From: Methylorubrum aminovorans
GTDB lineage: Bacteria; Pseudomonadota; Alphaproteobacteria; Rhizobiales; Beijerinckiaceae
NCBI RefSeq assembly: GCF_022179725.1
Contig: NZ_BPRC01000001.1
Coordinates: forward strand, 930,001-994,000
DNA length: 64,000 bases
Direction: 5' to 3'
In this document: piece by piece, positions 1 to 64,000 of the stretch
Numbering within the stretch: the first letter of the stretch is position 1
How the letters are laid out: each line of letters opens with the position of its first letter
Notes under the pieces: generated by a model
The model's database searches: none
What the model was told of the DNA's origin: nothing
The model's input: the letters and a program-made list of their open reading frames with translations, nothing else
Translations under genes and position numbers: made by a program

Positions 1-1
1 G

Positions 2-679
2 GCCGGCGCCATGGGCCACACCCAGTTCATGCCGACCGCCTTCCTGCGCCACGCCGTCGATTTCGACGGCGACGGCCGGCGCGACATCTGGCACGCGGTG
101 CCGGACGCGCTGGCCTCGACCGCCAACTTCCTCAAGCAATCCGGCTGGCGGGCCGGCGAGGGCTGGGGCGTCGAAGTGCTGCTGCCGGACGATTTCGATT
201 ACCGGTTCGCCGACGAGTCCACCGAGCGCCCCTTTTCCGAGTGGCAGAGCCTCGGTCTGAAGCCCGCCGCCGGCGCCTTCCCCGAGGGCGCGGAGCGCCG
301 CGCCGCCCTGCTGCTGCCGACCGGCGCCAAGGGCCCGGCCTTCCTGCTGGAGCCGAACTTCCGGGTGATCCTGCGCTACAACACGGCGCTGGCCTACGCG
401 CTCACCGTGGCACATCTCTCCGACCGGCTGCGCGGCGCGCCCGGCTTCACCCGCGACTGGCCGCGGGGCGACCGCATGCTCACGACCGAGGAGCGCACTG
501 ACCTGCAGACGCGGCTTTCCGCCCTCGGCTATCCGGTCGGCGGCGCCGACGGCAAGATCGGCCCGAAGACCCGCGCCGCGATCCGCGCCTTCCAGGCGGA
601 CAAGGGCCTCGTGCCCGACGGCTACGCCGACGCCGCCCTGCTCGACCGGCTGCGGGCGGCGGGCACGCCGGCCCCCTGA
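2..679 (+). CDS. Lytic murein transglycosylase, MltB-type, C-terminal part (cut by window edge)
   Basis: Periplasmic enzyme that cleaves the glycan strands of peptidoglycan and forms 1,6-anhydro-MurNAc ends. The reading frame is open from base 2 and enters at the conserved GAMGHTQFMPTAF stretch of the SLT_2/MltB catalytic domain, followed by DFDGDGRRDIW. The catalytic Glu and signal peptide therefore lie upstream of the window. Residues from about 160 of the visible part form a C-terminal peptidoglycan-binding domain (PG_binding_1), with LQTRLSALGYPVGG and IGPKTRAAIRAFQ. The ATG at 11 lies inside the domain and is not a real start. The next gene starts 4 bases after the stop, so co-transcription is likely. 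Confidence 0.93.
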   Translation, partial: AGAMGHTQFMPTAFLRHAVDFDGDGRRDIWHAVPDALASTANFLKQSGWRAGEGWGVEVLLPDDFDYRFADESTERPFSEWQSLGLKPAAGAFPEGAERRAALLLPTGAKGPAFLLEPNFRVILRYNTALAYALTVAHLSDRLRGAPGFTRDWPRGDRMLTTEERTDLQTRLSALGYPVGGADGKIGPKTRAAIRAFQADKGLVPDGYADAALLDRLRAAGTPAP

Positions 680-683
680 ACCG

Positions 684-1268
684 ATGCGCGTCCTGCTGGT
701 CCACTGCCATCCCCGCGCCGACAGCTTCAACGCGCGGCTGCGCGACGCCGCCGGCGCCGCGCTCGAAGCGGCGGGTCACACGGTCGAGCGACTTGATCTC
801 TACGAGGAGAACTTCGACCCGCGCCTCAGTGCGCGGGAACGGGGCGCCTATTACGACGAAGCGGCCGAGCGGTCCGACATCGCCGGCCATATCGCCGCCC
901 TGCGCCGGGCCGAGGCACTGGTCTTCGTCTATCCCACATGGTGGTTCGGGCCGCCGGCCATGCTGAAGGGCTGGTTCGACAGGGTCTGGCTGCCCGGCGT
1001 CGCCTTCGCGCTGGGCGGGGCGAAGGTCTTGCAACCGCGCCTCACCCAGATCCGCCGGATCGCGGTGGTGACGACCTACGGCTCGCCGCGATGGCTGCTC
1101 TGGCTCGTCGGCTGGCCGGACTGGCGCCTGTTCCGCTTCGGCATCCGCCCGCTCTGCGCCCGGCGCTGCCGGCTCGACTGGATCGCGCTGACCGGCATGG
1201 ACAAAGCCACGGACGAGGCGCGGGCGCGCTTCGTCGAGCGAGTCCGTCGGAAGCTGACGGCGTTCTGA
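684..1268 (+). CDS. NAD(P)H-dependent oxidoreductase, flavodoxin fold (quinone reductase family)
   Basis: Soluble flavoprotein of the Flavodoxin_2 / MdaB-KefF type, 194 aa. It starts with a beta-strand and phosphate loop (MRVLLVHCHPRADSFNARL) and has the family's YPTWWFGPPAMLKGWFDRVW segment at about residues 89-108, which lines the FMN/FAD site and the dimer interface. Such enzymes reduce quinones or similar acceptors with NAD(P)H; the physiological substrate cannot be read from sequence. It lies 4 bases after the transglycosylase gene and ends 6 bases before a convergent gene. Confidence 0.88.
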   Translation: MRVLLVHCHPRADSFNARLRDAAGAALEAAGHTVERLDLYEENFDPRLSARERGAYYDEAAERSDIAGHIAALRRAEALVFVYPTWWFGPPAMLKGWFDRVWLPGVAFALGGAKVLQPRLTQIRRIAVVTTYGSPRWLLWLVGWPDWRLFRFGIRPLCARRCRLDWIALTGMDKATDEARARFVERVRRKLTAF

Positions 1269-1274
1269 ACGGCG

Positions 1275-1670
1275 TCAGCCCGCCGGAAACCGCTCGAAGC
1301 TCGGCAGGCGGTGCGCGTCCTCCATCCAGGCGATGCGCTCGGCCACCTGGATATGCGCCTGCGGCGGCAGGGCGTCGGGCGTGTCGAGGGTTCCGGTCTG
1401 CACGTCGATCATGCCCGGCAGCATCTGCTCGTTGACGTAGAACAGGCTCGTGCCGCAGCGCCCGCAGAAATGCCGTCGGCCGTGCTCGGAGGAGGCGTAG
1501 ACGGCCGGCTCGCCGGAGATCGTCACGCGCTCGGCCGGCACCATCGCCCAGCCCACCATCGGCGCACCGGAATGCCGTCGGCAATCGGAGCAGTGGCAGA
1601 GCGCGTTATGGACGACCTCCGCGGTCATCTCATAGCGGATGGCCCCGCAATGGCAGCGTCCCTTGAGCAT
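1275..1670 (-). CDS. GFA-family (Gfa/CENP-V-like) zinc protein
   Basis: 131-aa protein of the family named after glutathione-dependent formaldehyde-activating enzyme. The zinc-binding cysteines are all present: C6 and C8 (CHCGAIRYE), C25/C27/C30 (CHCSDC) and C69/C72 (FCGRCG). Most family members have no proven formaldehyde role, so function is uncertain even if the host is a methylotroph. The start at 1670 is chosen because the family begins MLKGxCHCG and a purine-rich GGGGGAAAG lies just upstream. A longer in-frame start at 1715 would add residues the family lacks. Confidence 0.85.
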   Translation of the reverse strand: MLKGRCHCGAIRYEMTAEVVHNALCHCSDCRRHSGAPMVGWAMVPAERVTISGEPAVYASSEHGRRHFCGRCGTSLFYVNEQMLPGMIDVQTGTLDTPDALPPQAHIQVAERIAWMEDAHRLPSFERFPAG

Positions 1671-1750
1671 GGCGCTTTCCCCCTGAAATCCTGAAGCGTC
1701 ACCGCAGCGGCACACAGGATAGAGCCGGGGGACGGCCCCTCAAAGCGAGA

Positions 1751-1783
1751 AACCGCGGCAGCCACGTGACGGCTGCCGCGGTT
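1751..1783 (-). terminator. Rho-independent-type hairpin after dctA
   Basis: A perfect 13-bp inverted repeat (AACCGCGGCAGCC and its complement) around a 7-base loop, 47 bases past the dctA stop. Reading leftward it is followed by a T-rich stretch (TTTCTCGCTTT). It lies between dctA and the GFA gene, both on the minus strand, and would end the dctA transcript. Confidence 0.75.
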
Positions 1784-1829
1784 CCCATACCGGACGGAGG
1801 ACGCAGGACGGTGCGCCCTCCTGCCCGGA

Positions 1830-3173
1830 TCACTCGGCCGGCTGGAGAGCCGGGGCGGGGGCCGCCTCGACGATCGGCTGGCCGGCCAGCGCGGCGTGGA
1901 GCTTGGCCTCGTCGACTTCACCTTCCCAGCGGGCGACGACGATGCAGGCGACCGCGTTGCCGATGAAGTTGGTGAGCGCGCGGCACTCCGACATGAAGCG
2001 GTCGATGCCGAGGATCAGCGCCATGCCGACGACCGGCACGGAGGGGACGACGGCCAGCGTCGCGGCCAGCGTGATGAAGCCCGAACCGGTCACGCCCGCC
2101 GCGCCCTTCGAGGAGAGCATGGCCACGAGCAGCAGCAGGATCTGCTCGCCGAAGGTGATCGGGGTGTCGGTGGCCTGGGCGATGAACAGCGCCGCCATCG
2201 TCATGTAGATGTTGGTGCCGTCGAGGTTGAACGAGTATCCGGTGGGGACGACGAGGCCGACCACGGGGCGCGAGCAACCGGCCTTCTCCATCTTCTCGAT
2301 CAGCGAGGGCAGGGCCGATTCCGAGGAGGAGGTGCCGAGCACCAGCATCAGCTCTTCCTTGATGTAGCGGATGAGCTTGATGATCGAGAAGCCGTTGTAG
2401 CGGGCGACGGCACCGAGCACGCCGAGCACGAAGATCGCCGAGGTCAGGTAGAAGGCGCCGACGAGGTAGGCGAGGTTGGCCAGCGAAGAGATGCCGTACT
2501 TGCCGATGGTGAAGGCCATCGCGCCGAAGGCGCCGATGGGGGCGACCTTCATGATGATGTTGACGACGCCGAAGACGGCTTCGGACATGATCTTGATGAT
2601 GTCGAGGACCGGCTTGCCGCGGTCCCCGAGGAAGGCGAGGCCGAAGCCGAACAGGACCGAGAAGAACAGCACCTGAAGGATCTCACCGCCCGCGAAGGCG
2701 CCGACGGCGGTCGTCGGGATGATGTTCATCAGGAAGTCGCCGATGTTCTGCTCCTTCGCCTTGCCGGCGTAGGTCGCGACCGCCTTGGGATCGAGCGAGT
2801 TCGGGTCGATGTGCAGGCCGTGGCCGGGCTGGAGCACGTTGGCGACGACGAGGCCGACGATCAGCGCCAGCGTCGAGAACGTCAGGAAGTAGGCGAGTGC
2901 CTTGCCGCCGACGCGACCGACCTTCTCGAGGTTCGTCATGCCGGCGATGCCGGAGACCACGGTGAGGAAGATCACCGGCGCGATGATCATCTTGACGAGC
3001 TTGATGAAGGCGTCGCCGAGCGGCTTCATGTCCGCGCCGAGCTTCGGGTAGAAATGCCCGAGGGTGATGCCGATGGCGACGGCGACCAGCACCTGGAAAT
3101 AGAGCGTGCGGTAGATGGGTTTGGGGGCGGACGGCGCGTGCGGCGCGGTCAGAGGGGACGGCACGGAGGCCAT
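1830..3173 (-). CDS. dctA: C4-dicarboxylate transport protein DctA
   Basis: Inner-membrane symporter for succinate, fumarate and malate of the DAACS (glutamate:sodium symporter) family. 447 aa, the usual length. Multiple hydrophobic helices are visible, with family motifs: [18 protein letters not shown] (about 47-64), a serine-rich [18 protein letters not shown] re-entrant loop, and [16 protein letters not shown] in the substrate/ion site. The start at 3173 follows a good ribosome site (AGGGAGAAA). The longer frame to 3335 would add about 54 low-complexity residues not typical of DctA. It is divergent from dctBD, the standard rhizobial arrangement, and has a sigma-54 promoter candidate upstream. 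Confidence 0.97.
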
Positions 3174-3323
3174 GGGCGTTTCTCCCTGTCGGAGCGGTGG
3201 ACGGTTCGTCGGATCAGATCGCCGGGGCTCCCTCGGGAAATTTCCGGCGCCGTCCGCTCTTGCTTTTGGCCTCTCGGCACACAGCTCTGCGGTTAGCTCA
3301 TGGCTGCGTTTCGAAGGGGGAAT

Positions 3324-3339
3324 GGCAACCGGCATGCCA
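3324..3339 (-). promoter_or_regulatory. Sigma-54 (-24/-12) promoter of dctA
   Basis: Read leftward, TGGCATGCCGGTTGCC matches the RpoN consensus TGGCAC-N5-TTGC, with exactly 10 bases between the invariant GG and GC. It lies about 150 bases before the dctA start codon. DctD, a sigma-54 activator, is encoded next door. The predicted transcription start is near 3313. Confidence 0.8.
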
Positions 3340-3422
3340 GTTCGAAAGTGCCGATAAATTTTTGTTAAACTCTTGAAATGAATGATATTTACAGATCAGC
3401 AGACAATTGCGCCCTCCGGCGC

Positions 3423-3471
3423 GTTGCGGTGATCCGCACACGAGGCTTCCGAGCGTTCCGAAATCTCGCAC
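3423..3471. promoter_or_regulatory. Two DctD-box-like upstream activating sites
   Basis: Site 1 (3423-3439) contains the palindrome TGCGG-TGAT-CCGCA. Site 2 (3455-3471, GTTCCGAAATCTCGCAC) shares 10 of 17 positions, with the outer arms conserved. They start 32 bases apart, about three helical turns, and are centred about 120 and 150 bases upstream of the predicted dctA start. Rhizobial DctD binds tandem TGCGG-type palindromes upstream of dctA; the assignment here is by similarity and position. Confidence 0.65.
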
Positions 3472-3484
3472 AGGCTTCCACGGT

Positions 3485-5353
3485 GTGATCGTCCCCGCCT
3501 CGCCCTCCTCGAAGGATTATCGCCGCGCACTCGTCGTGGTGGCTGGGCTGGCCGTCCTCATACTGACCGGCTGGCTCGGCGGACGGGTGGCGGAGCGGTG
3601 GGCACTGACCGATCTGCGTCGCTCGGCCTCTTCTTCGCTCGGGCTTCAGGTTGCGGCGTTCCGAGCCGAGATGCAGACGCAGAGTTCGCTGCCGCTCGCA
3701 CTCGCCGCGGACCCCGAGATCGCCGGTGTCGTGGCACCGACACCGGAGCCCGGCCTCGTCGAGAGTGTGAACGCGCGCCTTGCGCAGATCGCCGAGGCGA
3801 CCGGCGCGGCGGTGATCTACGTGATGCGTTCTGACGGCGTGACGGTCGCCGCGAGCAATGCGGGCGCGGAAAAGAGCTTCCTCGGCCGCAATTACGGGTT
3901 CCGGCCCTATTTCAGGAAGTCGATGCAGGACGGCGCCGGCTCGCAATTCGCCCTCGGCACGGTCAGCGGCCGACCGGGCTACTATCTGGCCCGCCGGCTG
4001 CCCAAGGACGACGGGGTCGTCGTCGTCAAGATCGAGTTCGATGCGGTCGAGGCCGCGTGGCGCACGAGCCGCGAGAGCGTGTTCGTCTCCGACCCGCGCG
4101 GCATCGTATTGGTGGCGAGCGACCCGACCTGGCGCTTCCGAGCCTTCCGTACCGTCGATGAGGCGGAGCGCCAGCGCATCCGCGAGGCGCTCGAATTCGG
4201 CGAGGCGCCGCTCCTGCCCCTGCCGGTCTACGCCACATCGGATGCCCCGGACGTCGTGCGGGTCGGCGGCGGAGCCAGACCGGCTTGGCCGGCGCTCATG
4301 CTCGACGCATCGATCCCCGGAACGGATTGGCGGCTCCACACCCTGACGCCCATCGCCACAGCGGTGCAGCGCGAGCGGGCCCAGGGCCGGGTCATCGCCC
4401 TGTTGGCGGCCGGCCTTGCCTGGGCCGGGCTCGCCACGCTCTGGGGGCGGCGACGCCGAATGCGGACACGGTTGGCCGAGGCCGCGACCCGGCGCGAGGA
4501 ACTCGAAGTGCGGGTGGCCGAGCGCACCCACGCACTCAGCCAAGCCAACCGGCAGCTCCTCGCAGAGATCGAGGAGCGCCGCCGGGCCGAGGCCGAGCGC
4601 GAGCGTCTGGGCCGCGAACTGGCGCAGGCCGGGCGGCTGGCGGCCCTGGGGCAGTTCGCCGCCAGCATGGCCCACGAGATCAACCAGCCGCTCGCCGCGA
4701 TCCGCTCCTATGCCGACAACACCGCGATCCTCGTGCGCCGCGGACGGATCGAGGACGCGGCGGAGAACGTCTCGGCCATCGGCCGCCTGACGGAGCGCAT
4801 CGGAACCCTGACGCGCCAGCTCAAGGGCTTCGCCCGCCGCGCCTCGGGCCGGCGCGAGCCGGTGCGCCTCTGCGATATCCTGCGCGGAAGCCTCGAAGTG
4901 GTCTCCCTGCGCGCGGCGCAGTCCGGCATCGCCCTCGACGTCCCGTCGCCTGCACCCGATCTCGCCGTGCTCGGCGACGGTCCGCGCCTGGAGCAGGTCG
5001 TCGTCAACCTCCTTCAGAACGCGCTCGACGCGGTGACCGGACGGGCCGAGCCATGGGTCGCCGTGCGCATCGAGGAGACGGGCGAGCGGATCGCCGTCGA
5101 GGTCGCCGACAACGGGCCGGGCATCCCGGAGGCGGACCGGGCGCAGGTGTTCGATCCGTTCTTCACCACGAAATCCGAAGGGCTCGGGCTCGGTTTGGCG
5201 ATCTGCCGCGGCATCGTCGAGGAATGCGGCGGGACGCTCGGCCTGCGCTCGGGCACCGACGGCACGACGTTCCGAATGGAGCTGACACGCGCCGCCGTCC
5301 CGCCGGATGCGGCGCAGGACGAAAGCCCGGCCGCGAGCCTGGAGGCCATATGA
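3485..5353 (+). CDS. dctB: C4-dicarboxylate sensor histidine kinase DctB
   Basis: Membrane sensor kinase of the DctB/DctD two-component system. Visible parts are an N-terminal transmembrane helix ([19 protein letters not shown]), a periplasmic double-Cache sensing region, a second helix near [17 protein letters not shown], a coiled coil rich in Arg/Glu, a HisKA H-box [15 protein letters not shown] with the phosphorylated His near residue 397, and an ATPase domain with N-box [10 protein letters not shown]1 VADNGPGIP and G2 GLGLGLAI. The GTG at 3485 is preferred over the TTG at 3407: it clears the activator sites and leaves a short cytoplasmic tail before the first helix. The ribosome site is weak, so the exact start is uncertain. 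Confidence 0.93.
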
Positions 5354-6702
5354 GCAGCGAGCCGAACGACACGTCCGAGCGGGTCGTCTTTATCGACGAC
5401 GAGGAGGACGTGCGGCGTGCCAACCGGCAGAGTCTGGAACTCGACGGCTTCCGGGTCGAGACCTTCGAGGCGGCCGAGCCCGCGCTGGCGGCGATCCGGG
5501 CCGAGCCGCCGGGCGCGGTCGTCACCGACGTGCGCCTGCCGGGCATCGACGGGCGCGCCCTGTTCGAGCGGATCCGTGCCATGGACGCGGATCTGCCGGT
5601 GATCCTCATCACCGGCCACGGCGACATCTCGATGGCGGTGGCGGCGATGCGCGCGGGCGCCTACGATTTCCTGGCCAAGCCCTATCCGGCCGAGGCGCTG
5701 ATGGGCTCGGTGCGCCGCGCCCTCGATCGTCGCCGCCTCGTTCTGGAGAATCGCAGGCTCAACGCCCGGCTCGACGCAGCGATCGAGGAGGACCCCGCCT
5801 TCCTCGGCATCTCGCCGGAGATCGTCGCCCTGCGCCGCCTCGTACGCGATGTGGCGGGGGCCGACGTCGACGTGCTCGTGCTCGGCGAGACCGGCTCCGG
5901 CAAGGAGGTGGTGGCCAACGCCCTGCACCGCTGGAGCCGCCGCGCATCGAAGAACTTCGTCGCGATGAATTGCGGCGCGCTGCCCGACAGCGTGGTGGAG
6001 AGCGAGCTGTTCGGCCACGAGGCCGGCGCCTTCACGGGGGCGCTCAAGCGCCGGGTCGGGCGCATCGAGCACGCGCAGGGCGGCACGCTGTTCCTCGACG
6101 AGATCGAGAGCATGCCGCTGGCCCTGCAGGTGAAGCTGCTGCGGGTGCTGCAGGAGCGGGTGGTGGAGCCGCTGGGCACCAACGAGCGGCGCCCGGTCGA
6201 CATGCGGGTGGTCTCGGCCACCAAGGTCGATCTCGGCCAGGAGGCCGCCGCCGGCACCTTCCGCGACGATCTCTACCACCGGCTCAACGTCGTCACCGTC
6301 GTGATCCCGCCCCTGCGCGAGCGGCGCGAGGACATCCTGCTGCTGTTCCAGCACTTCCTGGCCCGCGCCGCCGCCCGGTTCGGACGCGAGGCGCCCCCCG
6401 TGACGGCGGCGATGCGCGACCACCTCCAGCGCCATACCTGGCCCGGCAACGTGCGCGAACTCGACCACTTCGCCGAGCGCTGCGCGCTGGGCCTGCCCGG
6501 ACAGGCCGTCCCGGAGGCCTCTCCGACCACGGCGCTGAGCCTGTCGGAGCAGGTCGAGCGGTTCGAGCGCGGCCTGATCCGTGAGGAGCTGATCATGGCC
6601 GGCGGCGACGTGCGGCTGGCCGCGGAATCCCTCGGCGTCCCACGGAAAACCCTCTACGACAAGATCGCCCGCTACGGCCTCACGCCGACCGATTTCCGCT
6701 GA
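5350..6702 (+). CDS. dctD: C4-dicarboxylate response regulator DctD (sigma-54 activator)
   Basis: 450-aa NtrC-family regulator. The receiver domain has the phospho-acceptor Asp60 (VVTDVRLPG) and the conserved Lys in FLAKPYP. The AAA+ domain has Walker A GETGSGKE (about 179-186), the sigma-54 contact loop GAFTGA (226-231), Walker [11 protein letters not shown] and the arginine-finger region. The C-terminus has a Fis-type helix-turn-helix ([18 protein letters not shown]). The ATG overlaps the dctB stop (ATGA), so the two are translationally coupled. It should activate dctA through the sites at 3423-3471. Confidence 0.96.
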
Positions 6703-6715
6703 TCGGCGGGGGCCG

Positions 6716-7777
6716 TCAGGCGACCGCCGCCTGCGGCGTCGGGCAGACGCGATCGCGGCCGGTCCGCTTGGCCTCGTAGAGCGCGCGGTCCGCCCGTTCG
6801 ATCACGTCGCGGGCGGCCTCGCCTGGCCGGACCTGCGCGACGCCGGCCGAGATCGTCACCTGGGCCACGACGTCGCCGGATCCGCGCTTGACCAGCCGCT
6901 GGGCGCGCAGGCGGCCGCAGATCTCCTGCGCGAGCGCGACCGCGGCCCCGATGCCGGCCTCGCCCAGCACGATCGCGAACTCTTCGCCGCCGTAGCGCGC
7001 GGCGAGGTCGCGGTCGGTCGTCTTCTCGCTGAGGAGACGACCAACCAGCCGCAGCACCTGATCACCGAAGCGGTGGCCATGCCGGTCGTTGAGACCTTTG
7101 AAATGGTCGATATCGAGCAGGAGCAGGGAGAACGTACTGCCGGCATCCGACCGGGTTCGGGCGATCGAATCGCGCAGGAAGCGGTCGAAGGCCTTGCGAT
7201 TGGCCAGCCCTGTCAGGGCATCGGTGGCCGCCTCGCGCCGCGTCTCGACGAGGTCCCGATGCAGCTTGGCAATGTGCCCGGCGGAGGTCGAGAGCTGCTC
7301 TTCGAGCAGCCGGTTGCGGCTCTGGGCCACCTCGGTCTCGCCGATCAGGGCGACGAGCGCCGTCATGAGTTCGTCGGCCGTCGGGCGGGCCGTGAGACGG
7401 CCGGACCAATGGGCCAGCACGTCGCCATATCCGGCCATCGCCTTCGAGCTGCCCGCGACCCGCTCCGCCAGCGCACCCGCCACCTCGGCCAGTTGGCCGA
7501 CCCCGTCGAGCATGCGCGCCTCCGTCGAGGTTCCGGCAATGCAGGCGTCGTAGAGCGAGTTCGCCTGCTCCTCCGTCAGTGCGCCGCCGGGTGCGAGACA
7601 GGGGGCGAGACGTTCCGCGAGCGGCGGGTTGGCGCCGCTGAAGAAGGCGTGCAGCAGTTCGTAGTTCCGGGGGGAGGGCGTCAACCCGTGCCGGGCGAGG
7701 GCCTCCCAGGCGCTGCGAGCGGAGGCCCATGCCGGGTCGCGGCTGTCATCCGCCCGCTTCTGCACCTGTCCCGGCAT
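6716..7777 (-). CDS. Diguanylate cyclase (GGDEF domain), cytoplasmic
   Basis: 353-aa protein predicted to make cyclic di-GMP from GTP. The N-terminal ~180 residues are helical with no membrane segment. The C-terminal GGDEF domain carries LTGLANRKAFD, LLDIDHFKGLND and an intact active site RYGGEEF. The RxxD product-inhibition site is not conserved (TTDRD at the place where R-x-x-D is expected). It converges on dctD with a 13-base gap. The ATG at 7777 is used; two GTG codons precede it in frame. The input signal is unknown. Confidence 0.9.
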   Translation of the reverse strand: MPGQVQKRADDSRDPAWASARSAWEALARHGLTPSPRNYELLHAFFSGANPPLAERLAPCLAPGGALTEEQANSLYDACIAGTSTEARMLDGVGQLAEVAGALAERVAGSSKAMAGYGDVLAHWSGRLTARPTADELMTALVALIGETEVAQSRNRLLEEQLSTSAGHIAKLHRDLVETRREAATDALTGLANRKAFDRFLRDSIARTRSDAGSTFSLLLLDIDHFKGLNDRHGHRFGDQVLRLVGRLLSEKTTDRDLAARYGGEEFAIVLGEAGIGAAVALAQEICGRLRAQRLVKRGSGDVVAQVTISAGVAQVRPGEAARDVIERADRALYEAKRTGRDRVCPTPQAAVA

Positions 7778-7918
7778 CACCACTCAAGCCCGGCCAACGA
7801 CGTATCGACCAGGCTGATACCCGTTTACTGTTAAATTTCAGTCTTGCGGCGCGTCGACCAACTTCTTTTTGCCAAGGACTTGCCCGGACGCCACACTCGA
7901 TTGAGTACCGAAAACGGA

Positions 7919-10918
7919 TCAGGCGACTGCCCGCCTCGTGACGAGGGCCCTGGCCTGCGGAGCCGGCACCGGCCTGCCGAGCAGAAAGCCCTGCGCCTCG
8001 GTGCAGCCCTTGCGCCGGACCCGCGCAAGCTGCTCCTCCGTCTCCACACCCTCGGCGGTGACGGTCATGCCGAGGCGCTCGCCCAGGCCGACCACGGCCC
8101 GGACCACCGCAGCCGCCTCAGGCTCGTCGATGTCGCGGATGAAGGAGCGATCGATCTTGATCTTGTCGAAGGGAAACCGGCACAGGTAGCTCAAGGATTA
8201 GTAGCCGGTGCCGAAATCGTCCAGCGCGATCCGCACGCCCATGCCGCGCAGGCGACGCAGGCAGCCGATGACGGCGTCCGAGTTCTGCATCAGCACGCTC
8301 TCGGTGATCTCCAGTTCCAGCCGTCCCGCCGGCAGGCCGGACGCGGCGAGCGCCCGCACCACGCTCTGCTCCAGTCCGGACTTGCGGAACTGCACCGCGG
8401 ACACGTTGACGGCGACCCGCCACTCGCCGGGCCAACCGGCCGCCTCACGGCAGGCCTCGTGCAGCGCCCAGGCGCCGAGCTGCGTGATGAGGCCGGTCTC
8501 CTCGGCGAGCGGAATGAATTCACCCGGGGAGACCGGACCATGCACCGGATGCTCCCAGCGTAGCAGCGCCTCGAAGCCCTTCGGGGCACCGTCCGAGAGG
8601 CCGAAGATCGGCTGGTAATGCAGCGCGAATCCGCCGGAGCGGATCGACTCGCGCATATCGTTCTCCAGCATGTTGCGGGTCGCGACGGCGAGATCCATGC
8701 CGCTCTCGTAGAACCGAACCGTGTTGCGCCCGGAATCCTTTGCCCGATAGAGGGCGATGTCGGCATTCTTGAACAAGGTGTCGACGCCGTCGCCGTGCCT
8801 CGGCCAGATCGCGACACCGATGCTGACCCCGACGGTGGTGGCGTGGCCGTCGAGATCGATCGATCGGCCGACGGCCTCGATCAGCCGCCGGGCAATCGCA
8901 GCGATGCGCCGGGGCTCGCCCCGCCCCGGCATGATGATGGCGAATTCGTCACCGCCGAGCCGGGCGACCACGTCGCCCTCGTGCAAGACCTCGCGCAGGC
9001 GCCGGGCGACGATGCAGAGCAGGGCGTCGCCGGCGGGATGGCCGAAGGTGTCGTTGACCGCCTTGAAGCGGTCGAGGTCGCAGCACAGCACCGCCACCTG
9101 ACCCGCGTTGCGCCGGGCCAGCGCGATCTCGCGGCTCAGCGTCTCTTGGAACAGCCGGCGGTTGGGCAGGCCGGTGAGCGCGTCGTGACGGGCCATGTGC
9201 TCGACCAGCGCCTGGGCGCGCTTGCGCTCGGTGGCGTCAGCGACGGTGCCCTCGATCCAGATCGGATGCCCCGCGGCGTCGCACACCACCCAGGCCGTCT
9301 CCGCGACCCAGATGCGCTCGCCGCCCGCGTGACGCCGAGCCTCGGAGACGAAGTCCTCGACGTGGCCTTCCTCGGTGAGACATTTCATGAAGGCCGCGTG
9401 CCGGCCCGGATCGACATACCAATCGTGGCTGAAATCCCCGAGCGGCCGCGTCGCGTCGCCGTAGCCGTGCAGTCGGGCGAGCGCCCGGTTGGCCTGCACG
9501 ATGCCGCCGTCGAGCCTGGCGCGGTAGACGCCGATCACCGCGTTCTGGAACAGCGATTGGTAATCGGCCTCGGCCGAGCGCAGCGCCGCCTCGCTCTGCC
9601 GGCGCGCGGTGAGGTCGGTGTAGGTGCAGACCAGGCCGCCGGAGGCCATGGGCGCGAGCCGCGTCTCCAAGATCGTGCCGTTGGGGTGGGTTCCCTCGTA
9701 GCTCTGGACCTCGAGCGGGAAGTCGCCCTGCTCCATCGCCGTCCGAGTCTCGGGGAACGCGCCGCCCTGCGCCAGGTGGTGCCACACCGCCGTGAAGGAA
9801 GCTCCCTCGTGCAGGACGTCCCGCGACAGTTCGAGAAGGTCGCGGGCGCGCTGGTTGAGGACCTGGACCCGCTTGTCGGGACCGATCATCACGAGGCCCT
9901 GATCCATCGCCTCGAGGGTGGCACGCATCGCCTCGCCGGTCTCGCGCAGGCGCTGCTCGGAGAGAGCCAACTCGGTCACGTCGAGGCAGACGCCGAAGAT
10001 CGAGACGAGCCGGCCCGCATCGTCGTGCTCTCCGACGCCGTGCACGGCCACCACCCGCACCGTGCCATCGGGACGCACGAGGCGGGAGCGATGCTCGTAG
10101 CCCCCGCCCAGCGTTTGGCTGCGCCCCGCAAGCGCCTCTTCGATCGCAGTCCGCACCCGCTCGAGATCGTCAGGATGATAGAAGCCGACATGCGTTTCGA
10201 GCGGCAGCATCGCGAGAGCGGCGTTGCGCCCGAAGATGCGGGCGATCCCGTCCGACCACGCGATGGTGCGGCTCGCGGCATCGATCCGCCAATGGCCGAA
10301 GGCGGCGATGTGCTCGGCCATGGCGTGGGAAGCCTCGATCGCGCGCAGCCGCGCCTCCCACTCGACCAGACGCAGCTCCGCATCCCGACGCTCGGCGGCC
10401 TCGGCCTCGGCGGCACGCCGGGCCTCGTCGAGCCAGAGATGGGCCTCGGCCACGAGCGCCAATTCGCGCAGCGCCTGCAACCGTTCGGGGCTGAGATCGT
10501 CCCGCGGCTCCCGGTCCATCAGGCAGAGCGTGCCGATGACACGGCCCGAGGTCGAGCCGATCGCGACCCCCGCGTAGAAGCGGGCATGAGTAGCACCGAC
10601 GACGAGCGGGCTTTGATCGAAACGGTCATCGCGGGTCAGGTCCGGAACGACGAGCGACTGACCTCGCTGCCGCCGGATCGTGTGATTGCAGAAGGCGGCC
10701 TCGCGGTCGATGCCGTCGTCCTCGATGCCGTAGCGGGCCCGGAACCGGAAGCGATCCTCGTCCACCAGAGTGACCAACGCCATCGGGACCGCAAAGATTT
10801 CGGCGGCGGAGCGGCACAGGAGATCGAGTTCACCTGCCAATCCGGCCCCGGACGATGCGTGCCGTTCGGGTGCCACGGCTCCGCAGTCGGTGGGCGGCAC
10901 CGGACGGCCTGCTGTCAT
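7919..10918 (-). pseudogene. GAF-PAS-PAS-PAS-GGDEF-EAL protein interrupted by an in-frame stop in EAL
   Basis: Composite cyclic di-GMP protein. The first part (10918 to 8198, 906 aa) has a GAF domain (about 30-165), three PAS domains (about 200-580), GGDEF (LTGLPNRRLF, RLGGDEF) and the first two thirds of EAL (GFEALLRWEHP, VNVSAVQF, ITESVLM, DDFGTGY). It then hits TAA at 8198-8200. The same frame continues at once with SLSYLCRFPFDKIKIDRSF, AEGVETEEQL and the rest of EAL to 7919. A serine codon (TCA to TAA) is the likely lost base. The fragment lacks the catalytic Lys and the last Glu of EAL, so phosphodiesterase activity should be lost; GGDEF could still work. A sequencing error is possible. 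Confidence 0.85.
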
Positions 10919-11270
10919 CGCTCGACTTCCCCGCAAGCGCCTGACCGAACTGCGACGCCGTTGCGGTCAGTGAAATCCGATGAAGGATCTCAGCCTGAGG
11001 TTAAGGGCGCTTCACGAACTACACGACATCTACGGTTACGCACACCGAATACGACGCAAAGCGAACCCTTTCTCGAACAACATCAAAGCGGTCTGTGGTT
11101 TCGACACGGATTTGGGAAGGGATTTTTCCGCGATCCGATCTGGACGGACGAGATCAGCACACTCTTGCGCGAATTGCCTCGACGCCCATTCGCAAGTCGA
11201 GAGAAAACGCTCGGACCGATGCGAACGATCTTCGCTCACGTCGGCGCATCGGTCCGGTCGGAGCCTCGGC
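10919..11270. other. Intergenic region without a convincing gene
   Basis: About 350 bases between the GGDEF-EAL gene and gatB, both leftward. Short frames exist on both strands but lack a ribosome site and a protein-like composition. It presumably holds the promoter of the GGDEF-EAL gene; no clear box was recognised. Confidence 0.6.
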
Positions 11271-12743
11271 TCACTCGATGCCGAGCTTATCCTTGAGGAG
11301 GGCGTTGACCGCGGCTGGATTGGCCTTGCCGCCCGTCGCCTTCATGGTCTGGCCGACGAACCAGCCGAGCAGGGTTGGCTTGGCCTTGGCCTGCTCCACC
11401 TTGTCGGGGTTGGCGGCGATGATCGCGTCCACCGCCGCCTCGATGGCGCCGGTATCGGTTACCTGCTTCATGCCGCGGGCCTCGACGATCTCACGCGGAT
11501 CGCCGCCCTCCGCCCAGACGATCTCGAACAGGTCCTTGGCGATCTTGCCCGAGATCACGCCCTCGCCGATCAGATCGACAATGCCGCCGAGCTGCTCGGC
11601 CGAGACCGGCGTGTCCTCAATGGTGCGGCCCTCCTTGTTGAGGCGGCCGAACAGCTCGTTGATGACCCAGTTTGCGGCAGCCTTGCCGTCGCGCCCGCGC
11701 GCCACCGCCTCGAAGTAGTCGGCAGAAGGACGCTCGGCCACGAGCACGCCGGCATCGTAGGCGCTGAGGCCGTAATCCTTGATGAAGCGCGCCTTCTTGG
11801 CGTCCGGGAGTTCCGGCAGGCCGGCGGCCAACGCGTCGACATAGGCCTGGTCGAATTCGAGCGGGAGCAGGTCGGGATCGGGGAAGTAGCGGTAGTCGTG
11901 CGCCTCCTCCTTTGAGCGCATCGAGCGAGTCTCGCCCTTGCCCGGATCGTAGAGACGCGTTTCCTGATCGATCTTGCCGCCATCCTCCAGGATTGCGATC
12001 TGCCGGCGCGCCTCGGTCTCGATCGCCTGACCGATGAAGCGGATCGAGTTGACGTTCTTGATCTCGCAGCGCGTGCCGAGCGGCTCGCCGGGGCGGCGCA
12101 CCGAGACGTTCACGTCGGCGCGAAGGTTGCCCTTCTCCATGTCGCCGTCGCAGGTGCCAAGGTAGCGCAGGATCGTGCGCAGCTTGGTCACATAGGCCTT
12201 GGCCTCCTCCGACGAGCGGAGATCGGGGCGCGAGACGATCTCCATCAGCGCCACGCCGGAGCGGTTGAGATCGACGAAGCTCTTGGTCGGGTCCTGATCG
12301 TGCAGGGATTTGCCGGCATCCTGCTCCAGGTGCAGCCGCTCGATGCCGACGGTGATCGACTCGCCCTCGGGCAGATCGACCAGTACCTCGCCCTCGCCGA
12401 CGATCGGGTCCTTGTACTGCGAGATCTGGTAGCCCTGCGGCAGGTCCGGGTAGAAGTAGTTCTTCCGGTCGAACACCGAGCGGTGATGGATCTTCGCCCT
12501 CAAACCGAGGCCGGTGCGCACGGCCTGGGCGACGCATTCCTCGTTGATGACGGGCAGCATGCCGGGCATGGCCGCATCGACCAGCGAGACGTGGTCGTTG
12601 GGCTCGCCGCCGAAGGCGGTCGAGGCGCCGGAGAACAGCTTGGAGCGGCTCGTGACCTGGGCGTGGATCTCCATACCGATCACGACCTCCCAGTCGTGCA
12701 GGCCGCCCTTGATGAGCTTCTTCGGATCGACGCGCTCGGTCAT
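11271..12743 (-). CDS. gatB: Aspartyl/glutamyl-tRNA amidotransferase subunit B
   Basis: Subunit of the GatCAB complex, which converts misacylated Glu-tRNA(Gln) and Asp-tRNA(Asn) to Gln- and Asn-tRNA. 490 aa, full length. Signature stretches: [20 protein letters not shown] at the start, [27 protein letters not shown], and [12 protein letters not shown], plus the C-terminal YqeY-like tail ending [19 protein letters not shown]. The start at 12743 (MTERVDPKK) is chosen over 12821, whose extra residues look non-conserved and overlap the upstream gene. gatA and gatC are not adjacent in the window. Confidence 0.97.
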
Positions 12744-12817
12744 TCTCTTCGACTTCGGTGCCGGCGCCGTCGGATCGGCGCCTGTGTCAGGTGTGTAGGG
12801 AGCTCGTACCGGACGGG

Positions 12818-13600
12818 TCAAGCGGGCGCAGCGGCCGACGGTCGCCAGGCCGCGAGCGTCACGGCCGGGCCGTTCACGAAGTCCGGGGCGTCGGTGATCA
12901 CCTTCGTCTCGGTCAGCCCGTGATGGGCGAGCACCCGGATCAGGTCAGGCAGTTCGATCCAGCGGGTCTTGCCCTGGTTGCCGCCCCAGAAGGTGGCGAG
13001 CCCCCGGTCGCGATAGGTCAGCTCGTGCAGGGTGAGGCGCTGTCCCTCGTGCTCGACGGCGCGCGGCACGTGCCGCTTCAGGCGGGGCTGCGACGCGTAG
13101 TAATGCGTCCAGAGGAACAGCCGGTCGGAGCGGGCGGCGGCGAGCCGGATCAGTTCGAGCGGATCGAACATGTGGTAGAGGATGCCGCAGGCGAAGATCA
13201 GGTCGTAGCGCGGCCCCGGTGCGGCCAGATGCTGGCTGACATCGCCGAGCAGGAAGGTCGAGCGGGAAAGCCCGGCGATGTTCTTGACGACGAGCGACTT
13301 GAGGAAGGCTTCCGAGTTCGATTCCACCGCTGTGACGCTGTTGGCGCCAAGCGCTTCGAGCTGGCAGGTATGGGCGCCTTCGAGCGGCCCGAGTTCGAGG
13401 ATGTCGTAGCCGTCGAAGCGCCCATCGCGGCCCAAGACCTCCGCCGCCTGCCGCGGACGCGGATCGGCGTGGAAGCCGGGCAGGCCGCCGCCGACCGGTA
13501 GGTCGGGAACGAGTTCGCTGAGATCGCTCGCCCAGCGCCCCTCGAACAGGTCGTAGGCGTTGCGGTGGCTCGGCGTCGAGGTGAGGAAGACCCGCTTCAT
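12818..13600 (-). CDS. Class I SAM-dependent methyltransferase
   Basis: 260-aa soluble protein with a Rossmann-type SAM site: [20 protein letters not shown] (motif I, about residues 64-83), VTAVESN (motif II acidic residue), and [20 protein letters not shown] (motif IV and after). The layout resembles CmoB/DUF1698-like and glycan- or lipid-associated methyltransferases, but the substrate cannot be told. It lies upstream of gatB on the same strand with a 74-base gap. Confidence 0.8.
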
Positions 13601-13627
13601 GAGAAGCCCTATAGCCGGGCGACGATC

Positions 13628-14515
13628 TCAAATCACCGGCACACCGCGGCCCTTGGCCTGATCGTTCGGCTCGACGTGGATCACCACCACCGCGCCCTCG
13701 ATCTCCGCCTCGATGACTTCCTCCAGGCGGTCGCAGATGGCGTGGGACTGGAACACCGTCATCTCGCCCGGCACGACGAGGTGGAAGTCGATGAAGGTGG
13801 CGCTGCCGGCGTGGCGGGTGCGCACGTCGTGCGCCTCCAGCGCCCCCTCGCTATGCGCCGAGATCAGGCCGCGGATGCGGGTGACCATCTCGGGCGAGGC
13901 CGCCTGATCCATCAGACCGTTGATCGAATCGCGCACCATGGTCCATCCCGACCACAGGATGTTGAGGGCGACCAAACCCGCCACGATCGGATCGAGCGCC
14001 AGAGTTCCGGTGGCGAGGACGAGCCCGAGGCCGATGAGCACGCCGCCCGACGTCACCACGTCGGCGAGGATATGGCGTGCGTCGGCGATGAGGGCGGGCG
14101 AGCGCAGCCGCCGGCCGCGCCGGAACAGCAGCATCGCCCAGACCGCGTTGATCACGGTGGCGACGGCGTTGACGGCGAGACCCAGCGCCGGCGCGTCGAG
14201 CGGCTTCGGGTCGAGAATGCCGAAATAGGCCTCGCGCAGGATCAGCAGGGCGGCGACGATGACGAGCGCCCCCTCGATCACCGCGGAGAAGTACTCGGCC
14301 TTGTGGTGGCCGTAGGGGTGATCCTCGTCGGCCGGCTGCGCGGCGACGCGCACGGCCAGGAAGGCGCAAGCCGCGGCCACAACGTTGATGATGCTCTCCA
14401 GCGCATCGGAATAGAGCGCGAGGCTGCCGGTGAGCCAGTAGGCTGAAAATTTCAGCGCGGTGACAAGCACGCCGACGGCGGCGCTCGCCAGGGCGGCCTT
14501 CTCGGTTCCGGTCAT
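13628..14515 (-). CDS. Cation diffusion facilitator (CDF) metal exporter
   Basis: 295-aa inner-membrane proton/metal antiporter of the FieF/CDF family, exporting divalent cations such as Zn or Fe. Six hydrophobic helices are visible. Metal-site motifs are ALYSDALES in helix II, the family HPYGHHKAEYFSAVIEG loop and DARHILADV (HxxxD) in helix V. A C-terminal cytoplasmic domain (about 205-295) has the ferredoxin-like fold with VVVIHVEPND. The start MTGTEKAAL at 14515 is chosen; upstream in-frame sequence to 14800 is low-complexity and overlaps the next gene. Confidence 0.92.
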   Translation of the reverse strand: MTGTEKAALASAAVGVLVTALKFSAYWLTGSLALYSDALESIINVVAAACAFLAVRVAAQPADEDHPYGHHKAEYFSAVIEGALVIVAALLILREAYFGILDPKPLDAPALGLAVNAVATVINAVWAMLLFRRGRRLRSPALIADARHILADVVTSGGVLIGLGLVLATGTLALDPIVAGLVALNILWSGWTMVRDSINGLMDQAASPEMVTRIRGLISAHSEGALEAHDVRTRHAGSATFIDFHLVVPGEMTVFQSHAICDRLEEVIEAEIEGAVVVIHVEPNDQAKGRGVPVI

Positions 14516-14588
14516 GCGACTTCGGGGGCGGGGAGGGGACAGCCCCGCCCTTACGATCCGCGCCCCCCGGAAGGCCACGGCAAAGGTT

Positions 14589-14840
14589 TTAGCTCGGGCT
14601 ATCGTCATCCGAGGCCGCCACCTGCACGGTGGCGGGGAGGCGACCGCGGGCGACCTCCTTCGCGCGGGCGCGCTCGGCCTTCTCAAGAGCCCGCTGTGCC
14701 TTGCGGGCATAGAGGCGGGCGATCCAGCCGAAGCTCGCCCGCGCCGACAATTCGTCGAACCGGGCCGCCTCCCGTTCCCAGTAGCGCATGAGCTGCGCAT
14801 CGAGCGTCTCGTGCGGCGGCTTCCTGCCGGTCTCGGTCAT
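14589..14840 (-). CDS. Small hypothetical protein, charged and helical
   Basis: 83 aa, not recognised. The middle is strongly alpha-helical with many Arg, Glu and Ala (RYWEREAARFDELSARASF, ARKAQRALEKAERARAKEV), then a Ser/Asp-rich tail. ATG at 14840 with GAGG upstream. It sits between the CDF gene and another small gene on the same strand. Confidence 0.6.
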   Translation of the reverse strand: MTETGRKPPHETLDAQLMRYWEREAARFDELSARASFGWIARLYARKAQRALEKAERARAKEVARGRLPATVQVAASDDDSPS

Positions 14841-14873
14841 GGCGAAGGCATCCTCGGGGGCCGGTGGCGCGCG

Positions 14874-15131
14874 TCAGGCGTTCGGTGCGGGCGGCGCATC
14901 GGTCTCTTCCACCACCAGAGCCTCCGCGTCGCCCCGGAAGCTGCCGAGCCCGACATCGCCGGTGGGGTGGCCCGGCGTGCCGAAGGGCTCGCTCGGATAG
15001 GCCTCCTCGAAGCGGCGGCGGGCGTCGTCTGCACTCTCCGCCTTGAGGCTGATCCGCGGCGTCTGGGGCAGGGGCCAGCGCGGGTCGGCGGGATCGCGCG
15101 GGCGGACGGCGTACCATCTCATCGTGGGCAT
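14874..15131 (-). CDS. Small hypothetical protein
   Basis: 85 aa, not recognised. It begins MPTMRWYAVRPRDPADPRW and has a segment ISLKAESADDARRRFEEAYP that looks like a compact alpha/beta fold. A second ATG three codons in (15122) is an equally possible start. It lies 33 bases upstream of the preceding small gene on the same strand, perhaps in one transcript. Confidence 0.6.
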   Translation of the reverse strand: MPTMRWYAVRPRDPADPRWPLPQTPRISLKAESADDARRRFEEAYPSEPFGTPGHPTGDVGLGSFRGDAEALVVEETDAPPAPNA

Positions 15132-15188
15132 TGTCCTGCGTTGAACAGAGGTTCCAACGCGCAGCCAGGCCTCCCGGCTGCACGCCGC

Positions 15189-16661
15189 TCAAGCCGTTCC
15201 GATTTCCTTCAGGTAGTGCTCGGCAGCCGTCCAATCGGCCGCGCCGGCGGCGAGGCCGACATAGCCGTCGGGGCGTACGAGATGCAGGCGCCCCGGCTCC
15301 GGATTGTCTCGCGGGGTGGGCTGGATCAGACCGGGGAAACGGGCGGCGAGCGCCGTCCCGCGCTCTGCATCCGCGGCGTAGAGAACGAAGCGCGGGTCGG
15401 CGCCTGCACCGGGCGGGGACCCGGCCGCATCCTCCTGCCGCCAGCGCCGGCCGGCACCCGGCCCGACCGAGAGTGGGGAGGCGGGATAGCCGATCTCGAT
15501 CTCGCTCATCGTCGCCGCCATCCGCCGCCGCACCGCCGGAAAGCCGAGAAGAAACCGCAGCGCGGCGTTGCGGACAGCCTGCGCAACGGGGTTGGCGAGC
15601 GTCGCCATGGCGGTCAGCCGCCCTGCATTGCGCAGAACCATCTCGCCAACGGCGTTGCGCTCCGGGCTGTAGCTGTCGAGGAGGGTGGGGGCGGCCGCCC
15701 CGTGCCGCACCAGAGCGAGCTTCCAGGCGAGGTTCACCGCGTCCTGCATGCCGGTGTTCATGCCCTGTCCGCCGGCCGGGCTGTGGATATGCGCGGCATC
15801 CCCCACCAGGAACACGCGGCCGCGGCCATATTCCGAGACCTTGCGCTCGTTGATGCGGAAACGGCTGAGCCAGACCGGATCGGAGACGCGGATGCCGGGC
15901 CCGGCGCGACTCTCGACCAGGGCTTGCACCTCGGAAAGCGTCGGGTCGGGCTTCGGCCGCCCGTCCGCCCTCCCGACCGTGGCGACGACGCGAGCCCGTC
16001 CGCCGGGGATCGGGAAGATCACGAACGGCCCGTCCCGGTGAAGATAGACCGCGATCCTGTCGCCCGGCGGGGCCTCCGCTCCGTCGAGGCGGATGTCGGC
16101 CAACAGCCAGTCGTCGCCCTGCGCGGAGCCGCGGAAGGGCAGGCCGAGCCCGTGGCGCACGGCGCTGTGGGCGCCGTCGCAGCCGATCAGGTAGGGCGTC
16201 TCCACCGTCTCCTGCCGTCCGTCCGCATGCGAGAGCCGCGCCTCCACCCCGTTCGGCGTCGGAGAGAAGGCGAGAAGCTCGACCTCCCGCTCGACCGCGA
16301 TCCCGAAGGTCCGCAGATGCTCGGCGAGCAAGCGCTCGGTGTCGCTCTGCGGGATCATCAGCCCGAAGGCGTAGGGACTGGCGATGTCGGTGAAGTCGGG
16401 ACCACCGAGCACTTGGCCGCCGCCGCGCAGGGTCGCGCCGCGGGCGCGCAGGCCCGCCGCGAGGAAGGCCTCGGTGCAGCCCATCCGGTCCATGAGTTCG
16501 AGGGTGCGCGACCAGACGACGAGGGCCTTGGAGGTCTGTGTCGCTTGGGGCGCGCGATCGATCAGCCGGACGCTGATACGATAGCGCGCCAGCTCGCAGG
16601 CGAGCGTCAGGCCCACCGGCCCGGCACCGACGATCAGGACCTCGTTCATCCGCCCTGCCAT
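15189..16661 (-). CDS. FAD-dependent monooxygenase (aromatic hydroxylase type, PheA/TfdB family)
   Basis: 490-aa flavoprotein hydroxylase. N-terminal FAD-binding Rossmann motif EVLIVGAGPVGLTLACELAR (GxGxxG), internal IGCDGAHSAVRHGLGLPF (the DG motif binding FAD and NADPH), and RVFLVGDAAHIHSPAGGQGM (GD motif) are all present. A thioredoxin-like C-terminal part follows, ending DGYVGLAAGAADWTAAEHYL. It should hydroxylate an aromatic or polyketide-like substrate with NAD(P)H and oxygen; the substrate is unknown. The start MAGRMNEV at 16661 has GGAG nine bases upstream; ATG 16649 is the alternative. It is divergent from queA. Confidence 0.9.
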   Translation of the reverse strand: MAGRMNEVLIVGAGPVGLTLACELARYRISVRLIDRAPQATQTSKALVVWSRTLELMDRMGCTEAFLAAGLRARGATLRGGGQVLGGPDFTDIASPYAFGLMIPQSDTERLLAEHLRTFGIAVEREVELLAFSPTPNGVEARLSHADGRQETVETPYLIGCDGAHSAVRHGLGLPFRGSAQGDDWLLADIRLDGAEAPPGDRIAVYLHRDGPFVIFPIPGGRARVVATVGRADGRPKPDPTLSEVQALVESRAGPGIRVSDPVWLSRFRINERKVSEYGRGRVFLVGDAAHIHSPAGGQGMNTGMQDAVNLAWKLALVRHGAAAPTLLDSYSPERNAVGEMVLRNAGRLTAMATLANPVAQAVRNAALRFLLGFPAVRRRMAATMSEIEIGYPASPLSVGPGAGRRWRQEDAAGSPPGAGADPRFVLYAADAERGTALAARFPGLIQPTPRDNPEPGRLHLVRPDGYVGLAAGAADWTAAEHYLKEIGTA

Positions 16662-16752
16662 CCACCCTGTCTCCAGGGTGATGCTGCTCCCGGCCGCTGC
16701 CGGGATCAATCCGGCATTTGCGTCGCGCGCCCATCCGTGCTGATGCGCTGCG

Positions 16753-17841
16753 ATGCGCGTGGACCTGTTCGATTTCGAGTTGCCGGAGGCTGCGATCGCC
16801 CTGCGGCCGGCGAGCCCGCGCGACGCGAGCCGCCTGCTCGTGGTGCGCCCCGGCGCTCCCCTGGCGGATCGCGGCGTGCGCGACCTGCCGGCTCTGCTCG
16901 AGCCCGGCGATGCCCTCGTCTTCAACGACACGCGGGTGATCCCGGCCCGCCTCTCCGGCATCCGCCACCGGGCGGGCGGTTCGGGGCAACGCTGCGAGGC
17001 GATGCTGCATCTGCGCGAGGCGCCCGACCGCTGGCGCGCCTTCGCCCGGCCCGCCAAGCGCCTCGCCCCCGGGGACCGCATCCGCTTCGGCGGCGAGGGA
17101 GCCAGTGAAGTCTGCGCCCTCTCCGGGCTCGATGCCACGGTCGAGGAGCGGGACGAGGGTGGCGAGATCCTGCTGCGCTTCGACCTCTCCGGGCCGGCGC
17201 TCGACGAGGCCATCGCCGGGCTCGGCGCCCTGCCGCTGCCCCCCTACATCGCTGGTAAGCGGCCGACCGACGCGCAGGACACGACCGACTACCAGACCGT
17301 CTACGCCCGCGAGCCCGGCGCGGTCGCCGCCCCCACCGCCGGGCTGCACTTTTCCGATGCGCTGCTCGCCAGCGTCGACGCGGCGGGGATCGAGCGGGTC
17401 CACGTGACCCTGCATGTCGGGGCCGGCACGTTCCTGCCCGTGAAGGCGGACGACACCGAGGCCCACCGGATGCATGCCGAGATCGGCCTTCTCGACGCGG
17501 CCACCGCCGCGCGGCTCAACGCGGTGCGGGCACGGGGCAACCGGATCGTCGCGGTGGGCACCACCGCTCTGCGGCTCTTGGAGAGCGCGGCCGGACCGGA
17601 CGGCACGATCCACCCGTTCTCGGGGGCCACCGACATCTTCATCACGCCGGGCTACCGCTTCCGCGCGGTCGATGCCCTGGTGACGAACTTCCACCTGCCG
17701 CGCTCGACCCTGTTCATGCTGGTCTCGGCCTTCTCCGGCCTCGACACCATGCGCGCGGCCTACGCCCATGCGATCGCCTCCGGCTACCGCTTCTACTCAT
17801 ACGGCGACGCCAGCCTGCTGTTCCCGGAGCGCCTCCCATGA
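16753..17841 (+). CDS. queA: S-adenosylmethionine:tRNA ribosyltransferase-isomerase QueA
   Basis: Cytoplasmic enzyme of queuosine synthesis that moves the ribosyl part of SAM to preQ1 at position 34 of tRNA, giving epoxyqueuosine. 362 aa, full length. Family signatures: [20 protein letters not shown] at the start, [47 protein letters not shown]-type segment ([18 protein letters not shown]) and [17 protein letters not shown]. It overlaps the next gene by ATGA, and tgt, which acts two steps earlier in the same pathway, follows. Confidence 0.97.
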
Positions 17842-18656
17842 GCAGCCGGCGCCCGCCGCTGCGGGTCGATGTCGCCCGTACCGTCGACCGCTTCCTCGGC
17901 CTGATGGCGCGCGAGGGCGGGCCGCGACTGCGCGGGCTCTACCTCGTCGGCTCGGTCGCGCTCGGGGATTTCCGCTCCGGTCGCAGCAACATCGATTTCG
18001 TCGCGCTCCTCGAAGAAGCGCCAGGTGACGCGGAGACGGACGCGCTGGCACGGGTCCACGCCGCCCTGGCGCAAACCGACGGACCACCCTTCGACGGGTT
18101 CTATCTGCCGATCGAGGCCCTGCGGCGGGCGCCGGAACCGGGCGTCGTGGTGCCCTTCAGCGCTGACGGCGAACTGCGGACCGGCGAGCCCTGCGGCGAG
18201 ATCAATCCGCTGGTGTGGCGCTGTCTCGCCCGCGCCAGCCGGCCGATCCTCGGCGCCACCCCCGCTGCCCTCGGCATCGCCGACGAGGATGCGCCGCTGC
18301 ACGCGCATTGCCGCGCCGTACTCGACGGGTCGTGGCGCCCCTGGATCGCACGATCCGAAGCCGCCCTCGCGGAAACCGTTCCGGACGCGGAATGCGACGC
18401 GGCCGCCCTCGAACACGGCGTTCTCGGCGTGAGCCGCCTCGTCTGCACCCTTGCCACCGGGCGCGTCGTCTCGAAGCGCGAGGGCGGCCGCTTCGTGCTC
18501 GACCGGCTGCCGGAGGCGCATCGAGGGGCGGTGTGGGACGCGCTCGACGCCCGCGACGACAGGCTGGAGCACGTCTCCCCGGCGCAGATGCGCGCCGGCC
18601 TCGGCACGATGCGTTTCCTGATCGACGGCGCCCTGGGCTATCAGGCCGGCGCATAA
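17838..18656 (+). CDS. Nucleotidyltransferase / aminoglycoside adenylyltransferase-like protein
   Basis: 272 aa. Residues about 33-55 ([20 protein letters not shown]) match the pol-beta-superfamily nucleotidyltransferase site GS-x-A-x-G-D-F, as in AadA/DUF4111 proteins, and the C-terminal half is helical like the AadA partner domain. The usual SDID metal motif reads SNID here, so one acidic residue is Asn. It starts inside the queA stop and ends 20 bases before tgt, so it is part of the queuosine operon by position. Real substrate unknown; a resistance role is not shown. Confidence 0.75.
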
Positions 18657-18676
18657 GGCCCCACAGTCCCGGACCG

Positions 18677-19816
18677 ATGACAGACCCGCTCGACTTCTCC
18701 TTCACCGTCGCCGCCACCGACGGGCAGGCCCGCACGGGCCACATTTCCATGCCGCGTGGAACCATCCGCACGCCGGCCTTCATGCCGGTGGGCACGGCCG
18801 CGACCGTTAAGGCGATGTACGCGGACCAGGTGCGCGACCTCGGCGCCGACGTGGTGCTCGGCAACACCTATCACCTGATGCTGCGCCCCGGCGCCGAGCG
18901 GATGGCACGGTTGGGGGGCCTCCACCGCTTCATGCGCTGGGACGGCCCGATCCTCACCGATTCCGGCGGCTTCCAGGTGATGTCGCTCTCGGCGCTTCGA
19001 AAGATCGACGAGGAGGGCGTGACCTTCCGCTCCCACATCGACGGCACCGCCCACCGGATGAGCCCGGAGCGCTCGATCGAGATCCAGGGCCTGCTCGGCT
19101 CCGACATCCAGATGCAGCTCGATGAATGCGTGCGCCTGCCGGCCGAGCGGGCGGAGATCGAGAAGGCGATGCACCTGTCGCTGCGCTGGGCCGAGCGCTG
19201 CCGCGTCGCCTTCGGCGAGCAGCCGGGCAAGGCGCTGTTCGGCATCGTTCAGGGCGGCGACATACCAGAGCTGCGGGTCGAGAGCGCGCGGGCTCTGACC
19301 GACCTCGATCTCAAGGGCTACGCCATCGGCGGCCTCGCCGTCGGCGAGCCGCAGGCGGTGATGCTCGCGATGATCGAGACCGTGGAGCCGCACCTGCCGT
19401 CTGCCAAGCCGCGCTATCTCATGGGGGTGGGCACCCCCGACGACCTGATGCAATCGGTGATGCGCGGCATCGACATGTTCGATTGCGTGATGCCGACCCG
19501 GGCCGGCCGCCACGGCCTCGCCTATACGCGGCACGGCCGGATCAACCTGCGCAACGCCCGCCACGCCGAGGACACCCGGCCGCTGGACGAGGCCTCGGAC
19601 TGCCCGGCGGCTCGGGACTATTCCCGCGCCTATCTCCACCACCTCGTCCGCTCGGACGAGATTTTGGGGATGATGCTGCTGACCTGGAACAACCTCGCCT
19701 ACTATCAGGCGCTGATGGCCGGCATGCGCGCGGCGATTGCGGCCGGGCGGCTCGCCGACTTCGTGGCCGAGACCAAGGACGGCTGGGCGAGGGCCGAGGC
19801 CGCCGCGAAGGGCTGA
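18677..19816 (+). CDS. tgt: tRNA-guanine transglycosylase
   Basis: Exchanges guanine-34 of GUN-anticodon tRNAs for preQ1. 379 aa, full length. Catalytic and pocket motifs: [13 protein letters not shown] (with the Asp of the base-binding site), [26 protein letters not shown] and [15 protein letters not shown], which holds the nucleophilic Asp. The C-terminal zinc site is altered: where CxCxxC is expected, the sequence reads [17 protein letters not shown], leaving one of three cysteines. Third gene of the queA operon. ATG at 18677 fits the family start. Confidence 0.96.
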
Positions 19817-19844
19817 CGGCCTTGAGACGAGCCCGTCACCGGCC

Positions 19845-20096
19845 TCAGCGGAGGTCGGCGCGCTTCTGGGCCTTGTTGTAGCTGGTGATCGCCGCCTGGC
19901 AGTTCGGCGAGAGCTTGGCCTTGTTCTGCTTGAAGCAGGCGCGCACCTCGGCGCTGTCAGGCGCGAACTCGCCGCAATAGCTCAGGTAATCCCCGGTGCA
20001 GTACTGCCGCAGGGCCTCGCGATCGGCCGGTGCCGCCGGGCCGGCAAGCGCGGCGCTGGTGGTGATCATCAGGGCGATGGCTGTGCGTACGATCAT
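19845..20096 (-). CDS. Small exported Cys-containing protein
   Basis: 83 aa with an N-terminal signal peptide (MIVRTAIALMITTSAALAG, likely cleaved after GPAAPA or nearby). The mature part has four Cys in a regular pattern (YCTGDYLSYCGEF, ACFKQNKAKLSPNC), like cysteine-rich-repeat periplasmic proteins common in Rhizobiales. Function unknown. The ATG at 20096 gives a proper signal; the longer frame to 20123 does not. Confidence 0.75.
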   Translation of the reverse strand: MIVRTAIALMITTSAALAGPAAPADREALRQYCTGDYLSYCGEFAPDSAEVRACFKQNKAKLSPNCQAAITSYNKAQKRADLR

Positions 20097-20290
20097 GGAA
20101 CTCTCTACCGACTCCGACATCACGGCTCCCGCCCGCCCTCGAAAGGCAGGGCGCGAGAATGACCCGGCATGGCCGGGCCGCCGGGTGTAGACCCTGCCGA
20201 TCGGGCGAGAGTGCGGCCGGCATGTGGCAGGCCCTTTGGCAGGCCAAGCCCCTCATCTGCCACAGAGAACCTCCCGTTCGCGGTCGCGGT

Positions 20291-21397
20291 TCACCGGCTT
20301 TCGGGCAAACGTCGCGTCTCGGTCCGCGCCTCCGGCGCATGCGCCAGAACCCGGTAGGCGCCTTCGGGATCATCGCGCCCGCTCGCCTGCGCCGCCTTCA
20401 GACCCGCCACGATCCGCGCCGCGACCGGCAGGCGGTAATGCAGCGGATCCCAGTAGTTCGTGTCCTGCGTCGTGATCGGGGAGGGGATGCGGAAATCGAC
20501 CACGGTCGCCCCGCGGCCCGCGCCGATCCGCGTCACCTGCGCCTTGCACGCGGCCTCGCGCGCCGCTTCGGGCGAACCCGGCGCACCTTGCTGCGAGACA
20601 TGGACCGGTGGAAACACCACGAGTTTCCTGGTTTCGGCCGGCGCCTGCGCCAGGAGCGCGTCGAGCCAGCCGAGCGCCGGCATCGGCGCCGCGGCGGGCG
20701 TCGGCCGATAACCCGGCTCGGCCTCGGCGGCGGCGTGGATCGCCTGGGCCACGCGGAGATGCGCCTGCGCCCGCGCCGCGTCGTAGAGCCCCTCCGGCGG
20801 GGTGAAGACCGCGTAGCCGTTCGCTGCCAGCCGCGCGCGGGCGAGCCCGAGCCGGTACAGCGCGCCCTCGGCGGCGGTGCCGAGGCTCTGCCAGTTCACC
20901 TGTCGCACCGCGTCCCACAGGGTGACGGGCTGGTAGAGCCAGGCGGGAAAAGCGCGAAACGTCAGGCGACGCTCGTCCGCATTCGGCTCGCACCAGGTCG
21001 GATCGATGCCGAACACGAGCGTCGTCGGCCGCTCGTGGCGGAGATAAAGCCGGGCCAGCTCGCTCTGCTCGTAGGGCGTCGCCGCGTTCATCGACAAATT
21101 GGCGAAGCGTCCGCCGAAGGCGCGACCGAGATCGGCCGGGTCGAGCAGGCGCAGGGTCGAGGTGCCGAACACCGCCGCGTCGTAGGCGCCGCTGCGCGCG
21201 ACCTGCGGATACATGAAGCGCTGGTTGCCATCCATCAGCGGCCCCTGCGCCCGGCCGGGGCCGGCCCGCAATCCGTAAGGATCGAGGGCGGCGATTAGGC
21301 CGATGCAGGCCAGGCCCGCCAGGGCCATCACGCTCAGGAACAGCAGGACGAAGCGCCGCCATTCCGGCGGCGAGCCCGCCGGGTTCGCACTCGTCAT
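20291..21397 (-). CDS. Membrane-anchored SGNH/DltD-like protein
   Basis: 368 aa. One N-terminal transmembrane helix (about 15-38, FVLLFLSVMALAGLACIGLI) anchors a large periplasmic domain. The domain begins with DAAVFGTSTLRLLDP, resembling the GDSx block of SGNH hydrolases (GTS here), continues with NLSMNAATPYEQ, and near the C-terminus has NYWDPLHYR, a D-x-x-H catalytic pair. Proteins of this sort (AlgJ/DltD-like) act in cell-surface polymer acylation, but no partner gene is nearby. Function assignment is tentative. Confidence 0.7.
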   Translation of the reverse strand: MTSANPAGSPPEWRRFVLLFLSVMALAGLACIGLIAALDPYGLRAGPGRAQGPLMDGNQRFMYPQVARSGAYDAAVFGTSTLRLLDPADLGRAFGGRFANLSMNAATPYEQSELARLYLRHERPTTLVFGIDPTWCEPNADERRLTFRAFPAWLYQPVTLWDAVRQVNWQSLGTAAEGALYRLGLARARLAANGYAVFTPPEGLYDAARAQAHLRVAQAIHAAAEAEPGYRPTPAAAPMPALGWLDALLAQAPAETRKLVVFPPVHVSQQGAPGSPEAAREAACKAQVTRIGAGRGATVVDFRIPSPITTQDTNYWDPLHYRLPVAARIVAGLKAAQASGRDDPEGAYRVLAHAPEARTETRRLPESR

Positions 21398-21527
21398 CGG
21401 CTCACGTATCGACTCAACGGTTGGCGGCGCACCGAGCCGTGTTGACCCTCCCGCCCCGACCCCCTATTGCGAGCCCCACGCCCCGAGCGCAACCGGCCCG
21501 CCCTGCGGCGCCCTGCGAGCCGGGTGC

Positions 21528-21603
<76 letters not shown>

Positions 21604-21641
21604 TCCATCCCATTGCTCCTGCTGAGTTATTTCGCTGGGGC

Positions 21642-21691
21642 CGTTCTCCAAATCAGGCGGCGGTTTCCAATCTAGCACGCCCGGTTTCCAA
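21642..21691. repeat. Three direct repeats, possible integrase arm-type sites
   Basis: CGTTCTCCAA (21642), CGGTTTCCAA (21661) and CGGTTTCCAA (21682) lie in one orientation with 19- and 21-base steps, about two helical turns each, between the tRNA attachment site and the integrase gene. Lambda-type integrases bind such arm sites with their N-terminal domain. Confidence 0.5.
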
Positions 21692-21693
21692 AC

Positions 21694-22953
21694 TCACGCG
21701 GTGATGGGCTTGTCGAGAGCCTTTCCGAACAGCCGTTTACGGGTCTCGGACCAGCCGGTTTCCATCTTCGCGGTGCCACTGCGCGAGAGGATGCGCTTGT
21801 TCACGTCCTTGGCGTAGTGACGGACCATCTGCTCCGACATTTCCACGATGGCCGAGACCTCGGCCTCAGTGCAGCCAACCTCAAGCAGCGTGTTGACGGC
21901 GTTCTTCCGCAGGCCGTGGAAGACGAGGCCCGCATCGCGGATGCGGGCCATCGCCGCTTTCTTCGCTGGCGAGGCCGTCGTCGGCTGCCCCTTGGCGTTC
22001 ACGGAGGTCATCTCGCGCTGCCAAGCCGTGCGGTAGCCCGCCAGCGTCCAGGGCTGACCGTCCTCGCGCAGATGAAGGGCTGCGCTATCGCCGGGAGCGA
22101 GGCGTGTGATGATGTCGGCGTACTCGGAATGCACCGGGCGCCAAACCTTCTTGCCGGTTTTCCGCGCGATCAGGCTGATTTCGCCACCGGCTGGGCGAAG
22201 CATCGGGATCACGTCGATTGATCTCTGGCCCGTGTAGAAGGCCGATAGCACGGGCAGATGCAGGCTCGGGCGAGCGTGCTCAAGGAACATCTCGAACGCC
22301 CAATCCGGCCAGGGTTCGTGCGGATTGGCCTCGTGCTCGACCTTCTCCGTGGACTTGGCGACGTTGTGCTCGCTGTACCCGCGCGGGATGCCGAACTTGA
22401 TCAGGCGCGACAGCACGGCTCGGAAATAGCGGGCCACGGTAGGCGCGTGCTGAAACGAGTCGATCGCTCGTTGCACATCGGGCGAGCGGATCTCAACGAC
22501 CGGCGCCTCGCCCCAGCGTTCCTCGATCTTCCGCAGATGCGTGTCATAGTCGCGCTTTGTGAGGTCGCTCAGATCCTTGTAGGCGGAATGCCCCCGGTAC
22601 TCAGCGATCAGTGCGGCGAACGTTTTGCGCTCGGATGCGTCCCCGAGCCGGTCTTTCTCGGCGGCGGCTCGCAAGGCAGCGACGAATGTCTCGTCCCCTC
22701 GCGCGCCGGGCGGCGGCAGCGGGTAGCGAATACCGGTCGAGCCCAGCCATTCCCATCGCCAGCCGTCCACCGTGACCGTCGCCTCCACGTCGCGCAGCAG
22801 ATCGCACAGGCTCCAGAACTCGCTAGAGGTCGGGGTGTCGGCCAAGGCGATGCGCGGCCACGCCCGATCCGTGTTCCGGTAGCGCTCGTAATAGAAAAAC
22901 ACGCGCCCGTTCGGCTTGCGGTAACGCTTCACGTACTGCGGAAGGTCAACCAT
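21694..22953 (-). CDS. int: Phage integrase, tyrosine recombinase
   Basis: 419 aa. An N-terminal AP2/arm-binding-like part (MVDLPQYVKRYRKPNGRVFF) precedes a SAM-like core-binding domain (about 105-205) and the catalytic domain. Catalytic residues visible: Arg244 (YTGQRSIDV), Lys in ARKTGKKV, His346 and Arg349 (FHGLRKNAV), His379 and the nucleophile Tyr380 (VRHYAKDVNKR). It sits beside tRNA-Lys and should excise and insert the prophage. It overlaps the upstream excisionase-like gene by 8 bases. The start MVDLPQY at 22953 fits the usual N-terminus. Confidence 0.93.
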   Translation of the reverse strand: MVDLPQYVKRYRKPNGRVFFYYERYRNTDRAWPRIALADTPTSSEFWSLCDLLRDVEATVTVDGWRWEWLGSTGIRYPLPPPGARGDETFVAALRAAAEKDRLGDASERKTFAALIAEYRGHSAYKDLSDLTKRDYDTHLRKIEERWGEAPVVEIRSPDVQRAIDSFQHAPTVARYFRAVLSRLIKFGIPRGYSEHNVAKSTEKVEHEANPHEPWPDWAFEMFLEHARPSLHLPVLSAFYTGQRSIDVIPMLRPAGGEISLIARKTGKKVWRPVHSEYADIITRLAPGDSAALHLREDGQPWTLAGYRTAWQREMTSVNAKGQPTTASPAKKAAMARIRDAGLVFHGLRKNAVNTLLEVGCTEAEVSAIVEMSEQMVRHYAKDVNKRILSRSGTAKMETGWSETRKRLFGKALDKPITA

Positions 22954-23260
22954 TCCGCTGGCGCTCCTCGGCCTCGGCAAAGCGCGCTCCCCAATCCGTC
23001 CGCGGGCGCGCAATGTCTGCGGCAGGCTGGGTCGGCGTCAATTCCGGATAGAGGTCGGGCCGCTGGCGCTTCCGCCACCGATCAACCGCCTCGATATCGT
23101 ACATCCCGGTTGTCTCGTCCGGCAGCGGAAAGCCGCGAGCGTAGAGCTTCCGAGCGCAGGCCGCGAACTGAGCCTCCGTCAGGCACAGCCGACGAGCGAT
23201 CTTGTCGGCAGGCGCATAGGCTGGGTCCATTCGGAAGCGAACCAGCGGCGCCCGAGGCAC
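22946..23260 (-). CDS. Excisionase-like winged-helix DNA-binding protein
   Basis: 104 aa. Residues about 10-55 (FRMDPAYAPADKIARRLCL, FPLPDETTGMYDIEAVDRW) look like a MerR/excisionase-type winged helix that reads a helix, a wing with a Pro-containing turn, and an 'IEAVDRWRKRQ' end. GTG start at 23260 with a strong GGGGAGGAT site. Position just before and overlapping the integrase supports recombination directionality or integrase control. Not confirmed by homology search. Confidence 0.7.
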   Translation of the reverse strand: MPRAPLVRFRMDPAYAPADKIARRLCLTEAQFAACARKLYARGFPLPDETTGMYDIEAVDRWRKRQRPDLYPELTPTQPAADIARPRTDWGARFAEAEERQRNG

Positions 23261-23279
23261 GATTGATCCTCCCCTCTCC

Positions 23280-23705
23280 CTAGGCACGATCCGATCTCCC
23301 TTCTGTCGAGTTGGGGGCGAGGGCGGCGCGGACAGCCGAGACGAGATCCGCCCGAGCGATGCCCTGCGCCATTGAGCACCGCATGCACGCCTGCTCGGCG
23401 CCGACGCGATCCATGATCTCGCCGATATCGGGCTCGTCGCCGACCCGCTGGCAGACATCCTGATGGACGGCCTCTGCCGCAGTCAGGTCGCGGCCGGCGG
23501 CGTCGTAGGCGGCCAGTGCGTCGGACAGCCTCTCCCGCGCCCCGTCCTCAAAGGCACGGCTCTGGAGGGCGGCGATCTCGGCGGCGCAGTTTGTCTGCCG
23601 GTCCGCGCCGTAGGCCGCATCCCCGAGAGGTGAGCGCGGGAAGTAGCGCAGGATCACCGCCTCGATCCCCGCGGCAAGGCTCTTGTCAGGCATGATCTTC
23701 GACAT
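23280..23705 (-). CDS. Phage hypothetical protein
   Basis: 141 aa, not recognised. Mostly helical, with a pair CMRC in the C-terminal third (EQACMRCSMAQGIARADLVS). The ATG at 23705 is preferred over an upstream frame to 23819, which overlaps the next gene. Part of the leftward early operon. Confidence 0.65.
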   Translation of the reverse strand: MSKIMPDKSLAAGIEAVILRYFPRSPLGDAAYGADRQTNCAAEIAALQSRAFEDGARERLSDALAAYDAAGRDLTAAEAVHQDVCQRVGDEPDIGEIMDRVGAEQACMRCSMAQGIARADLVSAVRAALAPNSTEGRSDRA

Positions 23706-23707
23706 GC

Positions 23708-24022
23708 TCAAGCACTCCCTGGCCGCGAGCCGGTGGCCCGCCAGATGCGGATTTTTAGGAGACGGACTTGCGCGGCCTTCAGGCGTTCGCGGGCGTCCTG
23801 TCGGATGATTTCGGGGCACAGCGGATGACGGATCAGTCGCCGGGTTGCCCGGCAGCCTCTGAGCGCTGCGCGTCGGCCGTGAGCGATCTGGCCGGCGAGT
23901 GTCAGGCCGTCGTACCAGCGGTTATAGGCGGCCATCTCGCGATCAACGGCGGCCTCCCGCTCGGCGTCGCTGAGATCCATCCACTCGTCCCAATCAAGGG
24001 CGTCGTCAGCCACGTCAGACAT
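23708..24022 (-). CDS. Phage hypothetical protein
   Basis: 104 aa, not recognised. Acidic N-terminus (MSDVADDALDWDEWMDLSD), then a basic helical C-terminal half rich in Arg. Strong ribosome site AGGAGGGCGTG before the ATG. It overlaps the upstream gene by 8 bases, as most genes of this operon do. Confidence 0.65.
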   Translation of the reverse strand: MSDVADDALDWDEWMDLSDAEREAAVDREMAAYNRWYDGLTLAGQIAHGRRAALRGCRATRRLIRHPLCPEIIRQDARERLKAAQVRLLKIRIWRATGSRPGSA

Positions 24023-24413
24023 CACGCCCTCCTGCGCTGGTGGAAGGGGCTTCGGCCTGGGCGAGGAGGGTGGGGTGCTTCCATGGCTGGTTGAAGTCGC
24101 GCCGGCTGAAGTCCCGAGCCGCGATGGTCTCAGTCGCCTTGCCCGGCTTAGACATGGCGCACCGCTCGCACTCGCGGACGCACCACCTGTTCAGGCGCTC
24201 GCTGGGCTCGGTCGGCTTCGCATCGCCACCTTCGTAGGTGCCGGGGTCGGACGGGGCCTCGCCTAGCTCATCGTCGGCGAGGTAGGCGTAATCGTCGGGG
24301 TCGTCGCTCAGCGTGACCCGTGGGCGGCAGTTGATGCCCCACGCCTTGCCGCACTTCGCATCGCAGATGACGACGGCGGGCTGGCCGAAATAGACGATCT
24401 GTCTGGCGATCAT
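24015..24413 (-). CDS. Phage hypothetical protein with Cys pairs
   Basis: 132 aa, not recognised. Cysteines occur in two clusters: CDAKCGKAWGINC near residues 17-29 and WCVRECERC near 77-85, which may bind a metal. An acidic spacer (LSDDPDDYAYLADDELGEA) lies between them. Start MIARQIVYFG at 24413. Confidence 0.65.
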   Translation of the reverse strand: MIARQIVYFGQPAVVICDAKCGKAWGINCRPRVTLSDDPDDYAYLADDELGEAPSDPGTYEGGDAKPTEPSERLNRWCVRECERCAMSKPGKATETIAARDFSRRDFNQPWKHPTLLAQAEAPSTSAGGRDV

Positions 24414-24417
24414 GGCT

Positions 24418-24789
24418 TTACCCCTCCCCCGCCGTGGCCGCGCGGGCGAGCGCGGTGCGGGCGGCTCGGACGATTTCTCGGCAGCGACGCAGGTTGCCCG
24501 CCTCCTCATTGTCGATGCTCGTCTGATAGGTGCTGTAGCCGCTCCACGGCGCGTCGGCGGCTTCCGCGGCCTCGGTCAGCTTCCTCGCCAGATCATCTCT
24601 CTCGGCCCGGAGGCTGGCGGCCTCGGCGGTGGCGGTGGCAAGGGCGGTGAGGATCGGGGCGATTGCCTCAGCAGCTTCTTGGATGCCGCCAACGTAATGC
24701 AGTGATCCGTTCGGGCTGATGACGTGAAGGTGCTCGCGCAGGATGCGGTGCGCCTGTTCGAGTGGCTCTAGGGTCGCCGCGGTCGTCAT
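24418..24789 (-). CDS. Phage hypothetical protein, coiled-coil-like
   Basis: 123 aa, not recognised. Long helical middle rich in Ala, Glu and Arg (ATAEAASLRAERDDLARKLT) typical of a coiled coil. It overlaps the stop of the MazG-like gene upstream by 4 bases. Confidence 0.65.
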   Translation of the reverse strand: MTTAATLEPLEQAHRILREHLHVISPNGSLHYVGGIQEAAEAIAPILTALATATAEAASLRAERDDLARKLTEAAEAADAPWSGYSTYQTSIDNEEAGNLRRCREIVRAARTALARAATAGEG

Positions 24790-25133
24790 GGGCGCATCTG
24801 CGCTTGCGACGCAGCCTCAACCATCTTGAGCCATTGATCTTTGTGCCGCTTCTTGGTTGCCACGCGCTCGTTGATGAAGTCCACGTTCAGGTGGAGTCTA
24901 GCGACGGCAAGTTCTGCGAGCGCGAAGATGTCCGCGATCTCTCGTTCAAGTTCGGCGCGATTGGACCGCCGGCTGTCGGGGTCTTCGGCGTCCAGCCCTT
25001 GGATGATGCAGCGCGACGCTCGCGCTCCAAGCTCGCCCGCTTCCTCGGCAAGCTTGCCGATGAGCAGCAGGTTCACTTCGTCGGGCTCCTGGCGCCACAG
25101 GCTCGGAGCCTTCATGGTCTGATGCTCGCCCAT
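24786..25133 (-). CDS. MazG-like nucleotide pyrophosphohydrolase
   Basis: 115 aa. It has the all-alpha NTP pyrophosphatase pattern: KLAEEAGELGARASR (E-E-x-x-E) followed 25-30 residues later by ELEREIADIFALAELA (E-x-x-D), which bind magnesium and the triphosphate. Phage MazG proteins hydrolyse NTPs or (p)ppGpp-type alarmones; the exact substrate here is unknown. A second, different MazG-like gene is at 44127. Confidence 0.7.
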   Translation of the reverse strand: MGEHQTMKAPSLWRQEPDEVNLLLIGKLAEEAGELGARASRCIIQGLDAEDPDSRRSNRAELEREIADIFALAELAVARLHLNVDFINERVATKKRHKDQWLKMVEAASQAQMRP

Positions 25134-25136
25134 GGC

Positions 25137-26567
25137 TCAGCGCCCTCCCTGACCGGAGGACGGGAGAGCGGGCTCGTTCGGGTGGCTGACCTCGTCGTAG
25201 GCCATCAGGTCCGGCGCTTCGTCCCGGAGACCGAAGACCCATGCGAAGTGCGCAGCCTCGTACTCGGCCTTGTAGCGCTCCTTGAACATGTACGGCGTGA
25301 CGCTGCGGTCGCCGCAGGTGAGCCAGACGTAATAGTCGGCCCCTGCGCTCGTCTGCATGGTCACGACCTCGGCTTTGATGCACGCCCCTTGCGCCTCCGG
25401 GGCTGCCGGGCGGGCGGCGAGGGCGTACAGGTCGTCTTGTTCGGCTTTCGAGAGTGCGGTTTCGGCATCAGCCGCCGCATCAGTCAGCCGGATCGTGGCG
25501 TCATCGTGCCAGTGAGCGGGCAGGCTGATGAGCATATCTGCCGCTGCCTCGCGCAGATCTTTGCACGCTTCTCGAACCGCCTTATCGGACGCGCCCGGCT
25601 CGGCTTCCTCCGTCCCCACCTGCCCCGTGCGGGTGCTGTCGGGGGCGGGCACTTGGCATTGACAAGACGCATCGCTACCACACTGAGTAGGATGGGAAAT
25701 GCGAGTGCGGTTATACTGGCAGTACCAGCCCGCCCCCTGCCCGGTGCTCTGCCCGGCCGGATGGGCGGAAAGACCGAGGGCCTGTTCGATCCGGCCAAGC
25801 AGGTGGGCCGGGATCTTGCAACGATGGTCCATCGCGCAGAAGCCGGTTGGGTCATTGATGCGCGCACCACAGACCGGGCACTGTGCTGGCCCCGCGTCCC
25901 CGCAGGGGCAGACGCCGCGAAGCCAGTCCAAGACGGAGTTGAGGAGATCGCGAGCGTCCTCGCTCAGCGCCCGCACGCTATCCGGCACGCCCGGCGGTGT
26001 GGCCGGGGCGGGGGTGGCGGCGAGAACGGACGACACGTTCGCAACCCGCCCATAGGCCACGTCAAGCCACGAGACCGCCTTGCCCTGATCGTCCGTCAGA
26101 TCCTCGCCGATCGTGTGGAGATCGGCCTTCAGGCGCTCCAGTTCGGCGAGCAAGTAGGTTCGCGTCCTGTCGAAGGTCCATGAGCCCTCCCCCGCCGTCC
26201 TCTCGGCACTGTCCGTGCGGGGAGTGGCGAGAACGGCATCGATGCCGAACAGAGCGGCCTCTGCCGAATGGATCTCAGAGCGCCATGCGGCCTCGGGGAC
26301 AGTTGGAGCGTCCGCGTAGGCACCGCCAGCACGGCGAGCCGCAATCCGCCGTGCCGCCGCTTCGGTCTGAGGCGAGACCGGGCTATCGTGCGGCGTCGTC
26401 CAGCCAGGGCCGACACCAGCGCCATCGGCCCGGAGCCACGCCGACTCGTCATCGCCGAAGTCGTGCAGGCACCCGATGCAGCGCTCAGCGTCGCTCTTCG
26501 CACCGCACCCGCCGCAAGGAATTGTCATCGTCTCAGCGCCTACCGCGCCCTGTGCTGGGATAGACAT
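25137..26567 (-). CDS. Phage hypothetical protein with several zinc-ribbon-like motifs
   Basis: 476 aa, not recognised as a whole. It opens with CGGCGAKSDAERCIGC, a CxxC...CxxC knuckle. A second knuckle is CPCGDAGPAQCPVCGARI near 215-232, and a Cys-rich stretch (CGSDASCQCQ) lies near 300. Helical linkers separate them, and the C-terminal ~80 residues (ADYYVWLTCGDRSVTPYMF) look like a small alpha/beta domain. It may be a fusion of several short phage modules. ATG at 26567 with GGAG nine bases upstream. Confidence 0.6.
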   Translation of the reverse strand: MSIPAQGAVGAETMTIPCGGCGAKSDAERCIGCLHDFGDDESAWLRADGAGVGPGWTTPHDSPVSPQTEAAARRIAARRAGGAYADAPTVPEAAWRSEIHSAEAALFGIDAVLATPRTDSAERTAGEGSWTFDRTRTYLLAELERLKADLHTIGEDLTDDQGKAVSWLDVAYGRVANVSSVLAATPAPATPPGVPDSVRALSEDARDLLNSVLDWLRGVCPCGDAGPAQCPVCGARINDPTGFCAMDHRCKIPAHLLGRIEQALGLSAHPAGQSTGQGAGWYCQYNRTRISHPTQCGSDASCQCQVPAPDSTRTGQVGTEEAEPGASDKAVREACKDLREAAADMLISLPAHWHDDATIRLTDAAADAETALSKAEQDDLYALAARPAAPEAQGACIKAEVVTMQTSAGADYYVWLTCGDRSVTPYMFKERYKAEYEAAHFAWVFGLRDEAPDLMAYDEVSHPNEPALPSSGQGGR

Positions 26568-26571
26568 GGGG

Positions 26572-27606
26572 TTAGGCTCCGACCTTGAGGGCGATCATCC
26601 GCTCGACCAAGGCGAGTGCGGATTGCTGAAGTTCGAGGCGGGTCGGTTCCAGCTTCGCTTTGGCGGCGTCCCCGGCGGCGTCCTTGGCGGCGGCCCAGGC
26701 GGCGTCCCTGGCGGCGGCCCTGGCGGCGGCCCTGGCGGCGTCCCTGGCGGCGTCCCCGGCGGCGGCCCCGGCGGCGGCCCTGGCGGCGTCCCTGGCGGCG
26801 TCCCCGGCGGCGGCCCAGGCGGCGGCCCAGGCGGCGGCCCAGGCGGCGGCCTTGGCGGCGGCCCAGGCGGCGGCCCTGGCGGCGTCCCTGGCGGCGTCCC
26901 TGGCGGCGGCCCCGGCGGCGGCCCCGGCGGCGGCCCCGGCGGCGGCCCAGGCGGCGTCCTTGGCGGCGGCCCAGGCGGCGTCCCTGGCGGCGGCCCTGGC
27001 GGCGGCCCTGGCGGCGTCCCTGGCGGCGGCCCTGGCGGCGTCCCTGGCGGCGTCCCCGGCGGCGGCCCAGGCGGCGGCCCAGGCGGCGGCCTTGGCGGCG
27101 GCCCTGGCGGCGGCCCTGGCGGCGTCCCTGGCGGCGTCCCTGGCGGCGTCCCCGGCGGCGGCCGCATCGTTGCGCGCGGCTTCCAGCGGTCCGCGTAGCG
27201 ATGGTGTGTTCGCGAAGTCCGTAATCTCTGGCAGCGCCGCCAACGCATCGGCCTGCATTGCCAGCCCTGCGAGGCGCAGCCACGCCGGGGTATGCACGCG
27301 GACCAGCCAATCTGCCGCCATCGTGGCGCGACGGTTCTCGACCTCGGGCGTGGAGCGGGTGCCGACGAGCTTCGGGATCAGTGGCAGCAGAAGCGTCGTG
27401 CGCTCCTCATCCGGCAGCCCGTCGTTCCACGAGCGCATGAACGCGCCGATGACGGGGCAGGCGCACCGCGGGTGATCGGACCAGGGCTCGCCAGCGACGA
27501 AGGCGACAGCCTCCATCGCACACATGGCGCCCTCGTCGGGGGTATGTCCGCCGTTGTCGAGGACGGTGATTTGAGACAAGCGTTCGGCGTTGATCGTGGC
27601 AGACAT
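26572..27606 (-). CDS. Ala-rich tetrapeptide-repeat protein
   Basis: 344 aa. The N-terminal ~145 residues are ordinary sequence (AMEAVAFVAGEPWSDHPRC, a Trp- and Leu-rich helical domain). Residues ~147-315 consist of about 42 tetrapeptides of the form (A/D)-A-A-(R/W/K/G), ending in a normal helix (LELQQSALALVERMIAL). A period of four in an all-helical segment would put Arg/Trp/Asp on a slowly winding stripe. Function unknown. The repeat is exact at the DNA level, so it can expand or shrink by slippage. Start MSATINAERL at 27606. Confidence 0.7.
   Translation of the reverse strand: MSATINAERLSQITVLDNGGHTPDEGAMCAMEAVAFVAGEPWSDHPRCACPVIGAFMRSWNDGLPDEERTTLLLPLIPKLVGTRSTPEVENRRATMAADWLVRVHTPAWLRLAGLAMQADALAALPEITDFANTPSLRGPLEAARNDAAAAGDAARDAARDAARAAARAAAKAAAWAAAWAAAGDAARDAARAAARDAARAAARAAARDAAWAAAKDAAWAAAGAAAGAAAGAAARDAARDAARAAAWAAAKAAAWAAAWAAAWAAAGDAARDAARAAAGAAAGDAARDAARAAARAAARDAAWAAAKDAAGDAAKAKLEPTRLELQQSALALVERMIALKVGA
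26662..27165. repeat. Exact 12-base tandem repeat array, about 42 units
   Basis: Units have the form GGCGGC-(GTC/GGC)-(CCT/CCC/CCA/CTT) on the plus strand, in strict 12-base phase through the whole array. All six frames stay open across it. It codes the Ala-rich repeat of the gene on the minus strand. Confidence 0.9.
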
Positions 27607-27608
27607 GG

Positions 27609-29081
27609 CTATGCCTTCGCGTGAGGGTTGACGGGATCGGGGGAGAGGGGGTGGAGGGTGTCGGCGAGCGGGAGGCCATCCACCGTCGCAATCCGCTGAC
27701 CGATCCACCGCATGCAGTTCACGGCCATGGAGTTGCCGAGGGCCTTGTAGCGGGGGCCGTCAGGAAGCAGGCCGCCGCGCCAAGGCACGAGCGTGTAGTC
27801 GTCGGGGAAGTCTTGAAGGCGCTCGCACTCGCGGGGAGTCAGGCGGCGGACGGCCCAGCCCTGCGTGACGGCTGTCCAGTTCGCGCCGCCCTCCTTGCCT
27901 CCACAGCGCAGCGTAGGGCTCAACTCGTGACTAGCGTCGCGCAAATCATCTTTCGCGGAGAAGGCGATGCAGGGCGCATGCGCGCCAGCCGCCAGCGGAT
28001 GACACGGGGCGCCCGGCTGCGGGCGGCTATAATTGGCAGCGCTGGTAATTTGCGGCGTGTCGAAGGCAATGAGGTTCTGACACTCATCGCCAGCGGGGCC
28101 ACCCGTCCCTTTGGCCCATTTCGCCGACACAGTACCCGCCACGGGAATGAGCGGCGTCCCCCGGCCCGTGCCGTCTTCGCTAGCGTCGAAGCCCTCGCCG
28201 CTCAGGGCATGGCTGACAGACACGCCAATGTAGTTGTCGCTGTCAGCTCGATGCGATGGGTTCGGCTGAGCACGCAGAGAATGCGCAACATCGAAATGGG
28301 CCGGGATCAGCCCTCCGCCGCAGTCGAAGTCGGTGCCGAGGCCGCCACCGCCTGAAGGGCGAGCGCTAAGGGTCGGGGCAGGTCTTTCCCCCGCTTCTCG
28401 GCTCGGCGCAGGATCCCCGCGCAGGCACGCGCGCTCAAGAAGTACCGCTGCGGGACGGCGCCAATCTCCAAGATGTCCGACAACGAACACACGCCGGCGT
28501 CTTTGAGGGACAGCCCTTCCAAACCCGTCCACTCGGACGTATTGAGCGTCCAGAACTCTGTAAGCGAACCCGTACCCGAGTTCTGAAAGTCCGGCCAAGA
28601 AGCAGTTGAACGCGTGTAACTCTTCTGAACTGTACTCGTCTTGAGTTTCCACCTCTGCTCCGTCGCATTCCAAATCCATTGGTGGTTTCGGCGGACATGG
28701 ATCGGGAGCGACGTGGGATACGCTTGAAAGGACGCCGGGGACATTCTCCCAAACCACCCACCGGGGGCGTAGGCGTTGAGCAAGACGAAGAAATTCAAGG
28801 GTGAGGTTGCCACGGTCTCCCGCCACTCCCGCTCGCAATCCTGCGATTGAGAAGTCTTGGCAGGGAGTTCCGCCCACAAGAAGGTCGATTGCGCCGTACT
28901 GACCTTCGCGGATCGTCGTGAAGTCGCCATGCCGCGGCACCTCGGGGTGTCGGTGTTGCAGGACCGCGCGCGGCGCGGCTTCGATTTCGGAGAAGAAGGA
29001 CGGGCGCCAGCCGAGCGAGTGCCACGCGACGGTGGCGGCCTCGATACCGGAGCAGACGGAACCGTAGACGAGCCCGCTCAT
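27609..29081 (-). CDS. C5-cytosine DNA methyltransferase
   Basis: 490 aa, Dcm/M.HhaI family. Motif I LVYGSVCSGIEAATVAW binds SAM; motif IV GGTPCQDFSIAG holds the catalytic Cys; motif VI WENVPGVLSS, motif VIII QRRRRVFVVGHLG and motif X YKALGNSMAVNCM are all present. A long (about 230-aa) variable region between VIII and IX sets the target sequence, which cannot be predicted. No restriction partner is next to it, so it is an orphan phage methylase, likely for evading host restriction. It overlaps its upstream neighbour by 4 bases. Confidence 0.93.
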   Translation of the reverse strand: MSGLVYGSVCSGIEAATVAWHSLGWRPSFFSEIEAAPRAVLQHRHPEVPRHGDFTTIREGQYGAIDLLVGGTPCQDFSIAGLRAGVAGDRGNLTLEFLRLAQRLRPRWVVWENVPGVLSSVSHVAPDPCPPKPPMDLECDGAEVETQDEYSSEELHAFNCFLAGLSELGYGFAYRVLDAQYVRVDGFGRAVPQRRRRVFVVGHLGDWRRPAAVLLERACLRGDPAPSREAGERPAPTLSARPSGGGGLGTDFDCGGGLIPAHFDVAHSLRAQPNPSHRADSDNYIGVSVSHALSGEGFDASEDGTGRGTPLIPVAGTVSAKWAKGTGGPAGDECQNLIAFDTPQITSAANYSRPQPGAPCHPLAAGAHAPCIAFSAKDDLRDASHELSPTLRCGGKEGGANWTAVTQGWAVRRLTPRECERLQDFPDDYTLVPWRGGLLPDGPRYKALGNSMAVNCMRWIGQRIATVDGLPLADTLHPLSPDPVNPHAKA

Positions 29082-29695
29082 CTCGCCTCCCCCTCGTTCT
29101 GGCTTTCGGGGAGGGGCTCGTCTTCCTGCTCAGCGCGGAGTTCGGCGGCGCGCTCGGGATCAACGATGTCCCAATCCGCGAGGGTCATGCAGTCTTCGCA
29201 GACTGCCTTGCCGCCGATGTTGTGGCCGCCAGCGTCTTCGGATGTCTCGTAGTTGCAGCGGTCGCAGATGGCCTCACGGCCTACGTCGAGCCAGTCGCCG
29301 CCGCCGATGGTGTCTACCGGACGACCGTCCCATTCCGCGACGCGCGTCGCCTCGTAGCCACGCCCTTCGTAGCAAGCCTCGCACTCGCACTCGGGACCAC
29401 CTTCGCCGCTTGCGGGGTCAGCGTCGGGGCTGTCCTCGAACTCGCACTCCTCGCACCGGAGGCGAATGGCGGCTTCGCGTGTCGCGGCGCGGATGACCTC
29501 GCCGTCCCACTCGCCGGGCGTCCCGACGATCCATGTCGGCAGGGCCGGCTTAGCCACCTTGGCGACTGCCGGCGCGATCTGAGCCGCCGGCATCGCCGCA
29601 GCCACAGCAACCGCGCTCGTGCCAAGCAGAAGAGCCCGACGCGAAAGTCCCGCCCTCTCCCGCCCAGGGGCACAGGTCTCGAATGGGAGGGTCAT
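29078..29695 (-). CDS. Cys-rich phage protein with Tat-like signal
   Basis: 205 aa, not recognised. The N-terminus has a twin-arginine motif and hydrophobic stretch (SRRALLLGTSAVAVAAAM) followed by Ala-rich sequence, as in Tat export signals. The rest is acidic and has CxxC-type pairs: CEECEFEDS, CECEAC, CDRCNYE and CEDC, suggesting metal binding. If exported, it is an unusual early-operon product and could be a lysogenic factor; the signal could also be chance. Confidence 0.65.
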   Translation of the reverse strand: MTLPFETCAPGRERAGLSRRALLLGTSAVAVAAAMPAAQIAPAVAKVAKPALPTWIVGTPGEWDGEVIRAATREAAIRLRCEECEFEDSPDADPASGEGGPECECEACYEGRGYEATRVAEWDGRPVDTIGGGDWLDVGREAICDRCNYETSEDAGGHNIGGKAVCEDCMTLADWDIVDPERAAELRAEQEDEPLPESQNEGEAR

Positions 29696-30399
29696 GCGGC
29701 AACTCCGTCAGTCCTAGCCGAGGAATGGCGCTTCAGGATTTGCCCGATTGCACTCGGGGCGCGGTCATCGAAGATCTGCGCAATCTGACGCTGCGTCATA
29801 TTCGGATGCGCTGCACTGATGGCGATAACCGCCTCGGTGCGAGCCTTAAGGACTATCGTTCGATACTCGCGGCCAGTGATCTCGCGAGTAGATATTCTGT
29901 ACTTTTTCGCAGTTTCTGCAATGATTTCTCTCGGCAGGGCGGTGTTTTTGCTAAGAGATCCGGCAGTTTGCTTCATCCTTCCTTGCGCAGAACGTGGGCC
30001 GCACAGGGCATTGCGGATGCTGGAATGATCCTTGCTGAAAATGCGCCCTAGTTTTTGGAGGGAATAGCTCGGGTGAGCTTTGTGCACGGCTAGGATAGCG
30101 GCGTGCCGAGCGCAGATGATATGCGCGAAGGTCTCATTCCCTACGATGTCGGCATAGGTCGTCCCATACTCAGCGGCGACACGTCGGATGATGGACCGCG
30201 GCAAATGGGCCAGCGGATCGATCATCCTGACCTTGTTCGCCTCTACGACCGGCACGGCCGCCAGAACGGCGCGCAGATCTGACGGCTGAGCCGGAAGGCG
30301 CCGGGCCGCTTCCTCCTGCCTGCGCCTGATTTCCTTCTGCCGAGCGATCATCGCCTCTCGGCTGGTCAGGTCGGCGACGGGGACGTAACCGAGGTTCAT
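29692..30399 (-). CDS. Phage protein with two DnaA domain-IV-like DNA-binding modules
   Basis: 235 aa. Residues about 70-130 match the C-terminal DNA-binding domain of DnaA, including the signature GRIFSKDHSSIRNAL that reads DnaA boxes. A second, diverged copy follows at about 155-225 (REIIAETAKKYRISTREITG, IAQIFDDRAPSAIGQIL) without the DHS motif. No AAA+ ATPase domain is present. It could bind the phage or host origin or act as a regulator. ATG at 30399 overlaps the stop of the HNH gene by one base. Confidence 0.75.
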   Translation of the reverse strand: MNLGYVPVADLTSREAMIARQKEIRRRQEEAARRLPAQPSDLRAVLAAVPVVEANKVRMIDPLAHLPRSIIRRVAAEYGTTYADIVGNETFAHIICARHAAILAVHKAHPSYSLQKLGRIFSKDHSSIRNALCGPRSAQGRMKQTAGSLSKNTALPREIIAETAKKYRISTREITGREYRTIVLKARTEAVIAISAAHPNMTQRQIAQIFDDRAPSAIGQILKRHSSARTDGVAA

Positions 30400-30827
30400 C
30401 AATCGGCTCCGTAGAATGAGCGGCGGGGAGGCAGGGGCTTGGTGAGGGGAGTGGAGGCCCGGCGCTGCGGCGGGGCCTTGTCGAAGCCGCGGCCCTCCAG
30501 TGGGCGCTTGGCCTTGGCGATGCCGAGGTGGCGCATCTTCTGGCGCTTGGCCTTGGCCGCCTTCGCGAGATCGCCTTCCGGGCCGTGCGTCTTAGCGTCC
30601 GCACAAGGACGGCAAGCAGGTCCCCGATTGCTCAGGTCGTTGCTGCCCCCCATCGAGAGCGGCACGCGGTGCTCATCAATCCACGGCTCGCCTGCCTGGA
30701 TCTTCCGCCCACACAGGACGCACATGCCCTTGTGGGCCTCGAACATCTTGAGGCGTTGCGTCGGGGTGAGGGCTTTCCGAACCGTGGTCCCGACATCGGC
30801 CTCTTCGGCGCGGTAGAGGCGGCTCAT
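30399..30827 (-). CDS. HNH endonuclease
   Basis: 142 aa. HNH site with zinc knuckles: CVLCGRKI (about 35-42), then EHRVPLSMGGSNDLSNRGP and CRPCADAK, which gives the E/D-H...N...(H/N) pattern and C-x-x-C pairs. The C-terminal tail is Lys/Arg-rich. Phage HNH enzymes nick or cut DNA, often in packaging or homing. This one lies in the early operon, away from terminase. Start MSRLYRAEEAD at 30827. Confidence 0.85.
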   Translation of the reverse strand: MSRLYRAEEADVGTTVRKALTPTQRLKMFEAHKGMCVLCGRKIQAGEPWIDEHRVPLSMGGSNDLSNRGPACRPCADAKTHGPEGDLAKAAKAKRQKMRHLGIAKAKRPLEGRGFDKAPPQRRASTPLTKPLPPRRSFYGAD

Positions 30828-31306
30828 GCTGCCCGCTCCCGCTGCCAAAACTCATATTCGGCTCGCAGGGTCTCCCACCGCTGGGCGGCCGGCGTGCCCG
30901 GCTTGATCTCGGCCCGCGAGTTCACGTCGCAGAAGTCGCGCACGTACTGCTTGACCGGCTCGACGCATCCAGACTGCACGACGGCGCTAAAGCCGTCTGT
31001 GTCGAATGCGCTGAGGAAGTCGCGGAAGGACGACTCGTTACACGTCATCGCCACACGGCTCGAAAGCGGCGTCGGCAGCTTGTGCGCCGGGAGTGGGTCG
31101 GCGGGCTCTTCGGCCATCCGCGAGCGATCATGCTCGACGGCGGCCTGATTGGTCAGTCGGGCGATGGCGAGGGGAATGCCGGGCTTGTTGAGCCCCGCAA
31201 GGGCCTTCGGCACCTCGGCCGGGTCCACGTCGATCACGACGCGAAGGCTGCCGTCCACGAGCATGGAGAAGCGGACGAAGCTGGCGGAGAAAACGGCGTC
31301 GCTCAT
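30824..31306 (-). CDS. Phage hypothetical protein
   Basis: 160 aa, not recognised. The first ~35 residues form a beta-rich segment (FVRFSMLVDGSLRVVIDVD), the rest is helical. Overlaps both neighbours by 4 bases (ATGA). Start MSDAVFSASF at 31306. Confidence 0.65.
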   Translation of the reverse strand: MSDAVFSASFVRFSMLVDGSLRVVIDVDPAEVPKALAGLNKPGIPLAIARLTNQAAVEHDRSRMAEEPADPLPAHKLPTPLSSRVAMTCNESSFRDFLSAFDTDGFSAVVQSGCVEPVKQYVRDFCDVNSRAEIKPGTPAAQRWETLRAEYEFWQRERAA

Positions 31307-31590
31307 TCCCCTGCCTCCCGACGACGGAAGATCGCAACGGGGCGGCCGTGACAGGTTCGGCGATACGAGTTCTCGTATCCGACCTTCACCCACTCGGAGC
31401 GGGTCAGGACGGCGCCCATCACGCGGGGATCGATGCCCTCCGGCGGTGGTGCCGCGTTGCGCACATCATTGATCGTGATGCGGCGACCATCGCGGCCAAG
31501 TTCGGCAGCGATCCGGCGCGCGTGGGCCAGATAGGCCGGGCGGGTCTCCTCGAAGATCGGGAGAATGGCTTGCTCGAAGTGGCTGGTCAT
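31303..31590 (-). CDS. Phage hypothetical protein, possible winged helix
   Basis: 95 aa, not recognised. ITINDVRNAAPPPEGIDPRV with a following beta-hairpin (GRPVAIFRRR) looks like a small winged-helix fold. Overlaps neighbours on both sides in the early operon. Confidence 0.6.
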   Translation of the reverse strand: MTSHFEQAILPIFEETRPAYLAHARRIAAELGRDGRRITINDVRNAAPPPEGIDPRVMGAVLTRSEWVKVGYENSYRRTCHGRPVAIFRRREAGE

Positions 31591-32249
31591 CACGCGGCCC
31601 TTTCGGCATGGGCGGCGGGGGCGATGGCCTTGCGCTCGGCGGCCACGCGCATCACCCGCGTGTGGTCCTCAAGCTCCATCACGGCGAGGTCGCGCTTGAT
31701 GGCGTCCTTCGCGAGGAAGGCTTCGACCGCGGCGGGGCCGGTGCGCTTCATCAGAGCCTCGACCATGGCGTCGGCCATCAGTTGTGATGACGACGGCTCA
31801 GGCTCCTCAGGCGCGTCAACGACGTTCGCCTGATCCTTGTCGTAGAGCGCTAGGCCGAACGGATTGCCGAAGGTCATAAGCGCACGCTTCATCGCGTCCG
31901 TCTCAGCCTCCTTCAGCGCGCTTTCGTGCGCCTGTCCGATGTCTTTATCGATACCTGAGCCGTAGCCGCAGCCGTCGCGCACGATGACCCTGTCTGGTGT
32001 GCGGACGGTGATGCGGACGCGGGCCATGTAGGCGACGCGGTTTCTCTCGCCGACCTGACGCTCGCCAAGCAGGCGCAACTCAGTGGTTTCGCGATCCCAT
32101 GCATCGAAGCCGAAGATGCGATTTGCTTCTGCAATGGCGTGCCAGCCCTCGACGTAGCTGAACTTGCGGCCTGCCTGTTCGCGCTGGCGGACATTCTTGC
32201 GGTCGAGCCCGGCCTTCAGACTATCGATCTGTTGAGGTGTGAAGGACAT
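31590..32249 (-). CDS. RAD52-family single-strand annealing protein
   Basis: 219 aa. Residues ~25-130 match the Rad52/Rad22 core: GRKFSYVEGWHAIAEANRIF, WDRETTEL, RVAYMARVRITVRTPD, GCGYGSGIDKDIGQAHESAL and ETDAMKRALMTFGNPFGLAL. Such phage recombinases anneal complementary single strands in replication and recombination. The C-terminal third is helical and variable. It follows the nucleotidyltransferase-like gene with a 3-base overlap and is near a Gp157-like gene. Confidence 0.88.
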   Translation of the reverse strand: MSFTPQQIDSLKAGLDRKNVRQREQAGRKFSYVEGWHAIAEANRIFGFDAWDRETTELRLLGERQVGERNRVAYMARVRITVRTPDRVIVRDGCGYGSGIDKDIGQAHESALKEAETDAMKRALMTFGNPFGLALYDKDQANVVDAPEEPEPSSSQLMADAMVEALMKRTGPAAVEAFLAKDAIKRDLAVMELEDHTRVMRVAAERKAIAPAAHAERAA

Positions 32250-33190
32250 CAGAACATCCTATCAATAATTTCAACGAGATAGGCTGCATTGACCTTCTCC
32301 GGGTCGTTCTCCTTCAGCTTGCCGACGAGTTGGACGAAGTAGGCGGCGTCAACGCCCGTGAGTTGGTCCTGAAGAACGGCGTGGCTTGTCAAATCAAGCG
32401 CGCTGATCTGCATCATCATTTTGAGCATTTGACCGGCGTTGATGGACCATCCGCGCTTGATGAATTTGCGCAGGCGGATGATGCTGCACACGGGATATTT
32501 GCTGCCGACGTAGCGAAGTTCTCGTGCCAGAAGAGCCTCAAGCGCGGCTTGGCGAAGCGTCAGTTCGCCGTTCCAACTCGTCCAATAATTCGTGCAGTGG
32601 ACGAAATCGTAGTTCTCGTGGATCTTGTCGGGCTCGCCATAGAACCGCAGGACGATCTGGATGCGGTTGCTGAGCGTGATTGCGTTCGTGGACATGAAGA
32701 TGGGCCGGTAGGCGGGCTTCCCATCGTCCGACGTTGCCTGCGCGGCATCCTCGACAGCATCGTGAGCCTCTTGGATTTCGCCAGCATCTCCCATGACCTC
32801 GCCGACGTAAGCATCTGCTTCCTCGTCGGGACGCCCCTCGAAATACTCGTACGGCACATCGGCGCCGCCTTCGCTGGCGATGCCGGCAGACTTCACTACA
32901 ATGCGAATGCGGCCGTCCGTGTCGTCCACGGTGATAGGGCAAGAGATCCCCTTGACCGGCTTCGCCGAGAAGCGGGCGACGTAATACTCAGCGACCGCCT
33001 TTGCGGTAGCGTGGTCGCGAAAGTAGATATCGTAATCGTTGACTGGCTCCTTAAGGAGCATCGACGCGATGGCGCCCCCTGTGACGATCGTGTTCTTCTG
33101 GACCTTTTCACGAAGCGCCTCGTCCTCAATCGAAGCGGCCCACTCGCCGATCTTCTTCGCGAGAACGGCCTTGATGGTCTTGGCTTTCAT
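32249..33190 (-). CDS. Nucleotidyltransferase-like phage protein (copy 1)
   Basis: 313 aa. Near residues 34-55 it reads TIVTGGAIASMLLKEPVNDYDIYF, a GG...D-x-D-x-Y-F pattern like the active site of pol-beta-superfamily nucleotidyltransferases. Later parts (IFMSTNAITLSNRIQIVLRF, FDFVHC-type YDFVHCTNYWTSWNG) resemble the second copy at 35619. Real activity and substrate are unknown. ATG at 33190. Confidence 0.65.
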   Translation of the reverse strand: MKAKTIKAVLAKKIGEWAASIEDEALREKVQKNTIVTGGAIASMLLKEPVNDYDIYFRDHATAKAVAEYYVARFSAKPVKGISCPITVDDTDGRIRIVVKSAGIASEGGADVPYEYFEGRPDEEADAYVGEVMGDAGEIQEAHDAVEDAAQATSDDGKPAYRPIFMSTNAITLSNRIQIVLRFYGEPDKIHENYDFVHCTNYWTSWNGELTLRQAALEALLARELRYVGSKYPVCSIIRLRKFIKRGWSINAGQMLKMMMQISALDLTSHAVLQDQLTGVDAAYFVQLVGKLKENDPEKVNAAYLVEIIDRMF

Positions 33191-33681
33191 TTCGTCCTCA
33201 CAGTCAGGCTGGGGGTGGAGTTGCCGAACTCGGCGCCGGGGCAGGGCTTCTCGGCCAGCCATTCGGCAATGGCGGTCTTGCTCGGCTCGCGCTTCAGGAC
33301 GCACACGTCGTCGGGAAGGGCGGCTTCGTCGGTGATGACGATCTTCGGGCGACCGGCGCCGATCGTTGCCGTGAAGTCGGGCGCCTCAAGACGCTTCTGT
33401 CCAAGCTCGCCGAGCGCCCAGAGGGCTGCGGCGCGAAGTCGGTCGGCTTTCTTCTCCAGCCGCGCCTTACGATCGCGTCCGTCCGCCAGCATCTCGGCGA
33501 GAGCCTTGGCCTGCGCGTTGGTGTGGCGAGCTGCGCGGATGATCCGGCGCAATCGCTCCAGCACATCGCACTCGCTTTCAACGAGCGTGGCGAAATCCGG
33601 GTCTTCGCTGTCGATGCCGGCGTCGGCGATCTGAGCGATGATGGCCTGTGCGACCCTCACGTCGTTGGCGAGACCGCTCAT
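33187..33681 (-). CDS. Siphovirus Gp157-family protein
   Basis: 164 aa. N-terminal coiled coil (ECDVLERLRRIIRAARH, RKARLEKKADRLRAAALWAL) followed by the family's beta part: APDFTATIGAGRPKIVITDE, ALPDDVCVLKREPSKTAIAEW and PGAEFGNSTPSLTVR. Gp157 proteins are linked to phage resistance/replication modules and often lie beside recombination genes, as here. Biochemical role not established. Confidence 0.8.
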   Translation of the reverse strand: MSGLANDVRVAQAIIAQIADAGIDSEDPDFATLVESECDVLERLRRIIRAARHTNAQAKALAEMLADGRDRKARLEKKADRLRAAALWALGELGQKRLEAPDFTATIGAGRPKIVITDEAALPDDVCVLKREPSKTAIAEWLAEKPCPGAEFGNSTPSLTVRTK

Positions 33682-33911
33682 CGCGCAGCCTCCAGGCCTA
33701 GGAAGGCCAGCATGTCGGCTTCGGCCTGGAAGCGGCGGGTGACGAAGCCACGATCCCCATCCGGCAGTCCGTCCGTGCTGCGTGCGGGAGGCGTCACTTC
33801 CCAAGGCTCGCCCTGATGCTTCGGCGGGTACACGAAGCCCGCAGTGCGGCTCCCGAGGCAGATGCGGAGCGTCGGAAGGGTCGGGATCGGTTCGAGGCGA
33901 TAGGCGGTCAT
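33678..33911 (-). CDS. Phage hypothetical protein
   Basis: 77 aa, not recognised. Two short beta-like segments (LPTLRICLGSRTAGFVYPPK) and an aromatic/acidic tail. 4-base overlap with the Gp157-like gene. Confidence 0.6.
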   Translation of the reverse strand: MTAYRLEPIPTLPTLRICLGSRTAGFVYPPKHQGEPWEVTPPARSTDGLPDGDRGFVTRRFQAEADMLAFLGLEAAR

Positions 33912-34165
33912 TACGCGGCCTCCCGCGTCTCGGTGGAGTAGCGAGCGTTCACGGCCTCGACGCGGGCCAGGATCTCGCGAAGGTCGGCCTCAATCTGCTG
34001 CATGCTGATCGCAGGGCTATTGCCGGGGATGCCGCCGCGCGCCGCGTACTCGACGTAGTTGAGAGCAGTCTTCAGGCTGCTGACGGCCTGCTTGACGCCG
34101 CTGTAGCCGGCGATCATCAGGCCGTGATTGTGTCCACGCTGGATGCGGGCGAGATCGTCGCTCAC
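33911..34165 (-). CDS. Phage hypothetical protein
   Basis: 84 aa, not recognised; mainly helical (GVKQAVSSLKTALNYVEYAA, QQIEADLREILARVEAVNA). GTG start overlaps the stop of the small membrane gene (GTGA). Confidence 0.6.
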   Translation of the reverse strand: MSDDLARIQRGHNHGLMIAGYSGVKQAVSSLKTALNYVEYAARGGIPGNSPAISMQQIEADLREILARVEAVNARYSTETREAA

Positions 34166-34299
34166 GGCTCATCTCCGTAGGTGAAGCAGGAGGGAGGGAT
34201 GCCGTCGCGCTCGTTGTCGGCGAGGACGGCCAGCTCAGCGGCGACGATGATGGCGACGGCGCCAGCAACGACGCCGAGGATGATGGCGAGAGCGGTCAT
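34162..34299 (-). CDS. Small membrane protein (45 aa)
   Basis: One hydrophobic helix at the start (MTALAIILGVVAGAVAIIVA) and a short polar tail. It overlaps both neighbours (GTGA at its stop, TGATG at its start), which fits the tight spacing of this operon. Confidence 0.6.
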   Translation of the reverse strand: MTALAIILGVVAGAVAIIVAAELAVLADNERDGIPPSCFTYGDEP

Positions 34300-34667
34300 C
34301 ACCAGAAGCTCCCGACAGCAGGCAGGAGGGGCTCAAGGCAGTCTCGGGCGTTCAGGCGGTCTTCATCAGCGCGCTCGGCGTAGGCTTGCCCTGGCCGGTG
34401 TCCGAGCTTCGGGAACGGCTGCACATCGACCTGAAAGGACGGGTAGTGCTGGTGGAAGCGCTCGGCCGCGCCGTAGGCGAAGTCGTTGGCTGCTTCCTCG
34501 CCCTGGAAGGGGCCGAACAAAGCCTCTTCCTCGACCGGCACCACATCGAGGCCGACCATCTCGCGATGCACGTCGAAGGACAGCGCCGTGCGCTGGCGGA
34601 CGCGGAATGTGACGCGGGGCTGTGCGAGAGAGCCGGTCACAGCGTCTTTGCGAAGGGGAGCGTTCAT
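34299..34667 (-). CDS. Phage hypothetical protein
   Basis: 122 aa, not recognised. Early beta-like part (PRVTFRVRQRTALSFDVHRE) and an aromatic middle (AERFHQHYPSFQVDVQPFP). Overlaps both neighbours. Confidence 0.6.
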   Translation of the reverse strand: MNAPLRKDAVTGSLAQPRVTFRVRQRTALSFDVHREMVGLDVVPVEEEALFGPFQGEEAANDFAYGAAERFHQHYPSFQVDVQPFPKLGHRPGQAYAERADEDRLNARDCLEPLLPAVGSFW

Positions 34668-34990
34668 CGTCCCGCCTCCGCCTCTGCGACAGCAATGGCG
34701 GCGTCGAAGACTTTCAGAACTGCTTCATGCCCGCAGCCGTCATTGACGATAGAGATGTCTTCTTCACCGAACAGGGCCTCGCTAGACTTGAACAGCAGCA
34801 AAGCTGCGAGTCTCTCGTCATTGCCATCGGCCTCAGCGGCAACAGCGCCGAGCGCGCACCAGCAAACCGCTTTTTTGCTGCGGGCAGTTACCGGATGGCC
34901 TTCGAGAGTTCTGGCGAACTGGCCAGCCGTCCAGTTCTTCGGATCTTCAATCCGAGCGCGCGCGGCGCGGAGGATGTCGGCGGAGGCCAT
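34664..34990 (-). CDS. DUF6197-like phage protein
   Basis: 108 aa. The pattern 'RARIEDPKNWTAGQF...CWCALGAV' (residues ~10-50), then a helical half, matches a widespread small phage family of unknown function that I recall as DUF6197. Cys pair in CWC. 4-base overlap with the next gene. Confidence 0.55.
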   Translation of the reverse strand: MASADILRAARARIEDPKNWTAGQFARTLEGHPVTARSKKAVCWCALGAVAAEADGNDERLAALLLFKSSEALFGEEDISIVNDGCGHEAVLKVFDAAIAVAEAEAGR

Positions 34991-34993
34991 GGA

Positions 34994-35452
34994 TCAAGCC
35001 TCCGTCTTTGCGGCGGTGAGACCGGCGCGGCACTCAGCCTTGAATTCGTCGTCCTGAGCTTTGGCCCACGACAGCATCGTCGGCGCGATGTCAGCCTCGG
35101 AGGAGGCGTAGAGCCATTCCGTCTGATAGTAGCCCCAACTGTACTGACAGGCGGTCTCCGACCAGTATTTCTTGACCGGTATGGCCGCCTGGATCAGGAA
35201 GCCGGGCTTGCCGCTCAGGACTTCAGCCACTTCGAGCGCGTCAGGCTCGTCGTCGCCTTCTGCAAAACGGGCCAGCTCGGGAAGCTGAGCGTAGATCAGC
35301 TTGTCGGCTTCCTCGGGCAGGTTCTCGCAGAACTCTTCCTCGAAGACTTCCGGCAAAGCCTCGATGTCCATGAGGGCGCCGGGGAGCCAGATGATCTGCT
35401 CTGCGCGGACCTGGAGGGCTTCCAAGTCGTACTGCGGGCTGTCGAATGCCAT
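34994..35452 (-). CDS. Phage hypothetical protein, acidic
   Basis: 152 aa, not recognised. Strongly acidic (VFEEEFCENLPEEADKL, AEGDDEPDALEVAEVL) with an aromatic patch CQYSWGYYQTEWLY. Net negative charge and length recall DNA-mimic proteins, but this is only a resemblance. Confidence 0.6.
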   Translation of the reverse strand: MAFDSPQYDLEALQVRAEQIIWLPGALMDIEALPEVFEEEFCENLPEEADKLIYAQLPELARFAEGDDEPDALEVAEVLSGKPGFLIQAAIPVKKYWSETACQYSWGYYQTEWLYASSEADIAPTMLSWAKAQDDEFKAECRAGLTAAKTEA

Positions 35453-35453
35453 G

Positions 35454-35585
35454 TCAGAGCACTCCGAGGTGAAACAGGCAGACGACGACAGTCACGGCGC
35501 AGGCCGGGAGCAGCGAGAGGAAGAAGACGGCGTTCGCCTTCTCAGTGTGGCTCAGCGGCTCGTGATCGTTCGCGGGTTGAAGCAC
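35454..35585 (-). CDS. Small membrane protein (43 aa)
   Basis: GTG-started frame with one hydrophobic helix (NAVFFLSLLPACAVTVVVCL) after a polar N-terminus. It fills the space between two clear genes of the same operon. Coding potential is judged only by composition and position. Confidence 0.5.
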   Translation of the reverse strand: MLQPANDHEPLSHTEKANAVFFLSLLPACAVTVVVCLFHLGVL

Positions 35586-35618
35586 GGCTAGGCACTCCGG
35601 TTCGGTAGGCGGGGAGGG

Positions 35619-36383
35619 TCAGGCGGCCTGATCGACAGGGGCGGCCGGCGGTGCCGCAGCAATCGAGGCGATGTGCTCGAAGACCTTCTCAGCCGAGCCG
35701 AGGCAGTCGCGATCCTCGTGGGCGCGATCCTTCGCGTCCTCCAGCTTCACGGCGGTGCCGATGGCAGAGATCACCTTGGCGGCGTTGAACTCGCCGTCGC
35801 GAATGACCTTGATCCGGTCGCCGTAGATACCGCCGATCTGATGCTCCAGATCGTCCCACGACCGCAGATCAACCGCAGCGCAGGCAAGGGCCAGACGAAG
35901 CAGTTCCTCGCGGGCGATGGTGTAGCCACGATCCTGATACTTCAGGACGCGAAGGGCGCTGATGATCGGGAAGCGGGTGCCGCCATGAAAGCGGAGCTTC
36001 CGAGCCGCGCAGTCGGTGAGAAAGTCGTCATGCAGGACGAAATCACCGAGGCCGAAGTCGTAGGCGGCCATGCAGACGGTGAAGTCGAAGGCGTCGAAGA
36101 TCGCAGCCGCATCATCGAAGAACTCGAAGTGCATGAACTGGACGGACGCGCCGCCATCCGAGAACGAAACCGAGCGGTGCGACGCGTGAGTGCACCACAT
36201 GCCCTCATCAAATGCCTCTTCCACGCTGGCCCTGAAGCGCGCTTCGTTCTGGAAATAAACGTCCCAATCCGCAATCTTGCGGTCGGTGAACACGCTGTTG
36301 AGCGCGCCGCCCGCAAGGTAGATGCCCGGCGCACCAAAGTAGACGCCCGACAACAGCTTTGACTTCTGATCCGCGTAACGCAT
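35619..36383 (-). CDS. Nucleotidyltransferase-like phage protein (copy 2)
   Basis: 254 aa. YLAGGALNSVFTDRKIADWD (about 23-42) repeats the GG...D-x-D-x-Y-F pattern of the gene at 32249 (here ADWDVYF). A second acidic strand, FDFTVCMAAYDFGL, and ALRVLKYQDRGYTIAREELL follow. It seems a diverged relative of copy 1 within one phage. Function unknown. Start MRYADQKSKL at 36383. Confidence 0.65.
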   Translation of the reverse strand: MRYADQKSKLLSGVYFGAPGIYLAGGALNSVFTDRKIADWDVYFQNEARFRASVEEAFDEGMWCTHASHRSVSFSDGGASVQFMHFEFFDDAAAIFDAFDFTVCMAAYDFGLGDFVLHDDFLTDCAARKLRFHGGTRFPIISALRVLKYQDRGYTIAREELLRLALACAAVDLRSWDDLEHQIGGIYGDRIKVIRDGEFNAAKVISAIGTAVKLEDAKDRAHEDRDCLGSAEKVFEHIASIAAAPPAAPVDQAA

Positions 36384-36426
36384 GGCGCAGTCCTCGTGTG
36401 GTTCGGTAGGCGGTAAGGGAAGGGGA

Positions 36427-36768
36427 TCAGTGCGCGGCCGAGCGGCGCTGCGCCTTCGCCTCGCTCCAGGCATTGCGCATGGAGGAGCGGATCAGGTCGG
36501 CCCACGAGGCGGTGCTGCCCGAGGCACGAGCTTGCTTGGCGCGAGCGTGGGCCAGCCGCATCACCGCGGCGAGGTCGAACGAGCCAGAGACGAAGAGGGG
36601 AGAAGCCTTGGCAGCCGTCAGAGCGGTGCGGGCAGCATCGCGGGCCTGAGCCTCGGCGAGCTTCTTGGCGTGCATCGCGGCAATGGCATCGCGACGATCC
36701 GTGTCGGAAACGCGATCAGCCTGGAGCGCCGACCGGAAGGTGAGGTTGCTGATCTGGCGGCTGGACAT
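36427..36768 (-). CDS. First gene of the leftward early operon, hypothetical
   Basis: 113 aa, not recognised. Basic, Ala- and Arg-rich and helical (KKLAEAQARDAARTALTAAK, MRLAHARAKQARA). It is the first gene after the leftward promoter/operator region at 36810-36853. Confidence 0.6.
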   Translation of the reverse strand: MSSRQISNLTFRSALQADRVSDTDRRDAIAAMHAKKLAEAQARDAARTALTAAKASPLFVSGSFDLAAVMRLAHARAKQARASGSTASWADLIRSSMRNAWSEAKAQRRSAAH

Positions 36769-36809
36769 CTGCGGGCTCCGTCGCTCGCTGCGATGAAGCC
36801 AACCTAATA

Positions 36810-36853
36810 CGGGACATTTCCCGCGTCAATCATTTTGTGCGGGATTTGACCCG
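36810..36853. promoter_or_regulatory. Left operators of the phage switch
   Basis: Two 14-base palindromic sites with the same consensus as the right operator: CGGGACATTTCCCG (36810-36823) and CGGGATTTGACCCG (36840-36853, one mismatch), 30 bases apart, three helical turns. On the minus strand a TATTAG -10-like hexamer directly follows the first site. They lie upstream of the leftward operon and should bind the repressor at 37393-38142. Confidence 0.7.
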
Positions 36854-37392
36854 CGATTTTTCCAGGCGTACAACGTTAATGCCCCGGCCGATCCGCAAGA
36901 CCGCCGGGGCGCAAACGGGCTACTGGTTTGGCGACCTAACCCGTCTGGATGAACTCGATTTATTGCACAGCGTGCAAATTGTCCAGACTTCTCCATCGCC
37001 AGCAGCCACGAGGGTCCACGGACGGCAATTGCCGTGGGCTCAATCCGCTGGGCGGTCTGGACGCTGGCAGCGGCTGATACGGGCGACCGTGATTAGGAGA
37101 AGGCAGAAACCAGGAGCGGCCCACATCTGCATGGCACCCAAAGGGGAGACGCCAGGGCCAAGGGGCCACCGCCCCGAAAGAACTCTCTAGACCCACGCCT
37201 TGGTGGTGACGTGGGTTGGCAGTAAGCGGCGCTCGGCTCGGCCCGTCAGCCCCCCTGCCTTGGGTGGTTTCCGTGTGCTTGCATCGGGGGCGAAGGCGCC
37301 TTGACCCGATCTCGCACGCGGGGCCACCCATGGACAGATCACAACACTCTCTCTACCCATCAGGGTTAGATTTCTTAAACCCGGTTAGAAGG
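36854..37392. other. Non-coding switch region, no convincing gene
   Basis: 539 bases between the left operators and the repressor stop. Frames exist on both strands but lack protein-like composition. It contains an inverted repeat CCCACG..CGTGGG near 37191-37216 and three GGTTAG direct repeats near its right end (37364-37397). It may carry the repressor's terminator or an RNA; nothing firmer is seen. Confidence 0.5.
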
Positions 37393-38142
37393 TTAGCTCT
37401 GGTGCCCGTTAGCTGACCGGTTCGGCCGCTTGACTGCCTTCCGGTGTATCCATGCGACGATCGCCCGGATGCGGATTGTGGTGCCTGTCTCGTCCACTTC
37501 TTCCCCCGGCTCGCCCTTCGGCACAACGATGGCCTCTTGGTATCGAGGGTCGGTTGAGTCAGGCCACAGCTTATAGTGGTCCTTGCAGTCCTCGTAGAAC
37601 TTGGCCGTCCGCTCAAGGTAGTGGCCGCTGTCTTTGATCCGCTCCACGATCACCAACTCGCCCTCCGTGATCGGGCGGTTTAGAGCCCAGCAATCGACAC
37701 AAGCGAGAACGTCGCCGTCCACGGCATGGCGATTGATGGACGGGCCGCGAACGATGAGCCCAAACTGACTATCGGCTGGCCATCTGGTGTCGAGATTGAC
37801 CGGTACGGACGGATACAAATCTAAATTCCGCTCCCGCCCCTGTGTTTCCAAATCTACTTCCAGCCACGTGCCTGCCCTCACTTCACCCTCGACCCGTAAA
37901 CCGCCGTCATAAGCGGGCTCGGCCGGCGGCCGATTGTCAATGTCAAAGGCTAACCACTCGGGGGTAGTCCGCAGGCCGATTGCCAACTTCTCGATTGTTG
38001 AGAGCGTGACCGAGTTGTTCGGCTTGCGACCGATGTCGCGGATCGCGTCGGGACCAAGGCCGGAGTCGATAGAAGCCTTGCGCGCGCTGATCTTGAGCGC
38101 GTCAAGCCGGGCTTGGATGCGGGCGAAAAGGTCGTCGGTCAT
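37393..38142 (-). CDS. Phage repressor, HTH + S24 peptidase-like domain
   Basis: 249 aa. N-terminal XRE-type helix-turn-helix (about 10-60: SARKASIDSGLGPDAIRDIG, STIEKLAIGL). The C-terminal LexA/CI-like domain has an Ala-Gly cleavage-type pair at 90-91 (VRAGTWLEVD) and the serine block VRGPSINRHAVDGDVL (Ser135). The usual catalytic Lys (VKR) reads LER (Glu177), so self-cleavage may be impaired. It is leftward, opposite the Cro-like gene, with operators between. Start at 38142; upstream in-frame ATGs lie in the promoter region. Confidence 0.85.
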   Translation of the reverse strand: MTDDLFARIQARLDALKISARKASIDSGLGPDAIRDIGRKPNNSVTLSTIEKLAIGLRTTPEWLAFDIDNRPPAEPAYDGGLRVEGEVRAGTWLEVDLETQGRERNLDLYPSVPVNLDTRWPADSQFGLIVRGPSINRHAVDGDVLACVDCWALNRPITEGELVIVERIKDSGHYLERTAKFYEDCKDHYKLWPDSTDPRYQEAIVVPKGEPGEEVDETGTTIRIRAIVAWIHRKAVKRPNRSANGHQS

Positions 38143-38193
38143 GTCCCGCAAGCTAATTTGCGGCTCTCCCGCACGGGAGCGGGATGTTGACCC

Positions 38194-38223
38194 TTGACCA
38201 CTGCGGGATATGTCCCGTATACC
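38194..38223 (+). promoter_or_regulatory. Rightward early promoter with embedded operator
   Basis: TTGACC (38194-38199) and TATACC (38218-38223) separated by 18 bases. The spacer contains the perfect operator CGGGATATGTCCCG (38204-38217). Bound repressor would block polymerase. Further CGGGA/TCCCG half-sites lie at 38144-38184. The predicted start is within 1-2 bases of the ATG at 38231. Confidence 0.75.
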
Positions 38224-38230
38224 TTCCATT

Positions 38231-38515
38231 ATGACGACGCTCATCGGTCAATTCCTAGCGGTGGTGGACGCCTATCAGGCTGGCCGAAAGGCGTCGGACA
38301 GCCACCTGTCCACGCTGCTGTTCAACGACGGCAAGTCGATCGGCCGCCTCCGCGCCGGCAAGGACCTCCACACCCGCAGCTTCGAGAACGGCATGCGGTG
38401 GCTCTCGGCCAACTGGCCGGAAGATGCCGTGTGGCCCGCCGGGATCGCACGCCCGAAGGCTGATGCTCCCGGCTCGGCCCGCCCGGCCCGGCGGACATCT
38501 CGGGTGGCCGCATGA
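38231..38515 (+). CDS. Cro-like regulator
   Basis: 94 aa, first gene of the rightward operon. SDSHLSTLLFNDGKSIGRLR is a helix-turn-helix-like stretch, followed by NGMRWLSANWPEDAVWP. Its position opposite the repressor and beyond the shared operators is that of Cro. No DNA-binding proof. Its mRNA may be leaderless, since the -10 ends 7 bases before the ATG. Confidence 0.7.
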   Translation: MTTLIGQFLAVVDAYQAGRKASDSHLSTLLFNDGKSIGRLRAGKDLHTRSFENGMRWLSANWPEDAVWPAGIARPKADAPGSARPARRTSRVAA

Positions 38516-38661
38516 GCCCCCGCGACCTTCGCCTCTGCCGCGTCATCGGCAGCTTCGCCCTCGCCTGCATGGTCACGGCCTTCATTCTCGGCGGCTTGGC
38601 TCTGCACGCTGCGGCTCAACGCGGCGATCTCTTCCCTCCGATGCATCTGGTGGATCGCTGA
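38512..38661 (+). CDS. Small membrane protein (49 aa)
   Basis: Overlaps the Cro-like gene by ATGA. One hydrophobic helix (VIGSFALACMVTAFILGGLA) with an Arg-rich N-terminus. Function unknown. Confidence 0.65.
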   Translation: MSPRDLRLCRVIGSFALACMVTAFILGGLALHAAAQRGDLFPPMHLVDR

Positions 38662-38662
38662 G

Positions 38663-38875
38663 ATGAAGCGCCAGACCTACCATCTTATGTGCGCCGACGT
38701 GCGGCGGATGCGCGAGCTTGAAGCGCACAACCTGCCGCAACGCGCGATTTCGCGTTTGGCCGGCGTCTCTACCTCGACACTGCGCCGGCATCTCGGTCGC
38801 ACACGTGGCGAAGCCCTTCGCATCGAGCGCCTGTTCGCTTCCTGCAACCGCGTCCTTGTCGAGGTGCGGGCATGA
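38663..38875 (+). CDS. Small helix-turn-helix protein
   Basis: 70 aa. RAISRLAGVSTSTLRRHLGR is a clear resolvase/MerR-like HTH. Probably a regulator of early genes or a replication initiator helper. Follows the small membrane gene by one base. Confidence 0.65.
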   Translation: MKRQTYHLMCADVRRMRELEAHNLPQRAISRLAGVSTSTLRRHLGRTRGEALRIERLFASCNRVLVEVRA

Positions 38876-39054
38876 GCGAGCGCGCAACTCAGTTCCTCTG
38901 GTGGGCGGCTGGCCATGCAGTTTGGGTCTCAATTGGCGGCGCCTTCCTCGCGAACACCGATTTCGTCGGCTTTGTCATTCCGCTGCTTATCAATGGGCCA
39001 ATGATCGCGGTGAACCTGAACTGGTTCGCGGATGAGATGGGATGGCCTGCATGA
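38872..39054 (+). CDS. Small membrane protein (60 aa)
   Basis: Two hydrophobic stretches (FLWWAAGHAVWVSIGGAFLA and FVGFVIPLLINGPMIAVNL). Overlaps the HTH gene by ATGA. Could be holin-like by topology, but it lies among early genes; function unknown. Confidence 0.6.
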   Translation: MSERATQFLWWAAGHAVWVSIGGAFLANTDFVGFVIPLLINGPMIAVNLNWFADEMGWPA

Positions 39055-39062
39055 CCGTCCCC

Positions 39063-39272
39063 TCAAAACTCATCCTCGCTCATCAGGTGCGCCCAATACG
39101 GATGCACCGCCAGGAACCTCGGGTGCGGCTCGACCATGGCGCTGAAGCCAAGGCCCGCCTGCAATTCCCAGAGTTCCCGTCGCACCGCCTGCCAGAGCCG
39201 TCGCTTCTCTGCGGCTCGGTTGGCTCGGCTCGTCATCTCTCGGGCGAGGCTGCGTGATGCCGCTCGCTTCAT
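39063..39272 (-). CDS. Small hypothetical protein, opposite strand
   Basis: 69 aa, not recognised. Basic first half (SLAREMTSRANRAAEKRRLW) and an aromatic tail (HPRFLAVHPYWAHLMSEDEF). It and the next gene overlap by ATGA and face against the surrounding rightward operon. Confidence 0.5.
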   Translation of the reverse strand: MKRAASRSLAREMTSRANRAAEKRRLWQAVRRELWELQAGLGFSAMVEPHPRFLAVHPYWAHLMSEDEF

Positions 39273-39490
39273 CGCCCGCCCTCAATCACCAGCCCGCCGT
39301 GCATCCTCACGAGCCGGGCATTCATCTGACGACCTCGCTTGCCGGCGCTGTCGTCTCTGTTCTTCGCCTTCAGTCTTGCCGGACCTCGGGCGTCGTCTCT
39401 CTCAACGGTTCTGCTCGCGTCCACACCGGTTGCCGCCGGCTGGTCGCTCTCGTGTCGTGCCTGCGTAACCCCTTCACCGCCCTCCTTCAT
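39269..39490 (-). CDS. Small hypothetical protein, opposite strand
   Basis: 73 aa, not recognised; polar and Arg-rich (RGPARLKAKNRDDSAGKRGR). The ATGA link with the downstream gene argues that the pair is real. Start MKEGGEGVTQ at 39490. Confidence 0.45.
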   Translation of the reverse strand: MKEGGEGVTQARHESDQPAATGVDASRTVERDDARGPARLKAKNRDDSAGKRGRQMNARLVRMHGGLVIEGGR

Positions 39491-39549
39491 TCCCGTCCCC
39501 TCGGCGCCACCAGCGGCGTGTTCGCAACTGACCACGCTGGAGTTCCGAG

Positions 39550-40029
39550 ATGTTGGGAAAGCTCACCGAGGGCTCGGAAAAACGTTCCGAGGGCCTGCGC
39601 ATGACGCCCGTCAATCAAGCCTCACGAATGCTCATGGATCTCGCCGAGCCCCGGCCGGTCGGAGACACCGTGAAGGCAGCCATCACGCGGGCGGCTCGCG
39701 CCGTTTCCGCCGTCCTCAGGGACGCACGCCAGGAGCCGATGACCTATGGCCGTTGCGAAGACCTCTGGCGCCGAGAAGCGCGCCGCGTCGATGCCGCCGA
39801 GATGGACGCCATCCGCGCGGCCCATGAGCGCCGCCACCGCTCGCTTCGTGAGGAGCTTCGTCAGGCTTCGGCGCTGGCGGATCGCCTTGAGCGTTTGGCC
39901 GCTGAGGCACTTCCGGCCGGAGATCTTGCTGCATCTGATGAGATCAGCGCGACGGCTCGGCAGGCGAAGCGAACGGCGCGCGCGCTTCGCGAGCTTGCTG
40001 AGCAGCGATCCGCGGGAGTGACGCGGTGA
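39550..40029 (+). CDS. Phage hypothetical protein
   Basis: 159 aa, not recognised. Helical and basic, with a likely coiled coil (RHRSLREELRQASALADRLE, ARQAKRTARALRELAEQR). ATG 39601 is an alternative start. Overlaps the VRR-NUC gene by 4 bases. Confidence 0.65.
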   Translation: MLGKLTEGSEKRSEGLRMTPVNQASRMLMDLAEPRPVGDTVKAAITRAARAVSAVLRDARQEPMTYGRCEDLWRREARRVDAAEMDAIRAAHERRHRSLREELRQASALADRLERLAAEALPAGDLAASDEISATARQAKRTARALRELAEQRSAGVTR

Positions 40030-40442
40030 CTAAGCCCTTTCGCCTCACTGCGGAGCGGCAGGCGCCCGAGGCTAAGATCCAGCGGGACATCCTCCGCTAC
40101 CTCGGCGCTACCCTGCCCCACGGCTTCATCCTCCACCATTCGCCCAACGGCGGGATGCTGAAGGGTGAAGTCGGGCGGAGCCGTGGCCTCGGGACGAAAC
40201 CGGGCTGGCCGGACCTCCAGGTCATTGGCCGCCTCGACAGCGGCGAGCCCTTCACCGGCTACATCGAAGTGAAGGCGCCGAAGGGTCGGCTGTCTGAAGA
40301 GCAGATCGCCATGCGCGATCGCCTCATCGACTGCGGCTACCCGGTAGGCGTGGCCCGCTCGATTGATGACGTGCGCGAACTCGTGCGGGCTTGGGGCCTG
40401 CCGTCGCGCGATGTCGCTATTCGGCGCTCGGAGGCGGCATGA
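40026..40442 (+). CDS. VRR-NUC domain nuclease
   Basis: 138 aa. The PD-(D/E)XK-type site of VRR-NUC proteins is clear: HSPNGG, GTKPGWPDLQVIG (Asp) and GYIEVKAPKGRLSEEQ (E-x-K). Such single-domain phage nucleases cut or resolve branched DNA in replication. Overlaps the next gene by ATGA. Confidence 0.88.
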   Translation: MTKPFRLTAERQAPEAKIQRDILRYLGATLPHGFILHHSPNGGMLKGEVGRSRGLGTKPGWPDLQVIGRLDSGEPFTGYIEVKAPKGRLSEEQIAMRDRLIDCGYPVGVARSIDDVRELVRAWGLPSRDVAIRRSEAA

Positions 40443-40711
40443 ACGCTTCCCTGTCCTTCGCCGAATTGCAGCGCCTAGAGCGCCTTGTCGAGTGGAACGA
40501 GAACAGCGCGCGGAGCTGCGATGGCCTCGTTGCGGGCCTCGAACGTGAAGGGCTCCTTGAAGCCGCAAAGAACAATCGGTCCCGCGCCAAGGCTCACAGC
40601 GATACGGCGCGATTCCTGACGCGCCTCCTGCCTCGCCACGACAGCGAGGCGACGACCTTCCGAGATCACCTGAAGCCGAAGGAGAGGGCGCAGATCCGTG
40701 CGCCGCCGTGA
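40439..40711 (+). CDS. Phage hypothetical protein
   Basis: 90 aa, not recognised; helical with Arg, Glu and Leu (ELQRLERLVEWNENSARSCD). Starts in the stop of the VRR-NUC gene. Confidence 0.65.
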   Translation: MNASLSFAELQRLERLVEWNENSARSCDGLVAGLEREGLLEAAKNNRSRAKAHSDTARFLTRLLPRHDSEATTFRDHLKPKERAQIRAPP

Positions 40712-40784
40712 CCTGACGCGCCTTCCCGTCCGTCACCGCCTCTCTGCAACCGAGCGCGCGAGCGCTTCTCGGAACGGCTTTCTC

Positions 40785-41348
40785 ATGTCCAGACCTTGGA
40801 TGCCCCTCTATGTCGCCGACTACTTGGCAGACACGGGCCACCTCACGACGGCGGAGCATGGCGCGTACCTGCTCCTCATCATGCACTACTGGAAGAACGG
40901 CGGGCTGCCCGACGACGACGGCAAGCTCGCTCGCATCGCCCGGTGCTCGGTGCGGGACTGGCTCGCGATGCGTCAGACGCTCTCCGAGTTCTTCGGCGAG
41001 GGCTGGACGCACGGGCGCATCGAACACGAGTTGGCCACGTCCCTAGCCGCGTACGAGCGGAGGGCACGGGCGGGTGCAAAGGGCGGCTCCCGAGGCGGTT
41101 CTGGGGGTGGCTCGAAGGGCAGCAATGCTGAAGCAATGCTTGAGCAATGCTCCAGCGAGACGGGAGCATTGCAGAAGCTATCACAACCACAGTCACAAGA
41201 TACTCCTAGCCGTAAGAAGGAACCTCCTAGGGCGAGGGATACCGGAACCGTTCAGGATAAGGCGCTGGGGGAAGCCTCACGCTCCTTCGCGGCTAGGGAC
41301 AGCTTCGATCACCCCCTCCGCCTCGTGCATGGTGGGGGCGCCCGATGA
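40785..41348 (+). CDS. DUF1376 (YdaU-like) replication-linked protein
   Basis: 187 aa. It opens with the family's MPLYVADYLADTGHLTTAEH (after MSRPW), then GAYLLLIMHYWKNGGLPDDD and an N-terminal winged-helix region (LARIARCSVRDWLAMR), as in YdaU/DUF1376 proteins found next to phage helicase loaders. The C-terminal half is Gly/Ser-rich and low-complexity. Probably helps start replication. ATG 40785 fits the family; frame opens upstream. Confidence 0.85.
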   Translation: MSRPWMPLYVADYLADTGHLTTAEHGAYLLLIMHYWKNGGLPDDDGKLARIARCSVRDWLAMRQTLSEFFGEGWTHGRIEHELATSLAAYERRARAGAKGGSRGGSGGGSKGSNAEAMLEQCSSETGALQKLSQPQSQDTPSRKKEPPRARDTGTVQDKALGEASRSFAARDSFDHPLRLVHGGGAR

Positions 41349-42838
41349 GCCGCACTCTTCACCCTCATCAGGTCAAGGCTCTCGACGGCCTCCGCTCATC
41401 GCTCATGGCCGGCTTCCGCCGCCCGATGCTCCAAGCCCCCACCGGCTTCGGCAAGACCGTCCTGGCCGGCGCGATCGTCAAAGGCGCCCGTGCCAAGGGC
41501 AAGCGCGTCCTGTTCGTCGTGCCCGCGATCAGCCTGATTGACCAGACGGTGCGATCGTTTTGGGCCGAGGGCATCACCGACATCGGCGTCATTCAGGGGC
41601 AGCACCCGATGACCCGGCCGGAGGCGCCGGTTCAGGTCGCGTCGATCCAGACGCTCCAGCGTCGGGCGATCCCGCCGTTCGACGTGGTGGTCGTGGACGA
41701 AGCGCACCGCTGGTTCGAGATGCTGGGCCAGTGGATGGCCGCCGAGACGTGGCAGAAGGTGCCCTTCATCGGCCTGTCCGCGACGCCTTGGACGCGCGGC
41801 CTCGGCAAGCACTACGACGACCTCATTCAGGTGACGACGACGGCCGAGTTGATCGAGGCCGGCTACCTCTCGCCGTTCCGGGTTTATGCGCCGTCGCATC
41901 CTGACCTTGGCAAGGTCCGCACCGTGGCCGGCGACTACCACGAGGGCGACCTTAGCGAGGCGATGAACAAGCCTGCCCTCGTTGCCGACGTGGTGACGAC
42001 GTGGCGCCAGCGCGGGGAGAACCGGCCGACCTTCGTGTTCGCCGTTGATCGCGCCCACGCCAAGCACCTGCAGGGCGAGTTCGAGAAGGCCGGCATCGGC
42101 TGCGGCTACATCGACGCTTACACGAAGCCCGACGAGCGGGAGGCGATGTTCCGCCGCTTCTCGGCTGGCGAGATGCGCGTGATTGCCAGCGTCGGGTGCC
42201 TGACGACGGGCGTGGATCTGGACGTGCGCTGCATTGTGCTCGCCCGGCCGACGAAATCCGAGATGCTGTACGTGCAGATCATCGGTCGCGGCCTGCGCAC
42301 GGCTCCCGGCAAGGCTGACTGCCTGATCCTCGACCACAGCGACACGACGCTTCGGATGGGGTTCGTCACGGACATCCACCACGACCACTTAGACGACGGT
42401 CGGGAGCGCCAGAAGGCCGAGCCCCGGCAGAAGCCGGAAGCCCTGCCGAAGGAGTGCTCTGCCTGCAACTTCCTCAAGCCGGCGAAGACCCCGAAGTGTC
42501 CCGCCTGTGGGTTCAAGCCCGAGCGTCAGAGCGAGATCGTCTGCGAGGACGGGCAGCTCGTGGAGATGACATCGGCCAAGGCCGTGGCGAAGGCAAAGAA
42601 GGAAACCGCTGAGCAGCAATTCATCTACGCGCAGTTGCTGCACTACGCCCGCCGCAAGGGGCACAAAACCGGGTGGGTCAATCACCGGTTCGAGGAGATG
42701 ACCGGCACGAAGGCGACCTATCGGCTGTGGGGGACGCCCGAGACTGAGCCGACCCCCTCCACGCTCTCGTGGATCAAATCTCGACAGATCGCATACGCCA
42801 AGCGCAGGAGGCCGTCCTATGCTGCCGCCGCTGAGTGA
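41345..42838 (+). CDS. DEAH-box helicase (superfamily 2)
   Basis: 497 aa. Motif I QAPTGFGKTVLAGAI (Walker A), motif II VVVDEAHRW (DEAH), motif III GLSATPWTRG, motif V ASVGCLTTGVDLD and motif VI QIIGRGLRTAPGKA are all present. A zinc-ribbon-like C-terminal part (CSACNFLKPAKTPKCPACGF) follows. Likely the replicative or recombination helicase of the phage. It overlaps neighbours on both sides (4 and 20 bases). Confidence 0.93.
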   Translation: MSRTLHPHQVKALDGLRSSLMAGFRRPMLQAPTGFGKTVLAGAIVKGARAKGKRVLFVVPAISLIDQTVRSFWAEGITDIGVIQGQHPMTRPEAPVQVASIQTLQRRAIPPFDVVVVDEAHRWFEMLGQWMAAETWQKVPFIGLSATPWTRGLGKHYDDLIQVTTTAELIEAGYLSPFRVYAPSHPDLGKVRTVAGDYHEGDLSEAMNKPALVADVVTTWRQRGENRPTFVFAVDRAHAKHLQGEFEKAGIGCGYIDAYTKPDEREAMFRRFSAGEMRVIASVGCLTTGVDLDVRCIVLARPTKSEMLYVQIIGRGLRTAPGKADCLILDHSDTTLRMGFVTDIHHDHLDDGRERQKAEPRQKPEALPKECSACNFLKPAKTPKCPACGFKPERQSEIVCEDGQLVEMTSAKAVAKAKKETAEQQFIYAQLLHYARRKGHKTGWVNHRFEEMTGTKATYRLWGTPETEPTPSTLSWIKSRQIAYAKRRRPSYAAAAE

Positions 42839-43757
42839 GCGCGCACGCGGCCGGTGGGCTGGCCTCCTGCCGCTGCTGGGCGTGGACAGCCGCTTCCTGT
42901 CTGGCCGCAAGAACGGCCCCTGTCCGATCTGCGGCGGCAAGACCCGCTTCCGCTTCGATGATCTGGAAGGCCGGGGCACCTGGATCTGCAACAACTGCGG
43001 GGCCGGCGATGGTGCCGACCTCGCGATGAAGGTGCTCGGCATCGACTTCAAGGAACTGGCTGAGCGGGTAGCCCCTCTGATCGGCGACGTTGAGCCTACA
43101 GCGCCAAAGAAGCCTCGGCCCGAGGCAGACACCCGGAAGGGCCTGAACGCCCTCTGGCGGGCCTCCAGAGCCGTTGAGCGAGGCGACCCGGTTTCCCGCT
43201 ACCTCGCCGCTCGGGTTGGCCTCGTCAACGTGCCCGACTGCCTGCGGACGGTGGAGCGCCTGCGGTATCAGGACGACAAGCCGTCGTTCCACCCCGGCAT
43301 GATCGCCAAGGTGGCCGCATTGGACGGGAGCGGGGTTCAGATCCACCGCACGTTCCTGACGACGGACGGACGCAAGGCGGACGTGGAAGCGCCCCGCCGT
43401 ATGATGCCCGGCCCGATCCCTGACGGCGCGGCGGTGCGCCTGTTCCCGCCCGGCGCCGTGCTCGGCATCGCGGAGGGTATCGAGACAGCGTTCGCCGCCG
43501 CGTCGCTGTTCGGCGTGCCCGTGTGGGCCGCCCTCAATTCCGTGATGCTCGTGAAGTGGGAGCCGCCACCCGGTGTCGAGGAGGTCGTGATCTTCGGCGA
43601 TGCGGACGAGAAGTTCGCCGGGCAGGCTGCGGCCTACACGCTGGCGAAGCGACTGCAACGCCCGTTGTTTACGGGCCGGGTGCGCGTCGAGATCCCCGAA
43701 ACCCTCGGCTCGGATTGGTGCGACGTGTTCAACGCTGGACGGAGGCAGGCCGCATGA
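42819..43757 (+). CDS. Phage primase/helicase, zinc + TOPRIM domains
   Basis: 312 aa. N-terminal zinc-finger of the T7/P4 primase type (CPICGGKTRFRFDD, GTWICNNCGAGDGADLAMKV), then a TOPRIM-like part (VLGIAEGIETAFAAASLFG, VVIFGDADEKFAGQAAA with the acidic residues). It has no helicase domain of its own; the DEAH protein upstream may fill that role. It makes RNA primers for replication. Confidence 0.88.
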   Translation: MLPPLSERARGRWAGLLPLLGVDSRFLSGRKNGPCPICGGKTRFRFDDLEGRGTWICNNCGAGDGADLAMKVLGIDFKELAERVAPLIGDVEPTAPKKPRPEADTRKGLNALWRASRAVERGDPVSRYLAARVGLVNVPDCLRTVERLRYQDDKPSFHPGMIAKVAALDGSGVQIHRTFLTTDGRKADVEAPRRMMPGPIPDGAAVRLFPPGAVLGIAEGIETAFAAASLFGVPVWAALNSVMLVKWEPPPGVEEVVIFGDADEKFAGQAAAYTLAKRLQRPLFTGRVRVEIPETLGSDWCDVFNAGRRQAA

Positions 43758-44125
43758 TCTGCCCCAAGTGCAAGTTCGGCACGAGGGTAAAGGACAGCCG
43801 ACCCCACGTGGACGACCCGACCGTGATCAAGCGCCGCCGGGAGTGCGACGGCTGCGGGCACAAGTTCAACACCTTCGAGGGAACGGTTGATCTCGTCCGA
43901 CATCGCGCCAGCGTGCGGGAGCGGCAGGCTCGCTATCGCGAAGCGCTCGGCCCGGAAGAGCGCAGCCGTCGAGCAAAGCGGGACAACACGCGATCTGCGG
44001 CACGGGTTGAAGCAGCAGCCGCAAATCAGCCGGTCGGAAACATCCTTGCCCGCTGGAATGGCGTTGCCGCGCCTCCCGGCTCCGCCTCACCCAACCCGTA
44101 TCCGTACCGTCAGCAGGAGATCTGA
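43754..44125 (+). CDS. NrdR-type zinc-ribbon protein without ATP-cone
   Basis: 123 aa. The N-terminus follows the NrdR zinc ribbon closely: CPKCKFGTRVKDSRPHVDD, then RRRECDGCGHKFNTFE. NrdR's ATP-cone, which senses dATP/ATP, is absent; a basic helical tail follows. It may bind NrdR boxes or phage promoters without nucleotide control. Overlaps the primase gene by 4 bases. Confidence 0.75.
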   Translation: MICPKCKFGTRVKDSRPHVDDPTVIKRRRECDGCGHKFNTFEGTVDLVRHRASVRERQARYREALGPEERSRRAKRDNTRSAARVEAAAANQPVGNILARWNGVAAPPGSASPNPYPYRQQEI

Positions 44126-44126
44126 G

Positions 44127-44546
44127 ATGAACGCGATGCATGGTGATTCCGTAACAGCTTCAGAGCCGGCCAATGCCGATCACGTGGCGCCGGCCGTGGC
44201 CAGTCTGGTCGAAGCCGCCCATGGGGCCAGCCTCGCGGCTGGGTGGTGGCACGACCAGCAGACCGGCGCGCTCTACGATCTGACGCCCGCCATCGTCGCT
44301 CAGAAGCTGATGCTCATCGTCAGCGAGGCGATGGAGGGCCACCGCAAGAGCCTGATGGACGACAAGCTCCCGCATCGGCCGATGATGGAGGTCGAGCTGG
44401 CGGACGCCATGATCCGCATCGCTGACCTTGCCGGGCGCCTCGACTTCGATCTCGGAGGTGCTGTGGCCGAGAAGATGGCGTTCAACCGTGTCCGGCCGGA
44501 CCACAAGCTTGAAGCGCGCTTGGGCGTCGGCGGCAAGGCTTACTGA
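44127..44546 (+). CDS. MazG-like pyrophosphohydrolase (second copy)
   Basis: 139 aa. LIVSEAMEGHRKSLMD (E-x-x-E) and VELADAMIRIADLAG (E-x-x-D), spaced ~22 residues, match the MazG-like fold, ending in the family's EKMAFNRVRPDH block. Different in sequence from the copy at 24786. Starts one base after the NrdR-like gene's stop. Confidence 0.75.
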   Translation: MNAMHGDSVTASEPANADHVAPAVASLVEAAHGASLAAGWWHDQQTGALYDLTPAIVAQKLMLIVSEAMEGHRKSLMDDKLPHRPMMEVELADAMIRIADLAGRLDFDLGGAVAEKMAFNRVRPDHKLEARLGVGGKAY

Positions 44547-44595
44547 TCCTCTCATCCCGCCTCACCTAATCCCTAGCGTTCGGAGGAAAGCCGCC

Positions 44596-44880
44596 ATGGA
44601 CGTGCCGATTGAAGCGATCGACCGGGCGAACCGTCTCACCGAAGAGGAAATTGCCGAGCGGGCAAGCCTCGTTTCGGAAGCCCTGCTCATCTTGCTTGAG
44701 GGTCGCCCGAGCGTCGTCGCGGCCGATGCCTGCCTTCGTGCCGCGGCTGAACTGATCGTCACAGAGCCAGATGACGGCGTGACCGTCGAAGAGGCCGTGT
44801 CGTCTGCGGTGAAGGTGCTGCGCGCCTACGTCGAAGACATCCAGAGCGATCTGGCCGCCTCTCACAGCCATCGCCCGTAG
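44596..44880 (+). CDS. Phage hypothetical protein
   Basis: 94 aa, not recognised; acidic and helical (AIDRANRLTEEEIAERASLV, AVKVLRAYVEDIQSDLA). Strong GGAGGAAAG ribosome site, the same spacing pattern as the next gene. Confidence 0.65.
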   Translation: MDVPIEAIDRANRLTEEEIAERASLVSEALLILLEGRPSVVAADACLRAAAELIVTEPDDGVTVEEAVSSAVKVLRAYVEDIQSDLAASHSHRP

Positions 44881-44898
44881 CGCTCGAAGGAAGCCGCC

Positions 44899-45594
44899 AT
44901 GACCAACAAGGAACGCCAAGCCCTCCGCCGAGCCGCTGCCCGCCAGAAGGCTCAGAAACGGCGCGTGAGGCGCAAAGTGGCCGTCAGCATGCAGTCGGTG
45001 CGGTCAGGGGCCTATTTGGCCGCCAGGGAGCCCCAGGATCGATTTATCGTGGACCCTGATCGGACATGGTACGTTGTTCGCGCGCTTCCGCGCCGTGCAT
45101 CGTGGGCGGCGGAGCAGATTGCGGCGGTGGGTATCCCTGTCTTCGAGGCTCGCGAGGCAGTGCGGCTCGTGTCCGAGATCGGCAAGACGCGGACGGCTCT
45201 GATCCCGGTTCTGCGGCGCCTGCTGTTCGTCGGCGTGCACAACTGGCAGGAGTTGAAGAAGGCCGAGGAGCACCCCGGCGTCTACGACGATCGCACGGGC
45301 TTCGGCTGGCGCGGCACAGTCGATGCGCCCGGCGGTGGTCGCATGGTGATCTCAGCCGCGGAGCTTCAGAATTTCGCCGACTGTATCACTGGCTATGGCG
45401 GGGACATCGAAGAAGCCCGGCGCATCCTGTTCAAGGTCGGCGATGACGTGATTGTCGGTGAAGGCGCTTTTGCTGATCAGGCCGGCGTCGTGCGGCGCGT
45501 GGACGATAGAACGGGCCGTCTGAAGGTCGGCGTTCCTTTCGGCGGCGGCGAGGTGACTGTCGATGTCCATGAACAATCTGTAAAAGCCGCTTGA
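44899..45594 (+). CDS. NusG/RfaH-like transcription factor
   Basis: 231 aa. After a basic 50-residue tail (RRVRRKVAVSMQSVRSG) comes an NGN-like domain: WYVVRALPRRASWAAEQIAA (Trp-Tyr-Val-Val-Arg start), IPVFEAREAVRLV, and RRLLFVGVHNW (the basic-to-FVG step that touches RNA polymerase). A KOW domain ends the protein: FKVGDDVIVGEGAFADQAGV, then VPFGGGEVTVDVHEQSV. It is the last gene before a 537-base leader and the virion operon, the place of an antiterminator (lambda Q). Role inferred; the domain call is firm. Confidence 0.85.
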   Translation: MTNKERQALRRAAARQKAQKRRVRRKVAVSMQSVRSGAYLAAREPQDRFIVDPDRTWYVVRALPRRASWAAEQIAAVGIPVFEAREAVRLVSEIGKTRTALIPVLRRLLFVGVHNWQELKKAEEHPGVYDDRTGFGWRGTVDAPGGGRMVISAAELQNFADCITGYGGDIEEARRILFKVGDDVIVGEGAFADQAGVVRRVDDRTGRLKVGVPFGGGEVTVDVHEQSVKAA

Positions 45595-45618
45595 CTTTCG
45601 CGCGCGGGCGCGTAGTTT
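45591..45618 (+). promoter_or_regulatory. Putative late promoter overlapping the nusG-like stop
   Basis: TTGACT (45591-45596) and TAGTTT (45613-45618) with a 16-base spacer; the TGA of the nusG-like gene lies inside the -35 box. Its position at the head of the gene-free leader makes it the likely start of the virion operon. Confidence 0.6.
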
Positions 45619-46131
45619 CGTCTTCCGTAGACGTTCAGGCCGGTCCTCCGCCCACTGCTACGGGCGAAAGTTGACAACCGAGCGTCCAGCCATCGAGCCG
45701 CCCTCCAAGAGGGTCGCTCGTTCGGCAAGTCCTTGTCATGCGCTGCGCGGGCGCCTCAGCAAGGCTGAATTTCAGAGCTTGGTGCGGTCGCAGGAAGGCT
45801 AGGGCCTGCTCACGACCCAAGGGCTCAGCGCCGGACTTGTCCGGGTCGCTCGGGTTGAGCCAAGCGGACGACAGCGCTCCGCCCGCACCAATCCCCATCC
45901 GCCCAGGCTCCGGTCAGCGTCTCAAGCTGCCAAGCCTTTTTGCACACCGATGCCTGACGGCTTGGGCGGGGCACTTTCGATGCGGGGCCAAGCCGGAGAG
46001 CGGTGTCCGGACGCTGCTCTCACGAGGGCCAGAGCAGGCTTATAGGCCGGGTACGCGGCGCCACCGCGTGAGCCACTAGGGTGACTGGTGAAGACCGGCC
46101 CGCATCGAAGCCCTCTCGCAGGATCGCCGCC
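45619..46131 (+). other. Long structured leader, no gene seen
   Basis: About 510 bases between the promoter and the first small gene of the virion operon. Short frames on both strands have weak coding character. It contains hairpins CCCTC-CAA-GAGGG (45701-45713) and CCGGAC-TT-GTCCGG (45831-45844) and the attenuator-like element at 45905-45965. It resembles a phage late leader that an antiterminator must read through. Confidence 0.6.
45905..45965 (+). terminator. Candidate attenuator: terminator with competing hairpin
   Basis: Terminator form: AGGCT (45905-45909) pairs with AGCCT (45933-45937), inner stem CAGC/GCTG, followed by TTTTT (45937-45941). Alternative form: CCAAGCC (45930-45936) pairs with GGCTTGG (45959-45965), 7 bp, which would use up the terminator's 3' arm. 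A weak stem, so the call is tentative. Confidence 0.45.
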
Positions 46132-46281
46132 ATGCTCCTGACCATCCTGCTCGTGTTGCTCATCCTCGCCGTGTTCGGCGGCGGCAACTTCGGCTGGGGC
46201 GGCGCCTATGCCGGCCACGGCAACATCCTCGGCCTCGTGCTGCTGGTCGTCCTCGTGGTCGTGCTGGTGAGGGGCGTTTGA
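46132..46281 (+). CDS. Small membrane protein (DUF3309-like)
   Basis: 49 aa. Two hydrophobic stretches (LLTILLVLLILAVFGGG and NILGLVLLVVLVVVLVRGV) around a Gly/Trp-rich turn (GNFGWGGAYAGHG), the layout of DUF3309 proteins. The ATG at 46132 follows AGGATCGCCGCC. First gene of the late transcript; a holin-like role is only a possibility. Confidence 0.65.
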   Translation: MLLTILLVLLILAVFGGGNFGWGGAYAGHGNILGLVLLVVLVVVLVRGV

Positions 46282-46499
46282 TGGGCCGTTTTGTCGTGGA
46301 GCGTCGCTCGCTCATCGCGTCATTCTCGCCGGGCCTTGCGGATCAGTACCGCCATCCGAACGGCACGCTCATGACGGTTCGCCGAGCGGTGATCTGGCGA
46401 AAGGATGCCGATGCTGCGGCTTGGGCGAGCGAAAACGGTTACGCGCCGCTCGGCTTGAAGCTGTCGCTCTGGGCCGAACAGGGCTGCTGGCCTGCATGA
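46281..46499 (+). CDS. Phage hypothetical protein
   Basis: 72 aa, not recognised (RRSLIASFSPGLADQYRHPN, AAAWASENGYAPLGLK). ATG overlaps the previous stop by one base (TGATG). Confidence 0.6.
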   Translation: MGRFVVERRSLIASFSPGLADQYRHPNGTLMTVRRAVIWRKDADAAAWASENGYAPLGLKLSLWAEQGCWPA

Positions 46500-46627
46500 C
46501 CGAAGCCGACCGCCGCCTCACCTCCCGCATCGCTCGCGACCACGGCCTCACGGAACAAGCTCTCATTAAGGCCGCGAGAGAGCAGAAGCGGAAGCCGAAG
46601 GGCGATCGACACAGCGTTGGAGAATGA
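46496..46627 (+). CDS. Small phage protein (43 aa)
   Basis: MTEADRRLTSRIARDHGLTE then a Lys/Arg tail; possibly a small HTH. Overlaps both neighbours by ATGA. Confidence 0.55.
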   Translation: MTEADRRLTSRIARDHGLTEQALIKAAREQKRKPKGDRHSVGE

Positions 46628-46938
46628 CCATGCAGAGCATCGCACTGATTGGCCCGGCTCGGCGCTCAAGCGGCGGCATCCACTCGCTCTATGTCAAGCC
46701 GTTCGTCGCTTATGATCCGATGCAGCGCAAGCTCCGGCTCGGCCGCATCATCTGGGAGCGAGGTGAGTGGGGCATGAAGACGCCTGACGGCAAGTGCATC
46801 CCGTACAGCTTCATGCTGACGCTGGCGCTTCGCCCAGCGCTGTTCTCGTTCCGCCGCGAGTACGATCAGACCCGCGTCACCGTGCTCGGCGTGTCGGTGA
46901 ACTACCATCATTCAGCCGGCGGCCGGTTCGCGCCCTGA
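46624..46938 (+). CDS. Phage hypothetical protein
   Basis: 104 aa, not recognised. Beta-rich (YVKPFVAYDPMQRKLRLGRI, YDQTRVTVLGVSVNYHH). Coupled to the previous gene by ATGA. Confidence 0.6.
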   Translation: MTMQSIALIGPARRSSGGIHSLYVKPFVAYDPMQRKLRLGRIIWERGEWGMKTPDGKCIPYSFMLTLALRPALFSFRREYDQTRVTVLGVSVNYHHSAGGRFAP

Positions 46939-46976
46939 TTTGCCGAAGGGCGATCGCATGGCGGTGGGGGAGTGAG

Positions 46977-47303
46977 ATGATGCTGCGCCGCTGGTTCGCG
47001 AAGCTCCTGTTCCCGCAGATATTTGAAGACGCACGGGATGCTCAGGATCGCCTCTGCTACGTGCACCTCCGCCTGAGCGAGCTGGATCAATGGTGTGGGT
47101 ACGGCTTCCCTGAGATCCAGGCCGCTGTCGAATGGGTGCGGAAGTCGGAGCGCGTCCACTTCATGGCGCTCGATGAATACGACGCGGCGGTTGCCGAAGC
47201 GCGAGAGACAGGCAATTGGGCGCCGCTCATGGCTGGCAACATCGACAAGTTCCGCGACGAGATCACCGACCGGTTCGACCGTCGCCCTGAGCGAGTTGCC
47301 TGA
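46977..47303 (+). CDS. Phage hypothetical protein
   Basis: 108 aa, not recognised. Helical (LCYVHLRLSELDQWCGYGFP, ALDEYDAAVAEARETGNW). GGGGGAGTGAG ribosome site before two consecutive ATGs; the first is used. Confidence 0.6.
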   Translation: MMLRRWFAKLLFPQIFEDARDAQDRLCYVHLRLSELDQWCGYGFPEIQAAVEWVRKSERVHFMALDEYDAAVAEARETGNWAPLMAGNIDKFRDEITDRFDRRPERVA

Positions 47304-47304
47304 C

Positions 47305-47565
47305 ATGCTCTCCTCTGGCCTCGTCTCCGGCCTCGCCTCCATCGCCAGCCAGTTTGACGATTGCCCTCATGCTCGGGGCGCTGTCGCGTTCGGGAGGATG
47401 GTGAGGGAGAGTGGCGGCTTCATCTCTCGCAAGCCATTCGACCCGGTGCTTGAGGCCATCGCTTATCAAGCCGAAGTCGCCGACCGCTTCTCCTTCGGCT
47501 CGGCCATCAACCGTCACGCTCAACTCGCCGTCTCGGCGGGATACCGTTCTGCCGATAGGCGCTGA
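47305..47565 (+). CDS. Phage hypothetical protein
   Basis: 86 aa, not recognised (LSSGLVSGLASIASQFDDCP, YQAEVADRFSFGSAINRHAQ). Starts one base after the previous stop. Confidence 0.55.
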   Translation: MLSSGLVSGLASIASQFDDCPHARGAVAFGRMVRESGGFISRKPFDPVLEAIAYQAEVADRFSFGSAINRHAQLAVSAGYRSADRR

Positions 47566-47628
47566 GACACAGACTTCCGCACAGGGCGGATAGGCGGCTG
47601 CGGCCGTCGCTTTCACCTGGAGACGATA

Positions 47629-47958
47629 ATGGACAACCCTGAGCCGGCCTACACGCTCGTTGAGTATCGAGTTCGCCCCGTCACGCGCTTCATCGTCACT
47701 CGGTACGAGGAAGATAAGCATGGAAGCAGTAGTGAGCCCAAGGGCGAGTTCGACAACGAGGGCAACGCCTACGGCGTCGCGTATGCGCTTTGCAGTTACG
47801 AGCACGGAAAGCTCGGATGGCCGCTAGACGATACCCGGATCAAGTATCCGGTTCAGCTCTCGGCGTCGGCGCCGACTCTGGCCGAGAAGAATGAGGCCAC
47901 CGAACGCGCTCTGGGGCTGCGGCGGGGCCTTCAAGGACCGAAGAAGCGGTTCACCTAG
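47629..47958 (+). CDS. Phage hypothetical protein
   Basis: 109 aa, not recognised. Beta-rich start (YTLVEYRVRPVTRFIVTRYE), then a polar segment. Weak ribosome site (GGAGACGATA). Confidence 0.6.
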   Translation: MDNPEPAYTLVEYRVRPVTRFIVTRYEEDKHGSSSEPKGEFDNEGNAYGVAYALCSYEHGKLGWPLDDTRIKYPVQLSASAPTLAEKNEATERALGLRRGLQGPKKRFT

Positions 47959-47967
47959 GAGATCCCC

Positions 47968-48195
47968 ATGGACCCCGTGATGCTGCGCAACCAAGCGCTC
48001 AACATGGCGATGATGCGCGCCAAGAAGTCCGACAGCCTGGACGACATCAAGAAGGCTGCGGAAGGTCTCATCGAGTGGATGGAGGCCGATGGCACCGGCT
48101 CGGATGCCTCGAAGCCTGCCGAACCCACCAACCAGCCCTCCACCACCCACGAGAGCCAAGCCGCTGTCGAGGGGCAGGAGCCGAAGGGCGAGTGA
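47968..48195 (+). CDS. Phage hypothetical protein
   Basis: 75 aa. Helical first half (RNQALNMAMMRAKKSDSLDD, KKAAEGLIEWMEADG) and a Ser/Thr/Glu-rich tail. AGGAGATCCCC before the ATG. Just upstream of terminase. Confidence 0.6.
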   Translation: MDPVMLRNQALNMAMMRAKKSDSLDDIKKAAEGLIEWMEADGTGSDASKPAEPTNQPSTTHESQAAVEGQEPKGE

Positions 48196-48201
48196 GGCAA
48201 G

Positions 48202-48774
48202 GTGCCAGTTCTCTCCAACCCGAGGCATGAGCGGTTTGCTCAAGAGCTAGCGAAGGGTAAGAGCGCGTCCGCTGCCTATGCCGCCGCAGGGTACGAAGGC
48301 GATCGCCACAACGCCTCTCGGCTGGCAACAAATGACAACATTGCCGATCGTGTCGAGGAGCTGCTTGAGGCCGGCGCCAAGCGCGCGGAAGTGACGATTG
48401 AGATGGTCGTGCGCGAGTACAAGCGCATCGCCTTCTCCGACATCCGCCGGGCTGTGAACTGGCACGCTCTGACGACCGAGACCAACGAGGAAGACGAAGA
48501 CGGCATCCCGAAGACGCAGACCGTCAACGAGGTTGCCTTGGTCGGTAGCGACGAGATCGACCGCGACACCGCCCGCGCCATCGCCGAGATCAGCCAGACC
48601 AAGGAAGGCGCGCTGAAGGTCAAGTTCCACGACAAGAAGGGCGCGCTTGATAGCATCGCGCGTCATCTCGGCATGTTCGTGGACCGCTCCGAGATCACGC
48701 AGACTGTTCGTGAAATCACCGATGAGCCTGTCAGCGCAGACCAGTGGGCCGAGCGGCACGTCACGGAGCACTAG
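48202..48774 (+). CDS. Terminase small subunit
   Basis: 190 aa. Terminase_2-type DNA-recognition half: HERFAQELAKGKSASAAYAA, then EVTIEMVVREYKRIAFSDIR and a C-terminal helical region ending WAERHVTEH. It selects phage DNA for packaging with the large subunit, whose start it overlaps by 53 bases. GTG start at 48202. Confidence 0.9.
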   Translation: MPVLSNPRHERFAQELAKGKSASAAYAAAGYEGDRHNASRLATNDNIADRVEELLEAGAKRAEVTIEMVVREYKRIAFSDIRRAVNWHALTTETNEEDEDGIPKTQTVNEVALVGSDEIDRDTARAIAEISQTKEGALKVKFHDKKGALDSIARHLGMFVDRSEITQTVREITDEPVSADQWAERHVTEH

Positions 48775-50245
48775 CCCCGTCGAGTACGTCTGGAGGCCAC
48801 AGGCTGGCCCTCAGAAGGCGTTGGTGGATTGCCCCTTGCCGGAGATCTTCTTCGGTGGCGCCCGCGGCGGTGGAAAGACGGACGGTGTTCTCGGCAAGTG
48901 GGCTCTGAAGGAGCGGCGCTACGGCGCGCACTTCAACGCCCGCATGTTCCGCAAGGCGACGACCACCTCCGAGGACGCAATCGAGCGCGCCAAGGAGATC
49001 TTCGTCCCGCTCGGCGCCAAGTTCAACGAGTCCAAGCTGACGTTCCGCATGCCGCATGGTGGCCGCGTGGCGTTCGGCTATCTCGACGGCGAGAAGGACG
49101 CCGAGGCCCAACAGGGCAAGAACCTCACCGACGTGTGGATTGAGGAAGCGGGCCAGTACGCGCAGCCGACAGCGATCGACAAGCTGTTCGGCGCGCTCCG
49201 ATCCTCGCACGGCGTGCCGGTGCAGATGATCCTCACCGCCAACCCTGGCGGCGCTGGCCAAGGCTGGATCAGAGAGCGCTACAAGCTAGTCCCGTTCCCG
49301 ATGGGGCCGAAGCTCGTTGAGCGCGTCTTGCCTGACGGCTCGGTGCACAAGATGGCCGTGATCCCGTCCCGGCTGTCGGACAATCGCATCCTGATCGACA
49401 GCGACCCGCTCTACGCCTCGCGCTTGCAGCTCACGGGCGGCGCCAAACTCGTCAAGGCGTGGCTCGGCGGCGATTGGTCGAGTGTCGAGGGCGCGTTCTT
49501 CGATGAATGGGATGAGGCGAAGCATGTCGTTGCGCCGTTTGCGATCCCGTCTGACTGGCTCCGTTTCCGCTCTATGGACTGGGGTAGCGCCAAGCCTTTC
49601 AGCGTCGGATGGTGGGTCATCGCCGGCGATGACACGAGAATACCTCGACTGGATGGTGTGGAAGGAACTCGCACGATCCCCCGAGGCGCAATGGTGCGCT
49701 ATCGCGAGTGGTATGGCTGTAAGCCCGGTCAGGCCAACGCCGGGCTCAAGCTCACGGCAGAGCAGGTTGCCGATGGCATCGCGAGCCGGGAAGCAAACGA
49801 GCGTATCGCTTATGGCGTCCTCGACCCTGCGGCCTTCGCCGAGGATGGCGGGCCTTCGATCGCTCAACGGATGCAGCGGTGGAGTGATCCTGGCCGCGGT
49901 CTGAAGGGGCCAGCGTTCCGAGAGGCCGACAACAAGCGCGTGCCGCGAGCCGGTGCAATGGGCGGTTGGGACGCGATGCGCCAACGCCTCATCGGCGAGG
50001 CCGAGCGCCCTATGCTCTACGTGTTCTCGACCTGCCGCGACTTCATCCGCACCGTGCCGATGATCCAGCACGATACGAGCCGGCCGGAAGACCTCGACAC
50101 GGACGCCGAGGATCACGTCGCGGACGAGGCTCGATACGGCTGCATGAGCCGCCCTTGGGTCGCAAAGGCTCCGGCCGCTGCGAAAGCAAAGTCCACCGGC
50201 TACGCGCCAATGGGCGGCGGCTCTGGCCGCTCTTGGAGAACGTGA
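48722..50245 (+). CDS. Terminase large subunit
   Basis: 507 aa packaging motor. ATPase part: Walker A FFGGARGGGKTDG (about 45-53), Walker B LTDVWIEEAGQ (136-145), coupling motif MILTANPGG. Nuclease part: acidic residues in RFRSMDWGSAKPFS, YGVLDPAAF and EDHVADEARYG. Full length for the family. The ATG at 48722 lies inside the small-subunit gene. Confidence 0.95.
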   Translation: MSLSAQTSGPSGTSRSTSPVEYVWRPQAGPQKALVDCPLPEIFFGGARGGGKTDGVLGKWALKERRYGAHFNARMFRKATTTSEDAIERAKEIFVPLGAKFNESKLTFRMPHGGRVAFGYLDGEKDAEAQQGKNLTDVWIEEAGQYAQPTAIDKLFGALRSSHGVPVQMILTANPGGAGQGWIRERYKLVPFPMGPKLVERVLPDGSVHKMAVIPSRLSDNRILIDSDPLYASRLQLTGGAKLVKAWLGGDWSSVEGAFFDEWDEAKHVVAPFAIPSDWLRFRSMDWGSAKPFSVGWWVIAGDDTRIPRLDGVEGTRTIPRGAMVRYREWYGCKPGQANAGLKLTAEQVADGIASREANERIAYGVLDPAAFAEDGGPSIAQRMQRWSDPGRGLKGPAFREADNKRVPRAGAMGGWDAMRQRLIGEAERPMLYVFSTCRDFIRTVPMIQHDTSRPEDLDTDAEDHVADEARYGCMSRPWVAKAPAAAKAKSTGYAPMGGGSGRSWRT

Positions 50246-50637
50246 TGCTCTACCGCCTCGCCGTCGCCGCAGCCCTCGGGCTCGCAGCGCTGACCGCTTC
50301 GGCGGATGCACAGACCGCGCAGGTTGTGCCGGACTGCGCGGGCGTTGCGGGCGTCGTTGGCCCTGGCGGCACGCCCCGCCGAGTCGAGCGCTACACCGCC
50401 ACGAGCAACGCAAGCGGCATCGCCACGTACTCATGGACTGCCTGCGCGACTGCGCCCGACGTGGACATCATTCACGGCTGGAATGGCGACCAGATGACTG
50501 GAGGCGGTGTGACAGCTCAGACCAACTCCGGCGCAACCGTGCTCGTGAAGCGCTCCCGCGGCACGCTGCTGCTGACGACCGGCCCCTTTGAGACGGCCCC
50601 CAACACCGCGCTCACCATTCGAGTGATCTGCAACTGA
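50245..50637 (+). CDS. Secreted phage protein of unknown role
   Basis: 130 aa with a clear signal peptide (LYRLAVAAALGLAALTASAD, cut after AQ). The mature part is beta-rich, with two Cys (PDCAGVAGV, SWTACATAP) and a third near the end. It sits between terminase and portal with one-base overlap of stops and starts. Not recognised. A secreted product in this position is unusual. Confidence 0.65.
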   Translation: MLYRLAVAAALGLAALTASADAQTAQVVPDCAGVAGVVGPGGTPRRVERYTATSNASGIATYSWTACATAPDVDIIHGWNGDQMTGGGVTAQTNSGATVLVKRSRGTLLLTTGPFETAPNTALTIRVICN

Positions 50638-50638
50638 T

Positions 50639-52591
50639 ATGGCCGTTTCGCCCGCCCCTTCCTCTGCGCCCCTGACGCCTCCCGGCGGCTATGGCGCCGT
50701 GCTGCCGCCGACCGGCGTTGCCGTGGTGGAGCCGGAGGTTGTCCGCGGGGAAGACAAGGGCGAAAGCCTCCACACGCTCAAGAAGTGGTTCGACGCCTAT
50801 CAGGAGACGAAGCGCGACGAGATGCTGGAGCAGCAGCAGGCTCGCCGCTACTATCACGGCGCCCAGTGGACCGACGAAGAACGCCGCGTTCTCAACGACC
50901 GCAACCAGCCGCCGGTCACGAACAACCGCATCTCGCTCAAGATCGACGGCATCGTCGGTGTTGTGGAGCGTCTGCGCCAAGACCCGAAGGCGCAGGCCCG
51001 GCATCAGGCACACGCAGCCGGCGCCGAGATCGGCACGGCCGCCGTGCGCGAAGTGTTGGACGCCAACGCATGGGACAGCCTGTCGTCGCAGATCGCGCAG
51101 GATCTGGCCATTGACGGCCTCGGCGGGCTAGAGCGCGACATCGAGACGGATATCGACGGCCAGCCGAACATCGTGCTGCGCCGCGTCGCGCCGGAGACGT
51201 TCTTCTACGATCCGCGCAGCGTGAAGGCTGACTTCTCGGACGCCCGCTATCAGGGCGTCTACAAGTGGATGGACCTCGACGCCGCGATCGAGATGCTTCC
51301 CGAGAAGGAAGCGGATCTGAAGGCAGCCGTCGATAAGTCGCCCGCCGGTTCGTTCGGTCTACAGGACTGGGAAAAGCTCTGGTACGACACGCGGCTCAAG
51401 CGCGTGAAGGTCGTGGAAGTCTGGTACAAGTTCCGCGGCGGCTGGCGCTTCGCCCTGCACACGGGCGACATCGTGCTCGCCGAGGGTGAGAGCCCGTTCC
51501 GTGATCGCCGCGGTAAGGCCCGCTGCCGATACAACATGGCCTCGGCTGGTGTGGATCAGGACGGCGACCGCTACGGCTTCGTCCGCAACATGAAGTCGCC
51601 TCAGGACGAGATCAACCACCGCCGCTCCAAGCTGCTGCACATCCTCAACACCAATCAGGTGATCTACGAGGAAGGCGCCGTTGACGACATCGAGGAGAGC
51701 CGGCGTCAGCTCGCTCGCCCCGATGGTGCGATCAAGGTCAATCCCGGCCAGCCGCGTTTCGAGATCCGCGACCTTCAGATCCAGCTTCAGGGACAGGCCC
51801 AGCTTCTCCAAGAGGCGAAGGCCGAGATCGACAACTTCGGTCCCACGCCCGCCCTTCTCGGCTCGGGACCGGGCTCGCAGTCGGGCCGTGCCCAGGCCAT
51901 GCAGCAGCAGGCCGGCATCGCGCAACTCGGCCCCTACTTCGGTCGCTACAAGGCTTGGAAGATCGACCTGTATCGCGACCTGTGGTTCGACATTCAGCAG
52001 TTCTGGACGGACGAGCGCTTCATCCGCGTGTCGGGTCCGAACGAGCTAGAATTCCTGCCGATCAACCAGATGGTGATGACGCCGGAAGGCCCGCGCATCG
52101 CCAACGCCATCGGCGAACTCGACCTCGACATGGTGATGGACGAAGGCCCAGACACGGTGACGCTGAACGAAGACACCATGCAGGTGCTCGACAGCATGAT
52201 CCAGAAGGGGCTCATCGCTGGCCCTGGAGCCCTGCCGCTGGTGGCGGAGGTGGCGAACCTCACGCCGTCCGTTCGCCAGAAGCTTGCGGCGATGAACCAG
52301 CCCCCGCAGCCCGATCCGCAGGCACTCGCCATGCAGCAGGCCGCGCAGCAGCTTCAGTTCGCCGACGCTCAGGCCAAGGTGCGCAAGACCAACGCCGAAG
52401 CCGACCGCGCTCAGGCTGATGCCATGTCGAAGATGGCGACGCTGAACGAGGCGGACGCTGTAGGCGAGGCCAAGGCCATCACGGAGATGGCGCACATGCA
52501 GGCCCGCACGCGTCAGATCAACCAGCAGACCGCACAGGCGACGATGGCGCCGCTCGGGATGCCGGCGATGACGGCTCAGGCCAGCTTCTAA
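50639..52591 (+). CDS. Portal protein, P22-type
   Basis: 650 aa. Follows P22 gp1-like portals: ETKRDEMLEQQQARRYYHGA, QWTDEERRVLNDRNQPPVTN, IDGIVGVVERLRQDPKA, and the RNMKSPQDEINHRRSKLLHI crown region. A helical barrel-like C-terminus is rich in Gln/Ala (QQAAQQLQFADAQAKVRKTN). It forms the DNA entry ring. Starts one base after the secreted gene's stop. Confidence 0.9.
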   Translation: MAVSPAPSSAPLTPPGGYGAVLPPTGVAVVEPEVVRGEDKGESLHTLKKWFDAYQETKRDEMLEQQQARRYYHGAQWTDEERRVLNDRNQPPVTNNRISLKIDGIVGVVERLRQDPKAQARHQAHAAGAEIGTAAVREVLDANAWDSLSSQIAQDLAIDGLGGLERDIETDIDGQPNIVLRRVAPETFFYDPRSVKADFSDARYQGVYKWMDLDAAIEMLPEKEADLKAAVDKSPAGSFGLQDWEKLWYDTRLKRVKVVEVWYKFRGGWRFALHTGDIVLAEGESPFRDRRGKARCRYNMASAGVDQDGDRYGFVRNMKSPQDEINHRRSKLLHILNTNQVIYEEGAVDDIEESRRQLARPDGAIKVNPGQPRFEIRDLQIQLQGQAQLLQEAKAEIDNFGPTPALLGSGPGSQSGRAQAMQQQAGIAQLGPYFGRYKAWKIDLYRDLWFDIQQFWTDERFIRVSGPNELEFLPINQMVMTPEGPRIANAIGELDLDMVMDEGPDTVTLNEDTMQVLDSMIQKGLIAGPGALPLVAEVANLTPSVRQKLAAMNQPPQPDPQALAMQQAAQQLQFADAQAKVRKTNAEADRAQADAMSKMATLNEADAVGEAKAITEMAHMQARTRQINQQTAQATMAPLGMPAMTAQASF

Positions 52592-52710
52592 GTTCCCGCT
52601 CCCGCGCGCGGGTTATCGCGTGGGTCCACGGTTCTCCGGCCGACCAATCGGAGTGAAGGCGACGCCCGGCCTCAACAGGGCGCATCCTCCAGCCAAGGCA
52701 TAGGCTATCC

Positions 52711-53724
52711 ATGAGCGCCGAAGACCTCTCGGACGACGCAATCTATGCGTCGGCCAGCGAACCCGCACGCGACGAACAGGGCCGCTTTGCTGCCCCCGAG
52801 CCGCGAGAGCAGGAGCAGACGACACAGGAGACCGTTCCCGCCGAACAGGAAACCCCGACGCCGAACCTCGGCCAGTTGCCGAGCCAAAGCGAGCAGGGCC
52901 AGCCCGAAGGTGGGGAGGCGCAGCCCGCGCAGCATCAGGAGCCGCAGCAGTCCCCGCGCGAGCGTGGTCTTTTCGCGGATCTGAAGGGCGAGCGGGAGAA
53001 GCGGCAGAAGTACGAGGCGGACCTTGCCGCCCGTGATCGGGAGATGGCGGAGTTGCGGGGCCAGATGGCCGCGTACCAGCGCTTTCTCCAGCAGCCGCAG
53101 GCGCCGCAACAGGCCCAGACGCCGGCCCAGCCGCAGCAGGCCCCCGACCCTTTCGATGACCCGACGGGTTTCGCCGCGTTCCAGGCTCAGCAGGTCTTCG
53201 AGAAGCAGTTCCAGCCGGTTGCCGAACGCATGCGGCAGCAGGAGGAGCATCTTCAGCGCGTCGTCGCCAACCTCAACCGCGGTCACGCCGAGGTGCAGCA
53301 CGGTGCCGACGTCGTAAAGTCGGCCGAAGAGGCGTTCAACACAGCCGCTGCGCGCGGCCAGATCGACCCGCTGGAACACCAGCGGATCAACAACAGCCCT
53401 AACCCGTGGGCCGCGGCCGTCGAATGGCACCGCCGCCAGCAGGCTTTCACCACCACCGGGGGCGACCCCGAAGGTTGGTTCAAGACCGAATTCGAACGCC
53501 GGCTCCAGTCCGATCCCGCGTTCCAGCAGCAGGCATTTGCCCTGCTCCAAGGGCAGGCTCAGGCCGCGGGCGCACAAGCCCCCGCCGCTGGTCGCCAAGC
53601 CCCTCTCATCGTCCCGCCTTCGCTGAACAACGCTGCCGGCGCCTCTGCGCGCGGTCAGCAGTCGATCGGTGAGGAGGACATCTTTGCGGCTGCGCCCCCG
53701 AAGATGGGCGGTCGCCGCGGCTGA
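52711..53724 (+). CDS. Capsid scaffold-like protein
   Basis: 337 aa, rich in Gln, Pro, Ala and Glu, with a coiled coil (FADLKGEREKRQKYEADLAA, DREMAELRGQMAAYQRFL). Composition and position just before the coat gene fit a scaffolding protein. The ATG follows a 119-base gap containing a CCCGCGCGCGGG palindrome. Confidence 0.75.
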   Translation: MSAEDLSDDAIYASASEPARDEQGRFAAPEPREQEQTTQETVPAEQETPTPNLGQLPSQSEQGQPEGGEAQPAQHQEPQQSPRERGLFADLKGEREKRQKYEADLAARDREMAELRGQMAAYQRFLQQPQAPQQAQTPAQPQQAPDPFDDPTGFAAFQAQQVFEKQFQPVAERMRQQEEHLQRVVANLNRGHAEVQHGADVVKSAEEAFNTAAARGQIDPLEHQRINNSPNPWAAAVEWHRRQQAFTTTGGDPEGWFKTEFERRLQSDPAFQQQAFALLQGQAQAAGAQAPAAGRQAPLIVPPSLNNAAGASARGQQSIGEEDIFAAAPPKMGGRRG

Positions 53725-53765
53725 TGATGCCGCTTCGCCACTGAGCGAGCGGTCGGAGACCATCC

Positions 53766-54917
53766 ATGGCCGTCACCAACACCCCCTCCACTCTGGAAAT
53801 CCAGAAGTGGCGCCGCGACTTCTTCACGGAGTGGCAGCGCGAGAACCTGTTCGCCCCCTACATCGGCAACGGCACCGACGCCGTGATCCAGCGCATCTAC
53901 GAGCTACGCGACGAGGGCGAGCAGATCACCATCCCGATCGTGGGCCGTCTCACCGGCTCGGGTCAGGTCGGCGCCAACACGCTGACCGGCAACGAAGAGC
54001 AGATGGACCAGTACGGCCACAAGATCGTGATCGACTGGGCTCGTCATGCCGTACTGCTGAACAAGAAGGAGATGCGCAAGTCGGCCATCGACCAGATGGG
54101 TGCCGTGCGTCCGCTCCTGAACGACTGGGCCGCCGCCAAGCTCCGCGACGACTTCGTGCGGGCGTTCGGCACCATCCAGCCGTTCGGCACCGCGTCGAGC
54201 CTGAGCGGCAATGTGCAGGGCATTCCGATGATCTCGGCGACCCCGGCGCAGCTCAATGCGTGGCTGACCGGAAATGCTGATCGCGTGCAGTTCGGCAATG
54301 GGCAGGCAACGCTCGTCGCCGGCAATTTCGCGGCCTCGCTCTTGAACGTGGACTCGACCAACGACCTCGCCACGGTTGCCGCGTTCAGCCGCATCAAGCG
54401 GATCGCCAAGAACGCCGATCCGAAGATCCGCCCCCTGCGGGTAGAGGACGGCCGCGAGTACTTCGTCACCTTCCTAGCCTCCGGCCCGTTCGCCGATCTG
54501 GCGCGCGACCCGGCCATGCTCTCGGCCAACACCAACGCCCGCGCCCGTGAGGGCTCCGGCATGGACAAGAATCCGCTGTTCCAGGACGGCGACCTCATGC
54601 TCCAGGGCATGATCTACCGCGAGGTGCCGGAACTGAGCCAACTCGTGCTCAAGGGCGCGGGCGCTGGCGGCGTGGACGTGTACCCCTCGTTCACCTGCGG
54701 CCAGCAGGCGATGGGCTACGCGATCGGCCAGCTCCCGGCTCCGACGACCCGGAACGATGACGACTACGGCTTCATCAAGGGCCGTGGTGTCGAGACCTGC
54801 TACGGCATCTCGAAGATCGTCAAGGGCCGCAACGCTGCGACCGCCAGCGTCGCTGCGGGCACCAACGCCGACTGGGGCGTGGTCACGTCGTTCTTCGCGA
54901 CCGCCTCCGCCAACTGA
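53766..54917 (+). CDS. Major capsid protein, N4 gp56 type
   Basis: 383 aa. Match to the N4_gp56 coat family: EITIPIVGRLTG-like EQITIPIVGRLTGSGQVGAN, GNEEQMDQYGHKIVIDWARH, and LNKKEMRKSAIDQMGAVRPL, then HK97-like body. It should build the shell. The gene is followed by a 61-base gap with a GC-rich hairpin. Confidence 0.9.
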   Translation: MAVTNTPSTLEIQKWRRDFFTEWQRENLFAPYIGNGTDAVIQRIYELRDEGEQITIPIVGRLTGSGQVGANTLTGNEEQMDQYGHKIVIDWARHAVLLNKKEMRKSAIDQMGAVRPLLNDWAAAKLRDDFVRAFGTIQPFGTASSLSGNVQGIPMISATPAQLNAWLTGNADRVQFGNGQATLVAGNFAASLLNVDSTNDLATVAAFSRIKRIAKNADPKIRPLRVEDGREYFVTFLASGPFADLARDPAMLSANTNARAREGSGMDKNPLFQDGDLMLQGMIYREVPELSQLVLKGAGAGGVDVYPSFTCGQQAMGYAIGQLPAPTTRNDDDYGFIKGRGVETCYGISKIVKGRNAATASVAAGTNADWGVVTSFFATASAN

Positions 54918-54978
54918 TCCGCGCCGGGCGGCTGATCCCGGTCGCCCGAGCCCATCCCTCTCGTCATAGGAGGCCGAT

Positions 54979-55356
54979 GTGGCCACTCCTCCCCGCAAGC
55001 TTGAGTCTCAGGTCATCCACGCTATCCGCAAGCGCGTGACGTTCGCGGACACCGCCGCCGCCGGCATCGAGATCGGCGTCATTCCCGCCGGCTCGCACGT
55101 CGGCACCGTTGCCGTCTCGGTCGAGACCGCGTTCGCGGGCGGCACGCCGGTCGTGACGGTCGGCACCACCGCTGCCCCGGCTGCCTTCGCTGCCTCGGCG
55201 AACATCGCGCCGGGTGCGGCTGGCTACAAGCCGGGCCTGTCCAGCACCGGTCAGGGCAACGTCACCGCCGACACGCAGGTGCTCGCCTTCGTGTCCGGCG
55301 GCGCCATGGCCGGCGTGCTCGACATCCTCGTCCACTTCTATCCCCACCCGCTCTGA
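54979..55356 (+). CDS. Possible head decoration protein
   Basis: 125 aa, Gly/Ala/Val-rich, beta-like (GIEIGVIPAGSHVGTVAVSV, ADTQVLAFVSGGAMAGVLDI). Position right after the coat gene and its fold-like composition suggest a decoration or minor head protein. GTG start at 54979 with AGGAGG upstream. Confidence 0.55.
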   Translation: MATPPRKLESQVIHAIRKRVTFADTAAAGIEIGVIPAGSHVGTVAVSVETAFAGGTPVVTVGTTAAPAAFAASANIAPGAAGYKPGLSSTGQGNVTADTQVLAFVSGGAMAGVLDILVHFYPHPL

Positions 55357-55366
55357 GGAGGCTCTG

Positions 55367-55750
55367 ATGCCGAAGCTCACCTATAAGCCGATCTCGCCGG
55401 ACGATCCGTCGTCCACGCAGGTCGGCCCGCATCGCTTCGAGAGCGGCAAGGCCGTCGAGGTGGACGATGCCACCTATGAGCGGCTGTCGAAGAACCCGTA
55501 CTTCTCGGGCGACAAGAAGGCGCGCGAGCGCGCCGAGAACCAGACGTTCGGCAGCGAGGGCGCCTCGCGCGACTCCGCGATCAACCTCGCGATGCCTCCA
55601 GGTTCCGGCATGAAGTACCCGGGCGCCGAACTCGTCGCGACCGGTGACGGCCTCGTGCCGGCCGAGGAAGCCTCCCTCGTGGATGGCGCCAATACGATCG
55701 AGGACGAGGGCGAAGAGCCCAAGCGTCGCGGTCGTTCGAAGAGCGTCTGA
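55367..55750 (+). CDS. Phage structural hypothetical protein
   Basis: 127 aa, not recognised. Polar start (KLTYKPISPDDPSSTQVGPH), then charged segments ending in a Lys/Arg tail (EEPKRRGRSKSV). GAGGAGG ribosome site. Next to connector genes, probably virion-related. Confidence 0.6.
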   Translation: MPKLTYKPISPDDPSSTQVGPHRFESGKAVEVDDATYERLSKNPYFSGDKKARERAENQTFGSEGASRDSAINLAMPPGSGMKYPGAELVATGDGLVPAEEASLVDGANTIEDEGEEPKRRGRSKSV

Positions 55751-56103
55751 TGCCCCTAACCTCCGCCAATCTCGTTCAGCAGATCGCCGAAGCCCTCGGG
55801 GCGGTCGGTGATGGCCAGCCCGTAGAGGCGGAGGACGCCAAGAAGATCCGCGACGCGCTTCCGGGCATCGTCGCGGATCTTGAAGTGCGCGGTGTCGGCA
55901 CATTCCCGAACCTCGATGCCGTCCCGCCTGAAGCGTTCGACTACCTCGTGGACATCGCCGCATCTCGGCTGAGCAGCAAGTTCGGCTTGCCGCAGGACGA
56001 GATCGTGACGCTCGCGAGCAAGGCGCAGGCAGGCGAGCAGCGGCTTCGGCAGCATCGCACGCTTCCTTATTCCGGCGCTCCGACGCGGACGGTGTATTTC
56101 TAG
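55750..56103 (+). CDS. Head-completion/connector-like protein
   Basis: 117 aa, helical (SANLVQQIAEALGAVGDGQP, PPEAFDYLVDIAASRLSSKF). Its place between coat and gp10-type genes is that of P22 gp4 (connector). Role by position. One-base overlap with the previous stop. Confidence 0.6.
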   Translation: MPLTSANLVQQIAEALGAVGDGQPVEAEDAKKIRDALPGIVADLEVRGVGTFPNLDAVPPEAFDYLVDIAASRLSSKFGLPQDEIVTLASKAQAGEQRLRQHRTLPYSGAPTRTVYF

Positions 56104-57498
56104 ATGGTCGCCCTGACCTTCCCGAAATCCTCCACGCCCGGCTCCGTGCCGGGTGAGGGCGCCGGCCGGCTGGTAAATTGTTACTGGTCGCTTGACGGCG
56201 ATCGTCCGCGGCTTGGCCCTGTCCCCGGCCTCGTGCCGTTCGGAGCGGTTGCCGCTGGCCCTCGCGGCTTCCTGCTTGTCGGCTCGCTGCTCTACGTCGC
56301 TGTCAAGGACGCGCTCTACACGGTCAACGCGGCCGGTGTCGCAACCCTCGTCGGCATCCTGTCCGGCTCTGGCCCGGTGACGATGGCGCGCAACAACCGC
56401 AGCCCGTCGCCTGACATCGTGATAGTAACGGAGGACGGCCCTTTCATCGCCACGACGGGCGGTGTCAGCGACTACCCCGATCCGGATGTGAACACGCCCA
56501 CGAGCGTGGCCTTCCTCGATGGCTATTTCCTGTTCTCCTACGGCGACGGCACGATCCGCGCCTCGGGCCTGAACACGACCGAACTGAACGACCAGAGCTT
56601 CACCAAGGCCGAGAGCAAGCCGGACGGCCTGATCCGCGGCATCACGAAGAACGGCCAGTACATCGCGCTCGGGCCGACCTCGACGGAGTTCTATTCGAAC
56701 GCCGGCACGCAGCCGTTCCCGCTGGCCCGAGCCGAGGTGTCCGATACCGGGCTGTTCGGTCGGTGGGCTGTGGCTGGCTTTGAAGATGGCTGGGACCGTC
56801 CTTGGTTCTCCGTCGCCTCGGATCGCACCGTCTGCCGCTGGGACGGCTACACGCCGACCCGCGTCTCGACCCGTGAGGTTGAGCGCTCCATCGCCAGCAT
56901 CACCGACCCCGACAGCCTGCGCATGTGCGTCTACGGCTTCGGGGGCAACGCGGTGGTGAGCCTGAGCGGGCCGGACTTCACATGGGAGTATCACGTCACG
57001 GCGGGCCGCTGGTTTGAGCGTGAGAGCTACGGCGCGGATCGGTGGCGCGGCGAGCGGTCGGTCAACGCCTTCAACCGCTGGCTGGTGGGCGATCTGCGCT
57101 CGACCAGCATCATGGCGGTGAGCGAAACGGCACGGCGCGAGGGGCCTGATCCGCTCGTCTGCACCATGGAGGCCATCGGCCCGACCTTCCCGCAGGGTGC
57201 TCGGCTGAACGACATGCGCGTTGAGATCACGACGGGGCAGGGCAGGGCGGAAGGGCTCGACCCGATTGAGACCGATCCCGTCGCGCTCATCTCGTGGTCG
57301 CTGGATGGCGGCGGCACGTTCGGCAACCCGGTCGAACGGTCGCTCGGCAAGCAAGGCGAGTTCGGCCGCACGGTTCGCGTCGGTAGCCTCGGGCGCGCTC
57401 GCGGGGCCGGCGTGCGGGTGCGGATCGAGGTTTCTGACCCTGTGCCGTTCTCGCTCTACGCAGACGACGTTGGCCGGCTCGGAATGAGGAAGGGCTGA
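56104..57498 (+). CDS. Packaged-DNA stabilisation protein, P22 gp10 type
   Basis: 464 aa beta-propeller-like protein. STPGSVPGEGAGRLVNCYWS and DRPRLGPVPGLVPFG at the start, AFLDGYFLFSYGDGTIRASG repeats, and WTFGFG-like segments (WEYHVTAGRWFERESYGADR) fit the phage-stabilisation family. It plugs the portal channel after packaging. Ends sharing one base with the next ATG. Confidence 0.85.
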   Translation: MVALTFPKSSTPGSVPGEGAGRLVNCYWSLDGDRPRLGPVPGLVPFGAVAAGPRGFLLVGSLLYVAVKDALYTVNAAGVATLVGILSGSGPVTMARNNRSPSPDIVIVTEDGPFIATTGGVSDYPDPDVNTPTSVAFLDGYFLFSYGDGTIRASGLNTTELNDQSFTKAESKPDGLIRGITKNGQYIALGPTSTEFYSNAGTQPFPLARAEVSDTGLFGRWAVAGFEDGWDRPWFSVASDRTVCRWDGYTPTRVSTREVERSIASITDPDSLRMCVYGFGGNAVVSLSGPDFTWEYHVTAGRWFERESYGADRWRGERSVNAFNRWLVGDLRSTSIMAVSETARREGPDPLVCTMEAIGPTFPQGARLNDMRVEITTGQGRAEGLDPIETDPVALISWSLDGGGTFGNPVERSLGKQGEFGRTVRVGSLGRARGAGVRVRIEVSDPVPFSLYADDVGRLGMRKG

Positions 57499-57656
57499 TG
57501 CCTTTACCGGCTGATTTCCCGCCCCAACCGAAGCGCCCTCTCGCGAGCCAGCGCCTCGTCAACGAGGACGGCACCACGAACAAGTCGTGGCTCGACTACT
57601 TCGACGCCTTGGACCGGTGGAACGCCAAGGTCCGCGCGTATCTCGACAGCCTATAG
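57498..57656 (+). CDS. Small virion-operon protein (52 aa)
   Basis: PLPADFPPQPKRPLASQRLV followed by a short aromatic helix (SWLDYFDALDRWNAKVRAYL). Proline-rich start like tail-needle or linker segments. Overlaps the previous stop by one base (TGATG). Confidence 0.65.
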   Translation: MPLPADFPPQPKRPLASQRLVNEDGTTNKSWLDYFDALDRWNAKVRAYLDSL

Positions 57657-57665
57657 GAGGCCGCC

Positions 57666-58511
57666 ATCGCATTCCTTGACGCTTTGACAGGCGGCGCCGC
57701 GAACCGGGCCGCCAAGAACAACGCTGCCGTCATCGGCCAGAACCTCGGCGTTGGCGCCGATGCGCTGACGACCGGCACGAACAACGCGCTCGCCACGCTC
57801 GGCACGCGCGGCAGCGGCGCGACGGCGCTCAGCGCGCTCGCAGGCGGCTACTCCAACGCCCGCGACGACCTGAACAACCAGTACGGCCAAACGCAAGGCT
57901 ACCTCGGCCAACTCGGGCAACTTTACAACCCGCTCGTGCAGCAGGGTGGCGGGGCGTACTCGGCCTACAGCGACGCGATCGGTGCGAATGGTGCGGAGGG
58001 ATCTCAGCGTGCGACCGATGCCTTTCGGGCCGCCCCTGGCTACGAGTACGCTCAGAACCAAGCTCTCGAAGCTGTTCAGCGCAGCGCTGCGGCTCGTGGT
58101 GGGCTGGCCGGCGGGAATGCCACGGCCGACATTCTCAAGACCGCAACCGGCTTGGCCGACCAAGGCTACCAGCAATACGTCAACAACCTCCAGAACGGCT
58201 CTCAGTTCTTCACCCAAGGGCTGGCGGGGCAGGGGAGCGCGTTGCAGGGTCAAGCGAACGCCTCGATTAACCAAGGCACCGCCCTTGGAAATCTAGGCAC
58301 CAGCTACGGCACCAATGCCGGCAATCTGTTCACGAACGCGGCCAACATCGAAAACGGGTTCGGTCAGAACGTCTCGAACCTGTGGGGCAACGCAACCAAC
58401 GCGCTCGTGCAGAACAACAACAACAAGGCCGCCGCGCAGAACGCGGCATCCGCCAACATGATCGGCCTCGGCATGAACGCGCTGACCGGCCTGACCAAGC
58501 TGTTCGGGTAA
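57666..58511 (+). CDS. Gln/Asn/Gly-rich virion (injection) protein
   Basis: 281 aa if started at ATC 57666, the only codon at the right distance from a perfect AGGAGG (57655-57660). The normal TTG would be at 57684. Repetitive sequence rich in Gly, Ala, Gln and Asn (NARDDLNNQYGQTQGYLGQL, GTALGNLGTSYGTNAGNLFT). Resembles P22-like internal injection proteins. Upstream frame reads AFLDALTGGAANRAAKNNAA. Confidence 0.7.
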   Translation: MAFLDALTGGAANRAAKNNAAVIGQNLGVGADALTTGTNNALATLGTRGSGATALSALAGGYSNARDDLNNQYGQTQGYLGQLGQLYNPLVQQGGGAYSAYSDAIGANGAEGSQRATDAFRAAPGYEYAQNQALEAVQRSAAARGGLAGGNATADILKTATGLADQGYQQYVNNLQNGSQFFTQGLAGQGSALQGQANASINQGTALGNLGTSYGTNAGNLFTNAANIENGFGQNVSNLWGNATNALVQNNNNKAAAQNAASANMIGLGMNALTGLTKLFG

Positions 58512-58517
58512 GAGCGC

Positions 58518-60530
58518 ATGTCGGGTGGTTTCGGCGTCCCGTTGATCGACTTCGCCCCGCTCGGGCAGGCGATCGGCAATCTGAGCACGATCGGGCAGCG
58601 TGAAGAGGCGCAGAAGCTCCTCAACGCGCAGCTCGACGCCGCGCTCGCTGCGCAGGGGCAGGCTCCGGCCGCTCAGGCGCAGACGCCGCTTGCCGCGCTC
58701 GGGACGCCACCCCAGCAGCCAGCGGCTTCCCGTGCGTTGCCGACGTTCGCCCAAGGCACTGACATCGGTCGGTTTGCCTCGGCGATCCAAAGCAATGAGA
58801 GCGGTGGAAAGTACGGCATCGTTGGCCCGATCCACAAGAAATACGGCAGGGCACTCGGCGCCTATCAGGTGATGGAGTCCAACCTGCCGTCGTGGTCGAA
58901 GGAGGCCATTGGCCGCGAGGTGTCGCCTGACGAATTCCTGCGCTCCCCGCAGATCCAAGACGCGATCTTCGAGAAAAAGTTCGGGCAGGCGGTCGCAAAG
59001 TACGGCAACCCGCAGGACGCCGCGTCCGTATGGTTCACAGGCCGTCCGCTCGCGCAGGGCGCCAATGCCAAGGACGTGCTCGGGACGACCGGCGCGGAGT
59101 ATGTGCGCCGCTTCAATAGCGCGCTGGGCCGCGCCCCGGCTGGCTCCGCGCCAGCCTTGCCGGCGACCGCAATGCAAATGCCGGGCGGCGGACAGCCCGC
59201 GCCCGCATCGGCTCCTACCGCCCCCGTACAGGTCGCGAGCGCGCAGGCAGACGTTCCCGCTTCTGGCGCGCAGCCCATTGGCTTCAACGTGCCGGGGCAG
59301 GGCGGTGGCGACTTCGTGCCCGGCACGGAAGCCTCCCCTGCGCTCGCACAGTCTCGCGGCGCGGCGGCACCGGCTGCGGCTGGTGGGCTGTCCCCGGCGG
59401 CGTCTCAGCGTCTTTCTCCGGCCCAAGCCGATAACCTGCGCGCCATGCTGCGCAACCCGCTCACGCAGGGCCATGCCGCGAAGATCATCGAGGGCCTGAA
59501 CAACCCCGACGAGTTCTCGTTCCAGGTGGTCGGCGACCAGCTTGTCCGCACGTCTAAGAGCGGGCGGGCCGAGGTGGTGCCGAACATCACGAAGCCGGTG
59601 CAGTACCAGACCTTCAAGGGCTCGGACGGCAACGATTACGTCTTCAATCCGCAAACTGGCCAGACGACCCGCGCCATCGAGGGGCGGGAGCGGCAGTTCG
59701 CCGACCTCGTGAGTGCGGATGAGCGCGCCGCTGCTGGGGTTGACCCGGCATATCGTGGGCCTGTCCAGCGTGGGCCGAACGGCGAGCTGAAGTTCCCCGG
59801 CAAGGCGGCAACGGAAGTCAACATCGGCGCGGAGAACGCTGGCGCGAAGGCGACGGCAACCGAGTCTGCCAAGGCGGTGGTCGAGCGCTTTAAGACCATT
59901 GGCACGGTTGGTGAGAGCGCTCGCAGCGACATTCCGCTCATCGGCGAGATCCGCGAGTTGGGCGGCGCGATTGGCACGGGCGGGATCGCCGCGCTCCAAG
60001 CCAAGTTGGGCGAGTACGGCATCAAAACCGAGGGCTCGGGCAAGATCGAGGCTTACAACGCCCTTCTTGACCGGCTGACCCCGGCACAGCGCATCGAAGG
60101 GGCCGGCGCGACCTCGGACTTCGACGCCCGCATGTTCAAGGGGTCACTGCCCCGCCTCATCAATACGCCGGAAGGCAACGCTCTGGTTGCCGACACGCTG
60201 GAGGCGGTCGCGAAGGATCGTGTCGAGCGTGGCGAGATCGCCAACCTCGTTCTTCTCGGCGAGCAGCAGGGCGGCATCTCGGCTCAGGAGGGCTTCAAGC
60301 GCCTGAAGGCGCTGCCCAGCATCCAGACCGGGTTCGTGTCGCGGATGAAGGAGCTTCGCGCGGGTGGAAAGTTGGGCTCTAGCGCCTCTGGCGAGCCCTC
60401 CGGCGAAGTCGGCCGCGCCGCGCCTGACACGCTCCGAAAGCAGGCTCAGGACGCCATCGCCCGCGGGGCGCCGCGCGATCAGGTGATGGAGCGGCTGCGA
60501 TCCAAGGGCTTCAGCGTCGAAGGGCTCTGA
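58518..60530 (+). CDS. Virion-associated transglycosylase-domain protein
   Basis: 670 aa. A lysozyme/SLT-like domain at about 80-190: FASAIQSNESGGKYGIVGPI, YGRALGAYQVMESNLPSWSK, and SVWFTGRPLA. It likely cuts peptidoglycan when DNA is injected. The rest is Ala/Gly/Pro-rich linkers and a helical C-terminus (DTLRKQAQDAIARGAPRDQV). The stop region overlaps an antisense gene. Confidence 0.8.
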   Translation: MSGGFGVPLIDFAPLGQAIGNLSTIGQREEAQKLLNAQLDAALAAQGQAPAAQAQTPLAALGTPPQQPAASRALPTFAQGTDIGRFASAIQSNESGGKYGIVGPIHKKYGRALGAYQVMESNLPSWSKEAIGREVSPDEFLRSPQIQDAIFEKKFGQAVAKYGNPQDAASVWFTGRPLAQGANAKDVLGTTGAEYVRRFNSALGRAPAGSAPALPATAMQMPGGGQPAPASAPTAPVQVASAQADVPASGAQPIGFNVPGQGGGDFVPGTEASPALAQSRGAAAPAAAGGLSPAASQRLSPAQADNLRAMLRNPLTQGHAAKIIEGLNNPDEFSFQVVGDQLVRTSKSGRAEVVPNITKPVQYQTFKGSDGNDYVFNPQTGQTTRAIEGRERQFADLVSADERAAAGVDPAYRGPVQRGPNGELKFPGKAATEVNIGAENAGAKATATESAKAVVERFKTIGTVGESARSDIPLIGEIRELGGAIGTGGIAALQAKLGEYGIKTEGSGKIEAYNALLDRLTPAQRIEGAGATSDFDARMFKGSLPRLINTPEGNALVADTLEAVAKDRVERGEIANLVLLGEQQGGISAQEGFKRLKALPSIQTGFVSRMKELRAGGKLGSSASGEPSGEVGRAAPDTLRKQAQDAIARGAPRDQVMERLRSKGFSVEGL

Positions 60531-60748
60531 TCCTTCATCCCGCGCAGTGACCGCGCCGTCGATTGCGCGATCTCGATGATGAGAACCCCCGCGAACGTCG
60601 CGATGAACGCGCTCGCGACGCCGAGCATCAACGCGACGCCGATAGCCGGGTCTTCGCCGGCCTGTTGCTTCTGCCACGCAACCCACAGCCAGAAAGCGAC
60701 GCATGCTCCCTGAAGCGCAAGCCATGCGATCTGTCTGATGGCAGGCAT
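60479..60748 (-). CDS. Antisense two-helix membrane protein
   Basis: 89 aa. Two hydrophobic helices (IAWLALQGACVAFWLWVAW and VALMLGVASAFIATFAGVLI) with a polar loop. It is the only frame that fills the 207-base gap between the last two virion genes and overlaps both. Read against the late operon, so it would be silent or separately expressed; a lysogenic (moron) or holin-like role is possible. Confidence 0.55.
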   Translation of the reverse strand: MPAIRQIAWLALQGACVAFWLWVAWQKQQAGEDPAIGVALMLGVASAFIATFAGVLIIEIAQSTARSLRGMKDQSPSTLKPLDRSRSIT

Positions 60749-63700
60749 GTTTGACGATCTCATTCCGTCTGACGGTGCGCGTAGCGCGTCGAAGCAGCCG
60801 GGCATGTTTGACGACCTCGTGCCCCAGACGCAAGCGCCGGGCGTGCTCGGGCGCGTCAAGGATGCCGTGCGCTCGTTCGAGGCGGGCGGGGATCGGGGTA
60901 TTTCCGGGCTTCTTGGCCTGCCAGCGGATGCAGCTCAGCTTGTTGTCGCCGGCAAGGACTACGCAGACGCTTTCATTGCGGGGCGCCCCTACAACGACCT
61001 GAAGGCGGAGCGCGACGCCAAGGCTCTCGTGCGGCCGGAGCAATTCGAGCGCTTCGGCTCCGCCGCAGTCGGCCGGTCGCTGGATGCCGCCCGCGGGCCG
61101 GAATACAAGCCGCAGACGCAGCTTGGCGAGTATGCCCGCACGGTTGGCGAGTTTCTGCCGAACGCGGTGGGTGGCGGGCTGAGTGCCGGCGCCCGCGCGG
61201 CTCGGGTGGTCATCCCTGGTGTGGCGAGTGAGGCGGCCGGACGGGTGACGCAGGGCACCGCGGCCGAGCCGTGGGCGCGGGCTGGCGTGGGTATCGCCGC
61301 GGGCCTCGGCGTCAATGCTGCGACCCGGCCCGGCACAGCGGCCGGCACCGTTGCTCGCGCGGCGGGTGATCTCGCCCCGGCTGAGCGTCAGGTAGCGCTT
61401 GGTCGCTACGACGAGTTGATGGCTGCGGCTCGGGAGAACAACGTCCCGCTCTCGCCGGCCTTCGCCTGGGATGCCGCTACGAACGGCGCTTCAGACATGG
61501 CGAGCCTCTATCGCCACGCCGAGGCGATGGGGCGGATGCGCAGCTTCAATGCGCAGATGCCGGGCGCTGTTGATCAGGCGGCTCGGGCTCGGTTTGAGGC
61601 AGTTGCTCCTGTCGATAGCGCCCCGACGCTGCTGGGGGAGCGAGTTTCCGAGGCTGCGCAACAGGCCCTCGATACCTCGCCCGCCGGCCGGAACGTCGAG
61701 GCGGCGCTTCAGGCAACGGGGCCGCGCGTCACGCCGGATCAGGCCGGGCAGGTGATCCAGCGCGAGTTGCGCGGTGTCGTGGATGCCCGCGAGGCGGCCC
61801 GTTCTCAGCAGGCGGCGCGCGACTACGGCGTCGCTCGTGAGGCGCCTGAGCGGATCGGCATTGATCGCACCGTCACGGTGGAGCGGCCCGGCCCGCCCGT
61901 GCTGCAAACGCTCGACAATGGCGAGGTTCGGCCCCTCGGCTACGAGCCGCCGCCGCAGGGTCCGAGCACGCTCGCGTCAACGGCTCCGACGCGGCCGGAA
62001 GCGCCTGTTCAGGCCGGCGCACGCGGCCCGTCGCTGGCCCGCTACATCGCGGAGAACGGCGGCATCGGCCTAGAGCGCGGCGACATCAAAGCCGCGGGCT
62101 TGGATCGCTTTCGTCAGCCCGGCGTGTCCAATCTCGTCCGCGAGGACGGCCTATCGATCGACAATTACTGGCGTACGCGGCTGATTGAGCAGGGCTACTT
62201 GCCGCCCGACACGGCCGGCGCCGGTATGCAGCGCAACGTTCACGACGAGATCATCAACCTGCTGGAGGAAGAGGCTCGCGGGCGCCGCACGTACCCTTAC
62301 GACTACCTCGGCCGGGATGATGCGACGGGCTTCGGGCAAGCGCGCGACGAGTTCGCGGCAGCGTCCAGCCAAGCGCAAAACGATCTGCGGCGGGCGCTGA
62401 CAGAGGCCGGCATTGATCCGCGCTCGGCCGATCCCGGCGCGCTCGACCGGGCCGCAGCCGCTCTGGTCCGTGGCGAGACAAATGACCCGCTTTCCGCCTT
62501 TGAGAGCGTCGTCATGGCCGCTCGCGAGCCGGCGTCTCGCGGTCCTGCCTCGCGCCTTGTGCCGACAACGGTGACGGAAGAGATTTCCGCCCCGCGCTTC
62601 GGGCAGGTGAACCCGCAGGCAGCGCTTGACGCAATCGGTCGGCAGGTTCGCACCGCGAAGGGCGATGTGCGCTCCGAGTTGGAGCGGGTGCGCCGCGACT
62701 TCCTTGAATACGGCGCCGATCCCGTCTCGGGCGTTCGTGAGACGGATCTGTCCGTGGAAGGGTTGTTGCATGCCCGCGAGCGGTTGGATTTCCGGCTGTC
62801 GGAAGCCCAGCGCGTCGGCGATGCCACGAAGGTTCGCGATCTCCAGACGGTGCGTGCCGCGCTTGATGAACAACTGAAGGGCGTGCCGGAGGTAGCGCAG
62901 GCGGACGCCAATTTCGCCGCGAACAGCCGTCCGCTCGAACCCTTCACCGGCAACGCTCCCCTTGCCCGCGTCACGCAGCAAGATCCGCTGACTGGCCGGA
63001 TGGCGACGCCAACCGAACAGGTGCCGTCGCATCTTCAGGGGGCCTCGGCCACGCGGGAATTTCTGGCGAACGCAACGCCGGAGGCTCGGCGGGCCCTAGA
63101 AGGGCGCGTTACGACGCAGATCCTCGACCAAGCCCGTGGGTTTGATGGTCGCGTGTCGGTTGACCGCCTCCGTTCCGCGATGCGCGAGAGCGAGGACGTG
63201 CTTTCTCAGGTGCCGGAGGTTCGCGAGCGTCTTGGGCGTGTCGTGGATGCGCAGGCGGCGCGGGATCGGCTGAACGGCACGCTTGTCGGCAAGCTTGCGG
63301 CGCGGGACCGTACCACGGCGCAGGCGATCGACACGCTGTTCCCTCGCGGTGGCGATCTTCTGCCGAACGGCGAGCGCGAGATCGGCGCCGCGGTCGCCGC
63401 CCTGGTTCGGCAGAACCCGGAGGCGGCCCGCCAATTGGTGCGCGCCAAGTTGGAAAGCGCCTTCAACTCGGCGACGAAGGATCTTCAGGGCGGGGCCAAC
63501 CAGATGGGCGGCGCTCGCTACCGCGCGCAGCTCGTCGGCAACCCGCAGGAGGCGGCCAACATTGCAGCCGCGGTGCGTGCGCTGCCGAATGGCGACACGC
63601 TCGCCGATGGCTTTGGCCGTTTTCTCGACGTGCTGAACGCTTCCGGGCGTCGGCAGAACGTCGGTTCGCGCACCGCTTACAACGAAGAGTTCCTGCGCGA

Positions 63701-63971
63701 GGCCCGCGACGGCTCCCGCGGAGAAGAGGCGCTGCGGCTTGCGGCCGGCGGCTTCGTGAAGCTCCCGGCCAGGGTGCAGGAGCGACTTGAACGCTGGCGC
63801 CTCGGCCGCAACGTCGATGAACTGGCTCGCCTCTTCAGCGATCCCGATGCGGTGACGGCCTTCCGCGGCCTGATCGCGACCGGAGACCGCGGCGGCAACA
63901 TCGCCGGCCCTGTCGCCCGCCTAACCGCCATTGCGTCCCGCAGCAGCACGCAGCCCCGCGAGAGCCGCTAG
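60738..63971 (+). CDS. Large internal virion / DNA-injection protein
   Basis: 1077 aa. N-terminus repeats a short motif: GMFDDLIPSD and GMFDDLVPQ. Long helical middle with many Ala, Arg and Gln (GRVKDAVRSFEAGGDRGISG, and ARGPSLARYIAENGGIGLER). Length and place fit the big injection protein of short-tailed phages. Ends 29 bases before the window edge. Confidence 0.7.
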   Translation: MAGMFDDLIPSDGARSASKQPGMFDDLVPQTQAPGVLGRVKDAVRSFEAGGDRGISGLLGLPADAAQLVVAGKDYADAFIAGRPYNDLKAERDAKALVRPEQFERFGSAAVGRSLDAARGPEYKPQTQLGEYARTVGEFLPNAVGGGLSAGARAARVVIPGVASEAAGRVTQGTAAEPWARAGVGIAAGLGVNAATRPGTAAGTVARAAGDLAPAERQVALGRYDELMAAARENNVPLSPAFAWDAATNGASDMASLYRHAEAMGRMRSFNAQMPGAVDQAARARFEAVAPVDSAPTLLGERVSEAAQQALDTSPAGRNVEAALQATGPRVTPDQAGQVIQRELRGVVDAREAARSQQAARDYGVAREAPERIGIDRTVTVERPGPPVLQTLDNGEVRPLGYEPPPQGPSTLASTAPTRPEAPVQAGARGPSLARYIAENGGIGLERGDIKAAGLDRFRQPGVSNLVREDGLSIDNYWRTRLIEQGYLPPDTAGAGMQRNVHDEIINLLEEEARGRRTYPYDYLGRDDATGFGQARDEFAAASSQAQNDLRRALTEAGIDPRSADPGALDRAAAALVRGETNDPLSAFESVVMAAREPASRGPASRLVPTTVTEEISAPRFGQVNPQAALDAIGRQVRTAKGDVRSELERVRRDFLEYGADPVSGVRETDLSVEGLLHARERLDFRLSEAQRVGDATKVRDLQTVRAALDEQLKGVPEVAQADANFAANSRPLEPFTGNAPLARVTQQDPLTGRMATPTEQVPSHLQGASATREFLANATPEARRALEGRVTTQILDQARGFDGRVSVDRLRSAMRESEDVLSQVPEVRERLGRVVDAQAARDRLNGTLVGKLAARDRTTAQAIDTLFPRGGDLLPNGEREIGAAVAALVRQNPEAARQLVRAKLESAFNSATKDLQGGANQMGGARYRAQLVGNPQEAANIAAAVRALPNGDTLADGFGRFLDVLNASGRRQNVGSRTAYNEEFLREARDGSRGEEALRLAAGGFVKLPARVQERLERWRLGRNVDELARLFSDPDAVTAFRGLIATGDRGGNIAGPVARLTAIASRSSTQPRESR

Positions 63972-64000
63972 GCGCCTCGCTGGCGCCCTCGGCCGCTGAC

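Follow-up and report, generated by a model that had tools for sequence, protein, structure and literature searches.

A NusG paralogue with its own leader RNA as a candidate late-gene antiterminator of Methylobacterium prophages

Introduction

Antitermination is a classic form of late control in phages. In phage lambda the gene of the antiterminator Q lies between the early and the late blocks of genes, with the late promoter behind it, and, to our knowledge, Q-type proteins are not paralogues of NusG, nor are AlpA and GafZ. What, then, is the function of a gene which occupies the same slot in a prophage and encodes a NusG-like protein? Such a gene, hereafter nusGL, is found in a 64,000-nucleotide stretch of Methylorubrum aminovorans DNA (the window; all positions refer to it unless a locus is named). 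An earlier note, made from the letters of the window, placed this gene as a late-gene antiterminator that could displace the host NusG and let the polymerase read through a terminator in the leader of the virion operon. Here we examine the protein, its position among relatives and the leader behind it, and propose that the factor acts through that leader as an RNA.

Results

The NusG paralogue

The 231-codon open reading frame at 44899-45594 (Table 1) encodes a real NusG/RfaH paralogue, which exists besides a separate NusG of the source genome's own (in L186; here and below, such numbers are our locus designations). Among the curated NCBIfam families UpxY is its best match (2.7e-10), and NusG is matched at 1.1e-5, both under the curated cut-offs: nusGL reaches 40.5 bits with UpxY NF033644 (cut-off 100), 25.4 bits with the housekeeping NusG TIGR00922 (cut-off 135.7), 20.8 bits with LoaP NF033641 (cut-off 125) and 12.3 bits with RfaH TIGR01955 (cut-off 144.5). 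PHROG 6386, annotated as "transcription antiterminator", matches residues 48-230 (7.5e-18), and the KOW domain of NusG in PDB sequences matches at 5e-5. The Pfam scores are weak (NusG 12.6 bits with a cut-off of 22.2, KOW 10.9 bits with a cut-off of 22.3), so the NGN and KOW domains, which the earlier note had called clear, are borne out by the profiles and the predicted fold and not by Pfam alone.

Structure prediction agrees with this assignment. In a Foldseek search with the AlphaFold2 model (10 sequences, mean pLDDT 76.7, pTM 0.58) structures of NusG were the best matches, and RfaH was within the first ten. The NGN part of the predicted model superimposes on the NGN domain of RfaH (8pen_P) with Z 11.9 and 2.2 A over 100 residues, and the modelled KOW part on the C-terminal domain of E. 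coli NusG (2jvv) with Z 9.1 and 2.3 A over 59 residues; an NGN fold followed by a KOW fold is the arrangement that defines the NusG/Spt5 superfamily. The KOW domain was modelled as a beta barrel and not as helices of the RfaH type, in a model that was built from 10 sequences only and has a pTM of 0.58.

The extra basic tail ahead of the NGN domain, also pointed out earlier, has 15 lysines and arginines in 47 residues and is modelled as a helix at residues 3-37. Among 69 related loci (see below) the tail could be read by motif search in 56, with a median of 35% lysine and arginine, at least two of the 56 being mis-registered, and no conserved tail ahead of the NGN start was found in the housekeeping NusG of four Methylobacterium genomes. 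As to the KOW domain, the IFGR motif, which presumably contacts S10/Rho, is lost from the window copy (45535-45549) and from L041, while the other aligned members share or nearly share it with NusG.

Table 1. Features of the nusGL region of the window
Feature	Position	Strand	Basis
DNA helicase, upstream replication block	41345..42838	+	PHROG profile
DNA primase	42819..43757	+	PHROG profile
nusGL, NusG/RfaH paralogue, 231 aa	44899..45594	+	ORF, NCBIfam/PHROG profiles, AlphaFold2 model
N-terminal extension of nusGL rich in arginine/lysine, aa 1-54, predicted helix 3-37	44899..45060	+	AlphaFold2 model, tail comparison
NGN domain of nusGL, about aa 55-125	45061..45273	+	AlphaFold2 model, structure match
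KOW domain of nusGL, about aa 178-231, modelled beta barrel	45430..45591	+	PDB sequence profile, AlphaFold2 model
Putative late promoter: TTGACT 45591-45596 across the stop codon, with TAGTTT 45613-45618 as a possible -10	45591..45618	+	Analogy with relatives
Putative divergent leader RNA: P1 45630-45636 with 45680-45686, hairpin 45648-45666, second hairpin 45689-45726	45625..45726	+	
Element 95.7% identical to the stretch behind nusGL in L041 and 73% in L132; TTTTT 45937-45941	45897..45988	+	Sequence comparison
Terminase small subunit (terS), first recognised virion gene past the leader	48202..48774	+	
Terminase large subunit (terL), PHROG 2	48647..50245	+	
Portal protein, PHROG 156	50639..52591	+	
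Major head protein (coat), PHROG 334	53766..54917	+	

Neighborhood and position among relatives

nusGL belongs to a Methylobacterium prophage, where it separates the replication genes from a P22-like virion operon. A helicase, a primase and a match to a pyrophosphatase family precede it, and it is followed by the leader, small open reading frames, terS, terL, the portal, coat and head-closure protein genes and a DNA-ejection match. The gene order given in the earlier note, in which nusGL is the last gene before a gene-free leader and the virion operon, thus holds in outline, but the recognised virion genes begin about 2.6 kb past nusGL and not where the leader ends, and a 113-codon open reading frame (45738-46079) spans the leader region. 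The sole significant match of this frame among the 69 loci is a stretch of 26 residues in L041, within the 45897-45988 element, and the leader of the window is likely to be gene-free. The surroundings of nusGL are those of a Q-like regulator: replication and virion blocks on its two sides, and behind it a leader and a promoter-like sequence, the latter recognised in the window by analogy only.

For comparison, 69 distinct nusGL loci were taken from Methylobacterium genomes and viral contigs after the removal of five duplicate loci. Profile rows that covered the KOW end only (housekeeping NusG) and two low-scoring partial rows were left out, and most of the weakest rows (below about 1e-41) among the 81 listed were not included as loci. 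A terminase, portal or head gene lies downstream on the same strand in 58 of the 61 loci with at least 5 kb of downstream sequence, which supports the earlier placement of a NusG paralogue in the slot of Q. In 51 of these loci it was found by tblastn with 14 probes, and in seven of the other ten (L136, L140, L143, L158, L160, L165, and L034) by PHROG; in L149, L028, and L029 PHROG revealed no packaging gene in the two open reading frames tested per locus. The best place of each tblastn probe was never upstream or antisense of nusGL, only 26 loci having 5 kb upstream. The large terminases downstream fall in at least four families (PHROG 2, 9, 15, and 38).

Among free phages and plasmids tblastn gave no match of the window protein, and two of its relatives, used as queries, retrieved from phages only distant NusG-like proteins, none covering 80%. 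At E 1e-25 the nusGL profile matched in two of 297 sampled genomes of the order, both within the genus. PHROG 6386 was tried as a family probe and rejected, as it also matches housekeeping NusG (216 of 240 genomes and 10 of 14 controls were matched). Within the family, one clade (L024, L027, L030, L031, L033, and relatives) has portals about 78-93% identical to that of L024 and occurs in many genomes; its inheritance looks vertical, and it may be a domesticated phage. In the 817-aa open reading frame of this clade the portal takes up the C-terminal half only.

Two classes of leader RNA

Directly 3' of nusGL many loci have one of two elements, the string of class A being present in 32 of the 69 loci and that of class B in 12, plus three recognised by eye. 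Class A consists of CAGG, a TATCC-like string, GACCCGGCCCACG and CGAGGC, in this order; class B of CTCTCC, GGAGACGG and CCGCTTCTCCAC. Both elements are structured RNAs whose pairs covary. A search of 16 loci against Rfam 15 found neither class, the matches being three tRNAs and one at chance level. The covariation score is 0.148 for 26 sequences of class A (0.069 +/- 0.012 after shuffling) and 0.246 for 15 sequences of class B (0.112 +/- 0.016), and none of 500 shuffles was as high in either class, the relatedness of the sequences inflating such tests. In both classes, slid structures score below the true register. Two weaker counts for class A, doubly changed pairs and pair types, were reached by 37 and 28 of 500 shuffles, respectively, and nine class A leaders, folded singly, show no unusual stability by energy (z -0.74 to 1.74). 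A pseudoknot in class B, considered by eye, was dropped for the RNAalifold structure.

A tree of the 69 proteins groups all 24 class B rows in a single clade (SH-aLRT 97), and one change is needed between A and B; the class of displaced leaders was assigned here from the model searches described below. Directly behind the leader and ahead of the packaging genes, L021, L035, and L136 have a tRNA gene with a CAT anticodon (identified by eye). Matches to the tRNA model occur at the same places in L002, L015, and L019, and a similar sequence was seen by eye in L040.

Searches with the RNA models

Covariance models of class A (R1) and class B (R2) were searched in 111 genomes without regard to nusGL, and the places found were then referred to the 81 nusGL rows among the matches listed. 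Of the 45 loci on which R1 was tried it had matched 37; L056 and L162, which are class A by sequence motif only, were missed at E 0.05. In the genomes it found 29 places (in 28 of the 111), 25 of them downstream of nusGL on the same strand (20 within 300 nt and five more within 6 kb). For R2, 34 places with E below 1e-9 were kept and the 19 weaker of the 53 rows dropped; 27 of the 34 are downstream of nusGL on the same strand (18 within 300 nt and nine more within 6 kb). None of the 63 places lies upstream or antisense of a listed nusGL row within 6 kb. Whether the gene is kept next to the leader in related phages had been set beforehand as a refuting test of the proposal, and the leader RNA proved to be paired with nusGL.

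The places without a nearby nusGL row, among those listed, are four for R1 and seven for R2. In three of the seven (L175, L176, and L179, the last at a contig start) a remnant with KOW is left upstream. Two of the R1 exceptions, L169 and L170, have TTGAC, the leader and the portal, with nusGL not near; their genomes keep nusGL elsewhere (L028 and L029), and the class A string is absent behind it. The other two, both in one genome, score 44.5 and 39.2 bits.

Viral contigs were also scanned for the leader patterns without regard to the protein. This yielded 35 candidates of class A, of which 20 reach at least 45 bits with R1 (19 of 34, and L044). nusGL is present upstream, within the stretch examined, in 18 of these 20. 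For the remaining two (L200 and L219) only a short piece of the contig was examined, and the gene is present in longer stretches of the same contigs (L059 and L048). It is also present with the variants L214 and L215 (23-24 bits with R1), and was not found with the class A candidates left over from the scan. As for class B, seven of the eight pattern matches score above 100 bits with R2, four of them with nusGL in the stretch examined. Many of the viral contigs are prophages already found by the protein, and the pattern scan therefore checks specificity more than it adds material.

Promoter and terminators

A TTGAC that starts 34-36 nt ahead of the first conserved base is present in 35 of 37 class A leaders (1.7 expected); 20 of the 37 are closely related members of a single clade, and outside this clade 15 of 17 have the TTGAC. 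Where the leader adjoins the gene, TTGAC often overlaps the stop codon of nusGL. This fixed spacing suggests that the class A leader probably begins the late transcript. In class B a comparable position is occupied by TTGC and a TAATAT-like string, as seen by eye and uncounted.

Intrinsic terminators follow the leader in five of 37 loci of class A (1.8 expected) and in two of 15 of class B (0.9 expected); a stricter scan of class A gave one of 37 against 1.0 expected, and the window has one terminator-like site against 1.2 expected. On the class A counts of 5/37 and 1/37 intrinsic terminators were rejected as a general part of the system, and the leader terminator that the earlier note had assumed finds no support in the window or in class A. 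Rho-dependent or pause-type stops may instead be the target.

The leader of the window

The window protein is placed in class A beside L041 and L132 (support 100), with 83% identity to L041. Its leader gives 3.8 bits with R1, which is no match, and the search of the whole window for a displaced leader gave at best 17.3 bits with R1 (E 0.16, inside terL) and 7.3 bits with R2. Rfam detects nothing in this leader, a consensus promoter scan of 44800-46600 found none, and in the 111 genomes the sequence does not recur beyond four short pieces. The fold has z -3.08 over 45625-45735 and z -1.58 over 45625-45690, the stretch having been picked after the fold was seen, and its hairpin is flanked by strings common to L041 and L132. 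We infer that the window has a diverged class A leader. Further downstream, the 92-bp element 45897-45988 is kept in L041 although the leader ahead of it differs.

Discussion

From the fold of the protein, its place ahead of the packaging operon, the pair of protein and leader kept across packaging types and the fixed TTGAC of class A, we infer that nusGL serves the prophage as antiterminator of its late genes and is loaded by way of its own leader RNA, with a place like that of Q and a mechanism like that of LoaP or RfaH (probability about 0.7). Transcription of the late operon would start at the leader, and the leader RNA, folded on leaving the polymerase, or else a paused complex at the leader, would recruit nusGL, perhaps via its arginine-rich tail. 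The NGN domain would then occupy the NusG site on the polymerase, and it is in this step that the host NusG may be displaced and the late genes brought under control, as the earlier note had it. The modified complex would ignore pause, Rho-dependent or intrinsic stops along the long late operon. The window copy would be one member of this system, with a diverged leader.

Parts of such a system are known from elsewhere. LoaP, a NusG paralogue of Bacillus, depends on a hairpin within the leader RNA at the 5' end of a long operon, according to passages of PMC12691694. The likeness lies in a NusG paralogue and a leader RNA beside a long operon (the dfn and mln leaders in the case of LoaP); nusGL differs in being found at phage late genes and not at polyketide operons, in its arginine-rich N-terminal tail, in its leader and in its score (20.8 against 125 bits). 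With RfaH, also a specialised paralogue, nusGL shares the NGN fold (Z 11.9), but it scores 12.3 against 144.5 bits, its KOW domain is modelled as a beta barrel rather than helices and it has a conserved RNA leader. UpxY antiterminators of Bacteroides, the best curated family match (2.7e-10, yet 40.5 against 100 bits), act on capsule operons. As for the antiterminators of phages and phage-like clusters, nusGL resembles Q in its slot between replication and virion blocks. AlpA is described as an antiterminator in PMC7969949, and passages of PMC11150451 describe GafZ of Caulobacter as the antiterminator of a gene transfer agent, a phage-like cluster, and lambda-type Q, AlpA and GafZ as loading through DNA elements near the promoter; the nusGL system, in contrast, has a NusG fold and a leader RNA. 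In the full-text literature, with subscription journals mostly outside its scope, we found neither a NusG paralogue as a phage late regulator nor Methylobacterium prophages with NusG or an antiterminator, and the passages seen of PMC7819879 and PMC6391919 describe no phage-encoded NusG paralogue. If the antiterminator reading is true, the late switch is built here differently from that of lambda Q, specialised NusG paralogues serve phages besides capsule and antibiotic operons, and the two classes provide natural cognate and non-cognate protein-RNA pairs for studying the recruitment of such factors.

One could also suppose that nusGL is a general take-over factor, which replaces the host NusG on the polymerase genome-wide, while the adjacent leader RNA does something else. 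The NusG fold, the NusG-like IFGR motif kept in most aligned members and the window itself, with no leader model match, would suit such a factor. However, each of the two distinct leader RNAs goes with its own part of the protein tree, and 25 of 29 and 27 of 34 blind leader matches are found downstream of nusGL, which makes this explanation unlikely. Alternatively, the same role could be reached by another route of recruitment, nusGL being a factor of the RfaH type whose recruitment depends on a DNA element, and the RNA structure being incidental. This would be in line with an NGN fold nearest to RfaH and with the presence in some class A leaders (L021, L022, and L044) of GGCGATAGCG, which we take to resemble the RfaH ops element; yet most other class A leaders, and that of the window, lack GGCGATAGCG, and both leader classes have compensatory pair changes, so that we hold recruitment by DNA to be quite unlikely.

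There is also a broader proposal, to which we would give somewhat less than even odds: that the prophages of the genus share an exchangeable late switch, in which a NusG paralogue with its own arginine-rich RNA-binding tail and its own promoter-fused leader RNA combines in one protein the jobs of lambda N (RNA binding) and NusG (polymerase binding), and which has arisen as two protein-RNA pairs, placed ahead of four terminase families. On the protein tree the leader class changes once (49 rows), and the packaging label 14 times on 51 labelled rows (mean of 20 shuffles 23.9), an upper figure, since the label mixes terminase and portal types. One change of leader class against up to 14 of packaging indicates that regulator and leader travel together while the virion module is exchanged, although plain linkage may account for the pairing between leader class and protein clade. 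The persistence of regulator and leader apart from each other in two genomes is as a trans-acting pair would allow. Finally, the leader could serve the virion module as a DNA site, for packaging (cos/pac) or otherwise, with nusGL merely hitch-hiking. Such a role would agree with the place of the leader before the terminase genes and with the 92-bp element shared with L041 further on, but is very improbable given a leader class that does not track terminase and portal type (one change against the upper figure of 14), covarying RNA pairs and TTGAC at a fixed spacing.

In 13 loci 0.6-4.9 kb separate nusGL from the leader, and the open reading frames of this gap encode RTX proteins, an IS110-type transposase, a lipase and a rhodopsin with a carotene dioxygenase. 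Such cargo is expected if late transcription begins at the leader rather than at the gene. The RTX calcium-binding repeat proteins are encoded at L138:8890-10038, L150:8812-9942, and L154:7057-10155. In L139 the interval between nusGL and a displaced class B leader contains genes for a bacteriorhodopsin-like protein and a beta-carotene dioxygenase (6215-7974, minus strand), a case of rhodopsin cargo in a prophage.
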